A stretch of DNA of 37,867 bases, taken from NCBI GenBank assembly GCA_016764395.1, contig JAESRW010000138.1, positions 1 to 37,867 on the forward strand, written 5' to 3'. The notes below the pieces were generated by a model. That model had not been told where the DNA came from and ran no database searches. It was given only the letters and a program-made list of their open reading frames with translations. Positions 1 to 37,867 of this stretch are shown piece by piece. The translations under genes and the position numbers were made by a program. This stretch comes from Flavobacteriales bacterium. Its GTDB lineage: Bacteria > Bacteroidota > Bacteroidia > NORP154. The stretch's first letter is position 1. Every line of letters begins with the position of its first letter.

Positions 1-99
1 CAGCGCGAAAAGCATTTGCAGGTCCAGCCGCTCAAGAAGAAGCTTTAGAACTTGGCGAGAGTTTAATCAGAAGCGCCAAAGCAAGAAGAGCACCGGAAG
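1..99. repeat. Terminal direct repeat, left copy (circular closure)
   Basis: These 99 bases are identical to 37769-37867. The protein reading frame runs straight through the join, so the repeat is most simply the overlap left when a circular or circularly permuted genome was assembled with an odd k-mer near 99. A real 99-bp terminal repeat is possible but would be odd in the middle of a virion gene. Confidence 0.95.
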
Positions 100-746
100 C
101 GGTTGTTGAAACTATTTCTAACATGTCTGCTGATGAATTAGCGGCTTTCCGGGTAGGTGTGGCTAGGTCGGTTGTTAACCAGATGAGAACAGCGCCTTCT
201 CCCATAGTTCGCACTGGTGCCGAGCCTGTTGATTTAGGTACAGACCCAGCTAACCCAATTAGAAGGTTCTTCAACACCGATCAGCAAAGAGATGTTATCA
301 GGGCAGCGTTTGGTAATGATACCGCTTTTAATAGCTTTGCTAAAAGAATGGCGTCGGAGGCGCAGCGGGCTGAAAACTTCCGTGCGGTCAATGTCCGTCA
401 AGGTTCTCCGACTCAAGGCCGTCAACGTGCTGCTGAACGGCTTGGTGAAGTAACAGAAGCCGCCACAGATATAGGTTTGGCTGGTAGCGGTAATCCTATT
501 GCTATGCTTAGGTCTGTTACAAATCTATTAAGGCGTGGTGATTCGCCTTCCAGTCCAGCCGTGCAAGAGGAGATACAACGTATATTGTTCTCAACTCCAG
601 CTGAACAGCGCCCCATTATCGAGCGTGCCTTGCAAGGTGTTCTGGCTCAAGAACAGGGTGGGCCTAACGCGTTAGCGGCTGGGAGACAGATTGTAGGGCC
701 ATTATTGGCACCGGCAGCAATCGCAAGTGAGCGTGTTAGGAATTAA
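3..746 (+). CDS. C-terminal part of gp16-like DNA ejection protein (split by the window ends)
   Basis: This is the 3' part of the gene that begins at 36172. After joining the 99-bp overlap, the frame continues without interruption and the whole protein is 780 residues. An internal ATG at 123 is only a methionine inside the protein. The segment is helical, rich in Ala, Arg, Gln and Glu, with no recognisable catalytic motif, and ends at TAA 744-746. Its place as the last of three large proteins just before the tailspike matches P22 gene 16, whose product is ejected with the DNA and helps it cross the cell envelope. The function is inferred mainly from gene order. Confidence 0.85.
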   Translation, partial: ARKAFAGPAAQEEALELGESLIRSAKARRAPEAVVETISNMSADELAAFRVGVARSVVNQMRTAPSPIVRTGAEPVDLGTDPANPIRRFFNTDQQRDVIRAAFGNDTAFNSFAKRMASEAQRAENFRAVNVRQGSPTQGRQRAAERLGEVTEAATDIGLAGSGNPIAMLRSVTNLLRRGDSPSSPAVQEEIQRILFSTPAEQRPIIERALQGVLAQEQGGPNALAAGRQIVGPLLAPAAIASERVRN

Positions 747-886
747 TCCCAGATGAATACTTGCTTCACCCATACACCAAACGACATCCATCCGTATAGT
801 AACGGTAAGGTTACAATCCAGAAGACAACGTTTTTTACTAATTGTGTGCCAGCGCGTTCGTCCGGCATTTTTCTAAATGGACCCAT
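743..886 (-). CDS. Possible 47-aa single-TM protein, antisense in the gap before the tailspike
   Basis: On the minus strand an ATG at 886 opens a 47-residue frame that fills most of the 188-bp gap between the gp16-like gene and the tailspike. Its TAA shares bases with the TAA of the gp16-like gene. The peptide has a charged N-terminus (MGPFRKMPDERAG), a hydrophobic aromatic stretch of about 22 residues (VVFWIVTLPLLYGWMSFGVW) and a short tail. No good ribosome site precedes the ATG and no promoter is obvious, so this could be chance. The composition and fit to the gap are the only support. Confidence 0.35.
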   Translation of the reverse strand: MGPFRKMPDERAGTQLVKNVVFWIVTLPLLYGWMSFGVWVKQVFIWD

Positions 887-934
887 GAGATGAATATAGC
901 TATGTTTTCTCGTAAGTCACTAGGAGCGCTTTAG

Positions 935-3379
935 ATGGCTATATTTTACTCCCCGTTTGTTCAGATTTTGGACACGTCCGGTGTCCCAATTATTGGCGCT
1001 AAGCTTGAAAGCTACAAGGCTGGCACCACAGAGCCTTCGAGTACCTTTTCAGATGCTGATAGGACCACACCAAACGCTAACCCGGCAAGTGGTGCTACAA
1101 TCGGCAATCAGGTCACGGGTTCGGATGGTCGGTTTGGAGCCATATACTTAGCGGATAGTGCTTATAAATTCGTCTTGAAGGATGCGGAGGGAGCCCAAAT
1201 AGATGAGGCTGATCATGTTAATCCTTTAGGGTCGGGCAGACCATCCTTGGACAACATTGCTCAGCTTACCGCTATATTAAAATCAAATTTGGTGGACGAA
1301 GAAAATCGTTATGTGGGTTCCTTCGCAACATCGCTTGATGGTGGCCAAGGTAATTTCGAATGGGATTCTACCTCATCAGCCACGGCTATTACTGGTTTTA
1401 TTATCGCCTCAGACGAGGGCGGCGACGGTAGATGGTTTAGAATTATTGACCAAGGCATTGTGTTGCCTGAAATGGCGGGTGCTAAGGGCGATGCTATTAC
1501 TGACGACGAGACGGCATTCTTCATTGCTAGAGATTATGCGCGGGATAACAGTTTAATCCTGCAAGGCAATGGCGGTTCTACATACTTGCTTAATAGTTTG
1601 ACTGGATACCTTGAACAGACAGTGGGCACGTACAAGTGGCGTGACTTAAAGCTGGCTTGTAATCCGCTGCTCAATACTAGGTTTATATGGTTCGCAGGTC
1701 CGGGCTTTACCGATGAGTTACTTTTAACAACCAACGTCGATATTGGCGATACAACCGTAACAGTTACGGCGGACGGTACGGGATATGCTACGGGTGATCT
1801 TGCGCTAGTTTATTCTGAGGCTAATTTTCACGGCTCCCAGCAAGCGGGTGTGAATGGCAAGAAGACGTTTTTTTCGAGGGTTACCCTTGGACAAAGCCAG
1901 CTAATCACTCTTAACGAGTCTATTCCACGGTCGCTTTTGATGTCTGATAATGCCAGAATCTTCATCTGTCCTGAAACTATGATAGTTGATTGGGATGGGG
2001 TTGAGATATCCAACAGCGCCGCCACACCTGTTGCTGGATCGACTGGTGTTAGATTCGACCAAGCTGTCCCGGCTCTTCAGAATTGCTCGGTGATGAATTT
2101 TGATAATTCCTCTTATACCTTTGTGTTGTGTTACAATCTCACTGTTCTTAACTGTCTAGGCGAAGATTCTTTTGCTACGGGTACAGGTTACGCGTTTAAC
2201 GTGGGCGGATGCTACAACCCTTCTTTAAGTCATATTGTCGGTAATAATGTTAGGCATATTGTAACGATAGGCGACGGCGGAACAGGCACGCCGGGCAACC
2301 GTTATGATAATGTTTGTGGTCAAGGTGGCCATGCTAGAGGTATTCGGGGCGAACGTATTAGGGCTGCGGCTATTGATTCTCATACGGGTCATATATGTTT
2401 TGACTTTGCCGATATTGATGCTGAAGTGATAGCAACATCCGGTGAGGGTGGAGCTGTACTGCAAGGGTATAATATTAATGTGGATGGGTTGCGAATTCGT
2501 GGCGCGGCTGGCACTGCCCCTATTGCGCTAGTTCAGTGGTTCGGGGGTCCTATAGACGAGGCGCCCGGCACGTTTAACTTCTTTAATGTCGACGGAACAC
2601 AGTCGAGGTGTCGTTATGGCTTCTTCATTGATCCTAGAGACGAGGTAAACCAGACAAACTTAACTGTTAACTGTTATGGTTTCTCTGGGGTGTACCAATT
2701 CTCTGCTGTTTTGATGGATGCGTCGGCGGGTGAAGCTGCATCAGGCGGCAACGCTACTTTTAACTGCTATGGCGGCGACGTTACAGCTGTTGAGCGCGAC
2801 GGTCTTAAGATCGATACACGCACATTTAGATCTAGACTTAATATTACTTACCAAGGTGTTATTAATACTCTCAGCCCAGCCGGTAATTATAGCGCGACAG
2901 CTATTTCGTTAAGTGGGGCTTTGTCCTTCACAGTTGCGCAGACATTAACTCTTTCCGCTACATCTGGGGCGGCTGTTCTAGTCACGGCGGGTGCTGGCAC
3001 GTTCCAACCTGAACATGTCGGTGACTTCATTGATGAGCAAACATCCGGCTCTGGTGTCGGCGAAATTATCGAAGTTCAATCGGCAACAGTTGCGGTTATT
3101 GACACGACGGTTGGTGGCGGCGCTGCATTTTCGAGCACTTCCATTAGCTCATCAAATTGGCGCGTTGACGCAGTAGACCCAGCCGCTTCGATACTTTGGA
3201 CTGCCGGAAAATCAATCCGGTCTGCCACGGCGGCAAGCGAGGCGCATTTCAGAACAACATCCGGTAGAATTGTTCTCGGTAGTGAGGTTAAGATTTATGG
3301 CTCATCCGTGTTTAAGGACGCTGCATCAGGTATCGGTGAAGTCTACCGAGATGCGGCGCCATCGGTGGCTACGTCATGA
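935..3379 (+). CDS. Tailspike / receptor-binding protein with beta-helix
   Basis: This 814-residue protein takes the P22 gene 9 position. Residues 1-100 look like a virion-binding head found in phage spikes: a proline-rich start (FYSPFVQILDTSGVPIIGAK), an ESYKAGTTEPSSTFSDAD segment, then a glycine-rich turn and GAIYLADSAYKF. Around residue 185 comes AGAKGDAITDDE, the motif that opens pectate-lyase-type right-handed beta-helices. The next several hundred residues are short beta-strand repeats rich in Gly, Asn, Val and Thr. Such spikes bind and often cut host surface polysaccharide. No catalytic residues can be assigned. Start is ATG 935 after CTAGGAGCG. The stop overlaps the next gene (ATGA). 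Confidence 0.85.
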   Translation: MAIFYSPFVQILDTSGVPIIGAKLESYKAGTTEPSSTFSDADRTTPNANPASGATIGNQVTGSDGRFGAIYLADSAYKFVLKDAEGAQIDEADHVNPLGSGRPSLDNIAQLTAILKSNLVDEENRYVGSFATSLDGGQGNFEWDSTSSATAITGFIIASDEGGDGRWFRIIDQGIVLPEMAGAKGDAITDDETAFFIARDYARDNSLILQGNGGSTYLLNSLTGYLEQTVGTYKWRDLKLACNPLLNTRFIWFAGPGFTDELLLTTNVDIGDTTVTVTADGTGYATGDLALVYSEANFHGSQQAGVNGKKTFFSRVTLGQSQLITLNESIPRSLLMSDNARIFICPETMIVDWDGVEISNSAATPVAGSTGVRFDQAVPALQNCSVMNFDNSSYTFVLCYNLTVLNCLGEDSFATGTGYAFNVGGCYNPSLSHIVGNNVRHIVTIGDGGTGTPGNRYDNVCGQGGHARGIRGERIRAAAIDSHTGHICFDFADIDAEVIATSGEGGAVLQGYNINVDGLRIRGAAGTAPIALVQWFGGPIDEAPGTFNFFNVDGTQSRCRYGFFIDPRDEVNQTNLTVNCYGFSGVYQFSAVLMDASAGEAASGGNATFNCYGGDVTAVERDGLKIDTRTFRSRLNITYQGVINTLSPAGNYSATAISLSGALSFTVAQTLTLSATSGAAVLVTAGAGTFQPEHVGDFIDEQTSGSGVGEIIEVQSATVAVIDTTVGGGAAFSSTSISSSNWRVDAVDPAASILWTAGKSIRSATAASEAHFRTTSGRIVLGSEVKIYGSSVFKDAASGIGEVYRDAAPSVATS

Positions 3380-3651
3380 TTACAACTGTAGCTGGTTGGA
3401 GTTTAGCCCTAACGATAGCGACTCTTTTCGGTGGTTTTGCTCTAATGGTGGTTAAGAAATTGACCACTTCTGAAACACAGATAACGTTTATCAAAGAGAC
3501 CCAAACGCTTATACTTAAAAAGATTGACGGGTTAGCTGGACAAGGCCAAGATATCGCTGTTTTACAAAACGACGTAAAAACATTGTACAAACTCACTGAA
3601 AGGAATTCAGATAATGCTAACCAACGAACAGAAAAACGCGGCGGTAGCTGA
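3376..3651 (+). CDS. Membrane-anchored coiled-coil protein, candidate lysis accessory (i-spanin-like)
   Basis: The 91-residue product starts with one transmembrane segment (about residues 5-25, GWSLALTIATLFGGFALMVV), followed by a polar helical region with a probable coiled coil (IAVLQNDVKTLYKLTER). An N-terminal membrane anchor with an outer coiled coil is the plan of inner-membrane spanins. Its place next to the endolysin and holin fits a lysis role. I do not recognise a specific family and see no Rz1-like lipoprotein partner, so the role is inference. Start ATG overlaps the tailspike stop (ATGA), indicating translational coupling. Confidence 0.7.
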   Translation: MITTVAGWSLALTIATLFGGFALMVVKKLTTSETQITFIKETQTLILKKIDGLAGQGQDIAVLQNDVKTLYKLTERNSDNANQRTEKRGGS

Positions 3652-3931
3652 AAGCGCTTCACCTCTACACGCTATCGAGGCTGATTTTTCTGCTACACAA
3701 GCTAACCTTACCGAATTATCAAACGCGGCTCTTACGGTCCAAGCCGCGCTAGATCTGACAAACTGTAAGTGCGCAAGAATTGATAGACGTTTGAATCGTG
3801 TAATGACTTCTTTTGACATGTTTAAAGGCGCGGTTGAAGATTTGCACGAAGACGCGACGCGTATGCTGAACGAAGAGGGGATGCCTGTTCCTCTCGCTGG
3901 CGGGGGTAATAAGCCTCCAGCGGCGGAATAA
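3614..3931 (+). CDS. Small helical protein of unknown function in the lysis region
   Basis: This 105-residue acidic to neutral protein overlaps the 3' end of the previous gene in another frame. It is predicted to be mostly helical (MLTNEQKNAAVAESASP at the start), with a cysteine pair (NCKCAR) near residue 55 and a flexible proline- and glycine-rich tail (VPLAGGGNKPPAAE). The ATG follows AAGGAATTCAGATA, giving a usable ribosome site. I do not recognise the family. Position between a membrane-anchored protein and a multi-TM protein suggests a lysis or virion accessory role, without proof. Confidence 0.65.
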   Translation: MLTNEQKNAAVAESASPLHAIEADFSATQANLTELSNAALTVQAALDLTNCKCARIDRRLNRVMTSFDMFKGAVEDLHEDATRMLNEEGMPVPLAGGGNKPPAAE

Positions 3932-3932
3932 A

Positions 3933-4427
3933 ATGTTACACCCTGAGGCTCAAGTTTTTCTATTCACACTTATCTGCGTAATCTTGTTTTCGCTTTACCG
4001 GCTAATGAAAGCCGATGACTACTTGAGATTGTCGACAAGTCTTGTTATGCTCCTAGCGTGGACAGCGACCATGACGGCTCAACTTTCTCTTGGAGAGTTT
4101 GCGCCTGTAGGCACGTTTGTTTTCATTGATTTCGTGACCGTCGTCACGTTCACATGGTTAGCGAATGCTTACAACAAGATATGGATTTGGTGGATAGCTG
4201 CGTTTCACACATTGAGCCTCGGGGTGAATTTTGCTTTTGTTTTGAACGGACAAGAGAGCACGTACCTGTACTTATCTCTGATGACAGGGTTGAGCTACTT
4301 AAGTCTTCTTTGGATCTTCACGGGCGAGAAGTTGTCTCAGCTTATAGGGAAGGGTGTTAAAAGTGGCTTTGCTAGTATTAACCCCTCTTCTGTTCGCTCT
4401 AGCCGTGATACTAATCACGAAAGCTAG
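3933..4427 (+). CDS. Multi-TM integral membrane protein of the lysis region
   Basis: The 164-residue protein has about five hydrophobic segments: near residues 6-23 (VFLFTLICVILFSLYRL), 33-50, 60-77, 82-100 and 110-128. Its last 25 residues are polar and Ser/Lys rich. It begins two bases after the previous stop, so it is co-transcribed. The number of TM segments is higher than for a simple class II holin, and I do not recognise the family. It could assist lysis or act as a superinfection or membrane modifier; the location upstream of the endolysin is the only clue. Confidence 0.65.
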   Translation: MLHPEAQVFLFTLICVILFSLYRLMKADDYLRLSTSLVMLLAWTATMTAQLSLGEFAPVGTFVFIDFVTVVTFTWLANAYNKIWIWWIAAFHTLSLGVNFAFVLNGQESTYLYLSLMTGLSYLSLLWIFTGEKLSQLIGKGVKSGFASINPSSVRSSRDTNHES

Positions 4428-4473
4428 AAGTGGGATCTTACGGAGAGCAAAGAAATGCAAAAAGCAAAACTAG
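4354..4473 (+). CDS. Possible 39-aa membrane miniprotein overlapping the endolysin start
   Basis: A GTG at 4354 (or 4363) opens a short frame in a different phase from both neighbours. It encodes one hydrophobic segment (VALLVLTPLLFALAVILI) and a strongly basic tail (RSGILRRAKKCKKQN), the layout of a single-TM protein with a cytoplasmic tail. GGGAAGGG lies just before the first GTG. It overlaps the previous gene's end and the endolysin's start. A small holin, antiholin or lysis regulator would fit, but the non-ATG start and full overlap make it a candidate only. Confidence 0.3.
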   Translation: MLKVALLVLTPLLFALAVILITKARSGILRRAKKCKKQN

Positions 4474-4865
4474 GCGAAACATCGATTAAGAAGCTATCGA
4501 CCTGCCATAAGGACCTAATCAAGCTTATTAGATTAGTTGAAAAGCGAGTTCCTTTTGACTTCACTGTGCTTGAAGGCGCTAGAACAATTGAACGCCAAAA
4601 AGAGCTATTCGACCAAGGTAAGTCAAAGATTGACGGTGTCACTCATTTAGGTAGACACAATTACACCCCTTCACACGCTATAGACCTTTCCCCTTATCCG
4701 ATTGATTGGGGCGATTTGAGGCGCTTTATGGTGCTTGGTGGTGTCGTTCTATCATGTGCTAATGAACTAGGGCTTACAGTACGCTGGGGCGCTGACTGGG
4801 ATATGGACGGGGATTATAGAGACCAAAACTTTAATGACCTTCCGCATTTTGAATTGAGAGGATAG
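4455..4865 (+). CDS. Endolysin, M15/VanY-type zinc L,D- or L-Ala-D-Glu peptidase
   Basis: The 136-residue protein is the size of single-domain peptidase M15 endolysins. Seen in sequence: GARTIERQKELFDQGKS (residues 41-57), the usual arginine-containing segment near the substrate; GRHNYTPSHAIDLSPYP (66-82), the metal-binding His...Asp block; and LPHFEL (129-134), which supplies the last His ligand. The enzyme cuts peptide bonds in peptidoglycan stems to burst the host. There is no signal peptide, so it needs the holin to reach the wall. GGAG at 4442-4445 and ATG 4455 set the start. It lies four bases upstream of the holin gene. Confidence 0.85.
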   Translation: MQKAKLGETSIKKLSTCHKDLIKLIRLVEKRVPFDFTVLEGARTIERQKELFDQGKSKIDGVTHLGRHNYTPSHAIDLSPYPIDWGDLRRFMVLGGVVLSCANELGLTVRWGADWDMDGDYRDQNFNDLPHFELRG

Positions 4866-4869
4866 AGTT

Positions 4870-5385
4870 ATGGACGCGATTTCAATAGGACTGAGTTTAG
4901 CAACTAAGTATGCCCCCGGCCTTATTAGGCGCTTTGGTGGTGATACGGCTGGTGATGTGGCAGACAGCTTATTTTCTATAGGTAAGCGTGTGACAGGCCT
5001 TACAAATCATGAGGATATTCAGCGGGAGTTAGATCAAAACGTTGCCTTGAGAGCCGAGTTTCAAAAGCAAGCCGCGCAATTGGATGTGGATCTTGAAAAG
5101 GCTTATTTAGCAGACCGCCAGAACGCACGACAGCGTGATATTGCTATGATGAATTCAGGCAAGCATAACTGGAGAGGCGATATTCTAGCTTTTGCGTCTA
5201 TTGCTGGCCTTATAGCCGCGCTAGCCTTTGCATTCTTTATCCCTATGGAATCTGGACCAGCACGGGACTTAATCCTCATTCTTGGCGGCGCTCTTATCAC
5301 CATCGTTAAAGATGTGTACGGTTTTGAGTTTGGCTCATCACGGGGCTCTAAAGAAAAAGACGCGCAACTATCTCGCAGGGATTAA
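4870..5385 (+). CDS. Holin, GTA-type three-TM family
   Basis: The 171-residue protein has an N-terminal helical segment with weak hydrophobicity (ISIGLSLATKYAPGLIRRFGG). A polar helix follows with the LADRQNARQRDIAMM block near residue 80, typical of this holin family. Two strong TM segments come next, about 105-122 (ILAFASIAGLIAALAFAFFI) and 130-150 (ARDLILILGGALITIVKD). The tail FEFGSSRGSKEKDAQ is a familiar ending. Members make the inner-membrane holes that release the endolysin. It follows the endolysin directly and ends the rightward late unit, meeting the leftward early operon tail to tail with a 4-bp overlap. Confidence 0.75.
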   Translation: MDAISIGLSLATKYAPGLIRRFGGDTAGDVADSLFSIGKRVTGLTNHEDIQRELDQNVALRAEFQKQAAQLDVDLEKAYLADRQNARQRDIAMMNSGKHNWRGDILAFASIAGLIAALAFAFFIPMESGPARDLILILGGALITIVKDVYGFEFGSSRGSKEKDAQLSRRD

Positions 5386-5612
5386 GAGCTTTGGTAGCTC
5401 CTTAACGCTCTAGCTAAATCTTGAACGGCTAAATCTGTTTCGTCGCTAAGGATCACCACCATTTCGGCGGCTTTAATTAACTCGTCAAACGGTTTGCCTT
5501 GGGTGGCGTCCTTCGTAACCGACATCATAAGCAGCGCTTCCTCGTGAGCGTTCATTTCATCGTATCCGTGAACCAGAAGCAGAGCTTTTAACTGGCGCTC
5601 TAACATACTCAT
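5382..5612 (-). CDS. Small helical hypothetical protein, last gene of leftward early operon
   Basis: The 76-residue protein begins MSMLERQLKALLLVHG at ATG 5612, chosen because GAAGGAGAG lies at the right distance; an ATG 15 bases upstream has none. It is acidic and helical (HEEALLMMSVTKDATQ...LARALRSYQ). I do not recognise the family. It is the last gene of the leftward early operon and overlaps the holin gene's 3' end by four bases. Confidence 0.7.
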   Translation of the reverse strand: MSMLERQLKALLLVHGYDEMNAHEEALLMMSVTKDATQGKPFDELIKAAEMVVILSDETDLAVQDLARALRSYQSS

Positions 5613-5613
5613 A

Positions 5614-5853
5614 TCACTCTCCTTCACTTGGTTGAATTAATTGCTCGCCGCGCAACTTTCTAAGGGCTTTCAAAATCCGTGAGTTTTCAGCGAGTAGATG
5701 GCGGGCGAAATCAGCGCCGTGATTATAAAAAGCTAAGACCGCGGTTGATTTAGCGAAGTTGATATTTGTGGCTAGTTTTACGTCAACTTTATCGTCGCAA
5801 TCTTCCGCGTTTAAAGCTTCAATGTGGGCCCTGATTTGTTGAGTTAAGGTCAT
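5614..5853 (-). CDS. Hypothetical protein, 79 aa
   Basis: The protein reads MTLTQQIRAHIEALNAEDC at the start and has a helical C-terminal half (ILKALRKLRGEQLIQPSEGE). CTGGAGGCGTC gives a good ribosome site that lies inside the end of the upstream gene; its ATGA overlaps that gene's stop. No domain recognised. Part of the leftward early operon. Confidence 0.7.
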   Translation of the reverse strand: MTLTQQIRAHIEALNAEDCDDKVDVKLATNINFAKSTAVLAFYNHGADFARHLLAENSRILKALRKLRGEQLIQPSEGE

Positions 5854-6056
5854 GACGCCTCCAGTTCATCTGGTTGATTGGGTAGGGACTGCTCAAGCGC
5901 CCCCATGCATGATCCAATCCACATCATTAAATCATCGTCGACCCATGCGGCTCTTAGATGTGGCGGCTTTTTATTCTCATCCAAGAGGATGTTAAATAGC
6001 CGTAGCGCCTCACGCGCAGTCTTCACTAGCTCTTCTTGTTCATCTATCTGTTTCAT
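5850..6056 (-). CDS. Hypothetical protein, 68 aa
   Basis: MKQIDEQEELVKTAREALRL starts an acidic helical protein with a Trp-rich middle (AAWVDDDLMMWIGSC). AAGGAGGCTAAC precedes the ATG, a strong ribosome site. It is translationally coupled on both sides: it overlaps the upstream gene's 3' end by 17 bases and the downstream start by ATGA. Many phages carry similar short acidic proteins with an AREAL helix, but no function is known to me. Confidence 0.7.
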   Translation of the reverse strand: MKQIDEQEELVKTAREALRLFNILLDENKKPPHLRAAWVDDDLMMWIGSCMGALEQSLPNQPDELEAS

Positions 6057-6366
6057 TGTTAGCCTCCTTAACTTTCATAAATGCAACGCATAGAGCTATT
6101 GCTGGCGTAGGTGCGTCATGAAATGAAATCCACCCAATATATTCTCCATTGGTGCAAACTTGACATGAGTACAGGTTTTTGCCGCCTTGCTCTAATACCC
6201 ACATATGCCCCCCCTTCTCTATCAGCTGTGTTATAGCGTCTAGTGAGGAAGTGAACGAGGGTGTTGGTATAGCTCCGTAGCCTGTAGTTGTGACGCGCTC
6301 AATCTCCGCATCAATCTCTCTACAAGGCCCTGTCAAAGCTGCAATACGTTCGCTAAGTTTACTCAT
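6040..6366 (-). CDS. Conserved phage hypothetical protein (ALTGPxREID family)
   Basis: The 108-residue protein starts MSKLSERIAALTGPCREIDA. The ALTGP-REIDAEI opening, then FTSSLDAITQLIEKG and a C-terminal PTPAIALCVAFMKV helix, are features of a small family common in phages of proteobacteria and of unknown function. Start ATG 6366 overlaps the upstream gene's TGA. The longer frame starting at 6411 lacks a ribosome site and is not preferred. Confidence 0.75.
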   Translation of the reverse strand: MSKLSERIAALTGPCREIDAEIERVTTTGYGAIPTPSFTSSLDAITQLIEKGGHMWVLEQGGKNLYSCQVCTNGEYIGWISFHDAPTPAIALCVAFMKVKEANNETDR

Positions 6367-6740
6367 AACACGATCCCAGACAGTATGCGTTGCTCGTAGT
6401 CGGACTGACATGCGGCGATTACGGAGCTCTTTGTGTACTCAGCCGCTTCAAAACCATCGACATTTTCGTTCCAAGCGCTCCATTCGCCAGCAATATCTTG
6501 CTGAATAAGATAATCCCCAGACTTTGTAATGGCCCTAGCCCCCGCTGGTCCATAATCATCCCAAACCAACCGCTTCACCTGAACTAGGCTGGTGGTTGTT
6601 TGATCTGGGGCTGCGTCATACATGGCTTGATATCGAAATGCGCGCCTATCCTGCCCCAGCGGGCATGTTGATTGCGCCTCGCTGTAAGCCTGCAACATAG
6701 CTAAAAGTGGAACTCGCGGCATCATTTTACTATCACTCAT
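6363..6740 (-). CDS. Hypothetical protein, 125 aa
   Basis: MSDSKMMPRVPLLAMLQAY opens the protein. The middle half is rich in Trp, Asp and Gly (VKRLVWDDYGPAGARAI), and the C-terminus has AACQSDYEQRILSGI, an ending shared by several phage proteins that carry a short tail of this kind. TAGGAGAACCCA precedes the ATG. It overlaps the upstream gene by eight bases. No function known; likely a small beta-rich protein with a helical tail. Confidence 0.7.
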   Translation of the reverse strand: MSDSKMMPRVPLLAMLQAYSEAQSTCPLGQDRRAFRYQAMYDAAPDQTTTSLVQVKRLVWDDYGPAGARAITKSGDYLIQQDIAGEWSAWNENVDGFEAAEYTKSSVIAACQSDYEQRILSGIVL

Positions 6741-7059
6741 TGGGTTCTCCTAGTGTTGCTTTGAGCGCGCCTCGCGCAGTCTTAATCATTGCGCGGTCGT
6801 CTTTAACAAGCCATTCACGCATAGACATCGAACACTCAATTCCATAGCCCGACTCATATTTGTCGGGATTGTCGTGCCATTCCAAAAAACCTTCAAGAAC
6901 GGTCATAGCAGCAAGCAATCCTTCTCGCGTCATAGCCTCTTCTTTCAGCATGTATTCACGTACAGCTTTAGCGATAAACGCGCCGTCACTATCTAAAATC
7001 GGAGCGACCCCGGTCTCCCTTAAAGCGCCCTCGATTACTTTTGTTAGCTCGTCACTCAT
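6733..7059 (-). CDS. Hypothetical protein, 108 aa
   Basis: MSDELTKVIEGALRETG begins an acidic helical protein with FIAKAVREYMLKEEAMTREG and a closing ARGALKATLGEPNE. The start has an excellent site (AAAGGAGAATAAG). The pattern of IEGALRETG followed by a predicted short amphipathic region also occurs in a weaker form at 18590-18925 (INDALEAQD...IADAVRIHI), which suggests the two may be distant paralogues. Function unknown. Confidence 0.7.
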   Translation of the reverse strand: MSDELTKVIEGALRETGVAPILDSDGAFIAKAVREYMLKEEAMTREGLLAAMTVLEGFLEWHDNPDKYESGYGIECSMSMREWLVKDDRAMIKTARGALKATLGEPNE

Positions 7060-7077
7060 CTTATTCTCCTTTAATTT

Positions 7078-7118
7078 GGCGGGGAGTGCTAAGGAGGGAA
7101 CAAAGCACTCAACCCGCC
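7078..7118 (-). other. Two-step RNA hairpin in leftward operon spacer
   Basis: GGCGGG 7078-7083 pairs with CCCGCC 7113-7118, and inside it AGTGCT 7085-7090 pairs with AGCACT 7104-7109. That makes 12 bp of stem with a small asymmetric internal loop. It lies between the NinB-like gene and the ribosome site of the next gene. There is no T-run, so it is more likely an mRNA processing or stability element than a terminator. Confidence 0.55.
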
Positions 7119-7130
7119 GTCTAGTGACAG

Positions 7131-7541
7131 TTAGCCACCAGATTCCTTTACCTTCTGATTCGGAAGCTCTATTCCTTCACGGCCTGCGAATGCGTCGATA
7201 CTATCCATAAACAAACTAAACTCTGCTTTACCCAGCGATGATGTACTTTTACCGATAGGCACCATCCCCCCATCCGTTCCCGGCATAAACTGACCACCAG
7301 CAAAAGCATGCATTAGGCAATCCTTCCATGCTGTATCTGGCCAGTATTGACCACACCAAAGCAGTTCCTTGGATATAATCCCTAACCATTTCCACATTAA
7401 GTTATTTTGGGCATCGGACCGGCGACGGGTGAATGTCACCCACCACCCTTGGCCAATCTTATCTTTTAGCCAACCCATGCCCTCAAAAGCCTTTGAAAGC
7501 TGCTCTTGGTTGTAGATTGATATAACGTGTCTATCTGACAT
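7131..7541 (-). CDS. ninB: NinB-like recombination protein (lambda Orf family)
   Basis: The 136-residue protein has the pattern of the NinB/lambda Orf family: a basic segment before SDAQNNLMWKWLGIIS (residues about 43-58), then TAWKDCLMHAFA, then VPIGKSTSSLGKAEFSLFMDSIDAFAGREGI near the C-terminus. Lambda Orf binds single-stranded DNA and SSB and can replace RecFOR in phage recombination. Here it sits immediately after an SSB gene and downstream of a Rad52-like gene, which supports that role. Start ATG 7541 follows TTAGGTGGTAG. Confidence 0.8.
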   Translation of the reverse strand: MSDRHVISIYNQEQLSKAFEGMGWLKDKIGQGWWVTFTRRRSDAQNNLMWKWLGIISKELLWCGQYWPDTAWKDCLMHAFAGGQFMPGTDGGMVPIGKSTSSLGKAEFSLFMDSIDAFAGREGIELPNQKVKESGG

Positions 7542-7542
7542 T

Positions 7543-7995
7543 CTACCACCTAATAAACGGAATTTGGTCGTCTAAGTCTGCGTTGTGGAATTCCTTTTGG
7601 CGCCCCTCATTGCTAGCTGTAGTCTGTGGAGCCTCTCCACCACCGCCTTTGCTATCAAGCATAACAAGCGTACCCCGGAATTTCTGCAAAACAACTTCAG
7701 TGCTGTATTTCTCTACACCGCTTTGGTCTGTCCATTTGCGTGTTTGCAAGGCACCCTCAAGATAGACTTTAGAACCCTTCTTAAGATAATTCTCACACAC
7801 CTTCACGATATTCTCATCGAAGATAACGACGCGGTGAAACTCGGATTTCTCCTTACGCTCCCCGGTATTTTTATCTTTCCAGCGCTCAGATGTAGCCACA
7901 GTCAGATTGCACAGAGAATCCCCTGAGGTCATTCTTCTAACTTCCGGGTCGCGCACAATGTTTCCGACTAAAATTATTTTGTTGATACTACTCAT
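7543..7995 (-). CDS. ssb: Single-stranded DNA-binding protein
   Basis: The 150-residue protein is a standard phage SSB. It begins SSINKIILVGNIVRDPEVRR, followed by SERWKDKNTGERKEKSEFHRVVIF and YLKKGSKVYLEGALQTRKW, the hallmark strands of the OB fold (residues 1-110). A glycine-rich linker leads to LDDQIPFIRW. The acidic DD-IPF tip is recognisable but has three extra residues at the very end, where E. coli SSB ends in IPF. It coats ssDNA during replication and recombination. The start overlaps the upstream gene's TGA. Confidence 0.95.
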   Translation of the reverse strand: MSSINKIILVGNIVRDPEVRRMTSGDSLCNLTVATSERWKDKNTGERKEKSEFHRVVIFDENIVKVCENYLKKGSKVYLEGALQTRKWTDQSGVEKYSTEVVLQKFRGTLVMLDSKGGGGEAPQTTASNEGRQKEFHNADLDDQIPFIRW

Positions 7996-8174
7996 TTTAG
8001 TGAGTCCTTCTCTAAGTTGACCCGTGTTAGCGCTTCCGCTTTTGCTTGCTGAACCAACATATATAACTTTCCCTGCTCTACCCCGGTTAGGGTAGCGTCC
8101 GGCCCCAACTCTCTAACCCACGCCTTAGCCCATAAATCACTAATGCGTTCTGCGACTGTTGTTGTTTGGGTCAT
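7992..8174 (-). CDS. Small helical protein, 60 aa, between SSAP and SSB genes
   Basis: MTQTTTVAERISDLWAKAWV starts a helical protein ending LTRVNLEKDSLK. Its start overlaps the Rad52-like gene's stop (ATGA) and its stop overlaps the ssb start, so all three are translated in tandem. Family not recognised. The conserved-looking WAKAWV...LYMLVQQAKAEAL helices suggest a partner or modulator of the recombination proteins, by context only. Confidence 0.65.
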   Translation of the reverse strand: MTQTTTVAERISDLWAKAWVRELGPDATLTGVEQGKLYMLVQQAKAEALTRVNLEKDSLK

Positions 8175-8836
8175 GACATTTTATCCTTTAATTCGTCTCG
8201 TTTGTTTGCGTATTTATCCATTAGCGGCTGCTCCCAGCCCTTAGGAATTAAACTCATGTATTCGTCTACAATCTCTGTCCAATTAAGGTCGAGCTGCTCC
8301 ACGGTAACACTTTCGTTTATCAATTTATTTATCTTATCCGCGATAGGTTTTGCTTTTGCATTAGGCAAGCGACCATCCTCAGCCCTCACATTTGCTTGCG
8401 TCTTATCGTAAAGAGCCAAGCCGAACTTATTCCCAAAAGTCATAAGCGCGCGCTTCATAGCGTCGGTTTCAGCTTCCTTGATAGCGCTCTCGTGTGCTTG
8501 ACCTAAATCCCTGTCGATCCCGTGGCCAGCACCACAACCCTCTCGCGTCGTCTCTGTAGAGCCAAATCTAACAAGAATGCGGACGCGGGCGATATAAGTT
8601 ACACCCCAACCATCATTCTTTGCGGCTCCTATTTTGCGTTCCTTTTGGTTGACACACTCACACGTGGTTAAAGTTCTATCCCATCCGTCAAACCCAAACA
8701 CTCGATTAGCTTCCGCGATGGCGTGCCAGCCTTCAATATAAGACAAAGAACGTCCAGATTGGTTTCTTTGGCTTACGTGCTTAGGGTCTAGAGGCCCGTT
8801 TAGTATTTTAGTTGTTGTTGGCGTTATTCCACTCAT
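8171..8836 (-). CDS. Rad52/Rad22-like single-strand annealing protein
   Basis: The 221-residue protein fits the Rad52 family of phage recombinases. Seen: GRSLSYIEGWHAIAEANRVFG (residues about 28-48, the conserved start of the annealing core), FDGWDRTL, VTYIARVRILVRFG, then the family block GCGAGHG...AHESAIKEAETDAMKRALMTFGNKFGLALYD (about 105-148). The last 70 residues are a variable helical tail. Such proteins form rings that anneal complementary single strands. No exonuclease gene is recognisable beside it. Confidence 0.88.
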   Translation of the reverse strand: MSGITPTTTKILNGPLDPKHVSQRNQSGRSLSYIEGWHAIAEANRVFGFDGWDRTLTTCECVNQKERKIGAAKNDGWGVTYIARVRILVRFGSTETTREGCGAGHGIDRDLGQAHESAIKEAETDAMKRALMTFGNKFGLALYDKTQANVRAEDGRLPNAKAKPIADKINKLINESVTVEQLDLNWTEIVDEYMSLIPKGWEQPLMDKYANKRDELKDKMS

Positions 8837-9063
8837 TACATTCCTGCCTTTTTCATTAATTCAATCTCATCTCTACCGTCTAATGCCTCGTTGAACACAT
8901 CACATCTAAGCATAATACCCATTGATAGCTTATTAATTGCATCAATCTTATCGTAAATATATTGGACTGTTTCAATCGGGGCTTTGTCGAGAGAATGCTT
9001 TAAATTACTCAAGCTTATAAAAATGCGAGCCGCATTCTCTTCAAATTCTTCTTTGGTTTCCAT
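8836..9063 (-). CDS. Acidic helical protein, 75 aa
   Basis: METKEEFEENAARIFISLSN begins an acidic, mainly helical protein ending DEIELMKKAGM. Ribosome site AGGAGAGATATT sits before the ATG, and the stop shares a base with the annealing-protein start. No domain recognised. Confidence 0.7.
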   Translation of the reverse strand: METKEEFEENAARIFISLSNLKHSLDKAPIETVQYIYDKIDAINKLSMGIMLRCDVFNEALDGRDEIELMKKAGM

Positions 9064-9083
9064 AATATCTCTCCTGTAAATTA

Positions 9084-9179
9084 TTACCCAGCGTATGGGA
9101 TATTTAAAACAACGACGGCAATTGCAAATATAACTAGGGCTACTGTTGCGTCGCCTAATGCCCTCTTAAATCTTCTCAT
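9084..9179 (-). CDS. 31-aa single-TM miniprotein
   Basis: This frame is very short but has a textbook site (AGGAGAGA) before tandem ATGs at 9182 and 9179; the second has the better spacing. The peptide is MRRFKRALGDATVALVIFA continuing through a hydrophobic stretch to NIPYAG: a basic N-terminus and one TM segment. It fills the gap between two genes. Several other miniproteins of this plan occur in the genome. Function unknown. Confidence 0.65.
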   Translation of the reverse strand: MRRFKRALGDATVALVIFAIAVVVLNIPYAG

Positions 9180-9188
9180 CATTCTCTC

Positions 9189-9437
9189 CTATTGAGCCCA
9201 AGGATTCCAAGTTTTTTGACGCCTCATGAACTCTTTTTCGTGTTCGGCTCTATTTTCTAATAACGTCTTAGTTTTAGGATTCATTTTTGAAAGCTGTCTG
9301 CAAACTCTAAATATGTGCATTGCTTGTGCAACACCCCTGCTAGAGTTGACGTCATAAAGCGCCCTCGCGTCTTTTAATGCATTCCAAGCGCCTGCACGAT
9401 AGTACTCTTTAGTGCCGACCATGTATTTGCTAGACAT
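9189..9437 (-). CDS. Basic helical protein, 82 aa
   Basis: MSSKYMVGTKEYYRAGAWNA begins a basic helical protein with RVCRQLSKMNPKTKTL and an Arg/Lys-rich tail (HEKEFMRRQKTWNPWAQ). It could bind nucleic acid, but no domain is recognised. Its ATG lies two bases after the upstream gene's stop codon, with AAGGTGAAATG giving the ribosome site. Second gene of the leftward early operon. Confidence 0.7.
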   Translation of the reverse strand: MSSKYMVGTKEYYRAGAWNALKDARALYDVNSSRGVAQAMHIFRVCRQLSKMNPKTKTLLENRAEHEKEFMRRQKTWNPWAQ

Positions 9438-9438
9438 A

Positions 9439-9690
9439 TCATTTCACCTTTTGGTTGGACGCGTGAATTCTCTCGACTTCCATAAATACGCTAGCAAGGT
9501 GCCTCATCTGGCTAATTGTTAGACTTAATGTTGCTCCGTCAGTACCCCAAATAAGCACGTCAGCGCCGTCACCTTGAAAGCTAGCGCTTACAGTTCCAAC
9601 GTTTCCGCTTAACTTCCCATCGTCATCGTCTGTGTTATCGTCCGTGTGTGTAATGTATCTGATAGACGCTTCGTCTTGAAAATATGGCAT
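9439..9690 (-). CDS. First gene of the leftward early operon, 83 aa, unknown
   Basis: The start chosen is ATG 9690 (MPYFQDEASIRYITHTDDNT) because AAGGAGAGATTGGT precedes it; an in-frame ATG 36 bases upstream has no site. The protein has an Asp-rich run (DDNTDDDDGK), a beta-rich middle (VGTVSASFQGDGADVLIWGT) and a helical tail. No domain recognised. A possible leftward -35 box, TTGACC, lies at 9743-9738, but no good -10 follows at the usual distance. Confidence 0.7.
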   Translation of the reverse strand: MPYFQDEASIRYITHTDDNTDDDDGKLSGNVGTVSASFQGDGADVLIWGTDGATLSLTISQMRHLASVFMEVERIHASNQKVK

Positions 9691-9756
9691 ACCAATCTCT
9701 CCTTTGATGACCCCACACTGACACACCCTTAAAACAAGGTCAACCCATAAAAGGCG

Positions 9757-9785
9757 TTGCGCAATAATAATATTTACGCTAACAT
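9757..9785 (+). promoter_or_regulatory. Promoter with overlapping imperfect operator for the HTH gene
   Basis: TTGCGC (9757-9762), a 17-base spacer and TAACAT (9780-9785) make a plausible sigma70 promoter. Two inverted half-sites overlap it: TTGCGCAA at 9757-9764 and TTACGCTA at 9774-9781 (six of eight positions match when inverted), centred about 17 bp apart. The expected transcription start falls on the ATG at 9792, so the transcript would be leaderless. No Shine-Dalgarno is present before the ATG, which agrees. Confidence 0.55.
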
Positions 9786-9791
9786 AATCTC

Positions 9792-10031
9792 ATGAATAAA
9801 AATGTATTAGAGATAATTGGCCTGTTCAGGTCACGTCATCAGGTGGCTCAAGCTGCTGGAATGACTAGCTCATCAAGTGTTGATGGTTGGGTTGCGCGCG
9901 GAAGTATCCCGCATGAAAAAAGATTGGAACTGCTACATAATTGCGAGAAATTTGGGGTGGAGAGTCACACCCTTTACGGGTTGCTTATCACTGATTATTT
10001 CAACATTTTAACGGGAGAGAGCGATGAGTGA
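9792..10031 (+). CDS. Cro/YdaS-like helix-turn-helix regulator
   Basis: The 79-residue protein has a compact HTH early on: LFRSRHQVAQAAGMTSSSSV then DGWVARGSIPHEKRLELL, the layout of Cro/YdaS-type regulators where a Trp ends the recognition helix and a PxxR segment follows. It stands at the divergence point of the leftward and rightward early operons, where a repressor or Cro would be expected. Translation is probably leaderless. I infer that it binds the inverted half-sites in its own promoter. Confidence 0.75.
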   Translation: MNKNVLEIIGLFRSRHQVAQAAGMTSSSSVDGWVARGSIPHEKRLELLHNCEKFGVESHTLYGLLITDYFNILTGESDE

Positions 10032-10239
10032 TTTCACTACATGGGCGCAAAAGGCCACACGCGACATTATCAAATCCGTGAATAAGTTTGATACCCGCCT
10101 CGTCGCATCACAGCGCAAACACATCCACGCGGTTAGAATATCGATATCTAAAAAGAAGCTATCAGAGCTTAACGGCACAAGAAGCATTGCGGCTGAACTT
10201 GATTTACAGTCGTGGAATGAGCTAGGGCGGAAGATATGA
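10024..10239 (+). CDS. Basic hypothetical protein, 71 aa
   Basis: MSDFTTWAQKATRDIIKSVN opens a basic protein ending AELDLQSWNELGRKI. Its start overlaps the HTH gene's 3' end, and its TGA overlaps the HNH gene start (ATGA). GGGAGAGCG precedes the ATG. The sequence VSISKKKL...GTRSIAAELDL could suit DNA contact, but I do not recognise the family. Confidence 0.7.
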   Translation: MSDFTTWAQKATRDIIKSVNKFDTRLVASQRKHIHAVRISISKKKLSELNGTRSIAAELDLQSWNELGRKI

Positions 10240-10616
10240 GCCGCAAGGAATTCCCTATATCTGTGAAGCGTGAAGCATTAAAGCGGTCTGGTGGTTTCTG
10301 CGAGGTGCATCTTATGTCAGCCGATATTAAAGACCGCTTCCCTGATGCCTGTGACCAAGTAGCTAAAGAGCTGGATCATGTCCGAGCATGCGGATTAGAG
10401 GGCGGCGCTACACTAGAGAACGCTGCTTATCTTTGCCGGGAACACCATTTAGAAAAGACACGTTCGGACCAAGAATATATGTCGAAAAACCGTCGTTTCG
10501 AGGTGAACCGAGATCGTCCTAAGAAGAATAATCCTAAACAGAAAATGAAATCTCGCCCATTCAATAAGGAATTCAAGAAGAAATTTGACGGAACAGTTGA
10601 GAGGAAAATGAAATGA
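10236..10616 (+). CDS. HNH endonuclease
   Basis: The 126-residue protein shows GGFCEVHLMS, then ELDHVRACGLEGGATLENAAYLC and REHHLEKT: the Cys ... DH ... N ... C..HH order of HNH nucleases with a zinc-holding Cys pair. The last 50 residues are strongly basic and likely bind DNA. HNH proteins in phages nick or cut DNA, in packaging, replication or homing. Its place among early recombination genes away from the terminase points to replication or recombination. Start overlaps the previous stop. Confidence 0.82.
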   Translation: MSRKEFPISVKREALKRSGGFCEVHLMSADIKDRFPDACDQVAKELDHVRACGLEGGATLENAAYLCREHHLEKTRSDQEYMSKNRRFEVNRDRPKKNNPKQKMKSRPFNKEFKKKFDGTVERKMK

Positions 10617-10738
10617 CCATGCCTAATTTCTACGCAAAGGCTCACAAGGCCTATCAGTTCAGATATCATGGAAACACACGTAAAGTCACAAGAGAGCTAC
10701 GTGACGCCATGACTAGAATTTTGAGAGGTGAAACATGA
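10613..10738 (+). CDS. Basic miniprotein, 41 aa
   Basis: A short frame fills the gap exactly: its ATG overlaps the HNH stop (ATGA) and its TGA overlaps the next start (ATGA). GAGAGG lies upstream. The peptide is basic and helical (MTMPNFYAKAHKAYQFRYHG then TRKVTRELRDAMTRIL). No family recognised. The double coupling makes a real gene likely. Confidence 0.6.
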   Translation: MTMPNFYAKAHKAYQFRYHGNTRKVTRELRDAMTRILRGET

Positions 10739-10980
10739 TTGTTATTGATACATGGTGGAAGGTTTACCTTCTGTTTTTAGTAGTTTTTTGGTATACCTCG
10801 TTCATTGGAAGGGTTATTGATATTGTTTTCAATAAATCAAGGGGCACCAAAAAAATAGGCGCTACAAAATTTTCGTTGTTAACATGGATGCCTATTCTAT
10901 TAGGTGCCGCTTGGCCGTTAATACCCATGGTTTTGATCGCAGGTTTTTTCAAAAAAACAAAGGAGGAGAGTTATGACTGA
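10735..10980 (+). CDS. Two-TM membrane protein, 81 aa
   Basis: Two hydrophobic segments are clear: about residues 6-26 (WWKVYLLFLVVFWYTSFIGR) and 50-70 (LTWMPILLGAAWPLIPMVLI), separated by a basic loop (NKSRGTKKIGATK) that would face the cytoplasm. The start overlaps the previous stop. Unknown function; small membrane proteins among early genes often act on host processes or superinfection. Confidence 0.7.
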   Translation: MIVIDTWWKVYLLFLVVFWYTSFIGRVIDIVFNKSRGTKKIGATKFSLLTWMPILLGAAWPLIPMVLIAGFFKKTKEESYD

Positions 10981-11320
10981 GTGGAATAAAGAATTTGCAT
11001 GGCTCCCTACCCAGATTGGTAATCGTAAGGTCTGGTTTGGCTGGTATGCTTGGCGCAAGCTAGATAGATGGGAGCATGAGGAGCCTGAAAAGCCTCTTGA
11101 AATGCCCGCCTACAGATCCGGTGACACCGCTAATGACATAGTTAGGCGCGAAACTCTTAGTCTCCACTTCACAATGAGTATGATTAAATTAAATTCATCT
11201 ATTCTCGGTATAACCGAGTGGCGTGAGTACTCGCTTCCTGATGGTTATCTAGTTTGGGGTAACAGGCTTTGCACTCCTTATGGGTGTTGTACTTGGAAAT
11301 GGGTTGGTTGCGATGATTAA
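10973..11320 (+). CDS. Trp-rich hypothetical protein, 115 aa
   Basis: MTEWNKEFAWLPTQIGNRKV starts a protein with many Trp (KVWFGWYAWRKLDRWE) and a Cys-rich end (LCTPYGCCTWKWVGCDD). The ribosome site is AAAGGAGGAGAG, very strong. It overlaps the downstream RusA gene by eight bases. Small phage proteins with an N-terminal AWLP/W-rich pattern are common, but their function is not known to me. Confidence 0.7.
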   Translation: MTEWNKEFAWLPTQIGNRKVWFGWYAWRKLDRWEHEEPEKPLEMPAYRSGDTANDIVRRETLSLHFTMSMIKLNSSILGITEWREYSLPDGYLVWGNRLCTPYGCCTWKWVGCDD

Positions 11321-11675
11321 AATTCAATTACCTTACCCAAACCCTAAACTGTCCCCTAACCAGTATAAAAGAAGCTGGGCGGGAAAGGCGCGGTTAGCCA
11401 AGGCATATCGATTTGATTGCTGCATGATTGCAAATAGCATTGTTGGCCCTAAAGGTGGGTTTATATGGGCTAAAACCGTAAAACTACCAGTCAAGATAAC
11501 ATTTCACCCGCCGGATAAGCGCCGTAGAGATCGCGATAATATGATCGCCGCGTTTAAAAGTGGTCAAGACGGTATTGTTGATGCGATTGGTGTGGATGAT
11601 GCCGACTGGATTCCCTCTTACGAGGTTGGCGATGTCATCAAGGGTGGAGCTGTAATACTAGAAATTGGAATTTAA
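11313..11675 (+). CDS. rusA: RusA-family Holliday junction resolvase
   Basis: From ATG 11313 the protein is 120 residues, the usual RusA size; an upstream in-frame start would add 11 unconserved residues. Seen: LPYPNPKLSPNQYKRSW at the N-terminus, ITFHPPDKRRRDRDNMIAAF with the catalytic Asp pair in RDRDN, then KSGQDGIVDAIGVDDADW with further acidic residues. RusA dimers cut four-way junctions made by recombination. It goes with the SSAP, SSB and NinB genes of the leftward operon. Confidence 0.9.
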   Translation: MIKIQLPYPNPKLSPNQYKRSWAGKARLAKAYRFDCCMIANSIVGPKGGFIWAKTVKLPVKITFHPPDKRRRDRDNMIAAFKSGQDGIVDAIGVDDADWIPSYEVGDVIKGGAVILEIGI

Positions 11676-11686
11676 AGGAGAGAATT

Positions 11687-12133
11687 ATGTACGATATAAC
11701 AACAACAAGCAGCGTTCAAATTGATGGGAAAGCGCTTACTTACAAAAATTCCCGTGAAGAACGTTATAAATTAATGGCAATCGAGCGATTTAAAAAGAGA
11801 ACAGTTAGGAGCTTGATGAGGGAGGCGTCAAAAATCTATGACGTGAGTGTTGAGGAAATTAAATGCCCTAGCCGGATTCAAAAATTCGTTGGCCCTAGAC
11901 ATTGGGTAATGTACCACGCTAGTAGAATTGGTAGAGCATCCATCTCTGAAATAGGACGGATTTTAGGGGGGCGTAGTCACGCTACTGTAATTTATGGTTC
12001 CGAGGCGCACGCTGTACGGCATGATCTTAAAAGCGTTTTGTTTGTCAACAACCCGTGTCGATCTCGAAAGAAATTTAGCAAGCTTAAGTACGCAGGCCCA
12101 GAACCGAGGTTGCCGCAATGCCCCTCATTTTAA
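11687..12133 (+). CDS. Phage DnaA-domain-IV-like origin-binding protein
   Basis: The 148-residue protein carries the DNA-binding domain IV of DnaA without the AAA+ ATPase. Seen in order: VRSLMREASKIYDVSVEEIK (about residues 42-61), then PRHWVMYHASRIGRASISEI, then GRILGGRSHATVIYGSEAH, equivalent to the DnaA signature GGRDHTTV that reads DnaA boxes. Some phages encode such lone domains, which may bind the phage origin or compete with host DnaA. An A+T-rich, gene-free stretch follows 250 bases downstream. GGAGAGAATT sets the start. Confidence 0.85.
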   Translation: MYDITTTSSVQIDGKALTYKNSREERYKLMAIERFKKRTVRSLMREASKIYDVSVEEIKCPSRIQKFVGPRHWVMYHASRIGRASISEIGRILGGRSHATVIYGSEAHAVRHDLKSVLFVNNPCRSRKKFSKLKYAGPEPRLPQCPSF

Positions 12134-12154
12134 AAAAGAACGGGAGTTAAAGTA

Positions 12155-12379
12155 ATGGTTGGATCAACACAAAAGCGTGGTGACTGCTATTATGAATGCA
12201 AGCAGTCTTGCTCCAAGATCGAGGAGTATTGGGAGGATCGGGGTTATTATGGCGTTGTAGCCACTCCTTTAAAGGTGGATGTTCCTCAACACCCAGACGC
12301 GTTTTATTTCATTATCGAATCAAATCTTGTTAACTGTGTTCCTGTAGGATACAAAACACCTATACCAATTTCGGTATGA
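12155..12379 (+). CDS. Hypothetical protein, 74 aa, last gene before the terminator
   Basis: MVGSTQKRGDCYYECKQSCS begins a protein with three to four cysteines near the N-terminus (CYYECKQSC) and a hydrophobic beta-rich end (FYFIIESNLVNCVPVGYKTP). CGGGAGTTAAAGTA provides the ribosome site. Its stop lies 24 bases before a strong terminator. No family recognised. Confidence 0.65.
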   Translation: MVGSTQKRGDCYYECKQSCSKIEEYWEDRGYYGVVATPLKVDVPQHPDAFYFIIESNLVNCVPVGYKTPIPISV

Positions 12380-12402
12380 GCGTACATTGCGAATAAACTA
12401 AC

Positions 12403-12431
12403 AAGCCCGGCCCCCCACCGGGTTTTCTTTT
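12403..12431 (+). terminator. Rho-independent terminator of the 9792-12379 operon
   Basis: AAGCCCGG pairs with CCGGGTTTT around a seven-base loop (CCCCCCA), followed by CTTTTG. The stem has five G-C pairs plus weaker outer pairs. It separates the first early rightward operon from the promoter at 12560. Confidence 0.85.
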
Positions 12432-12559
12432 GTCTATCAAAAATCACCATTTGTGCTTAATGCACGATTCTTACACGCCTATATTAGCGGCAATTTAAAG
12501 ATAATAACCTATCATTACAAATGCATGACATACGATTCGTATATTTCCCTAATTAGCTA
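12432..12559. other. A+T-rich gene-free stretch with a palindrome; replication-origin candidate
   Basis: No open frame with a ribosome site lies here. The stretch is A+T-rich and holds a perfect odd palindrome, ATACGA-T-TCGTAT, at 12530-12542. It follows the DnaA-like gene's operon and precedes the operator-controlled early promoter. I found no exact consensus DnaA box (TTATCCACA), so calling it an origin is inference from context. Confidence 0.35.
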
Positions 12560-12587
12560 TTGACTGTATGACCTAGTCATATAGAGT
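12560..12587 (+). promoter_or_regulatory. Rightward early promoter with operator TATGAC-CTA-GTCATA in its spacer
   Basis: TTGACT (12560-12565), a 16-base spacer and TAGAGT (12582-12587) form the promoter for the long early operon. The spacer is almost wholly a perfect inverted repeat, TATGAC-CTA-GTCATA, at 12567-12581. The same inverted repeat lies in the spacer of a leftward promoter at 23272-23300, so a common repressor is likely. The regulator could be either HTH protein of the genome (9792 or 13376) or another protein. Confidence 0.75.
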
Positions 12588-12609
12588 GAGGTTATCAAAG
12601 GAGATAATG

Positions 12610-12822
12610 ATGAAAATGTTTAACGATAAATATCAGAAAGATATTGATGATGCCCAGCAGCTTTGTCTACAGTTAAAGGATATTTCTGTTCGGCTTAATA
12701 AAGTAGGGATTGAATTGTCTTTTACAGAAAAGCGCGAGAGCATGATGATGCTTATAAGTTCAGCACGGTTACACAAATCTGAGCTTAAAATTTACATGTC
12801 TGACAAGCTAAATATCGGATAA
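12610..12822 (+). CDS. First gene of the long rightward early operon, 70 aa, unknown
   Basis: AAGGAG followed by ATAATGATG gives two ATGs; the second (12610) has the spacing used by most genes of this operon. MKMFNDKYQKDIDDAQQLCL starts a helical, coiled-coil-like protein (LQLKDISVRLNKVGIEL) that ends HKSELKIYMSDKLNIG. As the first product from the operator-controlled promoter it may be regulatory, but no HTH is visible. Confidence 0.65.
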   Translation: MKMFNDKYQKDIDDAQQLCLQLKDISVRLNKVGIELSFTEKRESMMMLISSARLHKSELKIYMSDKLNIG

Positions 12823-12832
12823 GGAGAGAATG

Positions 12833-13078
12833 ATGAACAATAAAGAGAGAGAAGCAATTGCTAGGGCAGCGAAGTTTTTAGATCGTTGCTCGCATATTTC
12901 CTCAAATCTGGACCTGATAGACGCTGAGAATATTGCGCATAGCCTACGGGAGATAATCAACCCTAAGCGTGACAGCTACTTAATGAGCCCTGAACAGTTC
13001 AAGAAGAACTTGGATGAGATATCAACCACAGCGGCACTATTTACCATTGGACCCATCAAGGAGAGAAATTATGAGTGA
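12833..13078 (+). CDS. Hypothetical helical protein, 81 aa
   Basis: The start follows AAGGAGAGAATG, with tandem ATGs at 12830 and 12833. MNNKEREAIARAAKFLDRCS opens a helical protein containing DAENIAHSLREIINPKRDSY. Its 3' end overlaps the next gene, giving a GGAGAGAAATT ribosome site inside its own last codons. Family not recognised. Confidence 0.65.
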   Translation: MNNKEREAIARAAKFLDRCSHISSNLDLIDAENIAHSLREIINPKRDSYLMSPEQFKKNLDEISTTAALFTIGPIKERNYE

Positions 13079-13274
13079 CAAAGAAGAAACGGCTCGGAAC
13101 GAAGCGAAAGCAACGTCGCTAACGGACGATCAATGCCGCCATATCCTAATGACTATCAAGAAAGGTTACGGCGGCGGATTCCCAATGGACCCAAAGACTG
13201 GCGAAATGATCAGTTGGTACGATTGGCTAAGATCAACAATCAGAAACGACATGTTAAAGAATGGAGGAGAGTGA
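13071..13274 (+). CDS. Hypothetical protein, 67 aa
   Basis: MSDKEETARNEAKATSLTDD leads into ILMTIKKGYGGGFPMDPKTG and SWYDWLRSTIRNDMLKNGGE. The start is set by GGAGAGAAATT at the end of the previous gene; an in-frame ATG at 13014 is inside that gene and has no site. The C-terminal codons AATGGAGGAGAG serve as ribosome site for the next miniprotein. Unknown function. Confidence 0.65.
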   Translation: MSDKEETARNEAKATSLTDDQCRHILMTIKKGYGGGFPMDPKTGEMISWYDWLRSTIRNDMLKNGGE

Positions 13275-13277
13275 ATA

Positions 13278-13379
13278 ATGGAACTACTCGTCACGATATC
13301 AACATATATTGCTACGTTTCATGTTGGTTTTTTGTTAGTTATTTTATGTACGGAGCACTCAATGAGGGGGCAAAGATGA
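13278..13379 (+). CDS. 33-aa single-TM miniprotein
   Basis: GGAGGAGAGTGAATA precedes ATG 13278, one of the strongest sites in the operon. The peptide has one hydrophobic stretch (VTISTYIATFHVGFLLVIL) followed by a polar basic tail (CTEHSMRGQR). It ends by an ATGA overlap with the start of the XRE-type HTH gene, so translation of that gene may depend on it. Unknown function. Confidence 0.65.
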   Translation: MELLVTISTYIATFHVGFLLVILCTEHSMRGQR

Positions 13380-13597
13380 CACCTAAAGAAGTTAAAGACA
13401 TTCGGTTAGATCTAGGACTAACACAGAAAGCATTTGCAGAGTCTCTAGGTTATAAAACCAATACCATTAGCGCATGGGAGCAAGGCGTAAGAAACATCAA
13501 TAACGGTGCTATAGCCGCTATCAATAAGATGACAGAGTTCAGAGGGCATTTAGTGTCCATATGCAACGACATTATTAAAGGAGAGAGTGATGAGTAG
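13376..13597 (+). CDS. XRE-family helix-turn-helix regulator
   Basis: From ATG 13376 the 73-residue protein is a minimal XRE HTH: TPKEVKDIRLDLGLTQKAFA then ESLGYKTNTISAWEQGVRN, with the usual Gln-x-x-x-Ala in helix 2 and a SxWE end of the recognition helix. The longer open frame upstream reads through unrelated genes. GAGGGGGCAAAG precedes the ATG. As an early-operon DNA-binding protein it is a candidate for the TATGAC-N3-GTCATA operators, which would make the operon autoregulated; this is inference. Confidence 0.8.
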   Translation: MTPKEVKDIRLDLGLTQKAFAESLGYKTNTISAWEQGVRNINNGAIAAINKMTEFRGHLVSICNDIIKGESDE

Positions 13598-13658
13598 CTG
13601 GCATTATAAAGCCAGCAAAGGGCGCAACCAATGCTGGCTTAGAATTTTTACTTCCTGA
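13590..13658 (+). CDS. Possible 22-aa leader peptide over an RNA fold
   Basis: AAGGAGAGAGTG lies in front of ATG 13590, the same site used by real genes in this operon. The frame encodes only MSSWHYKASKGRNQCWLRIF plus two residues, and its codons contain the paired segments of the RNA fold at 13597-13683. It overlaps the HTH gene's stop. A leader peptide whose translation affects the fold is one reading; a decayed gene is another. Confidence 0.35.
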   Translation: MSSWHYKASKGRNQCWLRIFTS

Positions 13659-13683
13659 ATCTTAGATGTCGGGACCAGGTTGC
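13597..13683 (+). ncRNA. Candidate structured RNA: exclusive hairpins and a potential pseudoknot
   Basis: GCTGGC (13597-13602), GCCAGCA (13611-13617) and TGCTGGC (13632-13638) allow two exclusive hairpins sharing the middle arm. In the second, the 14-base loop contains GCAACC (13624-13629), which is complementary to GGTTGC (13678-13683), the geometry of an H-type pseudoknot. The 150-bp spacer 13598-13747 has no gene with a convincing site other than a 22-codon frame. The pairing is seen directly; function is unknown. Confidence 0.4.
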
Positions 13684-13747
13684 TACTCACTTCGAATAGG
13701 TAAAATGCCTTATGAGAACCGTAAAGTCAACATGAAAGAATCAAACA

Positions 13748-13939
13748 ATGAGCAGTCCAACACCAGCGGAAGTTAAATACAACGGCCTAGTTTACAAAGC
13801 CCTAGAGCTACATGGAGCCGGTCCAGAGATATTAAGCCTTATCGGGTCATGGAAAGAGACATTGGACGATGACGAGGTTGTGGACCTACTGAGTGAGTTG
13901 TTATCATTCGGGGATACGTTACAGGGCGAAATTCAATAA
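13748..13939 (+). CDS. Hypothetical protein, 63 aa
   Basis: MSSPTPAEVKYNGLVYKALE begins an acidic helical protein with GPEILSLIGSWKETLDDDEV and LLSELLSFGDTL. The ribosome site (GAAAGAA) is weak compared with its neighbours. A 36-codon frame beginning at 13666 overlaps its 5' end in another phase and may be part of a leader arrangement. Family not recognised. Confidence 0.6.
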   Translation: MSSPTPAEVKYNGLVYKALELHGAGPEILSLIGSWKETLDDDEVVDLLSELLSFGDTLQGEIQ

Positions 13940-13963
13940 TAGAAATTATTAAAGGAGAGAGTG

Positions 13964-14317
13964 ATGAGTAAATCAATCGGCTGGCCTTTTGGTTGCGCAA
14001 TATGCGGCGAATTTGGGAAAAAAACCTGTACTGTATTAGAGTGGGAATCTTGTGATGGGTACAAGGCCAAAAGACAGCGCGACAACGAGCTATCCCAAAA
14101 CAAAACGGCTCAGCGTTTTATGGTAGAGTGTGACGAGCGGGCTCTTGTGAAGAGCGGCGGTTTAGCATCAGACAAATCTCTCAGGGATTATTTCGCTGGG
14201 CAAGCTATAGGGACGGGAGAGCTTGAAGAGCACAGTCACCATCAACACGACCGGGCAAAATGGGCCTACCAACAAGCCGACGCCATGTTGAAAGCTAGAG
14301 GAGAGAGCGATGCCTGA
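13964..14317 (+). CDS. Hypothetical Cys-rich protein, 117 aa
   Basis: The start is ATG 13964 after AAAGGAGAGAGTG. The N-terminus has a possible zinc site, CAICGEFGKKTC (residues about 10-21), and a further Cys at about 31; the rest is helical with a His-rich part (EHSHHQHDRAKW). SKSIGWPFGCAICGEFG is the start. The zinc binding is inferred from spacing only. Part of the tightly packed early operon; its 3' end overlaps the next gene. Confidence 0.65.
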   Translation: MSKSIGWPFGCAICGEFGKKTCTVLEWESCDGYKAKRQRDNELSQNKTAQRFMVECDERALVKSGGLASDKSLRDYFAGQAIGTGELEEHSHHQHDRAKWAYQQADAMLKARGESDA

Positions 14318-14582
14318 TTATTCAATATGGTTCAAGATGAGTATGTCGGTATGGTTTTCGTTAGTTCCTTTCAGCGTGTATTTGGTTCTAGAGTTGCCGG
14401 TGTTGTTTTATCATTTTGTGGTGTGGACTATTTACGGTGGCTTTGAATGGCATAGATTTGAAATCATTGGGTTATTCATGATAGTACCCATCATAGGAGT
14501 ACTGTTAACGATAGGGCTTATCGGTTTCATAGGGTCATTTTTAGAGAATAGGTTTAGCAATAAAGGAGAACCTAATGAGTAA
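14310..14582 (+). CDS. Integral membrane protein, 90 aa
   Basis: Two to three hydrophobic segments: about residues 11-30 (MSVWFSLVPFSVYLVLELPV), 31-45 (aromatic) and 50-75 (EIIGLFMIVPIIGVLLTIGL). GGAGAGAGCG is its ribosome site. The end overlaps the next gene by eight bases. Unknown; one of several early membrane proteins. Confidence 0.7.
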   Translation: MPDYSIWFKMSMSVWFSLVPFSVYLVLELPVLFYHFVVWTIYGGFEWHRFEIIGLFMIVPIIGVLLTIGLIGFIGSFLENRFSNKGEPNE

Positions 14583-14856
14583 CATCCCCAGTGTAAGCCT
14601 TACAGCAGACATTTCGATTTTAGATTGCCCCGCAGTATGTGGGGAGGTTGAATACTGGGTGGAGGCCTGTCGCCCTAAAGCAACGTTGATCAGGACAGGC
14701 GGCATTGTTAGATTGGTTTTACCTAGAGAGAATGATTGCAACCAACGTGATTGTATTCTTGTACCTCAGGGTGAAGTTATGAGGCTTATCGATAAAGGAT
14801 GGATTGATCATGGGACCCACATTCTACCAAAAAACAAAGGAGAGAATCATGAGTAA
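14575..14856 (+). CDS. Hypothetical protein, 93 aa, with repeated gene start
   Basis: MSNIPSVSLTADISILDCPA begins a beta-rich protein with several cysteines, GGIVRLVLPRENDCNQRDC and PQGEVMRLIDKGWIDHG. Its first codons resemble those of the next gene: both begin MSN-x(3)-VSLTA and share 16 identical bases (14591-14606 and 14865-14880). Function unknown. Confidence 0.65.
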   Translation: MSNIPSVSLTADISILDCPAVCGEVEYWVEACRPKATLIRTGGIVRLVLPRENDCNQRDCILVPQGEVMRLIDKGWIDHGTHILPKNKGENHE

Positions 14857-15106
14857 CCCGCACGGTGTAAGCCTTACAGCCGCAACAGGTAAGCCAGTTA
14901 AAAGCAAAAGCGGCATTCGTGGCGTGACATACTACGAGAACAGCAAGAAGAAGAATTGGCGGTCAAAGTTCATGAATAAATGGATCGATTACCACGAGAC
15001 GGCTGAAGAGGCTGAACAGCATGTGTTACTTGCAGAGCTTGAATACGTAAGGCGTCGTGAAGGTGTAATTATTTCTAGACTAAAAGAGCTTGCCAAAGAC
15101 GATTGA
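14849..15106 (+). CDS. AP2-like DNA-binding domain protein, 85 aa
   Basis: After a short polar start, residues about 19-65 read SKSGIRGVTYYENSKKKNWR then SKFMNKWIDYHETAEEAEQH. This is the GxRGV-Y...W...-EEA layout of AP2 domains, which in phages usually accompany HNH nucleases and bind DNA by a three-stranded sheet. Here no nuclease domain is attached. Start ATG 14849 after AAAGGAGAGAATC overlaps the previous gene's end. Confidence 0.7.
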   Translation: MSNPHGVSLTAATGKPVKSKSGIRGVTYYENSKKKNWRSKFMNKWIDYHETAEEAEQHVLLAELEYVRRREGVIISRLKELAKDD

Positions 15107-15150
15107 GTGTGCTTAATATGTCCACATGAAGACTTCACAGGGAGAGAGAA

Positions 15151-15426
15151 ATGAGCCAATATACGATAGATAAAAACATTCCCATTCCAGACTTCACTAC
15201 GGGAACCCATAAGCGCAAAGGCACATTTACAGCAAAATACCCATTCGTTGAGATGGAGATTGGTGATTCAATATTCTTCGAGAGGACCGACAAAGAGCAT
15301 ATACTACGGCTCTGTAAGGGCGCTAACGCGGCTTACACATACGCCTCGAATCGTCTTGGGTGGAATTTCATGTCGAGGTGCGTACCCGGTGGCTTTCGCG
15401 TATGGCGGGTTGCTATCGAAGACTGA
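15151..15426 (+). CDS. Conserved phage hypothetical protein, 91 aa
   Basis: MSQYTIDKNIPIPDFTTGTH is followed by KYPFVEMEIGDSIFFERTD and ends GGFRVWRVAIED. The KYPF-x-MEIGDS...FRVWR pattern occurs in small phage proteins of unknown role. GGGAGAGAGAA precedes the ATG. Confidence 0.7.
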   Translation: MSQYTIDKNIPIPDFTTGTHKRKGTFTAKYPFVEMEIGDSIFFERTDKEHILRLCKGANAAYTYASNRLGWNFMSRCVPGGFRVWRVAIED

Positions 15427-15741
15427 ACGTGCGTACATAATAAAGCCCCGGCGATGCGTTAAACATCCCGAGGCTCAAAGACGACTGATATGGTATTTGG
15501 AAACGCCGTATCGCCCTTGGTGGGGCAAACGTAACCCATACTACTCACCAAGCCAAGTTAAATGTTTTCCCACGAGTTTTGCAGCTTTCTCCCCAAGAAG
15601 CTGATTGAGTACGGGAGAACTTTTACGCAGGGATGCAAGCTTCCGATCCGCCGACTGAGTTTCAACGCTCTGAGGCAAAGCAGACAGAACGAACCCCTAA
15701 TTGGCTTCTTCGGCTTTATAATAGAAGGGGGAGGCGTGGTG
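15427..15741. other. 315-bp stretch with no convincing gene; antisense frames and structure
   Basis: No ATG with a good ribosome site opens a long frame on the plus strand. On the minus strand a 52-codon open frame (15541-15696) reads like protein (PQSVETQSADRKLASLRKSS then GEKAAKLVGKHLTWLGE) but has only TTG or CTG starts. It is followed by a 26-codon frame with an ATG at 15538 and then by a leftward terminator-like hairpin. It may be a decayed leftward gene or a structured region. Confidence 0.3.
15438..15475 (-). terminator. Leftward terminator-like hairpin inside the rightward operon
   Basis: Read on the minus strand, AGCCTCGGGATG and CATCGCCGGGGCT form an 11-12 bp stem with one bulge and a seven-base loop, followed by TTTATT. 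A G-U wobble makes it stronger on the minus strand. All confident genes around it are rightward, so it hints at leftward transcription here. Confidence 0.45.
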
Positions 15742-15914
15742 ATGCACGATAAAACATATGTCTGGTATACGTACTCTTGATAGTTGACCTAATGATCCTC
15801 TTAACGGCACCGGCTGTGGGAGGGGAGGTGACCCGGAAGCTTTCGTATGCGCGTAAGAAACGAAGAACGGTAACTAGGTACAAAAGGAGATTGAAATGGA
15901 AGATGCAGTTATAG
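15742..15914 (+). pseudogene. Single-TM small protein apparently broken by a -1 frame change
   Basis: GAAGGGGGAGG precedes ATG 15742, but the frame stops after 12 codons (MHDKTYVWYTYS). If the frame shifts by -1 at about 15762, it continues as a convincing 57-residue membrane protein: LVYVLLIVDLMILLTAPAVG then a basic tail (KLSYARKKRRTVTRYKRRLK), ending inside the next gene. No canonical slippery heptamer is present, so one missing base (mutation or assembly error) is the simplest explanation. ATG 15792 could alternatively start the downstream part. Confidence 0.4.
15862..15890 (+). repeat. Intergenic repeat type 2, copy 1
   Basis: GAAGAACGGTAACTAGGTA plus CAAAAGGAGA matches 16829-16857 at 26 of 29 bases. 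It ends in the ribosome site of the gene at 15896. Confidence 0.75.
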
Positions 15915-16189
15915 TGAATGTTGATGGTGTAAAATTCAGTTGCACACACGCAGGGCAGAAGCGCCGATATGGCGATTGTCATTATGAATATACCGCTAAC
16001 AGCGACAAGGGCGCTGACCACGTTAAAGCCGTGATGCTGGAGCATGCATATAAATGCTCATTAACACGCGAGCAGTGGAAAAATGAAGAACGCGCATCTA
16101 TGGATAAGCATTTTCGCTCATCTTATGAGTTCGAGGATAAGGGCAACGGCGAGTATTTTTACCGTGTGACGCTTCCATCCACGCATTAG
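15896..16189 (+). CDS. Hypothetical protein, 97 aa
   Basis: MEDAVIVNVDGVKFSCTHAG starts a protein with a Cys/His pattern (FSCTHAG...GDCHYEY) and a helical then beta C-terminus (GNGEYFYRVTLPSTH). The ribosome site AAAGGAGATTGAA is part of the type 2 repeat. Its stop codon TAG is the first part of type 1 repeat copy A. Family not recognised. Confidence 0.65.
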   Translation: MEDAVIVNVDGVKFSCTHAGQKRRYGDCHYEYTANSDKGADHVKAVMLEHAYKCSLTREQWKNEERASMDKHFRSSYEFEDKGNGEYFYRVTLPSTH

Positions 16190-16220
16190 CGGACCTACTG
16201 GACACGCCCCTCGCTAGAGG
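16186..16220 (+). repeat. Intergenic repeat type 1, copy A (CCTC-GCTA-GAGG hairpin)
   Basis: TTAGCGGACC, six bases later GGACACGCCCCTCGCTAGAGG. Copies B (18140-18173) and C (18523-18566) share TTAGCGG and GGAYACGCMCCTCGYTAGAGG. Each overlaps the stop codon of the upstream gene and ends with a four-pair hairpin just before the next ribosome site. Confidence 0.8.
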
Positions 16221-16247
16221 CACAACAACAATTAAAGGACAACGACT

Positions 16248-16511
16248 ATGAAAACGGACAACGAACCAAAGCAAACAGCAATTTGTGTAACATCTGAAGC
16301 AATGACCGCAGAGGTAATGGCTGAGGCACGAAAGGGGATTATAGAGATTATCACCGCGAATGTAGATGTTTGTCTGCGTGAGAAGGCACTTACTGCCTTG
16401 GTAGGTTTAACGCAGGTGTGCGCTCCTGAAAGCACGACAATCATGAACTGTAATGTGTCATTTAAGAACGGCGCAATCGAAGACGAGCCCCCAACAATTA
16501 CAGGAGAGTAA
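16248..16511 (+). CDS. Hypothetical protein, 87 aa
   Basis: MKTDNEPKQTAICVTSEAMT is followed by a long helix (AEVMAEARKGIIEIITANVD) and LTALVGLTQVCAPESTTIM. The ribosome site AAAGGACAACG is weaker than usual in this operon. Unknown family. Confidence 0.65.
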   Translation: MKTDNEPKQTAICVTSEAMTAEVMAEARKGIIEIITANVDVCLREKALTALVGLTQVCAPESTTIMNCNVSFKNGAIEDEPPTITGE

Positions 16512-16512
16512 G

Positions 16513-16821
16513 ATGGTTAAAAAGCAACCGCTAGAGTGGAGTTTACATATTATACCTTGGAGGTACGGGAATGGTACTCTACCGGCAGGCCCTAAATGGG
16601 TTTGGGGTTTTGGTAAGATGCTTCACACAAAGATACAAACTTGGGAAAAAGTGAGCCTATGGCCTAATGAAGGTGACAAATGGGCGCGAACTTATGGTGT
16701 ATGGGAATGCTACGAGTTTCCTTGTGGCTGGAAGGCTTACAAATGCACGGAGCGCCTTGACATTGAGATAATAGAAGAGACTTGGCACGCTGAATTACCT
16801 AAGGGCCTTAAATGGCGGTGA
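16513..16821 (+). CDS. Trp-rich hypothetical protein, 102 aa
   Basis: Start ATG 16513 follows AGGAGAGTAAG inside the previous gene's last codons. MVKKQPLEWSLHIIPWRYGN then PKWVWGFGKMLHTKIQTWEK and WECYEFPCGWKAYKC show many aromatic residues, a beta-rich small protein. Not recognised. Confidence 0.65.
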   Translation: MVKKQPLEWSLHIIPWRYGNGTLPAGPKWVWGFGKMLHTKIQTWEKVSLWPNEGDKWARTYGVWECYEFPCGWKAYKCTERLDIEIIEETWHAELPKGLKWR

Positions 16822-16828
16822 CGCTGTG

Positions 16829-16857
16829 GAAGAACGATAACTAGGTATTAAAGGAGA
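16829..16857 (+). repeat. Intergenic repeat type 2, copy 2
   Basis: GAAGAACGATAACTAGGTA plus TTAAAGGAGA; 26 of 29 bases match copy 1 at 15862-15890. It supplies the ribosome site of the gene at 16863. Confidence 0.75.
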
Positions 16858-16862
16858 ATGAG

Positions 16863-17207
16863 ATGAGTAAAGAGGCTAAGTGCGAAGCTACTGTGGAGAC
16901 GTTAGAAAAAGAGCTTAAACATTTAAACGCTCTTATGCTTCCCACACAGCAAAAGATTAGCAAGATCGCTATTCAATTAAAGGAAGCTAGGCAGCTACTA
17001 ATTGATGCCCGCAAGAAGCCAAGAGTAAGCGACCACGCGGTGATTAGGTTTTTAGAGAGGCATTACGGCTTCGACTTCGAAAAACAGCGTGACGAGCTTA
17101 TGACAGGCACAGTTAAAGCGGCCATGCAGTTAGGCGCAACACGCGTTAAATGCCATGGTTATAAATTAGTTCTTGAAGGTAACACTGTCGTTACAATTAT
17201 AGATTAA
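16863..17207 (+). CDS. Conserved phage hypothetical protein with coiled coil, 114 aa
   Basis: Residues 10-55 form a likely coiled coil (TVETLEKELKHLNALMLPTQ then KISKIAIQLKEARQLLIDAR). The C-terminal half, VSDHAVIRFLERHYGFDFEK followed by GYKLVLEGNTVVTIID, is a compact domain seen in many phages, with SDHA-xx-RFLER and VVT-I as landmarks. Its function is unknown; the His/Arg-rich SDHAVIRFLER resembles the start of small ribonuclease-like folds, an analogy only. Confidence 0.7.
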   Translation: MSKEAKCEATVETLEKELKHLNALMLPTQQKISKIAIQLKEARQLLIDARKKPRVSDHAVIRFLERHYGFDFEKQRDELMTGTVKAAMQLGATRVKCHGYKLVLEGNTVVTIID

Positions 17208-17217
17208 GGAAAAGAAA

Positions 17218-17364
17218 ATGAATAAGTTTAAAGAAATTAAAATCCATTACATATTAACAGACATCCCAGCACTACTAATGGTAATAGCATTGGTTGCGAT
17301 AATTGTTGTGGGGCTTGTTATCTCGGTAAGCGGCTTAATAAGCGCAGTGGTGTCGCTATTTTAG
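17218..17364 (+). CDS. 48-aa membrane miniprotein
   Basis: AAGGAAAAGAAA precedes ATG 17218. MNKFKEIKIHYILTDIPALL leads into a long hydrophobic stretch (MVIALVAIIVVGLVISVSGL) and a hydrophobic end. It fills the space between two genes exactly. One long or two short TM segments. Function unknown. Confidence 0.65.
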   Translation: MNKFKEIKIHYILTDIPALLMVIALVAIIVVGLVISVSGLISAVVSLF

Positions 17365-17381
17365 AAACAAAGGAGAGAGTG

Positions 17382-17702
17382 ATGAAAGATGATTTAAGAT
17401 TTAGAGATGTTGTCTGGAAAATGAAGGACGGCGACACTATCAAAGTCCGTGACATGAAGGATTCACACCTAGCCAACACGGTAAGCATGATCGACCGAAA
17501 GCTTACCCGGATGGGTGGCAAGGTTGCTGACGTTTGCAGCTATATGGACGGTAATGCGCTTTTAGGTATCGAAATTAACGACGCACTTGACCGAGCTTCG
17601 GATAAGATGGCGGCTTATAGCCACGCAACCAAAGCAATGAAGAGCGAAATTAAACACAGAGAGAGCAATGACATTGTACCAACTAGCCCGCATATTCGCT
17701 AA
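17382..17702 (+). CDS. Hypothetical protein, 106 aa
   Basis: MKDDLRFRDVVWKMKDGDTI then DSHLANTVSMIDRKLTRMG and EINDALDRASDKMAAYSHAT. The middle motif (MKDSHLANTVSMIDRK) is found in phage proteins that begin with a WxMKDG turn; role unknown. GGAGAGAGTG sets ATG 17382. Its end overlaps the next gene by 35 bases. Confidence 0.65.
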   Translation: MKDDLRFRDVVWKMKDGDTIKVRDMKDSHLANTVSMIDRKLTRMGGKVADVCSYMDGNALLGIEINDALDRASDKMAAYSHATKAMKSEIKHRESNDIVPTSPHIR

Positions 17703-17874
17703 ACGCCGAGCTATTTATGAGAGACGAGTTAGAGTTTTAAATAGGAGTGCTTACAGTCAAAAAACTACCGACGAGCAAATTGCACGATTAGACCAAGCTG
17801 AAAAATTTCAGCTTACGGTAGAGGCTGTAAACATCCTTTGGAATGAAATATCGCAAAAACATAAAGGAGAATGA
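17668..17874 (+). CDS. Basic helical protein, 68 aa
   Basis: MTLYQLARIFAKRRAIYERR opens a basic helix, followed by LNRSAYSQKTTDEQIARLDQ and a helical end. GAGAGAGCA inside the previous gene precedes the ATG. No family recognised. The end supplies AAAGGAGAATGAG for the next gene. Confidence 0.6.
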   Translation: MTLYQLARIFAKRRAIYERRVRVLNRSAYSQKTTDEQIARLDQAEKFQLTVEAVNILWNEISQKHKGE

Positions 17875-17875
17875 G

Positions 17876-18143
17876 ATGAATAACACGGGAGAGTATTTGA
17901 TTTTAAAGTGGGGTACGCTGGAGGGTTGGGATATCAAAGACGGTACCACGCTCGGTTTAATGAAAGCGTATTTTAGCCTTGGCGCGTCAACCAGCGCAAT
18001 GACCCAACAAGATACAGCCGATCAAAAGGTAGTACTTTTGCCAGATGATCGACCGCGTTGATGGGCCTATTCACAACGATTGGAGCGGCGAAGAGCTGAC
18101 CAAAGATGAGGCCAAAAAGTATGTGACGGAGCACCGAACTTAG
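17876..18143 (+). pseudogene. Small conserved phage gene carrying a +1 frameshift at a T4 run
   Basis: The zero frame from ATG 17876 (site AAAGGAGAATGAG) gives MNNTGEYLILKWGTLEGWDI and stops at 18061. Reading one base on at the TTTT run 18036-18039 restores an 88-residue protein: SAMTQQDTADQKVVLCQMID then NDWSGEELTKDEAKKYVTEH, ending at TAG 18141-18143. The joined sequence resembles a family of small phage proteins with LLKWGTLKGW at the start and NDW-G...EAKKYV at the end. Either the base is a mutation or error, or a programmed shift occurs. The second part alone could start at ATG 18045 but has no ribosome site. Confidence 0.7.
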
Positions 18144-18173
18144 CGGCCCGTAGGACACGCACCTCGTTAGAGG
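18140..18173 (+). repeat. Intergenic repeat type 1, copy B (CCTC-GTTA-GAGG hairpin)
   Basis: TTAGCGGCCCGTA followed by GGACACGCACCTCGTTAGAGG. The loop differs from copies A and C by one base while both stem arms are unchanged. It overlaps the stop of the frameshifted gene and precedes AAAGGAGAGAG. Confidence 0.8.
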
Positions 18174-18190
18174 CATAAAGGAGAGAGATT

Positions 18191-18526
18191 ATGAGTGTAA
18201 TTAAAAGAATTGCAGACTGCGTTCTAACGATTTTAAATTTCAAGCCACCAGTAGAGGCGCTAACAGAGCCGCCAGAGGCGGATGATGTAATGGGCGGATA
18301 TTGGGGAAATGCAATATACTGGGATAAATGCGACATGGAGAGCAATGTTTATAATGTCCACGGATTCAAACCATTTGATCAAATGCCAGAAGTAGGCTGG
18401 TTTATTGAAGCTGCAATGAAAACTAGTACAGTCTGGTTCCGAATTACAAGTATAGAAGGGTGTCGCGACCCTCACGACATGTTTTTTGCTAATGTTGTGC
18501 CTGTATGGCAAGAGATGAATACTTAG
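18191..18526 (+). CDS. Hypothetical protein, 111 aa
   Basis: MSVIKRIADCVLTILNFKPP, then an acidic Pro/Glu segment (VEALTEPPEADD), then a Gly- and Trp-rich half (MGGYWGNAIYWDKCDMESNV; GFKPFDQMPEVGWFIEAAMK). AAAGGAGAGAGATT sets the start. Its stop overlaps repeat copy C. Family not recognised. Confidence 0.65.
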   Translation: MSVIKRIADCVLTILNFKPPVEALTEPPEADDVMGGYWGNAIYWDKCDMESNVYNVHGFKPFDQMPEVGWFIEAAMKTSTVWFRITSIEGCRDPHDMFFANVVPVWQEMNT

Positions 18527-18566
18527 CGGCCCGAAGTGAAACGAAGGATACGCACCTCGCTAGAGG
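18523..18566 (+). repeat. Intergenic repeat type 1, copy C (CCTC-GCTA-GAGG hairpin)
   Basis: TTAGCGGCCCGAA, a 10-base insert relative to copy B (roughly GTGAAACGAA), then GGATACGCACCTCGCTAGAGG. It overlaps the stop codon of the upstream gene and lies 25 bases before the next ATG. Confidence 0.8.
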
Positions 18567-18589
18567 GAACTATATTATAGGAGAGAGTA

Positions 18590-18925
18590 ATGAACAAAGA
18601 TAAAGACAATACTGATGCATTAGCTGAAGTGATCAATGACGCCCTTGAGGCTCAAGATAAACATCATGTGATGGATGTTAAGGACATAGCCGACGCTGTA
18701 CGGATTCATATACTGAGTGACGAGGCAATTAACAGAGGCCGTCTTGCCGCGATCAAAGCAGATGTCGCATTCAGATATGAAGACGCTGAAGATTATATCG
18801 TCGAAACAGCGCTTAATATCAAAGCAATAAACCTTCTTCTAGAAGACATAAGAGCGCGAATAGAAAAAGGCGAACCAAATATAGGGCGAATTTTCCTATC
18901 AGCAGCTATGGGGAAACAGTCATGA
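18590..18925 (+). CDS. Acidic helical protein, 111 aa
   Basis: MNKDKDNTDALAEVINDALE then HHVMDVKDIADAVRIHILSD and a helical tail (INLLLEDIRARIEKGEPNIG). The INDALE...IADAVR pattern resembles IEGALRE...IAKAVREYM in the gene at 6733-7059, so a distant common origin is possible. Site: TAGGAGAGAGTA. Function unknown. Confidence 0.65.
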   Translation: MNKDKDNTDALAEVINDALEAQDKHHVMDVKDIADAVRIHILSDEAINRGRLAAIKADVAFRYEDAEDYIVETALNIKAINLLLEDIRARIEKGEPNIGRIFLSAAMGKQS

Positions 18926-19287
18926 CCATCTCAAAAGATAAGACATATAAAACCCGAGACGGTAGAGAAGTTAGAATTTACGCCACTGACGGATGCCCCG
19001 GATACGCAATACATGGAGCTGTCCGCATTGAAGCTGGATGGACTTCTGAGGAATGGTATCACGACGGCCAATACTCAACATCAATACACGGTAGCGGCAA
19101 TGACCTCATAGAAGTAAAACCCCGTATTAAGCGCACTGTCTGGATTAATGTAAGAGATTGCGATTTAAGCCTGCACGATTCGTTTAGAAATGCGGAAACA
19201 TATCACCAAGCGCATCAAGATAAAGTTCTGGCCTGCGTTAAGATTGAAATAGACTGTGACCACGGAGAGGGATTAGACGATGAGTAA
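18922..19287 (+). CDS. Conserved phage hypothetical protein, 121 aa
   Basis: KTYKTRDGREVRIYATDGCP followed by YAIHGAVRIEAGWTSEEWYH is a familiar opening of a small beta-rich phage domain of unknown role. The second half (RTVWINVRDCDLSLHDSFRN) is less typical. Start overlaps the previous stop (ATGA). Its end overlaps the next gene by eight bases. Confidence 0.7.
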   Translation: MTISKDKTYKTRDGREVRIYATDGCPGYAIHGAVRIEAGWTSEEWYHDGQYSTSIHGSGNDLIEVKPRIKRTVWINVRDCDLSLHDSFRNAETYHQAHQDKVLACVKIEIDCDHGEGLDDE

Positions 19288-19480
19288 GGTATTAGGAAGA
19301 GCATTGAGGCAGCAAGAAGAGTTAAGGGCGACAAAACAGCAAAAGAAGATTGATTCCTATCAGGCAGCCCGCGCTGATCTGGCTATGAAAAATGCAATAT
19401 TCGGGTTTTATTTCGCCGTCGCACTTCTGGTGGCATTTTTAGGTGGAGGATTGTACTTAATTTGGAGGGTGCTCGGATGA
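19280..19480 (+). CDS. Small membrane protein with coiled N-terminal part, 66 aa
   Basis: A polar Gln/Lys-rich helix (LGRALRQQEELRATKQQKKI) is followed by one TM segment near residues 43-62 (IFGFYFAVALLVAFLGGGLY). The end overlaps the next gene by ATGA. Unknown function. Confidence 0.65.
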   Translation: MSKVLGRALRQQEELRATKQQKKIDSYQAARADLAMKNAIFGFYFAVALLVAFLGGGLYLIWRVLG

Positions 19481-19905
19481 GTAAGTTAGACGAAATAAAA
19501 GACCGCCTAGCAAAAGCAACCCCGGGACCTTGGGCGACTGATACTGTAGATTATAGTGAGGGTGTAACGATACGCACCGTTAAAACGCATCGGATGGAGG
19601 GGGGTGTATACTCCGGTATAGAGTTTCCCGAGGTTATAATATCACACGGCGGACGGATCGACGAGACTTATGTGGAAATAAGCAAGGACAACGCCACCTT
19701 CATAACCAATTCACCCTCTGACATTCAATACCTACTTGATGAGGTGGATAGACTGCGCGAGGAACTGGAATGCATCACGTATATTCACACTGGAAACCCC
19801 TCTCTAGCAACCGCTGATATGCCCGAAGCGGATTATGCGAATTATATGCTGGGTGAAGCAAGACAAGTGGCCCGCCAAGCTTTATTGCCGCAAGAGGATG
19901 ATTAG
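19477..19905 (+). CDS. Ead/Ea22-like conserved phage protein, 142 aa
   Basis: Start ATG 19477 overlaps the previous TGA. MSKLDEIKDRLAKATPGPWA is followed by KDNATFITNSPSDIQYLLDE and VDRLREELE, the typical order of phage proteins grouped with Ead/Ea22: ATPGPW, then D-FI-xx-P-DI-x-LL-x-EVxRLR. Their role is not known. The C-terminal 45 residues are less typical. Confidence 0.75.
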   Translation: MSKLDEIKDRLAKATPGPWATDTVDYSEGVTIRTVKTHRMEGGVYSGIEFPEVIISHGGRIDETYVEISKDNATFITNSPSDIQYLLDEVDRLREELECITYIHTGNPSLATADMPEADYANYMLGEARQVARQALLPQEDD

Positions 19906-20526
19906 ATGTCTAAATACATAACCCTCATCGATAGCATGAGAACCGCTCAAATCCCTGATCATCAGATTGTTGATTGCATTTATAACATGGAGCCAGCAAC
20001 CAAGACGAAAGCAACCAAGGTAGTCCGCAAGGAATACTCTGAGAGCTTTGAGGTGTTTTGGAAGAGTTATCCGCCCGGTCCTAAAGGTACAAAGTCAGCG
20101 GCCTTTAATTACTGGGAGGAATTAGACACTCCTGAGAAGCTCGCAGCTATGCAAGGCCTAATACCTTACGCAAAAGAGTTAAGGGACCTCAAGGACCGCT
20201 CCTGCCTCCATGTAGAGCGATATATAAACCGGAAGCGCTGGGAAAGCTTTGACGAGCCGGGTTTAGCTTTAGCAGTTGATGTTGTTAAGCTTGATAAATG
20301 CACTGAAACACATGCTTTCTTGAAAGAGTGCCGAAAGGATGGTGCTAGTGAGAGGGATATTAAATATTGGAGCTGCGGCAGATTAATTTGCTCTTTTGTT
20401 GGCGGTAAAAAGATTTGCGCTGTTGATCGTGAAATGGGTGATTTCGATCAATCTTTCGGTGAGACAATTAAGCGTTTAGGTTATAGTATTTGGACGAAAG
20501 AAATGTTTGAGAGGAAAACAGCATGA
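19906..20526 (+). CDS. Replication-protein-like gene (FWxxYP motif), 206 aa
   Basis: Residues about 47-70 read SESFEVFWKSYPPGPKGTKS followed by AAFNYWEEL. The F-x-x-FW-x-x-YP ... K-x-x-A-x-x-W segment is common in phage replication initiation and primosome-type proteins. The next part, HVERYINRKRWESF, also fits. The C-terminal 80 residues are Cys- and Lys-rich and unfamiliar. Being second to last in the early operon agrees with a replication role. No helicase or primase gene is recognised, so the phage probably uses the host's. ATG follows the previous stop with no gap. Confidence 0.6.
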   Translation: MSKYITLIDSMRTAQIPDHQIVDCIYNMEPATKTKATKVVRKEYSESFEVFWKSYPPGPKGTKSAAFNYWEELDTPEKLAAMQGLIPYAKELRDLKDRSCLHVERYINRKRWESFDEPGLALAVDVVKLDKCTETHAFLKECRKDGASERDIKYWSCGRLICSFVGGKKICAVDREMGDFDQSFGETIKRLGYSIWTKEMFERKTA

Positions 20527-20888
20527 CAGATTCAATAGAGCAATTAGGTAATGACGCAGTTAAGCCCGCAACAGGTAACATAATGACGGATGTCGATTAT
20601 ATTGACGAGTGGTCGAGAATGACGCCACGGCAACGAAAGTTGTGTCAGTTTTTGTTTACTGTTGGTAGAGTTATAACTTTGGGAGGTGTAACCGCTTCCG
20701 AAGCGCATGCTTTGTGCTTGTCTTGTGAGGGTACCGGTTTTGAATCTGATGAGTGGGATGGTTTAAATTTGCCATTCAAAATCGGCTCAACAGAACAACC
20801 TTGGACGCTCTTAGAGGCTGAAGAGCTATCAAAGCTAGATCATGCTGATAAACTCAAGGCACGTCTGGATATCTCATTGACCAAATAA
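20523..20888 (+). CDS. Hypothetical protein, 121 aa, end of early operon
   Basis: MTDSIEQLGNDAVKPATGNI then YIDEWSRMTPRQRKLCQFLF and RVITLGGVTASEAHALCLSC. A middle helical domain with two to three Cys and an acidic end. ATGA overlap with the replication-like gene. Unknown; a replication partner by context. Confidence 0.65.
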   Translation: MTDSIEQLGNDAVKPATGNIMTDVDYIDEWSRMTPRQRKLCQFLFTVGRVITLGGVTASEAHALCLSCEGTGFESDEWDGLNLPFKIGSTEQPWTLLEAEELSKLDHADKLKARLDISLTK

Positions 20889-20987
20889 TATAACTCAAAT
20901 ATATAATATGTGTGCCCCTGTATCGTTGTGATTGGCGAAACTGCGCGGCCTCGGCTGGTTTTGATCTCTCTCTCCCCAGTCGACAAA

Positions 20988-21023
20988 GTAGGGCGGTGTT
21001 AATGCTTTGTGGCACCGCCCTAC
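20988..21023 (+). other. Strong 11-bp hairpin between early operon and fibre cassette
   Basis: GTAGGGCGGTG (20988-20998) and CACCGCCCTAC (21013-21023) pair perfectly around a 14-base loop. No T-run follows on either side, so it is either a processing/stability hairpin, a Rho-type or late-control site, or a weak terminator. The rest of 20889-21043 holds no gene. Confidence 0.7.
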
Positions 21024-21043
21024 CATAATCCAAGGGGTACCAA

Positions 21044-21361
21044 ATGACGGATGTAGTAATTTATACGGTGGATTCTACGGGTGCACGTGTTCTTGTTAGC
21101 GATTCTAACCCGCTCCCAACGAGCCCCGGCACCGGCTCAATCAACAGCACTGATATCACCACTAGCACCACAACAGGCTCCACGACGTCGGGCGCGCTAG
21201 GGTATGAGATATTAAACATAGGTGCGTCTAACGGCACTATTGACGGCGTTACGTTTGCACCGAATGAAGGGTTTATGGAAGAGGGGTACGGTTCAACGTT
21301 AAGCTCTATATCTTTCAACGCGACAGGTACAACTTTTAGGATCACGGAGCGCACCTCCTAA
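21044..21361 (+). CDS. Small fibre or decoration-like protein, 105 aa
   Basis: MTDVVIYTVDSTGARVLVSD leads into a low-complexity Thr/Ser/Gly stretch (TDITTSTTTGSTTSGALGYE) and a beta-rich end (STLSSISFNATGTTFRITER). This composition suits a structural or adhesive protein outside the cell. The stop overlaps the next start (TAATG). Possible adaptor for the longer protein that follows. Confidence 0.65.
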   Translation: MTDVVIYTVDSTGARVLVSDSNPLPTSPGTGSINSTDITTSTTTGSTTSGALGYEILNIGASNGTIDGVTFAPNEGFMEEGYGSTLSSISFNATGTTFRITERTS

Positions 21362-22590
21362 TGGCTAGGTTTACTAAACGGATACAAACGCCGGATATTG
21401 AGATTCTCATCAGGAGTGCTTCGGATTTCCCAGCCACGCTTGACAGCGCTAAACGGTATGTTGTTGATGCTTTTATTGATATGGGCACAACACAAATAAC
21501 GATACCTCAAGCTGGTGCTACAATTAGTGGTGAGGGGGCTAATGTAACCGGCCTATTCAGCACTGAGAACAATTACACAATGTTTATTGATGATGGTGTT
21601 TTCAGTGGTCCGTTCCTGTTGTCCAGCCTAGATATAAAAGTAACGGGCACAAGCTCACAAGTCTTTGATCTTGATAACGCTGAGAACAATAATGCCCTTG
21701 AAATGGACAAAGTTAATTTCACTCAATGTGTCGATTTAGGCTTAGTGGATAGTTATCGCCAGATACTCATGACAGGGGTCGGGTTTGTCTATTTCGGCGC
21801 GACAGGTGTGGTTAAAGGCTTGACCATTGACGGCACTATGGCGGGCGGTATGACTGTTCTGACAACCATCACGCTGGGCCAGCAATCGGGTGTAACCCTC
21901 TTTCAGGGTGGCGCTAGTCTTTCCATCGCTGGCTCATTAAGATCAGATATGAACGCGCTCAGTATCGACAACGCGTCGGTTGTGTTTGATTTCGCAGAAG
22001 CAGATTTTGTTAATGACAATGCATTTTTCTTAGCGAATTTCAGGACAAACCCGTCCGCATCGGGCGCTATTACAGGTATATCGGCATCTAACCGCAAAGC
22101 ATTGTTTAGGAATTGTACGGGTATTCCTAACACCCATATCGGCGGCGTCTGGACCGTATCAACGTCATCAGCAACAGTAATCAGTACAATCAACACGCCT
22201 GTAAAAATGGCCGGTACAACAACATATTCTTTACTGGAGCATTTCACACAGAGTGCCAGTAACGCGATTGAGAGCCAAACAGCGGAAACCATCACAATGG
22301 ATGTTGCTGGCTCTGTGACATTGGTAGGTACGGATGCGGATGATATTTCTGTTGTGTTAAGGCATTGGGATGATAGCGCGTCTGCTTACGTAGATTTAGA
22401 AACGTATATAGCTACATTTACCGATACGGTAGGCTCAAGACCGCCGGGCACTCAAAACATCACAATTTTCGCTGAAGTGGTCATGGATATAAGTGATCGA
22501 GTTGAAGTCTGGTTGGAGAATAACACCGGCACAGATAACATTACGGCTTCTGTTGGTAGTAGATTAAAACTTAGTAGACGCCCAAGCTAA
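21361..22590 (+). CDS. Beta-rich fibre/appendage-like protein, 409 aa
   Basis: The protein is beta-rich throughout with short strand-turn repeats: ITIPQAGATISGEGANVTGL, VVKGLTIDGTMAGGMTVLTT, FQGGASLSIAGSLRSDMNAL, suggesting a beta-helix or stacked sheet. The C-terminal 100 residues look like a beta-sandwich (LRHWDDSASAYVDLETYIAT). No signal peptide or TM. It could be a head fibre, side tail fibre or decoration protein. It lies outside the main virion block, between the early operon and the terminase genes, with the 105-aa gene as partner. Confidence 0.7.
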   Translation: MARFTKRIQTPDIEILIRSASDFPATLDSAKRYVVDAFIDMGTTQITIPQAGATISGEGANVTGLFSTENNYTMFIDDGVFSGPFLLSSLDIKVTGTSSQVFDLDNAENNNALEMDKVNFTQCVDLGLVDSYRQILMTGVGFVYFGATGVVKGLTIDGTMAGGMTVLTTITLGQQSGVTLFQGGASLSIAGSLRSDMNALSIDNASVVFDFAEADFVNDNAFFLANFRTNPSASGAITGISASNRKALFRNCTGIPNTHIGGVWTVSTSSATVISTINTPVKMAGTTTYSLLEHFTQSASNAIESQTAETITMDVAGSVTLVGTDADDISVVLRHWDDSASAYVDLETYIATFTDTVGSRPPGTQNITIFAEVVMDISDRVEVWLENNTGTDNITASVGSRLKLSRRPS

Positions 22591-22621
22591 ACTACACATT
22601 TGATATTAACTCAGGTATGAT

Positions 22622-22750
22622 GTGCCAATCATTGTGCCAGCCCTAACAGATATTTGGCTGGATGCTAAAGGTAATGGAGCGACTACGGCTGTGGTGGCTG
22701 ATTATGATATATTCATCGTTAAAGATGAGGCACCAACCTCACCGCAATAA
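22622..22750 (+). CDS. Possible 42-aa beta-domain remnant after the fibre gene
   Basis: A GTG at 22622 opens a frame reading VPIIVPALTDIWLDAKGNGA then TTAVVADYDIFIVKDEAPTS. It reads like one beta-sandwich edge and ends 14 bases before a terminator. There is no ATG and only a weak ribosome site, so it may be the remnant of a longer gene. Confidence 0.35.
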   Translation: MPIIVPALTDIWLDAKGNGATTAVVADYDIFIVKDEAPTSPQ

Positions 22751-22764
22751 ATGATGTAAGGAAA

Positions 22765-22787
22765 GGGAGGGCGGTTAAACCCTCTCC
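22765..22787. terminator. Hairpin terminator between convergent units
   Basis: GGGAGGG and CCCTCTCC pair with one bulge around CGGTTAAA, followed on the plus strand by ACCTTATT and on the minus strand by a pyrimidine-rich CTTTCCTTAC. It lies between the rightward fibre cassette and the leftward gene 22791-23246, so it can serve both. Confidence 0.55.
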
Positions 22788-22790
22788 ACC

Positions 22791-23246
22791 TTATTGGTTT
22801 GAGTTAGATGTTAGAATAATAAAAGGTGCACCATCAGCCATATCACCGGCCATGGTAGACGCTCTCGAACCAAGTTTTTTTACTTCGTCGTGGGTAAATC
22901 CTTCACCACGCAAAGCACTCTCGCAGCATTCATTATTACGGAATGTAAGTTCAATAATCTTTAAAGCCATATCCTTGACGCGGTCTAGTTCGTGGGTGGT
23001 TTTATGAGCTAACCATTGACGAGTGCAATCTTCACACGCTTCTTTAAATGTTGGGGCTGTGGCTGTAATTCTAAGGTCGGGGGTGCCGCATACCCCGAAT
23101 GGATGAAAATGAACTTCTGCTAAGGGTATTCCGTCTGATAATTTGGTGTATATATAACCGTTGCCATTCTTACTATAGCCGTCACCGGTGCCTGTAGCCT
23201 TCATAGTTTCAATTGCTTCGTGGATTTCCTGTAGTGTTTCAGTCAT
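22791..23246 (-). CDS. Lone leftward gene with operator-controlled promoter, 151 aa
   Basis: ATG 23246 follows AAGGAGAGAATTGAT; the longer frame from 23300 begins inside the promoter. MTETLQEIHEAIETMKATGT leads into SKNGNGYIYTKLSDGIPLAE and VHFHPFGVCGTPDLRITATA, a beta-rich domain. A His/Cys-containing helical part comes next (EACEDCTRQWLAHKTTHELD) and the end is hydrophobic. No known family. It is expressed alone, opposite to the late genes, from a strong promoter sharing its operator with the early operon. That points to an immunity, establishment or host-takeover role, by inference. Confidence 0.75.
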   Translation of the reverse strand: MTETLQEIHEAIETMKATGTGDGYSKNGNGYIYTKLSDGIPLAEVHFHPFGVCGTPDLRITATAPTFKEACEDCTRQWLAHKTTHELDRVKDMALKIIELTFRNNECCESALRGEGFTHDEVKKLGSRASTMAGDMADGAPFIILTSNSNQ

Positions 23247-23271
23247 ATCAATTCTCTCCTTTGATGGGTCC

Positions 23272-23300
23272 ACTATATGTATGACTATGTCATATGTCAA
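23272..23300 (-). promoter_or_regulatory. Leftward sigma70 promoter with operator TATGAC-ATA-GTCATA in its spacer
   Basis: On the minus strand: TTGACA (23300-23295), exactly 17 bases, TATAGT (23277-23272). This is close to consensus. The spacer is filled by the perfect inverted repeat at 23280-23294. The same repeat (different three-base centre) occupies the spacer of the promoter at 12560-12587. A bound repressor would block both promoters. Confidence 0.85.
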
Positions 23301-23362
23301 ATGGATAATTGATATTAATTCACATGAGGTGTAGTGTCGTTACATGGTTAGGAGTGATACTC

Positions 23363-23545
23363 ATGACAGTTGAACAAGATGCAATCGAAGCAGCTATGCT
23401 AGGCATAGAAGAATCAATAAACAGGGGAGAGTATTTAGACTTAAGTCCTGAGGTGAATTTAACGCTGGTGGATGCTCCATTGTTTGAAGCATTGGATAGC
23501 GTGAAAACAATACAAACAATCATTGAAGACGAAGAGAGATTATAA
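23363..23545 (+). CDS. Small acidic protein before the terminase genes, 60 aa
   Basis: ATG 23363 is chosen after TTAGGAGTGATACTC; the upstream in-frame ATG (23309) has no site. MTVEQDAIEAAMLGIEESIN starts an acidic helical protein ending SVKTIQTIIEDEERL. It is the first gene of the packaging/head block. It might assist the terminase, but no domain is recognised. Confidence 0.6.
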   Translation: MTVEQDAIEAAMLGIEESINRGEYLDLSPEVNLTLVDAPLFEALDSVKTIQTIIEDEERL

Positions 23546-23550
23546 TACCT

Positions 23551-23955
23551 ATGGGACGCCCTAGCGACTACAACGAAGAGATAACAAGCCGTATCTGTGT
23601 ACGTATAACTGAAGGCGTAAGCCTTAGAAAGATATGCGCCGAGGACGGATACCCTAATATCTCCACTGTTTTCAGATGGTTAGATGCACATAAGCTTTTC
23701 CAAGAACAATACGCTCGCGCAAGAGAGGCTCAAGGAGAGGGCTTTGCTGATGAAATCATTGATATTGCAGACAATACTACTGATGACCCGATAAGACTTA
23801 AGCTTCGTATCGACGCTCGCAAGTGGGTAGCCTCTAAGTTCCATGGGACAAGGTATGGTGATAAAGTCGCTGTTAATCATGGTGGCCAAGCAGATAACCC
23901 TATACAGGTAACTCAGATAGAGCTTGTAGCCCCTAAGAGTGACGATGAAGGTTAA
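23551..23955 (+). CDS. terS: Terminase small subunit
   Basis: The 134-residue protein starts MGRPSDYNEEITSRICVRIT and has an HTH-like segment, SLRKICAEDGYPNISTVFRW, where small terminases bind the packaging site. A helical oligomerisation part follows (QEQYARAREAQGEGFADEII) with DARKWVASKFHGTRYGDKV, a familiar end of this family. The acidic tail SDDEG probably contacts the large subunit. The gene overlaps terL, as is usual. Confidence 0.88.
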   Translation: MGRPSDYNEEITSRICVRITEGVSLRKICAEDGYPNISTVFRWLDAHKLFQEQYARAREAQGEGFADEIIDIADNTTDDPIRLKLRIDARKWVASKFHGTRYGDKVAVNHGGQADNPIQVTQIELVAPKSDDEG

Positions 23956-25258
23956 GGTCGAGCTTCCCCCCAAGCTAATACCAGTGTTTACAGGTGAGGC
24001 TAGATACCGTGGGGCTAGAGGTGGTCGAGGGTCGGCCAAAACAATGTCTTTTGCCAAGATGACCGCCGTGTTCGCTGTGAGGGCAGCTGCTGCTGGTAGA
24101 TCAGGTATTGTTGTATGTGGCCGTGAGTACATGAATTCGCTTGATGAAAGCTCTATGGCGGAAGTTAAGGCGGCTATCAGGTCCGAGCAGTGGCTTGATG
24201 ATCTATTTGATATCGGTGAGAAGTATATTCGCACCAAATGCGGTAAGGTATCGTATAAGTTTGTGGGGCTTGTTAGAAACCTTGCTAGCTTGAAATCTAA
24301 AGCTAAAATCCTGTTATTATGGATTGATGAGGCTGAAGGCGTGTTAGAATCGTCATGGCGTATCATCACCCCTACGGTACGTGAGCATGATTCAGAGATT
24401 TGGGTCACATGGAATCCAGAGATAGAGAGCAGCGCTACACACAAGCGGTTTGTGCTCAACCCACCTAAAGATTCAAAGATTATCGAGCTAAACTTCCAAG
24501 ACAACCCATTCTTTCCCGAAGTACTTGAAAAAGAACGCTTAGAAGACCTTGAGAAGCGTCCTGATGATTACGATCATGTATGGGGTGGAGCGTTCAAGAC
24601 GAGCTATGAGGGCGCATACTTCTCCAAGCATATAACTAAGGCCAGACAAGAGCGTAGAATAGGTGTGGTTGCTGCCGATCCTCTTATGACCTTGAGAGCA
24701 TTTTGGGATATTGGCGGAACTGGCAACAAAGCAGACGCATGCACCATTTGGATAGCTCAGTTTATAGGTAGTCAAATCAAGGTGTTAGACTACTATGAGG
24801 CACAAGGTCAACCTCTCGCTACTCATGTTCAATGGTTGAGAAAGAACGGGTACGGTGATGTTTTGTGCATTCTCCCTCATGATGGTGTGCAGGGTGATAA
24901 GGTATATAGTGTGAGTTTTGAGAGTGCATTGAAGACGGCAGGTTTTGACGTTGAAGTGGTTAAGAACCAAGGTACAGGTGCCGCTATGCTGCGTGTGGAG
25001 GCTGTTAGGCGGTTATTTCCCAACATCTGGATCAATGAAGAAACTACTAAGGGTGGAATGGCTGCATTGTCGGCTTACCACGAGAAGAGGGACGAAGCAC
25101 GGAATATAGGGCTAGGACCTAACCATAACTGGGCTTCTCACGGTGCTGATAGTTTTGGGCTAATGTGTATTAGCTTTGAATTGCCTAAAAAGCAGTATAA
25201 TGGTAGTTTTTATGGGAATGAGCGGTCAAGAGGCGGTTCTGGCTGGATGGGTGGCTAA
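23945..25258 (+). CDS. terL: Terminase large subunit (Terminase_3/PBSX-like)
   Basis: The 437-residue protein has a variant Walker A, GARGGRGSAKTMSFA (residues about 24-38), a Walker B LLLWIDEAEG (about 118-127) with the catalytic Glu, and a coupling motif VTWNPE. The C-terminal nuclease domain has AFWDIGGTGNKADACTIWIA with an RNase-H-like Asp, PHDGVQGDK with a second acidic residue, and NHNWASHGADSFGLM near the end. It drives DNA into the head and cuts it. ATG 23945 is preferred over GTG 23939. Confidence 0.93.
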   Translation: MKVKVELPPKLIPVFTGEARYRGARGGRGSAKTMSFAKMTAVFAVRAAAAGRSGIVVCGREYMNSLDESSMAEVKAAIRSEQWLDDLFDIGEKYIRTKCGKVSYKFVGLVRNLASLKSKAKILLLWIDEAEGVLESSWRIITPTVREHDSEIWVTWNPEIESSATHKRFVLNPPKDSKIIELNFQDNPFFPEVLEKERLEDLEKRPDDYDHVWGGAFKTSYEGAYFSKHITKARQERRIGVVAADPLMTLRAFWDIGGTGNKADACTIWIAQFIGSQIKVLDYYEAQGQPLATHVQWLRKNGYGDVLCILPHDGVQGDKVYSVSFESALKTAGFDVEVVKNQGTGAAMLRVEAVRRLFPNIWINEETTKGGMAALSAYHEKRDEARNIGLGPNHNWASHGADSFGLMCISFELPKKQYNGSFYGNERSRGGSGWMGG

Positions 25259-25336
25259 CACCTAAACGTGTAAGACGAATTAAGATGCCTCAATATACGG
25301 GGTTTGTACCTACTTTAAGTTGATTAAGGCGAGTAA

Positions 25337-27415
25337 ATGCCACATCAGGACGAAAATACCGATACTAATAGAGATAATGACGGTTCTGGCTTCATGCAGA
25401 AGGTGCGAGAGCGGGCAGAAACCGCTTGGGAGAGCGACCGAGAGAACCGGGAAGCCGCTAGAGATGACCTAAAGAACCTAGCGGGTGATCAATGGCCAGA
25501 GCTTGAACGTCAAAAGCGTGACCAAGAGAAGCGCCCTTATCTTACCTTCAATAAGTTGTCGGCTTCTGTACGCCAAGTTACAGGTGATCTGAGAAGTAAT
25601 AGACCGTCCATTAAAGTTAAACCTGTTGATGGCGGTGCTGACAAAGACATTGCAGATACGTATTCGGGAATCATCCGTAATATCGAGATGAGGTCAAAGC
25701 CCGGCAAGCCATATATCACAGCAGGCATTCAGGCAGCATCATGTGGTATTGGTAATTTTCGTATTGAGACAGATTACGTTCACAGCAACACGTTTGACCA
25801 AGACGCTATCATTCGCCCTATTCATAATCCATTTGCTGTTGTCTGGGACCCTCTCGCTAGACTAAGCACAAGGGCAGATGCCCGGTTCTGTTTTGTAAAC
25901 GAACGAATGGGGCGCGAAGAGTTTAAATCACGCTGGCCTAAAGCTCAGATCGTCGACTGGGATAAGTTTGAGAATGAAGACACTGTTGACCAATGGTTTG
26001 ACGAGAAGACTGTTAGAGTTGCTGAATATTGGGAAAAGACGCCGGTTACCAAAACTATTGCCAGACTAGCTAATGGTGAGATGGTTACGCTTGAAGATTT
26101 GAGTGAAGAAGAGCGTGAAGAGGTAGAGCCATTTATTAAAGAGCAAAGGGAGCGTGAATCCCATAAGGTTCAGATGTGGACTGTTTCAGGGTTAGAAATT
26201 CTTGACGGGCCTGAAGAGTGGGCAACACCAGATATCCCTATTATTGCTGTTGCTGGCGAAGAGATTGTATCAGACGACAAGGTCACAAGGGTTGGCGTAA
26301 TTCGTCATGCTAAAGATGCTCAGCGCATGTATAACTACTGGAATACGGCCAACACTGAGTTTGTAGCGCTTGCGCCTAAGCAGCCATATATAGCTACAGT
26401 GGACCAGATCGCCGGGTTTGCGGACGATTGGAAAAATGCCAACTCGGACAATAAGGCTCTTCTTGTATATAATGCTGATCCAAGAGCGCCGGGTGCTCCT
26501 CAAAGACAAACTCCTCCTATGCCTAGCTCTGGTATGATTTCGGCTATGCAATTTGCGTCTGATGATATTAAGGCGACCACAGGTATTCATGACGCTTCAT
26601 TGGGGGCAAGATCAAATGAGACATCAGGCATTGCTATTCGTGAACGTAAAGTCGAAAGCGACATCAGTAATAACTTTATCTCGGATAATTTAAGTTCCGC
26701 CGTGCAGCACGCGGGGCGTATCTTGGTAGACCTTATTCCTATCATTTATGATACTCAGCGTACTATCCGCATTTTACATGAAGATGGCTCCGAAGAGTTC
26801 ACAGATATTAACACGCCGAATATGGATATGGATGGGCCAGAGCTTATTAATGATCTAAGTGTCGGTAAGTATGATGTTGATGTCCAGACGGGACCAAGCT
26901 TCGGAACCAAGCGTCAAGAGTCTGCCGAAACACTTATGCAGTTTGGTGCCGCATTCCCACAAGCCTCGCCGTTTATTGCTGACCTTGTCGCTATGAATAT
27001 GGACTGGCCCGGTGCTGAGGAGATTGCTGAGCGTCTTCGTAAGATGTTACCCGAAGGACTTGTGGAAGGTGATGACGAAGATTCCAGCCCTGAGGAGCTA
27101 CAAGCTAAACAAGCGCAAGCTGAAGCGGCTCAACAACAGCAACAACTACAACAAGCCGGTATCGCTCTCCAAATGGCCGAAATGCAGGCAAAAGTAGAGA
27201 AACTTCAAAGCGAGGCACAAGAAAATTCAGCTGACACGGCTAACAAACAAGCCGATACAGCCCAGAAAGTATTAGATATGGCCATGCAGACAGGCCAGTT
27301 TGAGCAAATGGTGAGGTCGCACATCGCACAACAGCTGGTCGATGTGTTGAATCAACAGTCCATAGCCCCCGCACCGGGGAACGGTGTTATCCCGCAAGGA
27401 TTTAATAATGTCTGA
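25337..27415 (+). CDS. Portal protein, P22 gp1-like
   Basis: The 692-residue protein matches P22-type portals in length and landmarks. Residues 30-100 contain WESDRENREAARDDLKNLAG and RPYLTFNKLSASVRQVTGDL, the classic opening. The middle has AGIQAASCGIGNFRIETDYV and NPFAVVWDPLARLSTRADAR. Later comes SGIAIRERKVESDISNNFIS. The end is a Gln-rich coiled coil (QAEAAQQQQQLQQAGIALQM), comparable to the barrel helix of P22 portal. Twelve copies form the DNA gate at one head vertex. Start ATG after TTAAGGCGAGTAA. It begins MPHQ, as do two ejection proteins. Confidence 0.92.
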   Translation: MPHQDENTDTNRDNDGSGFMQKVRERAETAWESDRENREAARDDLKNLAGDQWPELERQKRDQEKRPYLTFNKLSASVRQVTGDLRSNRPSIKVKPVDGGADKDIADTYSGIIRNIEMRSKPGKPYITAGIQAASCGIGNFRIETDYVHSNTFDQDAIIRPIHNPFAVVWDPLARLSTRADARFCFVNERMGREEFKSRWPKAQIVDWDKFENEDTVDQWFDEKTVRVAEYWEKTPVTKTIARLANGEMVTLEDLSEEEREEVEPFIKEQRERESHKVQMWTVSGLEILDGPEEWATPDIPIIAVAGEEIVSDDKVTRVGVIRHAKDAQRMYNYWNTANTEFVALAPKQPYIATVDQIAGFADDWKNANSDNKALLVYNADPRAPGAPQRQTPPMPSSGMISAMQFASDDIKATTGIHDASLGARSNETSGIAIRERKVESDISNNFISDNLSSAVQHAGRILVDLIPIIYDTQRTIRILHEDGSEEFTDINTPNMDMDGPELINDLSVGKYDVDVQTGPSFGTKRQESAETLMQFGAAFPQASPFIADLVAMNMDWPGAEEIAERLRKMLPEGLVEGDDEDSSPEELQAKQAQAEAAQQQQQLQQAGIALQMAEMQAKVEKLQSEAQENSADTANKQADTAQKVLDMAMQTGQFEQMVRSHIAQQLVDVLNQQSIAPAPGNGVIPQGFNNV

Positions 27416-28244
27416 CATTGAAGCCATGGAAACAGCAAGTGCTCCCCTCCCTGATGAGGCTATTATTGCCGCGTCTCAAGACGAGAGTGAACAGGTAGAA
27501 CAGGAAGCAGAAACGCCTGAAGAAACGGAAGCTACAGCAGAGGTTTCGGCAGAAGCTGAAGACGTAGACGAAGATATTCAAGTTGATGAGCCTGAAGCAC
27601 CTAAAGAGACTAAAAACCAACGTAAACGCCGGATGAGGCGTGAGCGAGAGCTAAAAACTGAAGGCAAATTACAAGATGCTCAACAGGAGATTACACGCCT
27701 TAATCAAGAAATAGGGGGTTTAAAAATCCCTAACTACAACGATTTTGAAAACCCTGATGACTATGTAGCTGAAAGAGCTGCGCACGCTACCCAACGTACG
27801 ATGTTGCAGGCAGACGCGGCGCGCGCAAGTGGCTCTGTTCAAGCTGCACAAGCACAGGTACAGGCTGAACGGCAGACAGCTATCAGCGATACATTTGATG
27901 AAGGTAACGGGAGTTATAAGGATTTTAACAAGATTGTTCGAAACGAAAGTCTACAGCTTTCGGGCAATATGCTTTCTGCGTCTCTTGAAGCAGAGAACAC
28001 GTCTGATGTCCTTTATTTCCTTGGTAAGAATCTAGATGAGGCAGCTCGTATTAGTTCTTTGACGGATATCGCGCAGGTGATTGAAATCGGGAAGATGTCG
28101 GCTAATTTAAGCTCTAAAAAGAATAGAACCACTAAGGCCAAGCCACCTATTAAAACTCTGAAAGGGTCCTCTGGTTCCGTGGATAAAAACCCGGAAGAAA
28201 TGACAAATGATGAGTATCGTAAGTGGCGTAATAACGGCCAGTAG
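27408..28244 (+). CDS. Scaffolding protein, P22 gp8-like by position
   Basis: From ATG 27408 (CAAGGATTTAATA) the protein has 278 residues. The first 75 are very acidic (TPEETEATAEVSAEAEDVDE), followed by a basic patch (KNQRKRRMRRERELK) and a coiled-coil/helical region (LQDAQQEITRLNQEIGGLK). The end carries PPIKTLKGSSGSVDKNPEEM then NDEYRKWRNN, a tail typical of phage scaffolds that binds the coat. It helps coat subunits assemble and is then removed. Overlaps the portal stop; the coat gene follows. Confidence 0.8.
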   Translation: MSDIEAMETASAPLPDEAIIAASQDESEQVEQEAETPEETEATAEVSAEAEDVDEDIQVDEPEAPKETKNQRKRRMRRERELKTEGKLQDAQQEITRLNQEIGGLKIPNYNDFENPDDYVAERAAHATQRTMLQADAARASGSVQAAQAQVQAERQTAISDTFDEGNGSYKDFNKIVRNESLQLSGNMLSASLEAENTSDVLYFLGKNLDEAARISSLTDIAQVIEIGKMSANLSSKKNRTTKAKPPIKTLKGSSGSVDKNPEEMTNDEYRKWRNNGQ

Positions 28245-28284
28245 TAAATGTTAACGTCGTGAGAACGACAATGGAGTAAGTAAA

Positions 28285-29508
28285 ATGGCTAATACGCTAA
28301 TCACTCCAACAATCATTGCAAAAGAAGCATTGATGCAGTTGGAAAATAACCTTGTGATGGGTAACAATGTCCATCGAACATATAAGAAGGAATTCGTCAA
28401 AGTCGGCGATTCTGTCAATATCCGTCGCCCTGTTAAGTTTGTTGCCTCAGATGGTTCAACTCGCGTCGACCAAGATGTTGAAGAGAAGAACACTTCTATC
28501 ACTGTTGACTCGCGCAAGCACGTCTCTTGGGGTTTCTCAACTGAAGACCTCACGCTGACTATTGAGGACTATTCAGAGCGGTACATCAAACCAGCTGCTA
28601 TTGCTCTTGCAAATATCGTCGATCTTGATCTATGTACTTTGTATGATGATGTATGGAATTGGGTTGGTACGCCGGGCCAGACTATTAATTCTTACACTGA
28701 TTTCTCTAAGGCTCCTGAACGTCTTGACGAGATGGCTGTACCGACTGACATGCGTCGGGCAGTTATGTCTCCTAAGGATAATTGGGGTTTGCTCGGTAAT
28801 CAGACTGGTCTATTCATCCAAGATGCTGCAAAGGGCGCTTATCGCAAGGGCTCTCTCGGTATGATTGGCGGGATTCAAACCTTCCAAGACCAAAACATAC
28901 GCACACATACAGTTGGTGTTGCCACAGGTACGCCCGTTGTTAATGGCGCTACACAAAACACCACGTATTCTACATCTGGTGATTTGAACGCTCAGTCATT
29001 AATTACTGATGGTTGGACCAATGACACGGCGGGCATTTTACTCGCTGGTGACGTGTTCACTATTGCTGGGGTATTCGCTATTAACCCAGTGAGTAAAGAT
29101 GACACCGATTTCCTACAGCAGTTCGTTGTGAATGCTGATGCGGCATCTGGTTCTTCAACGGGGCCAGCAACGCTTAATATTAGCCCTGCTATCATTACTT
29201 CTGGCCCATACCAGACTGTGAGTGCGGCTCCTGCCGACAACGCGGTTATTACCGTTCTCGGTACTGGTGCGGCTAAGTATAAGCAAAATCTTGTGTTCCA
29301 TCGTAATGCTTTTGCATTGGTCACTATCCCGCTTGCAATGCCAGACGGTGCCACATTTAAAGCGCGTGAAAGCAAGAATGGCCTGTCCATTCGTGTGATT
29401 AAAGCGTACGATATCAATTCGGATGAAGATGTTATCCGCTTGGATATCTTGTACGGTAAGAAGACTTTGTTCCCTGATTTGGCTACCCGCCTATCCGGTA
29501 CAGCTTAA
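28285..29508 (+). CDS. Major coat protein, P22 gp5-like
   Basis: The 407-residue protein starts MANTLITPTIIAKEALMQLE, followed by VHRTYKKEFVKVGDSVNIRR, which are the hallmark segments of P22-type coat proteins (HK97 fold). SWGFSTEDLTLTIEDYSERY and RRAVMSPKDNWGLLGNQTGL also fit. The usual inserted domain lies near residues 230-320. P22 gp5 is 430 residues, so the length agrees. A strong ribosome site (ATGGAGTAAGTAAA) and a terminator-like hairpin right after the gene suit very high expression. Confidence 0.93.
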   Translation: MANTLITPTIIAKEALMQLENNLVMGNNVHRTYKKEFVKVGDSVNIRRPVKFVASDGSTRVDQDVEEKNTSITVDSRKHVSWGFSTEDLTLTIEDYSERYIKPAAIALANIVDLDLCTLYDDVWNWVGTPGQTINSYTDFSKAPERLDEMAVPTDMRRAVMSPKDNWGLLGNQTGLFIQDAAKGAYRKGSLGMIGGIQTFQDQNIRTHTVGVATGTPVVNGATQNTTYSTSGDLNAQSLITDGWTNDTAGILLAGDVFTIAGVFAINPVSKDDTDFLQQFVVNADAASGSSTGPATLNISPAIITSGPYQTVSAAPADNAVITVLGTGAAKYKQNLVFHRNAFALVTIPLAMPDGATFKARESKNGLSIRVIKAYDINSDEDVIRLDILYGKKTLFPDLATRLSGTA

Positions 29509-29515
29509 TAACTGA

Positions 29516-29545
29516 GGGGAGGGGCTAGCGTCCTTCCCCACTTTT
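29516..29545 (+). terminator. Terminator-like hairpin after the coat gene
   Basis: GGGGAGG pairs with CCTTCCCC (one bulge) around GGCTAGCGT, followed by ACTTTTATAAA. It would lower read-through from the highly expressed coat gene into the neck genes. Confidence 0.7.
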
Positions 29546-29561
29546 ATAAATGGAGTATAAT

Positions 29562-29708
29562 ATGCCAAATCAAGATAAAGTGCCTACATGGGTATACCCC
29601 AAAGACAAGAGTGAACCTGAAATTAGGTTGCTGCCGGTTGGGTGTAAGCCACCACAAGGGTTTGCGTTCTCTCCAGTAAAGCGGGCGAGTAATAAGGCTA
29701 AAAAATGA
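29562..29708 (+). CDS. 48-aa basic protein between coat and gp4-like genes
   Basis: ATG 29562 follows TGGAGTATAAT. The peptide is MPNQDKVPTWVYPKDKSEPE then IRLLPVGCKPPQGFAFSPVK and a Lys-rich end. Its TGA overlaps the next start (ATGA). No family recognised; a small head accessory or assembly protein by position. Confidence 0.65.
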   Translation: MPNQDKVPTWVYPKDKSEPEIRLLPVGCKPPQGFAFSPVKRASNKAKK

Positions 29709-30388
29709 CCTCATTAACAACCATCATGACGGAAGCTTATGCGAGGATTGGCAATAAACCATCAGGCAATCCTATACCGGATGAAAAAGCCGCTAGGGGA
29801 ATAAGGGTATTAAACTCTATTCTTGATGGGCTACCCTCGCGCGGTGTTGGTGATATCCTCACGACACGTCGTATTGATTCGTCATTTGCGGTATTAAACC
29901 CTTCTATCATTCATGTGATCGCTACAGGCGCGGTTACCTTAACTATGCCTAAAAAACCTCATGATGGTTATAGAGTAAAAATCCTAGACGTAGGTACGAA
30001 TTTCTCCACTAACAATCTAACCGTTGATAGGAATGGTTGGTTGATCGCAGGCGCTGCCTCTAATGTTGTTTTAAGCACCAATGGTCAATCTAAAGAATAT
30101 TTCTTTAGGGCTGACCTAGGAGACTGGAAAGACATCACTCAGCCTTTGTTGGGTGGCAACGAGATACCTTACCCGGTTGAGCACGATGACGGGTTAGAGG
30201 CTATTTTAGCTCTTCGCCTTGCTGAGAATACGGGCTCAGAGGTCACGCCTCTTTTAGTGAATGCTGCCTCGGTTGGTTTAAGTCGATTACGCGCTAGATA
30301 CCTTCCCGACCTTACAGTTAATCTAGACTATGCGTTATACAGAACACCATCTCATATTCCTCTAGATATCACGGGGCCAGTGGATTAA
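29705..30388 (+). CDS. Head completion / tail accessory protein, P22 gp4-like, with inserted domain
   Basis: Residues 1-55 (LTTIMTEAYARIGNKPSGNP; RGIRVLNSILDGLPSRGVGD) and about 155-227 (VEHDDGLEAILALRLAENTG; AASVGLSRLRARYLPDLTVN) are the two helical parts of gp4-type neck proteins, which ring the portal. Between them, about residues 58-150, lies a beta-rich segment (IHVIATGAVTLTMPKKPHDG; RVKILDVGTNFSTNNLTVDR) that looks like a fibre-type domain. The whole is 227 residues against about 166 for P22 gp4. The assignment also rests on gene order. Confidence 0.78.
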   Translation: MTSLTTIMTEAYARIGNKPSGNPIPDEKAARGIRVLNSILDGLPSRGVGDILTTRRIDSSFAVLNPSIIHVIATGAVTLTMPKKPHDGYRVKILDVGTNFSTNNLTVDRNGWLIAGAASNVVLSTNGQSKEYFFRADLGDWKDITQPLLGGNEIPYPVEHDDGLEAILALRLAENTGSEVTPLLVNAASVGLSRLRARYLPDLTVNLDYALYRTPSHIPLDITGPVD

Positions 30389-31803
30389 TGGCCGGTAAAT
30401 ATATTCCACTTGGTGCTAATACTTATAATGGCAACGCTTACGGCTTCCCGTCTGTCCTTTTGGAAAATTGGTTCGCAGAAGAGGCGGGGGACCGTAACGA
30501 CCGCCCATATAGGTTACTCCCTACACCGGGGCTGACTAGTTTTGCTAGCGGCCTAAATGGCGCTATCAGGGGCATGATTCAATCTGACGGGTTGTTAGAC
30601 AGTAAAGCTGTTATTGCGGCAGGTTCACGCGTTTATTCCATGACAAGCGCGGGTGCTACGGTAGAAATTGGAACAATAACCGGAACAGATGAGGCGCGGT
30701 TCGCCGGAAGCCAATCTGATATGGTTATGACGGCGGGTGGTGTTGCTTTTGTTGTCACGACAGGTTTAGCACCAATTAGCATTCCCGGTGCTACGGGTAA
30801 TATTGTTGATTGCGCAGAGCTGGCTCAGAGACATTTATTTATTGAAGAGGGTTCGGGGCGTTTTTGGTACTCGGACACTGCGCAGCCTGCGAGCGTTCCC
30901 GCGACTAATTTCGCAACGACAGAGAGTGAATCTGATCAGCTTGTAGGCATTCGTGTTGTTGGCGATGTTGTTTATTTGATAGGCACACGCACCACTGAGT
31001 TATGGGAATATACAGGTTCTAAAGATATTCCATTCCGTCCAATTCAGGGTGCTGTTGCTAAGATCGGTATATTCGCCAAAGGCGCTGTGACTGAAGCGGA
31101 TGGAGGGTTGTTCGCCCTTGGGAGGGATCAGGACGGCAATGAGGTTGTTTACCGTATTCAAAACGCCCAGCCTGTAAGGATTTCGACCTACCCTATTGAT
31201 AGATTAATCGCAGAAGTCACAGAAGAGAATAGACCTAGCATTAGATTGTCGGCGCACGGATGGGGCGGGCATAGTTTTATTGGCCTACATCTACCAAGTG
31301 TGGGTGATTACTTTTATGATATCTCGAATGGAACTTGGCATAGGCGCAAAGAATTGGCTGAAAGCCGCTACCTAGTGCAACATTTCTTTGCTGCCTTTGG
31401 GGAGAAATTTGCCGGTGATGTTACGGTCGGGACGGTTTATAGACTCGATTTGGATGTTTACACACACAATTTGAAGACAGTTAGGCGTGTTGCGAGCACG
31501 ATTATACCTGTGACGGATAGCCGCCCAACGATTAATAATCTGACTGTTGAAATGCAGGGTGGTGTTGGCTTGGTTACTGGGCAAGGTCAAAACCCTAAAG
31601 TGATGTTGAGATGGGCGGTCAACGGTAGAACATTTAGTAATGAGTTAACGACGACTTTCGGGCTTGAAGGTGAATTCGGGCACAGGGCGGTGTTTGATAG
31701 CTTGGGAGAATTATACCCACCAGCCGTTGCTATAAATATAGCCGTGACCGACCCGGTTAACGCTACCGTTACCGGATTGGTTATCAATAGGGATAGGTTA
31801 TGA
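30388..31803 (+). CDS. Packaged DNA stabilisation / tail hub protein, P22 gp10-like
   Basis: The 471-residue protein (P22 gp10: 472) has YIPLGANTYNGNAYGFPSVL, then LLENWFAEEA and YRLLPTPGLTSFASGLNGAI at the N-terminus, standard for gp10-type proteins. The middle is beta-propeller-like (RHLFIEEGSGRFWYSDTAQP; VVGDVVYLIGTRTTELWEYT; GGLFALGRDQDGNEVVYRIQ). It closes the portal-gp4 channel and supports the tail needle and spikes. Start and stop overlap both neighbours. Confidence 0.9.
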   Translation: MAGKYIPLGANTYNGNAYGFPSVLLENWFAEEAGDRNDRPYRLLPTPGLTSFASGLNGAIRGMIQSDGLLDSKAVIAAGSRVYSMTSAGATVEIGTITGTDEARFAGSQSDMVMTAGGVAFVVTTGLAPISIPGATGNIVDCAELAQRHLFIEEGSGRFWYSDTAQPASVPATNFATTESESDQLVGIRVVGDVVYLIGTRTTELWEYTGSKDIPFRPIQGAVAKIGIFAKGAVTEADGGLFALGRDQDGNEVVYRIQNAQPVRISTYPIDRLIAEVTEENRPSIRLSAHGWGGHSFIGLHLPSVGDYFYDISNGTWHRRKELAESRYLVQHFFAAFGEKFAGDVTVGTVYRLDLDVYTHNLKTVRRVASTIIPVTDSRPTINNLTVEMQGGVGLVTGQGQNPKVMLRWAVNGRTFSNELTTTFGLEGEFGHRAVFDSLGELYPPAVAINIAVTDPVNATVTGLVINRDRL

Positions 31804-32747
31804 CCACTCTTAGACCACAGTTAGGCGCAACGCTTCCTTCTGCTACATCCCCTATTGTTGATAAAGATGGTGTTGCTTCCCTTGGTTTCTGGCGGGTTAT
31901 TGAACGCCTTGTTGCTATGAATTCGAATGATGAAATCTTCATGCAGGAGGTTAATCAGGAATTCAAAAACGGTGAAATTGACGATTTAAGGGCTCAAATT
32001 GCCGTTTTAGTCGCAGCCACACAAGAAGCATTAGACGCGGCAAGTGCGGCAGCGGCAGCGGCAGAAGATGCAACAGCTCTTCTTGTCTCGACAGCTAGTG
32101 ATGCAGAGGCACAATCCCCCAGAGGGGCGCTAGCATTCATTGATGAGGCAGCACGCACGGATATGGTTACAGGCACTTTAGGAGCTTCTGCCACGTCTGG
32201 TACTCCTGTAACTACTAAATGGTATACGGCGGGTGGAACACCTACCAAAGCTAAAGCTGATTACGACACAATCACATTCGAATCAGAGGATTTTGTTGTC
32301 CTCCAAGGTTCTCGGTTAGAAATTTCATGGAGTTACACCCAGCGCGGTCTGCTTAATATGTTTGAGACATTTGCTTGGCAAGAGATCGTTGAAATACAGA
32401 CGCCGGGCGGCACAACAATTGTAACGCTAATAACGGATAATCAGAATTTTGGGTGCGCTGTTAGCAATAACAGTATACCGGGTGGATATGATCCAGCATT
32501 AGATTTTGGGCCCACGCACTCAAACACAACTGAAATAGATATCCCAGCTTTAACAGGGTTATGGCCATCGGATGGTGTTGTGAAGGTGGTTTGTGACCTT
32601 GTGCCACTAGGCGCATATAATGGCGGGAACGATTGTATAATTGGCGGAACGTTTACCGCGTCTTTGATTAAAAGTGACTACCAAGTCCAGAATGGCCGAA
32701 TAAAGGCAGAGTTAGTCAACGGTGGGCCAACCACTATTGTAATATAG
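31800..32747 (+). CDS. Tail needle/plug-position protein with coiled coil and beta C-terminal domain
   Basis: This 315-residue protein takes the gp26 position. Residues 1-50 are a polar head (TLRPQLGATLPSATSPIVDK), about 55-105 a trimeric coiled-coil-like helix with an Ala run (ALDAASAAAAAAEDATALLV), and the rest a beta-rich domain (DYDTITFESEDFVVLQGSRL; LFVCDLVPLG-like strands near the end). gp26 is also a long trimeric coiled coil with an optional distal domain, but I see no sequence similarity, so the role is inferred from position and plan. Start overlaps gp10-like stop. Confidence 0.65.
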   Translation: MTTLRPQLGATLPSATSPIVDKDGVASLGFWRVIERLVAMNSNDEIFMQEVNQEFKNGEIDDLRAQIAVLVAATQEALDAASAAAAAAEDATALLVSTASDAEAQSPRGALAFIDEAARTDMVTGTLGASATSGTPVTTKWYTAGGTPTKAKADYDTITFESEDFVVLQGSRLEISWSYTQRGLLNMFETFAWQEIVEIQTPGGTTIVTLITDNQNFGCAVSNNSIPGGYDPALDFGPTHSNTTEIDIPALTGLWPSDGVVKVVCDLVPLGAYNGGNDCIIGGTFTASLIKSDYQVQNGRIKAELVNGGPTTIVI

Positions 32748-32756
32748 GGAAATAAA

Positions 32757-33089
32757 ATGGCGTTACTTCTAAAGAATGCGAAGGGCCAACTAGCTGCGAC
32801 AGCAACAACAATACTTGATGTATCTGTTAACCAAACGTGGATTATTCAGAATATCACAATCCACAATGGCGATGCAGCAGCACAATCGAATATTAAATTC
32901 TACATCTTTCCTGATGGTGGGTCGGCCAGCGCGTCAACAATCTTTATTAATATCGGCTCGCTAAACCCCGGTGAAACACGGCAAATAAATCTAAAGCATA
33001 ATCTGAATAGTAAAGACATCTTATCGGCGGAAGCGGGTACGGCGTCTAAGGTTAATTATATCGTTTCCTATGCTGAGCGGACTGATTAA
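32757..33089 (+). CDS. Small beta-sandwich structural protein, 110 aa
   Basis: MALLLKNAKGQLAATATTIL then VNQTWIIQNITIHNGDAAAQ and GSLNPGETRQINLKHNLNSK. This is a compact beta-sandwich with the common phage pattern of a WxIxNIxIxN strand and an LxPGE turn. It may be a head decoration or tail accessory protein. Ribosome site is weak (AGGGAAATAAA). No equivalent in the P22 order. Confidence 0.65.
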   Translation: MALLLKNAKGQLAATATTILDVSVNQTWIIQNITIHNGDAAAQSNIKFYIFPDGGSASASTIFINIGSLNPGETRQINLKHNLNSKDILSAEAGTASKVNYIVSYAERTD

Positions 33090-33866
33090 ATGCTAGCCAC
33101 ATTGGATGATATTACGCCACTAGAGTTTGAAGTTCCTCCGTCTATATTTGACGGGGTTATGAGCCCTTGTGTGGATGTGGACCACCTAAACAGCATAATG
33201 AATGCCGATGGTGTTAAAGAGTTCATGAAGCTTCCAGACGGCGCTAGCGACCTATCTTGCTTAATAGGAAAACTTCTATTCCTAGCAAATGATCATGGCT
33301 TTCTCGCTATTGAGCAAAAAGCCCGACAATGTTATATGTTCCACACCGCTATATTGCCGGAACACAGGGGCAGGAGCGGCTATAAACTTACAAGAGCGGC
33401 TTGTGAATATATGTTTCTAAATACGGATGCTGTTGAGCTTCACACCTTTACCCCGTTCGATAATCCTAACGCCAAGCCACCTAAAACGTTTGGCTTTAAA
33501 CACTGGTTCGATAATAAAGACGGGGAATTTTACCGGGTTAACATTATGGATTGGGCTAGAAATGCACCAAATCTAGTAAAATGGGGCGAGTTCTTTCATA
33601 ATTCACTAGAGTCAGCTAAAAACGTGCTAGGATCTAAAGTCGAACACCATAACGACGACGAGAGTAACAATAGGTATGCTGGGTTAGCTTGTGGGTTAAT
33701 AAAGAATGGTAATGTCGGTAAGGGTGTTTGGGCTTATAATCATTGGGCAATAACAGCCGGTTACGAGCCAATTGAATTAATATCGAGCAATCCGACTGTT
33801 GTATTTACAGGTGATGCTATGATTAGAGTTAACGGTAATAAAATGGAGTTTTTGTCATGCCTGTAG
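33090..33866 (+). CDS. P22 gp14-position protein with GNAT-like fold, 258 aa
   Basis: Residues 60-150 have the GNAT acetyltransferase pattern: a hydrophobic strand, FHTAILPEHRGRSGYKLTRA, where HRGRSG resembles the acetyl-CoA-binding Q/RxxGxG/A loop, then an amphipathic helix and AVELHTFTPFDNPNAKPPKT and FGFKHWF. P22 gp14 and its relatives have such a fold. The C-terminal 100 residues (LACGLIKNGNVGKGVWAYNH) are extra compared with P22 gp14 (about 150 aa). A true acetylation activity is not established. It is needed in P22 for head assembly or ejection. Starts right after the previous stop. Confidence 0.65.
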   Translation: MLATLDDITPLEFEVPPSIFDGVMSPCVDVDHLNSIMNADGVKEFMKLPDGASDLSCLIGKLLFLANDHGFLAIEQKARQCYMFHTAILPEHRGRSGYKLTRAACEYMFLNTDAVELHTFTPFDNPNAKPPKTFGFKHWFDNKDGEFYRVNIMDWARNAPNLVKWGEFFHNSLESAKNVLGSKVEHHNDDESNNRYAGLACGLIKNGNVGKGVWAYNHWAITAGYEPIELISSNPTVVFTGDAMIRVNGNKMEFLSCL

Positions 33867-34921
33867 GAGCAACATTAGCAGTAGCTGGCGTTGGAGCGGT
33901 TAGTTCGGTTGCCGGTAGTCGGGCAACAAGTAGCGCGGCACGTCATGCGCAAGCCTCAGCTGAAGATATATCTGATCGGCAAATTGCTCTTTACCGTGAT
34001 ATTTTCAACAAGCAGCAAGCCAATTTTGAACCATTTAGACGGTTGGAGTTACAGCGTGCTAATCTACTTGGCAGCTTCTTTGGTTTAACGCCAGAGGGTG
34101 GACAGGCGGGCCAGCAAACACAACAACAGCAATTGTTATCGAGCGCTTCACCTCAGGCAATATCAGCCGGGCAAAACTTTATTAACCAGCCCGCAAATAA
34201 TGACGTTTTGAACGCATTTAACAACATTAGTAACAGGGACAGGCAATTTGTGATGGATCAAGGATTCGATAGCAATAGAGATGGCCAGTTATCGGCGGGA
34301 GAGTTTGGCAACTTCCATTTTGATAGGCATGGACGCGCTGAAGGTAGAACAGGTTTCGAGGCTGTAACTCAGGCACAACCGCAAGGTCAACCTAGCCCTG
34401 TCGCAACGCCAGTTTCCGAAGCACCGGGATTTAATAACCTACCAGCCCCGGAAGTTATTCAAGATCCACGCAATGCTCTAGCGGGGCAAGGTGGTCCTCG
34501 ACCATTGTTTGATCCTAGTATTGCAGGGGCGAACGCAATTAACAATTCTGTCTTTGCCGCGCAAGGCCAAACAGGCTTTAACAGGGAAAAAGATGCTATA
34601 GACGCTAATCTTGCAAAGCAGGGTGTAGTCTTTTCTGGTGCCCGATTGCAAGCTGTAGAGGATGCCCAGCAGCGTGCCGGTGGTAATGTCTTGTCGCAGT
34701 TCTTTAACGTCCTTGCAGGATTCCCAACGGCTGGCCCAGCTACACAAGCTCAAGCCCAATCGGGCAGTCAGTTCGCATCAGGTGTTGGTAACTCTCTAGG
34801 AAATTTAGGGTTAGCACAGCAGCAGTCCGCGTTCCAACAGGGTAAAGCTAAATCTGATATGTTTGGTAATCTGGCAACAAGTGCTGGAAGCGCTATCGGC
34901 GCGTTTAACTTAGGAGGGTAA
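33857..34921 (+). CDS. Ejection protein, P22 gp7-like, with EF-hand
   Basis: The 354-residue protein begins with a hydrophobic glycine/alanine-rich segment (GATLAVAGVGAVSSVAGSRA) and is Gln/Ala/Asn rich, as ejection proteins are. Residues 138-149 are DSNRDGQLSAGEF without the final Phe, a canonical 12-residue EF-hand loop with Asp/Asn/Asp at 1, 3 and 5, Gly at 6 and Glu at 12. The C-terminal half has the typical NREKDAIDANLAKQGVVFSG then ARLQAVEDAQQRAGG. It is probably carried inside the head and enters the cell envelope on infection. It overlaps the gp14-like gene. Confidence 0.78.
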   Translation: MPVGATLAVAGVGAVSSVAGSRATSSAARHAQASAEDISDRQIALYRDIFNKQQANFEPFRRLELQRANLLGSFFGLTPEGGQAGQQTQQQQLLSSASPQAISAGQNFINQPANNDVLNAFNNISNRDRQFVMDQGFDSNRDGQLSAGEFGNFHFDRHGRAEGRTGFEAVTQAQPQGQPSPVATPVSEAPGFNNLPAPEVIQDPRNALAGQGGPRPLFDPSIAGANAINNSVFAAQGQTGFNREKDAIDANLAKQGVVFSGARLQAVEDAQQRAGGNVLSQFFNVLAGFPTAGPATQAQAQSGSQFASGVGNSLGNLGLAQQQSAFQQGKAKSDMFGNLATSAGSAIGAFNLGG

Positions 34922-34925
34922 TTAG

Positions 34926-36170
34926 ATGCCACACCAAAACCCAGCGGCTAACGCAATTAATGCTTTCCAGTCATCAACCAATTTCAGGCAACAACAGAAT
35001 GACAGGCGTAGAGATTTATCAGACAGAGAGTCGAAAGCAAATATAGCGGGGCTTTTAGGACAGCGCTCTTCTAATGCTCTGACAGCTCAACCACAAGGGC
35101 AAACGCCTACCCAGCCGCAAGGTCAAGCTTTTACCCAGCAACCAAACAATAGGCAGCAAGCCGTTGATATTGCTCAACAGTCTGGCAATGCGGATATCAT
35201 TAACCAAACTCGTCAACGGATCGCGGGTATGGATCAAGCTCAACGTGTCCAAGCATTGGAGCGCTCTGAAGCTCTTGGCGGGTTATCTATTCAACTTCAA
35301 AACATGCCTTACGAGCAACGAATTCAAGCTTTGAGGTCACCACAGATTCGTGACTTCTTGATTGGCAGCGGCTTTTCTGAAGAGCAAATTAACTCATTTG
35401 ACCCTACTGATGTAAATATCCAAGCTCAGATGGGCACGGTTGCGGGCGTTCAAGAAGCTCTAACGACAGGTTTCGAGGCTGTAACTCTTGGTGAGCAACA
35501 GTCACGTGTCCAGCGTAACCAAGCGCCAATCGTTAACCCTAACGCAGCACCACAGAGACGAATTGCACAGCAAGGTGCCGACACGGCTAGAATTACAGCT
35601 GAAGCTCAGAGGACGACAGCAGGCGCTAGACGGTTAGGCGCTCAAACAGCAGCTAGAGCTGAAACTAGGGAAGCTCAAAAAGCCCGGTCTGGTGATGATA
35701 GAATATTCAACCAAAACCAGACAAATGCAGCAACATTTGCATCACGCATGCGAGAAGCTGATAAAATTATTTCAGAACTTGCTGAGGATGGTTTTTTAGG
35801 TTCTGAGCTTAGACGGGGCAACATTCCTTTAATTGGTGCCGCTATCTCTGGACAGGTTGAAAGACAGTTCGAGCAAGCTAAAGAAAACTTTGTTAGCGCG
35901 GCGCTGAGAAAAGAATCAGGCGCGGCTATTAACGATCAAGAGCGGGAATCGGCGGCAAAGCTATACTTCCCTGTATTTGGTGATGGTGAAGACGTTATAG
36001 CTAATAAAAGATCATTGCGTAGCCAAGCTGTAAGATTAATGATTTCAAGCTCTCAAGGTGCACTTGAAGCATTTGAGGGAGCCCAACAAAATCAAGGGGG
36101 CGAACCTTCTTTGACAACTGAAGAGCAAGCAGAACTAGAACAGTTAGAGCGTCAGTTCGGAGGCCAGTAG
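34926..36170 (+). CDS. Ejection protein, P22 gp20-like, 414 aa
   Basis: The protein is Gln-rich and helical: NAINAFQSSTNFRQQQNDRR, ALTAQPQGQTPTQPQGQAFT, RITAEAQRTTAGARRLGAQT. The C-terminal third (QFEQAKENFVSAALRKESGA then INDQERESAAKLYFPVFGDG) is a familiar end of phage DNA-transfer proteins. It shares a 22-bp exact repeat with the gp7-like gene (34349-34370 and 35466-35487). It starts MPHQ, like the portal and the gp16-like protein. P22 gp20 (471 aa) forms part of the injection channel. Confidence 0.75.
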   Translation: MPHQNPAANAINAFQSSTNFRQQQNDRRRDLSDRESKANIAGLLGQRSSNALTAQPQGQTPTQPQGQAFTQQPNNRQQAVDIAQQSGNADIINQTRQRIAGMDQAQRVQALERSEALGGLSIQLQNMPYEQRIQALRSPQIRDFLIGSGFSEEQINSFDPTDVNIQAQMGTVAGVQEALTTGFEAVTLGEQQSRVQRNQAPIVNPNAAPQRRIAQQGADTARITAEAQRTTAGARRLGAQTAARAETREAQKARSGDDRIFNQNQTNAATFASRMREADKIISELAEDGFLGSELRRGNIPLIGAAISGQVERQFEQAKENFVSAALRKESGAAINDQERESAAKLYFPVFGDGEDVIANKRSLRSQAVRLMISSSQGALEAFEGAQQNQGGEPSLTTEEQAELEQLERQFGGQ

Positions 36171-36171
36171 G

Positions 36172-37867
36172 GTGCCACATCAAGGTAATACACATCAGCC
36201 AATACAACAAACTCCAAGGCAACGCCTAGAGGAATTGCGTTCGCGACAAGCTCAATCAGGGCCTATAGGCGGTCCTGTTTTGGAGGCTCCAGCGCCACAG
36301 GTTCCGACTGGACAGCCGTCCCCTTCACTTGTCTTGCCAAGAGAGAGGGAGGAAGCAGGAGAACGTGTACAATTTGCTAGGCTTGAAGAGCTTCGCGAGA
36401 AGAAAAGACGGGCAGAAGTTCGCGGCGAGCTATCACAAAGTATCTCCAGATTTACAGACCCGGCTGCGTTGCCTACGGCTATTTTTGGCGTGTCAGCTCA
36501 GTTATCTGGCCTTGCTGGTGATGAGCCTAGACCGTTATTAGGGCGTGCTAGTCAGCTTGCCGCGCAAGGTGCGACATTGGGGTTTGCTGATGAAATTGAA
36601 GCCGGTATTGTAGGCGCCACGCAACCCTTACGGAATCTTACAAGTTTTGGTTCTGGTAGAACTATGGGTGAAGCAGCTCAGCAACAAAGAGATGTAACAC
36701 GGCAACAATTAAAAGAAAGCCGTGAAGCGGCTCCTGTGACTAGCTTTGGTTTGGAAGCGGCTGGAGGTGGTGTCATTGGTGGTGCCCCTGCTGCAAGGTT
36801 CTTAGGCCAAGCTACAAGTCGAGGAAGTTTAGCGGCGCGTAGTTCTGGACTTGGTGCCACAACTGGCGGTGTTGTTGGTTTTGGCGAATCTGAAGGTGAT
36901 TTCGGGGAGCGTTTACCAAGTGCTGGTGTTGGTGCTGTCACTGGCGGGCTTCTGGGTGGGGCCTCTCCCTTAGTTATTGAAGGTATTACTAGAGCGGGCA
37001 GTGTGATCAGCAGGAGTGCTGGTAGGGCTTTCAACAACATTCGAACAGGACGTAACGTCACAAAAGATCAGCGCCGGGCTATGAATAAGATCATGCAGCG
37101 AGTTGAACAGGATGGTTTTACAGCTGAACAGTTTCAAGCGCGGTTAGACCGGGCAAAAGAGCTAGGCATTGAGTCTGATTTCATTTTCGAAATGGCTGGG
37201 CCTCAGCTACTTGATTTAGCAAAAGGTGGCGCGGCAACAGGTAGCGAGGCAGCTATCAAGGGCTTGGCAAAGGTTAGGATTAGACAGTCTAATGTTGAAT
37301 CTCGCGTTGCTGAGGATTTGCGCGCCGCTATAGGTTCTGATGGTTCTGATTTTCTTTCCAGATCGCAGAGTATTGAGAAAGCTAAAATTGCCGCAGCGCC
37401 GCTTTATGCACAATTTAGATCACTGCCACCTATCCCGCGATCTTCAAATGTTACAGGCAGGGCGGGGGGTGAAGCTGGTAGAGCAGCACCTTCCGAACAG
37501 ACATTAAAGTTGGAATCGTTTTTTGATAATCCTTTATTTACGAGAGCCGCTAAACAATCTGCGTCGTCGGCTTTAAGCCGTGATGGTGTTGTTATTGATA
37601 TAGAAAAGAATTTAACACCAGACGTTTTAGACAGAATAAAAAGAACTATTGACGAGCTGATAAACACTGCGCAAAGCCGAACAGACGCGACAGCTGTAGG
37701 TGATTTAACGGCATTGAAAAGCCGATATGTGTCATTTCTTGACGACCAATATCCGGGTATATACTCATCAGCGCGAAAAGCATTTGCAGGTCCAGCCGCT
37801 CAAGAAGAAGCTTTAGAACTTGGCGAGAGTTTAATCAGAAGCGCCAAAGCAAGAAGAGCACCGGAAG
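36172..37867 (+). CDS. gp16-like DNA ejection protein, N-terminal part (continues at 3-746)
   Basis: GTG 36172 is one base after the gp20-like stop; the product starts MPHQGNTHQPIQQTPRQRLE. Residues 1-85 are polar, then come several glycine/alanine-rich hydrophobic stretches (PLLGRASQLAAQGATLGFAD; FGLEAAGGGVIGGAPAARFL; LPSAGVGAVTGGLLGGASPL), which could insert into membrane. A long helical Arg/Gln-rich part runs across the window join. Total 780 residues. P22 gp16 (609 aa) helps DNA cross the inner membrane. No lytic transglycosylase motif is visible. Confidence 0.85.
   Translation, partial: MPHQGNTHQPIQQTPRQRLEELRSRQAQSGPIGGPVLEAPAPQVPTGQPSPSLVLPREREEAGERVQFARLEELREKKRRAEVRGELSQSISRFTDPAALPTAIFGVSAQLSGLAGDEPRPLLGRASQLAAQGATLGFADEIEAGIVGATQPLRNLTSFGSGRTMGEAAQQQRDVTRQQLKESREAAPVTSFGLEAAGGGVIGGAPAARFLGQATSRGSLAARSSGLGATTGGVVGFGESEGDFGERLPSAGVGAVTGGLLGGASPLVIEGITRAGSVISRSAGRAFNNIRTGRNVTKDQRRAMNKIMQRVEQDGFTAEQFQARLDRAKELGIESDFIFEMAGPQLLDLAKGGAATGSEAAIKGLAKVRIRQSNVESRVAEDLRAAIGSDGSDFLSRSQSIEKAKIAAAPLYAQFRSLPPIPRSSNVTGRAGGEAGRAAPSEQTLKLESFFDNPLFTRAAKQSASSALSRDGVVIDIEKNLTPDVLDRIKRTIDELINTAQSRTDATAVGDLTALKSRYVSFLDDQYPGIYSSARKAFAGPAAQEEALELGESLIRSAKARRAPE
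37769..37867. repeat. Terminal direct repeat, right copy (circular closure)
   Basis: Identical to bases 1-99. Joining the two copies yields a circle of 37,768 bp in which the gp16-like gene is intact. Confidence 0.95.

Follow-up and report, generated by a model that had tools for sequence, protein, structure and literature searches.

A candidate EF-hand calcium site in the linker of a gp7-like phage ejection protein, and EF loops in the same gene slot of uncultured phages

The closest described counterparts of the protein studied here are the P22 gp7, Sf6 gp11 and T7 gp14-type proteins (PHROG 598), which have about 230 residues, are encoded by the gene that opens the trio of ejection genes following gp14, contain Ala/Gly-rich hydrophobic segments and match phrog_598 at both ends. 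About 12 gp7 copies are ejected by P22 (PMC8402733), and ejected T7 gp16 refolds after leaving the capsid (PMC8954989). Short-tailed phages pose the open question of how their internal virion proteins regain a fold once they are through the narrow tail channel. The review that describes T7 gp16 refolding mentions neither calcium nor EF-hands (PMC8954989), and no account of EF-hands in ejection proteins turned up in the open-access literature that we searched. The protein described below shares the gene position, the hydrophobic segments and the two-ended profile match of these proteins but is longer, at 354 residues, and contains a linker of ~140 residues with an EF-hand loop; neither feature occurs in P22 gp7 or in any other gp7-type protein of the comparison.

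The window, that is, the whole stretch of 37,867 nucleotides that was analysed, holds a complete and circularly closed phage genome of about 37.8 kb. Its terminal repeat of 99 bases (1-99 = 37769-37867) and the IMG/VR genome UViG_3300029868_000014, which spans the contig-end junction, both show this closure. The portal, coat and head-closure proteins are of the P22 type. The genes run in the order adaptor, Hc3/gp10-like, gp14-like, gp7-like, gp20-like and gp16-like, of which the gp14-gp7-gp20-gp16 stretch matches the gene order of P22. The genes surrounding the ejection protein are as follows.

30388-31803, plus strand: gp10/Hc3-like head-closure protein (phrog_578, E = 5e-77)
33090-33866, plus strand: gp14-like gene, head morphogenesis, GNAT-like, upstream of the gp7-like gene (phrog_651; P22-like position)
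33857-34921, plus strand: DNA-ejection protein of the gp7-like kind (354 aa), from the first gene of the ejection trio (open reading frame; phrog_598, E = 1.1e-7)
34926-36170, plus strand: gp20-like second ejection gene, 414 aa (position; resembles the second gene in locus L005)
36172-37867, plus strand: gp16-like third ejection gene, crossing the contig end and continuing at 100-746, 780 aa in total (phrog_5880, E = 1e-41; circularity; 780 aa in locus L002)

The gp20-like gene had no PHROG match. The products of the portal (25337), gp20-like (34926) and gp16-like (36172) genes begin with the common residues (M/V)PHQ, and the DNA motif TGCCNCAYCAR occurs six times in the window against 0.26 expected, three of the six at the starts of these three genes.

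The phrog_598 ("DNA ejection") match to the gp7-like protein is split in two, covering 33878-34114 (residues 8-86) and 34592-34897 (residues 246-347), and the linker with the EF loop sits between the two parts. The earlier note had already called this a gp7-like ejection protein; the profile match and the P22-type gene position make that assignment solid, and from the family we infer that the protein is a virion component that enters the host at ejection. Its parts are listed below.

33857-34081, plus strand: conserved N-terminal part, residues 1-75, a hydrophobic start followed by a long helix (aligned with L005 and other gp7-like proteins; structure model)
34082-34501, plus strand: variable Q/G/A/N/P-rich linker, residues 76-215, ~140 residues, holding the EF loop; missing or of another kind in every homologue found (alignments; composition)
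34202-34258, plus strand: residues 116-134, predicted at low confidence as the entering helix (in both AlphaFold models, with pLDDT about 50-65)
34268-34303, plus strand: EF-hand loop D138-E149, DSNRDGQLSAGE (sequence and PS00018; weak Pfam EF-hand_5/EF-hand_1)
34304-34327, plus strand: possible short exit segment FGNFHFDR, residues 150-157 (sequence; no helix in the models)
34502-34918, plus strand: residues 216-354, the conserved C-terminal domain, which contains DANLAKQGVVFSGARLQAVEDAQ, a motif of the gp7 family (alignments; profile match)

Residues 1-19 form the hydrophobic segment, and the full-protein AlphaFold model places a confident helix at about residues 20-74.

The loop at 34268-34303 on the plus strand reads GATAGCAATAGAGATGGCCAGTTATCGGCGGGAGAG and translates as D138 S N R D G Q L S A G E149; the next residue is F150. 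A canonical EF-hand had been claimed at residues 138-149, and both coordinates and residues proved exact: PROSITE pattern PS00018 (a 12-residue loop with ligands at 1, 3, 5 and 12, Gly at 6 and hydrophobic residues at 8 and 13) is satisfied at every position, by D138, N140, D142, G143, L145, E149 and F150. It is the sole PS00018 match in the window, where all open stretches of at least 60 aa on both strands (22,281 residues) were scanned. On average 0.041 matches are expected in shuffled versions of the window's plus-strand genes, 0.05% of 100,000 shuffles of the loop-bearing protein produce one, and a stricter canonical EF-hand pattern never occurred in the shuffles. Profile scores were lower than the Pfam cut-offs for both EF-hand_5 (E = 0.019, 14.9 bits against 25.9) and EF-hand_1 (11.3 bits against 25.4). 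Because these scores are sub-threshold, we class the sequence as an EF-hand-type loop and not as a Pfam EF-hand domain. Comparison of the segment with solved structures returned only weak EF-hand matches (E 0.16-3.7). Single EF-hands usually bind calcium weakly.

The shuffling odds bear directly on whether this EF-like loop is an accident or a relic, sitting in a disordered linker without any calcium function in this phage. They speak against it, but the loop was picked out after the whole genome had been read, and the sequence around it fits an EF-hand only in part. Four of the eight canonical hydrophobic helix positions are fitted (F137, M133, F150 and F153), while the other four, at -8 (Q), -4 (D), 17 (H) and 20 (R), are non-hydrophobic. 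AlphaFold models were too weak to speak for or against a helix-loop-helix, with a mean pLDDT of 50.7 for the whole protein with an 8-row alignment and 53.5 for residues 105-175 alone; both show, at low confidence, an entering helix at ~113-134 and the loop, without an exit helix. In addition, the residues QFVMDQG that precede the loop resemble QFRMDQG of other gp7 proteins, and part of the loop may derive from an unrelated family motif. With the recurrence of EF loops described below also set against it, we consider a chance or relic origin somewhat unlikely. We separately rejected the idea that the loop arose from a duplicated copy of the gp7 motif, whose true counterpart is found at residues 241-272; the resemblance between QFVMDQG and QFRMDQG is probably a coincidence.

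Conservation of the loop in homologues, which had been proposed as a check on the EF-hand, was not borne out: it is absent from every homologue found, the nearest being only 29% identical. That nearest relative, in IMG/VR genome UViG_3300038701_001484, shares 51% identity in the head-closure protein and 29% in the gp7-like protein, which aligns at both ends and has a Gly/Asn/Pro-rich linker without the loop in the middle. Among 20 further gp7-type or gp7-slot proteins, P22 included, many of which have almost no linker, PS00018 gave no match; nor did it in six additional hits reached via the portal, or in the examined stretches of the cultured phages CRP-1, HTVC115P and CHOED, whose Hc3-like protein is distant (22-29% identity). 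A gp7-type protein on contig C150 (L011) of the same genome bin also lacks the loop. Close homologues of the window protein were found neither in phages nor in GTDB genomes. Searched on its own, the protein recovered only itself in IMG/VR and among 60 relatives; its alignment with L005 matched only the contig of L005 in IMG/VR and, against 396 genomes of the phylum, only the window protein. Judged by these comparisons, the loop is a feature of this lineage carried in an insertion, and since the nearest homologue is only 29% identical we read its distribution as lineage restriction and not as loss of function. Absence from all relatives found also counts in favour of a chance loop.

Contig C150, which is phage-like, thus provides a second phrog_598 protein in the bin, with a C-terminal segment that by inspection resembles an S74-type chaperone domain; similar tails were seen on the L006 protein and on L193 and L086, two members of the protein family described next.

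We scanned IMG/VR for DNA coding, at EF spacing, for F-D-x-N-x-D-G and E-F, with a hydrophobic-type codon and then a small polar-type codon in between. The scan returned 105 stretches that fell into 14 families, one of them being the window. Family 0 has 34 members of ~400-450 aa, with the loop mostly at residues ~128-188. On most contigs with enough flanking sequence, its gene follows SU10-type adaptor and head-closure-like genes and precedes two large genes; phrog_5880, the family of the window's gp16-like protein, is also matched by the third gene of one such cluster. By gene position only, we provisionally assign family 0 to the first ejection slot. It resembles the window protein (for example L018:6069-7352, L174 and L203) in this arrangement of adaptor, Hc3-like, EF protein and two large genes, in its similar length and in a Gly-rich linker, and differs in that its EF module has conserved flanks of its own, RIQQLMDTQGxTREQAxANQ, and in that no homology extends outside the loop. 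Homology between the two proteins was considered and rejected, BLASTP giving E values of 0.05-0.12 from the loop only and hhalign a probability of 1%. The family-0 EF modules also fall below the Pfam cut-off. To our reading, EF-hands in the linker of an ejection-slot protein family from uncultured phages are new here. Some family-0 EF proteins (L038, L057, L064 and L178) also start with MPHQ.

To avoid selecting for the loop, relatives of family 0 were sought by the C-terminal domain alone. The loop was present in 31 of the 78 loci found in this way, and the other 47, some of which end before the linker, had no trace of loop or flanks; the count was 29 of 73 among loci with the N-terminal region judged present and 21 of 54 after removal of identical C-domains. 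Broken copies of the loop were not seen among family-0 members. Across the 31 loops the ligands do not vary, with one exception: the ligand at position 3 changes from N to S. Over EF-bearing pairs, pN/pS was 0.08 for the loop, 0.20 for the module, 0.22 for the C-domain and 0.47 for the N-region, figures from non-independent pairs with pS near saturation and with membership defined by an intact loop. On these values the family-0 loop is under strong purifying selection. In the C-domain tree, the main family-0 module needs one gain, or gain combined with loss. An unrelated EF module with different flanks occupies the same linker on a distant branch (L231/L233, DLNNDGRLSNEEF). If slot homology is accepted, this linker has acquired EF loops on at least three occasions, the window included. 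A long repeat-rich phage protein (L059:2796-5489, L015 and L074) has EF module flanks as in family 0 (QQLIDRQGMTKDEAIANQQASLDKGFDINQDGVVSGEEF), which suggests that the family-0-type module moves between genes.

These results bear on the window loop in several ways. EF loops that recur, under selection, in the same slot of family 0 argue against chance. The purifying selection fits any calcium role, however, including a constitutive structural site that would already be filled in the virion, by calcium kept with the packed DNA, and would stabilise or oligomerise the protein without any switch at ejection. The presence of all ligands is compatible with such a site; against it, the loop lies in a low-complexity linker that functional relatives do not have, and not in the conserved core, and we view it as somewhat improbable. 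EF-hands often act as docking sites, and a module that comes and goes like a domain could likewise serve to dock a partner helix, from the gp20-like or gp16-like protein or a host envelope protein, with calcium merely structural. No conserved surface is known for this role and the partner is purely hypothetical, making docking the kind of explanation to which we give very little credence.

The reading that we prefer, at a probability of roughly 0.4, is that of a real but optional calcium-binding EF loop in the flexible linker of a gp7-type ejection protein, calcium-free in the virion and binding after exit. In its favour, all ligands are present in a match that chance would seldom give, the loop lies between two conserved halves, and family 0 has an EF module in the corresponding linker of the protein whose gene is located between Hc3-like and gp20/gp16-type genes. 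The patchy presence of the family-0 loop, the selection on it, the second EF module in that linker and the EF loops of tape-measure-like proteins count for it as well. Weighing on the other side are the loop's absence from homologues, the Pfam shortfall, the partial fit of the helices, low-confidence models that have no exit helix, the weak binding usual for a lone EF-hand and the placing of family 0 by gene position only. According to this proposal, the virion would be assembled at the low free Ca2+ of the cytosol, and the loop would start calcium-free, leaving the linker flexible enough to exit via the portal and tail. At the cell surface or in the periplasm the loop would meet Ca2+ and bind it, with neighbouring copies probably pairing their loops, and the segment would fold. 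As some 12 gp7 copies leave the P22 virion, single EF-hands on different copies could pair in this way. The folded segment may then stiffen or anchor the protein in the ejection conduit and render its exit less reversible. The module would come and go in evolution because its benefit is conditional.

A calcium-triggered folding switch on ejection, as the earlier note had put forward, is thus a reasonable hypothesis, whereas release into the periplasm was too specific: since PMC8954989 places gp7/gp14-type proteins at the outer membrane, we widen the site of action to the cell envelope. As an idea only, a precedent is found in RTX proteins of type I secretion, which are unfolded in the channel and fold on external calcium; PMC13224072 describes this calcium-driven vectorial folding. 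RTX proteins use many-site nonapeptide beta-rolls, against a single EF loop in the window protein, and the two share no homology. A bolder generalisation, which we regard as unlikely at present, is that the linker of the first ejection protein may be a recurrent landing site for EF-hands in short-tailed phages, where the rise from low calcium in the cytosol-made virion to high calcium at the envelope would give ejected proteins a one-way cue to fold and the phage ejectosome a ratchet like that of RTX proteins. The case for the window phage is built on one sequence and the parallel on gene position; the finding gains weight because independent, selected EF modules occupy the same slot in other phages. 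A calcium site in a linker that would thread the channel, repeatedly gained and selected in one family, is a concrete candidate for a refolding trigger.

The statement that EF-hands are rare in phage virion proteins held in part: they are unusual in known virion proteins, but they occur in many phage contigs, mostly in small membrane proteins and also in tape-measure-like and family-0 ejection-type proteins, the virion-type proteins being a minority among EF-hands of phage contigs. In a second census, which required D at loop position 3, nearly all of the matches listed belonged to a single family of small membrane proteins, and none was a new ejection protein. EF-hands were found in tape-measure-like proteins at L068, L090, L105 and L112 (Pfam EF-hand_5, E = 3e-5, for L068/L112). 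Like the window protein, these place an EF loop in a large, flexible protein of a type injected by phages; unlike it, they belong to another protein family and another tail type, and they are called tape-measure by sequence inspection only. The commonest phage EF-hand is in a small protein of 100-140 aa, present at L026, L341 and at least ~140 other loci; this protein carries one EF-hand at its N-terminus, ahead of hydrophobic segments, and is perhaps lysis-related.
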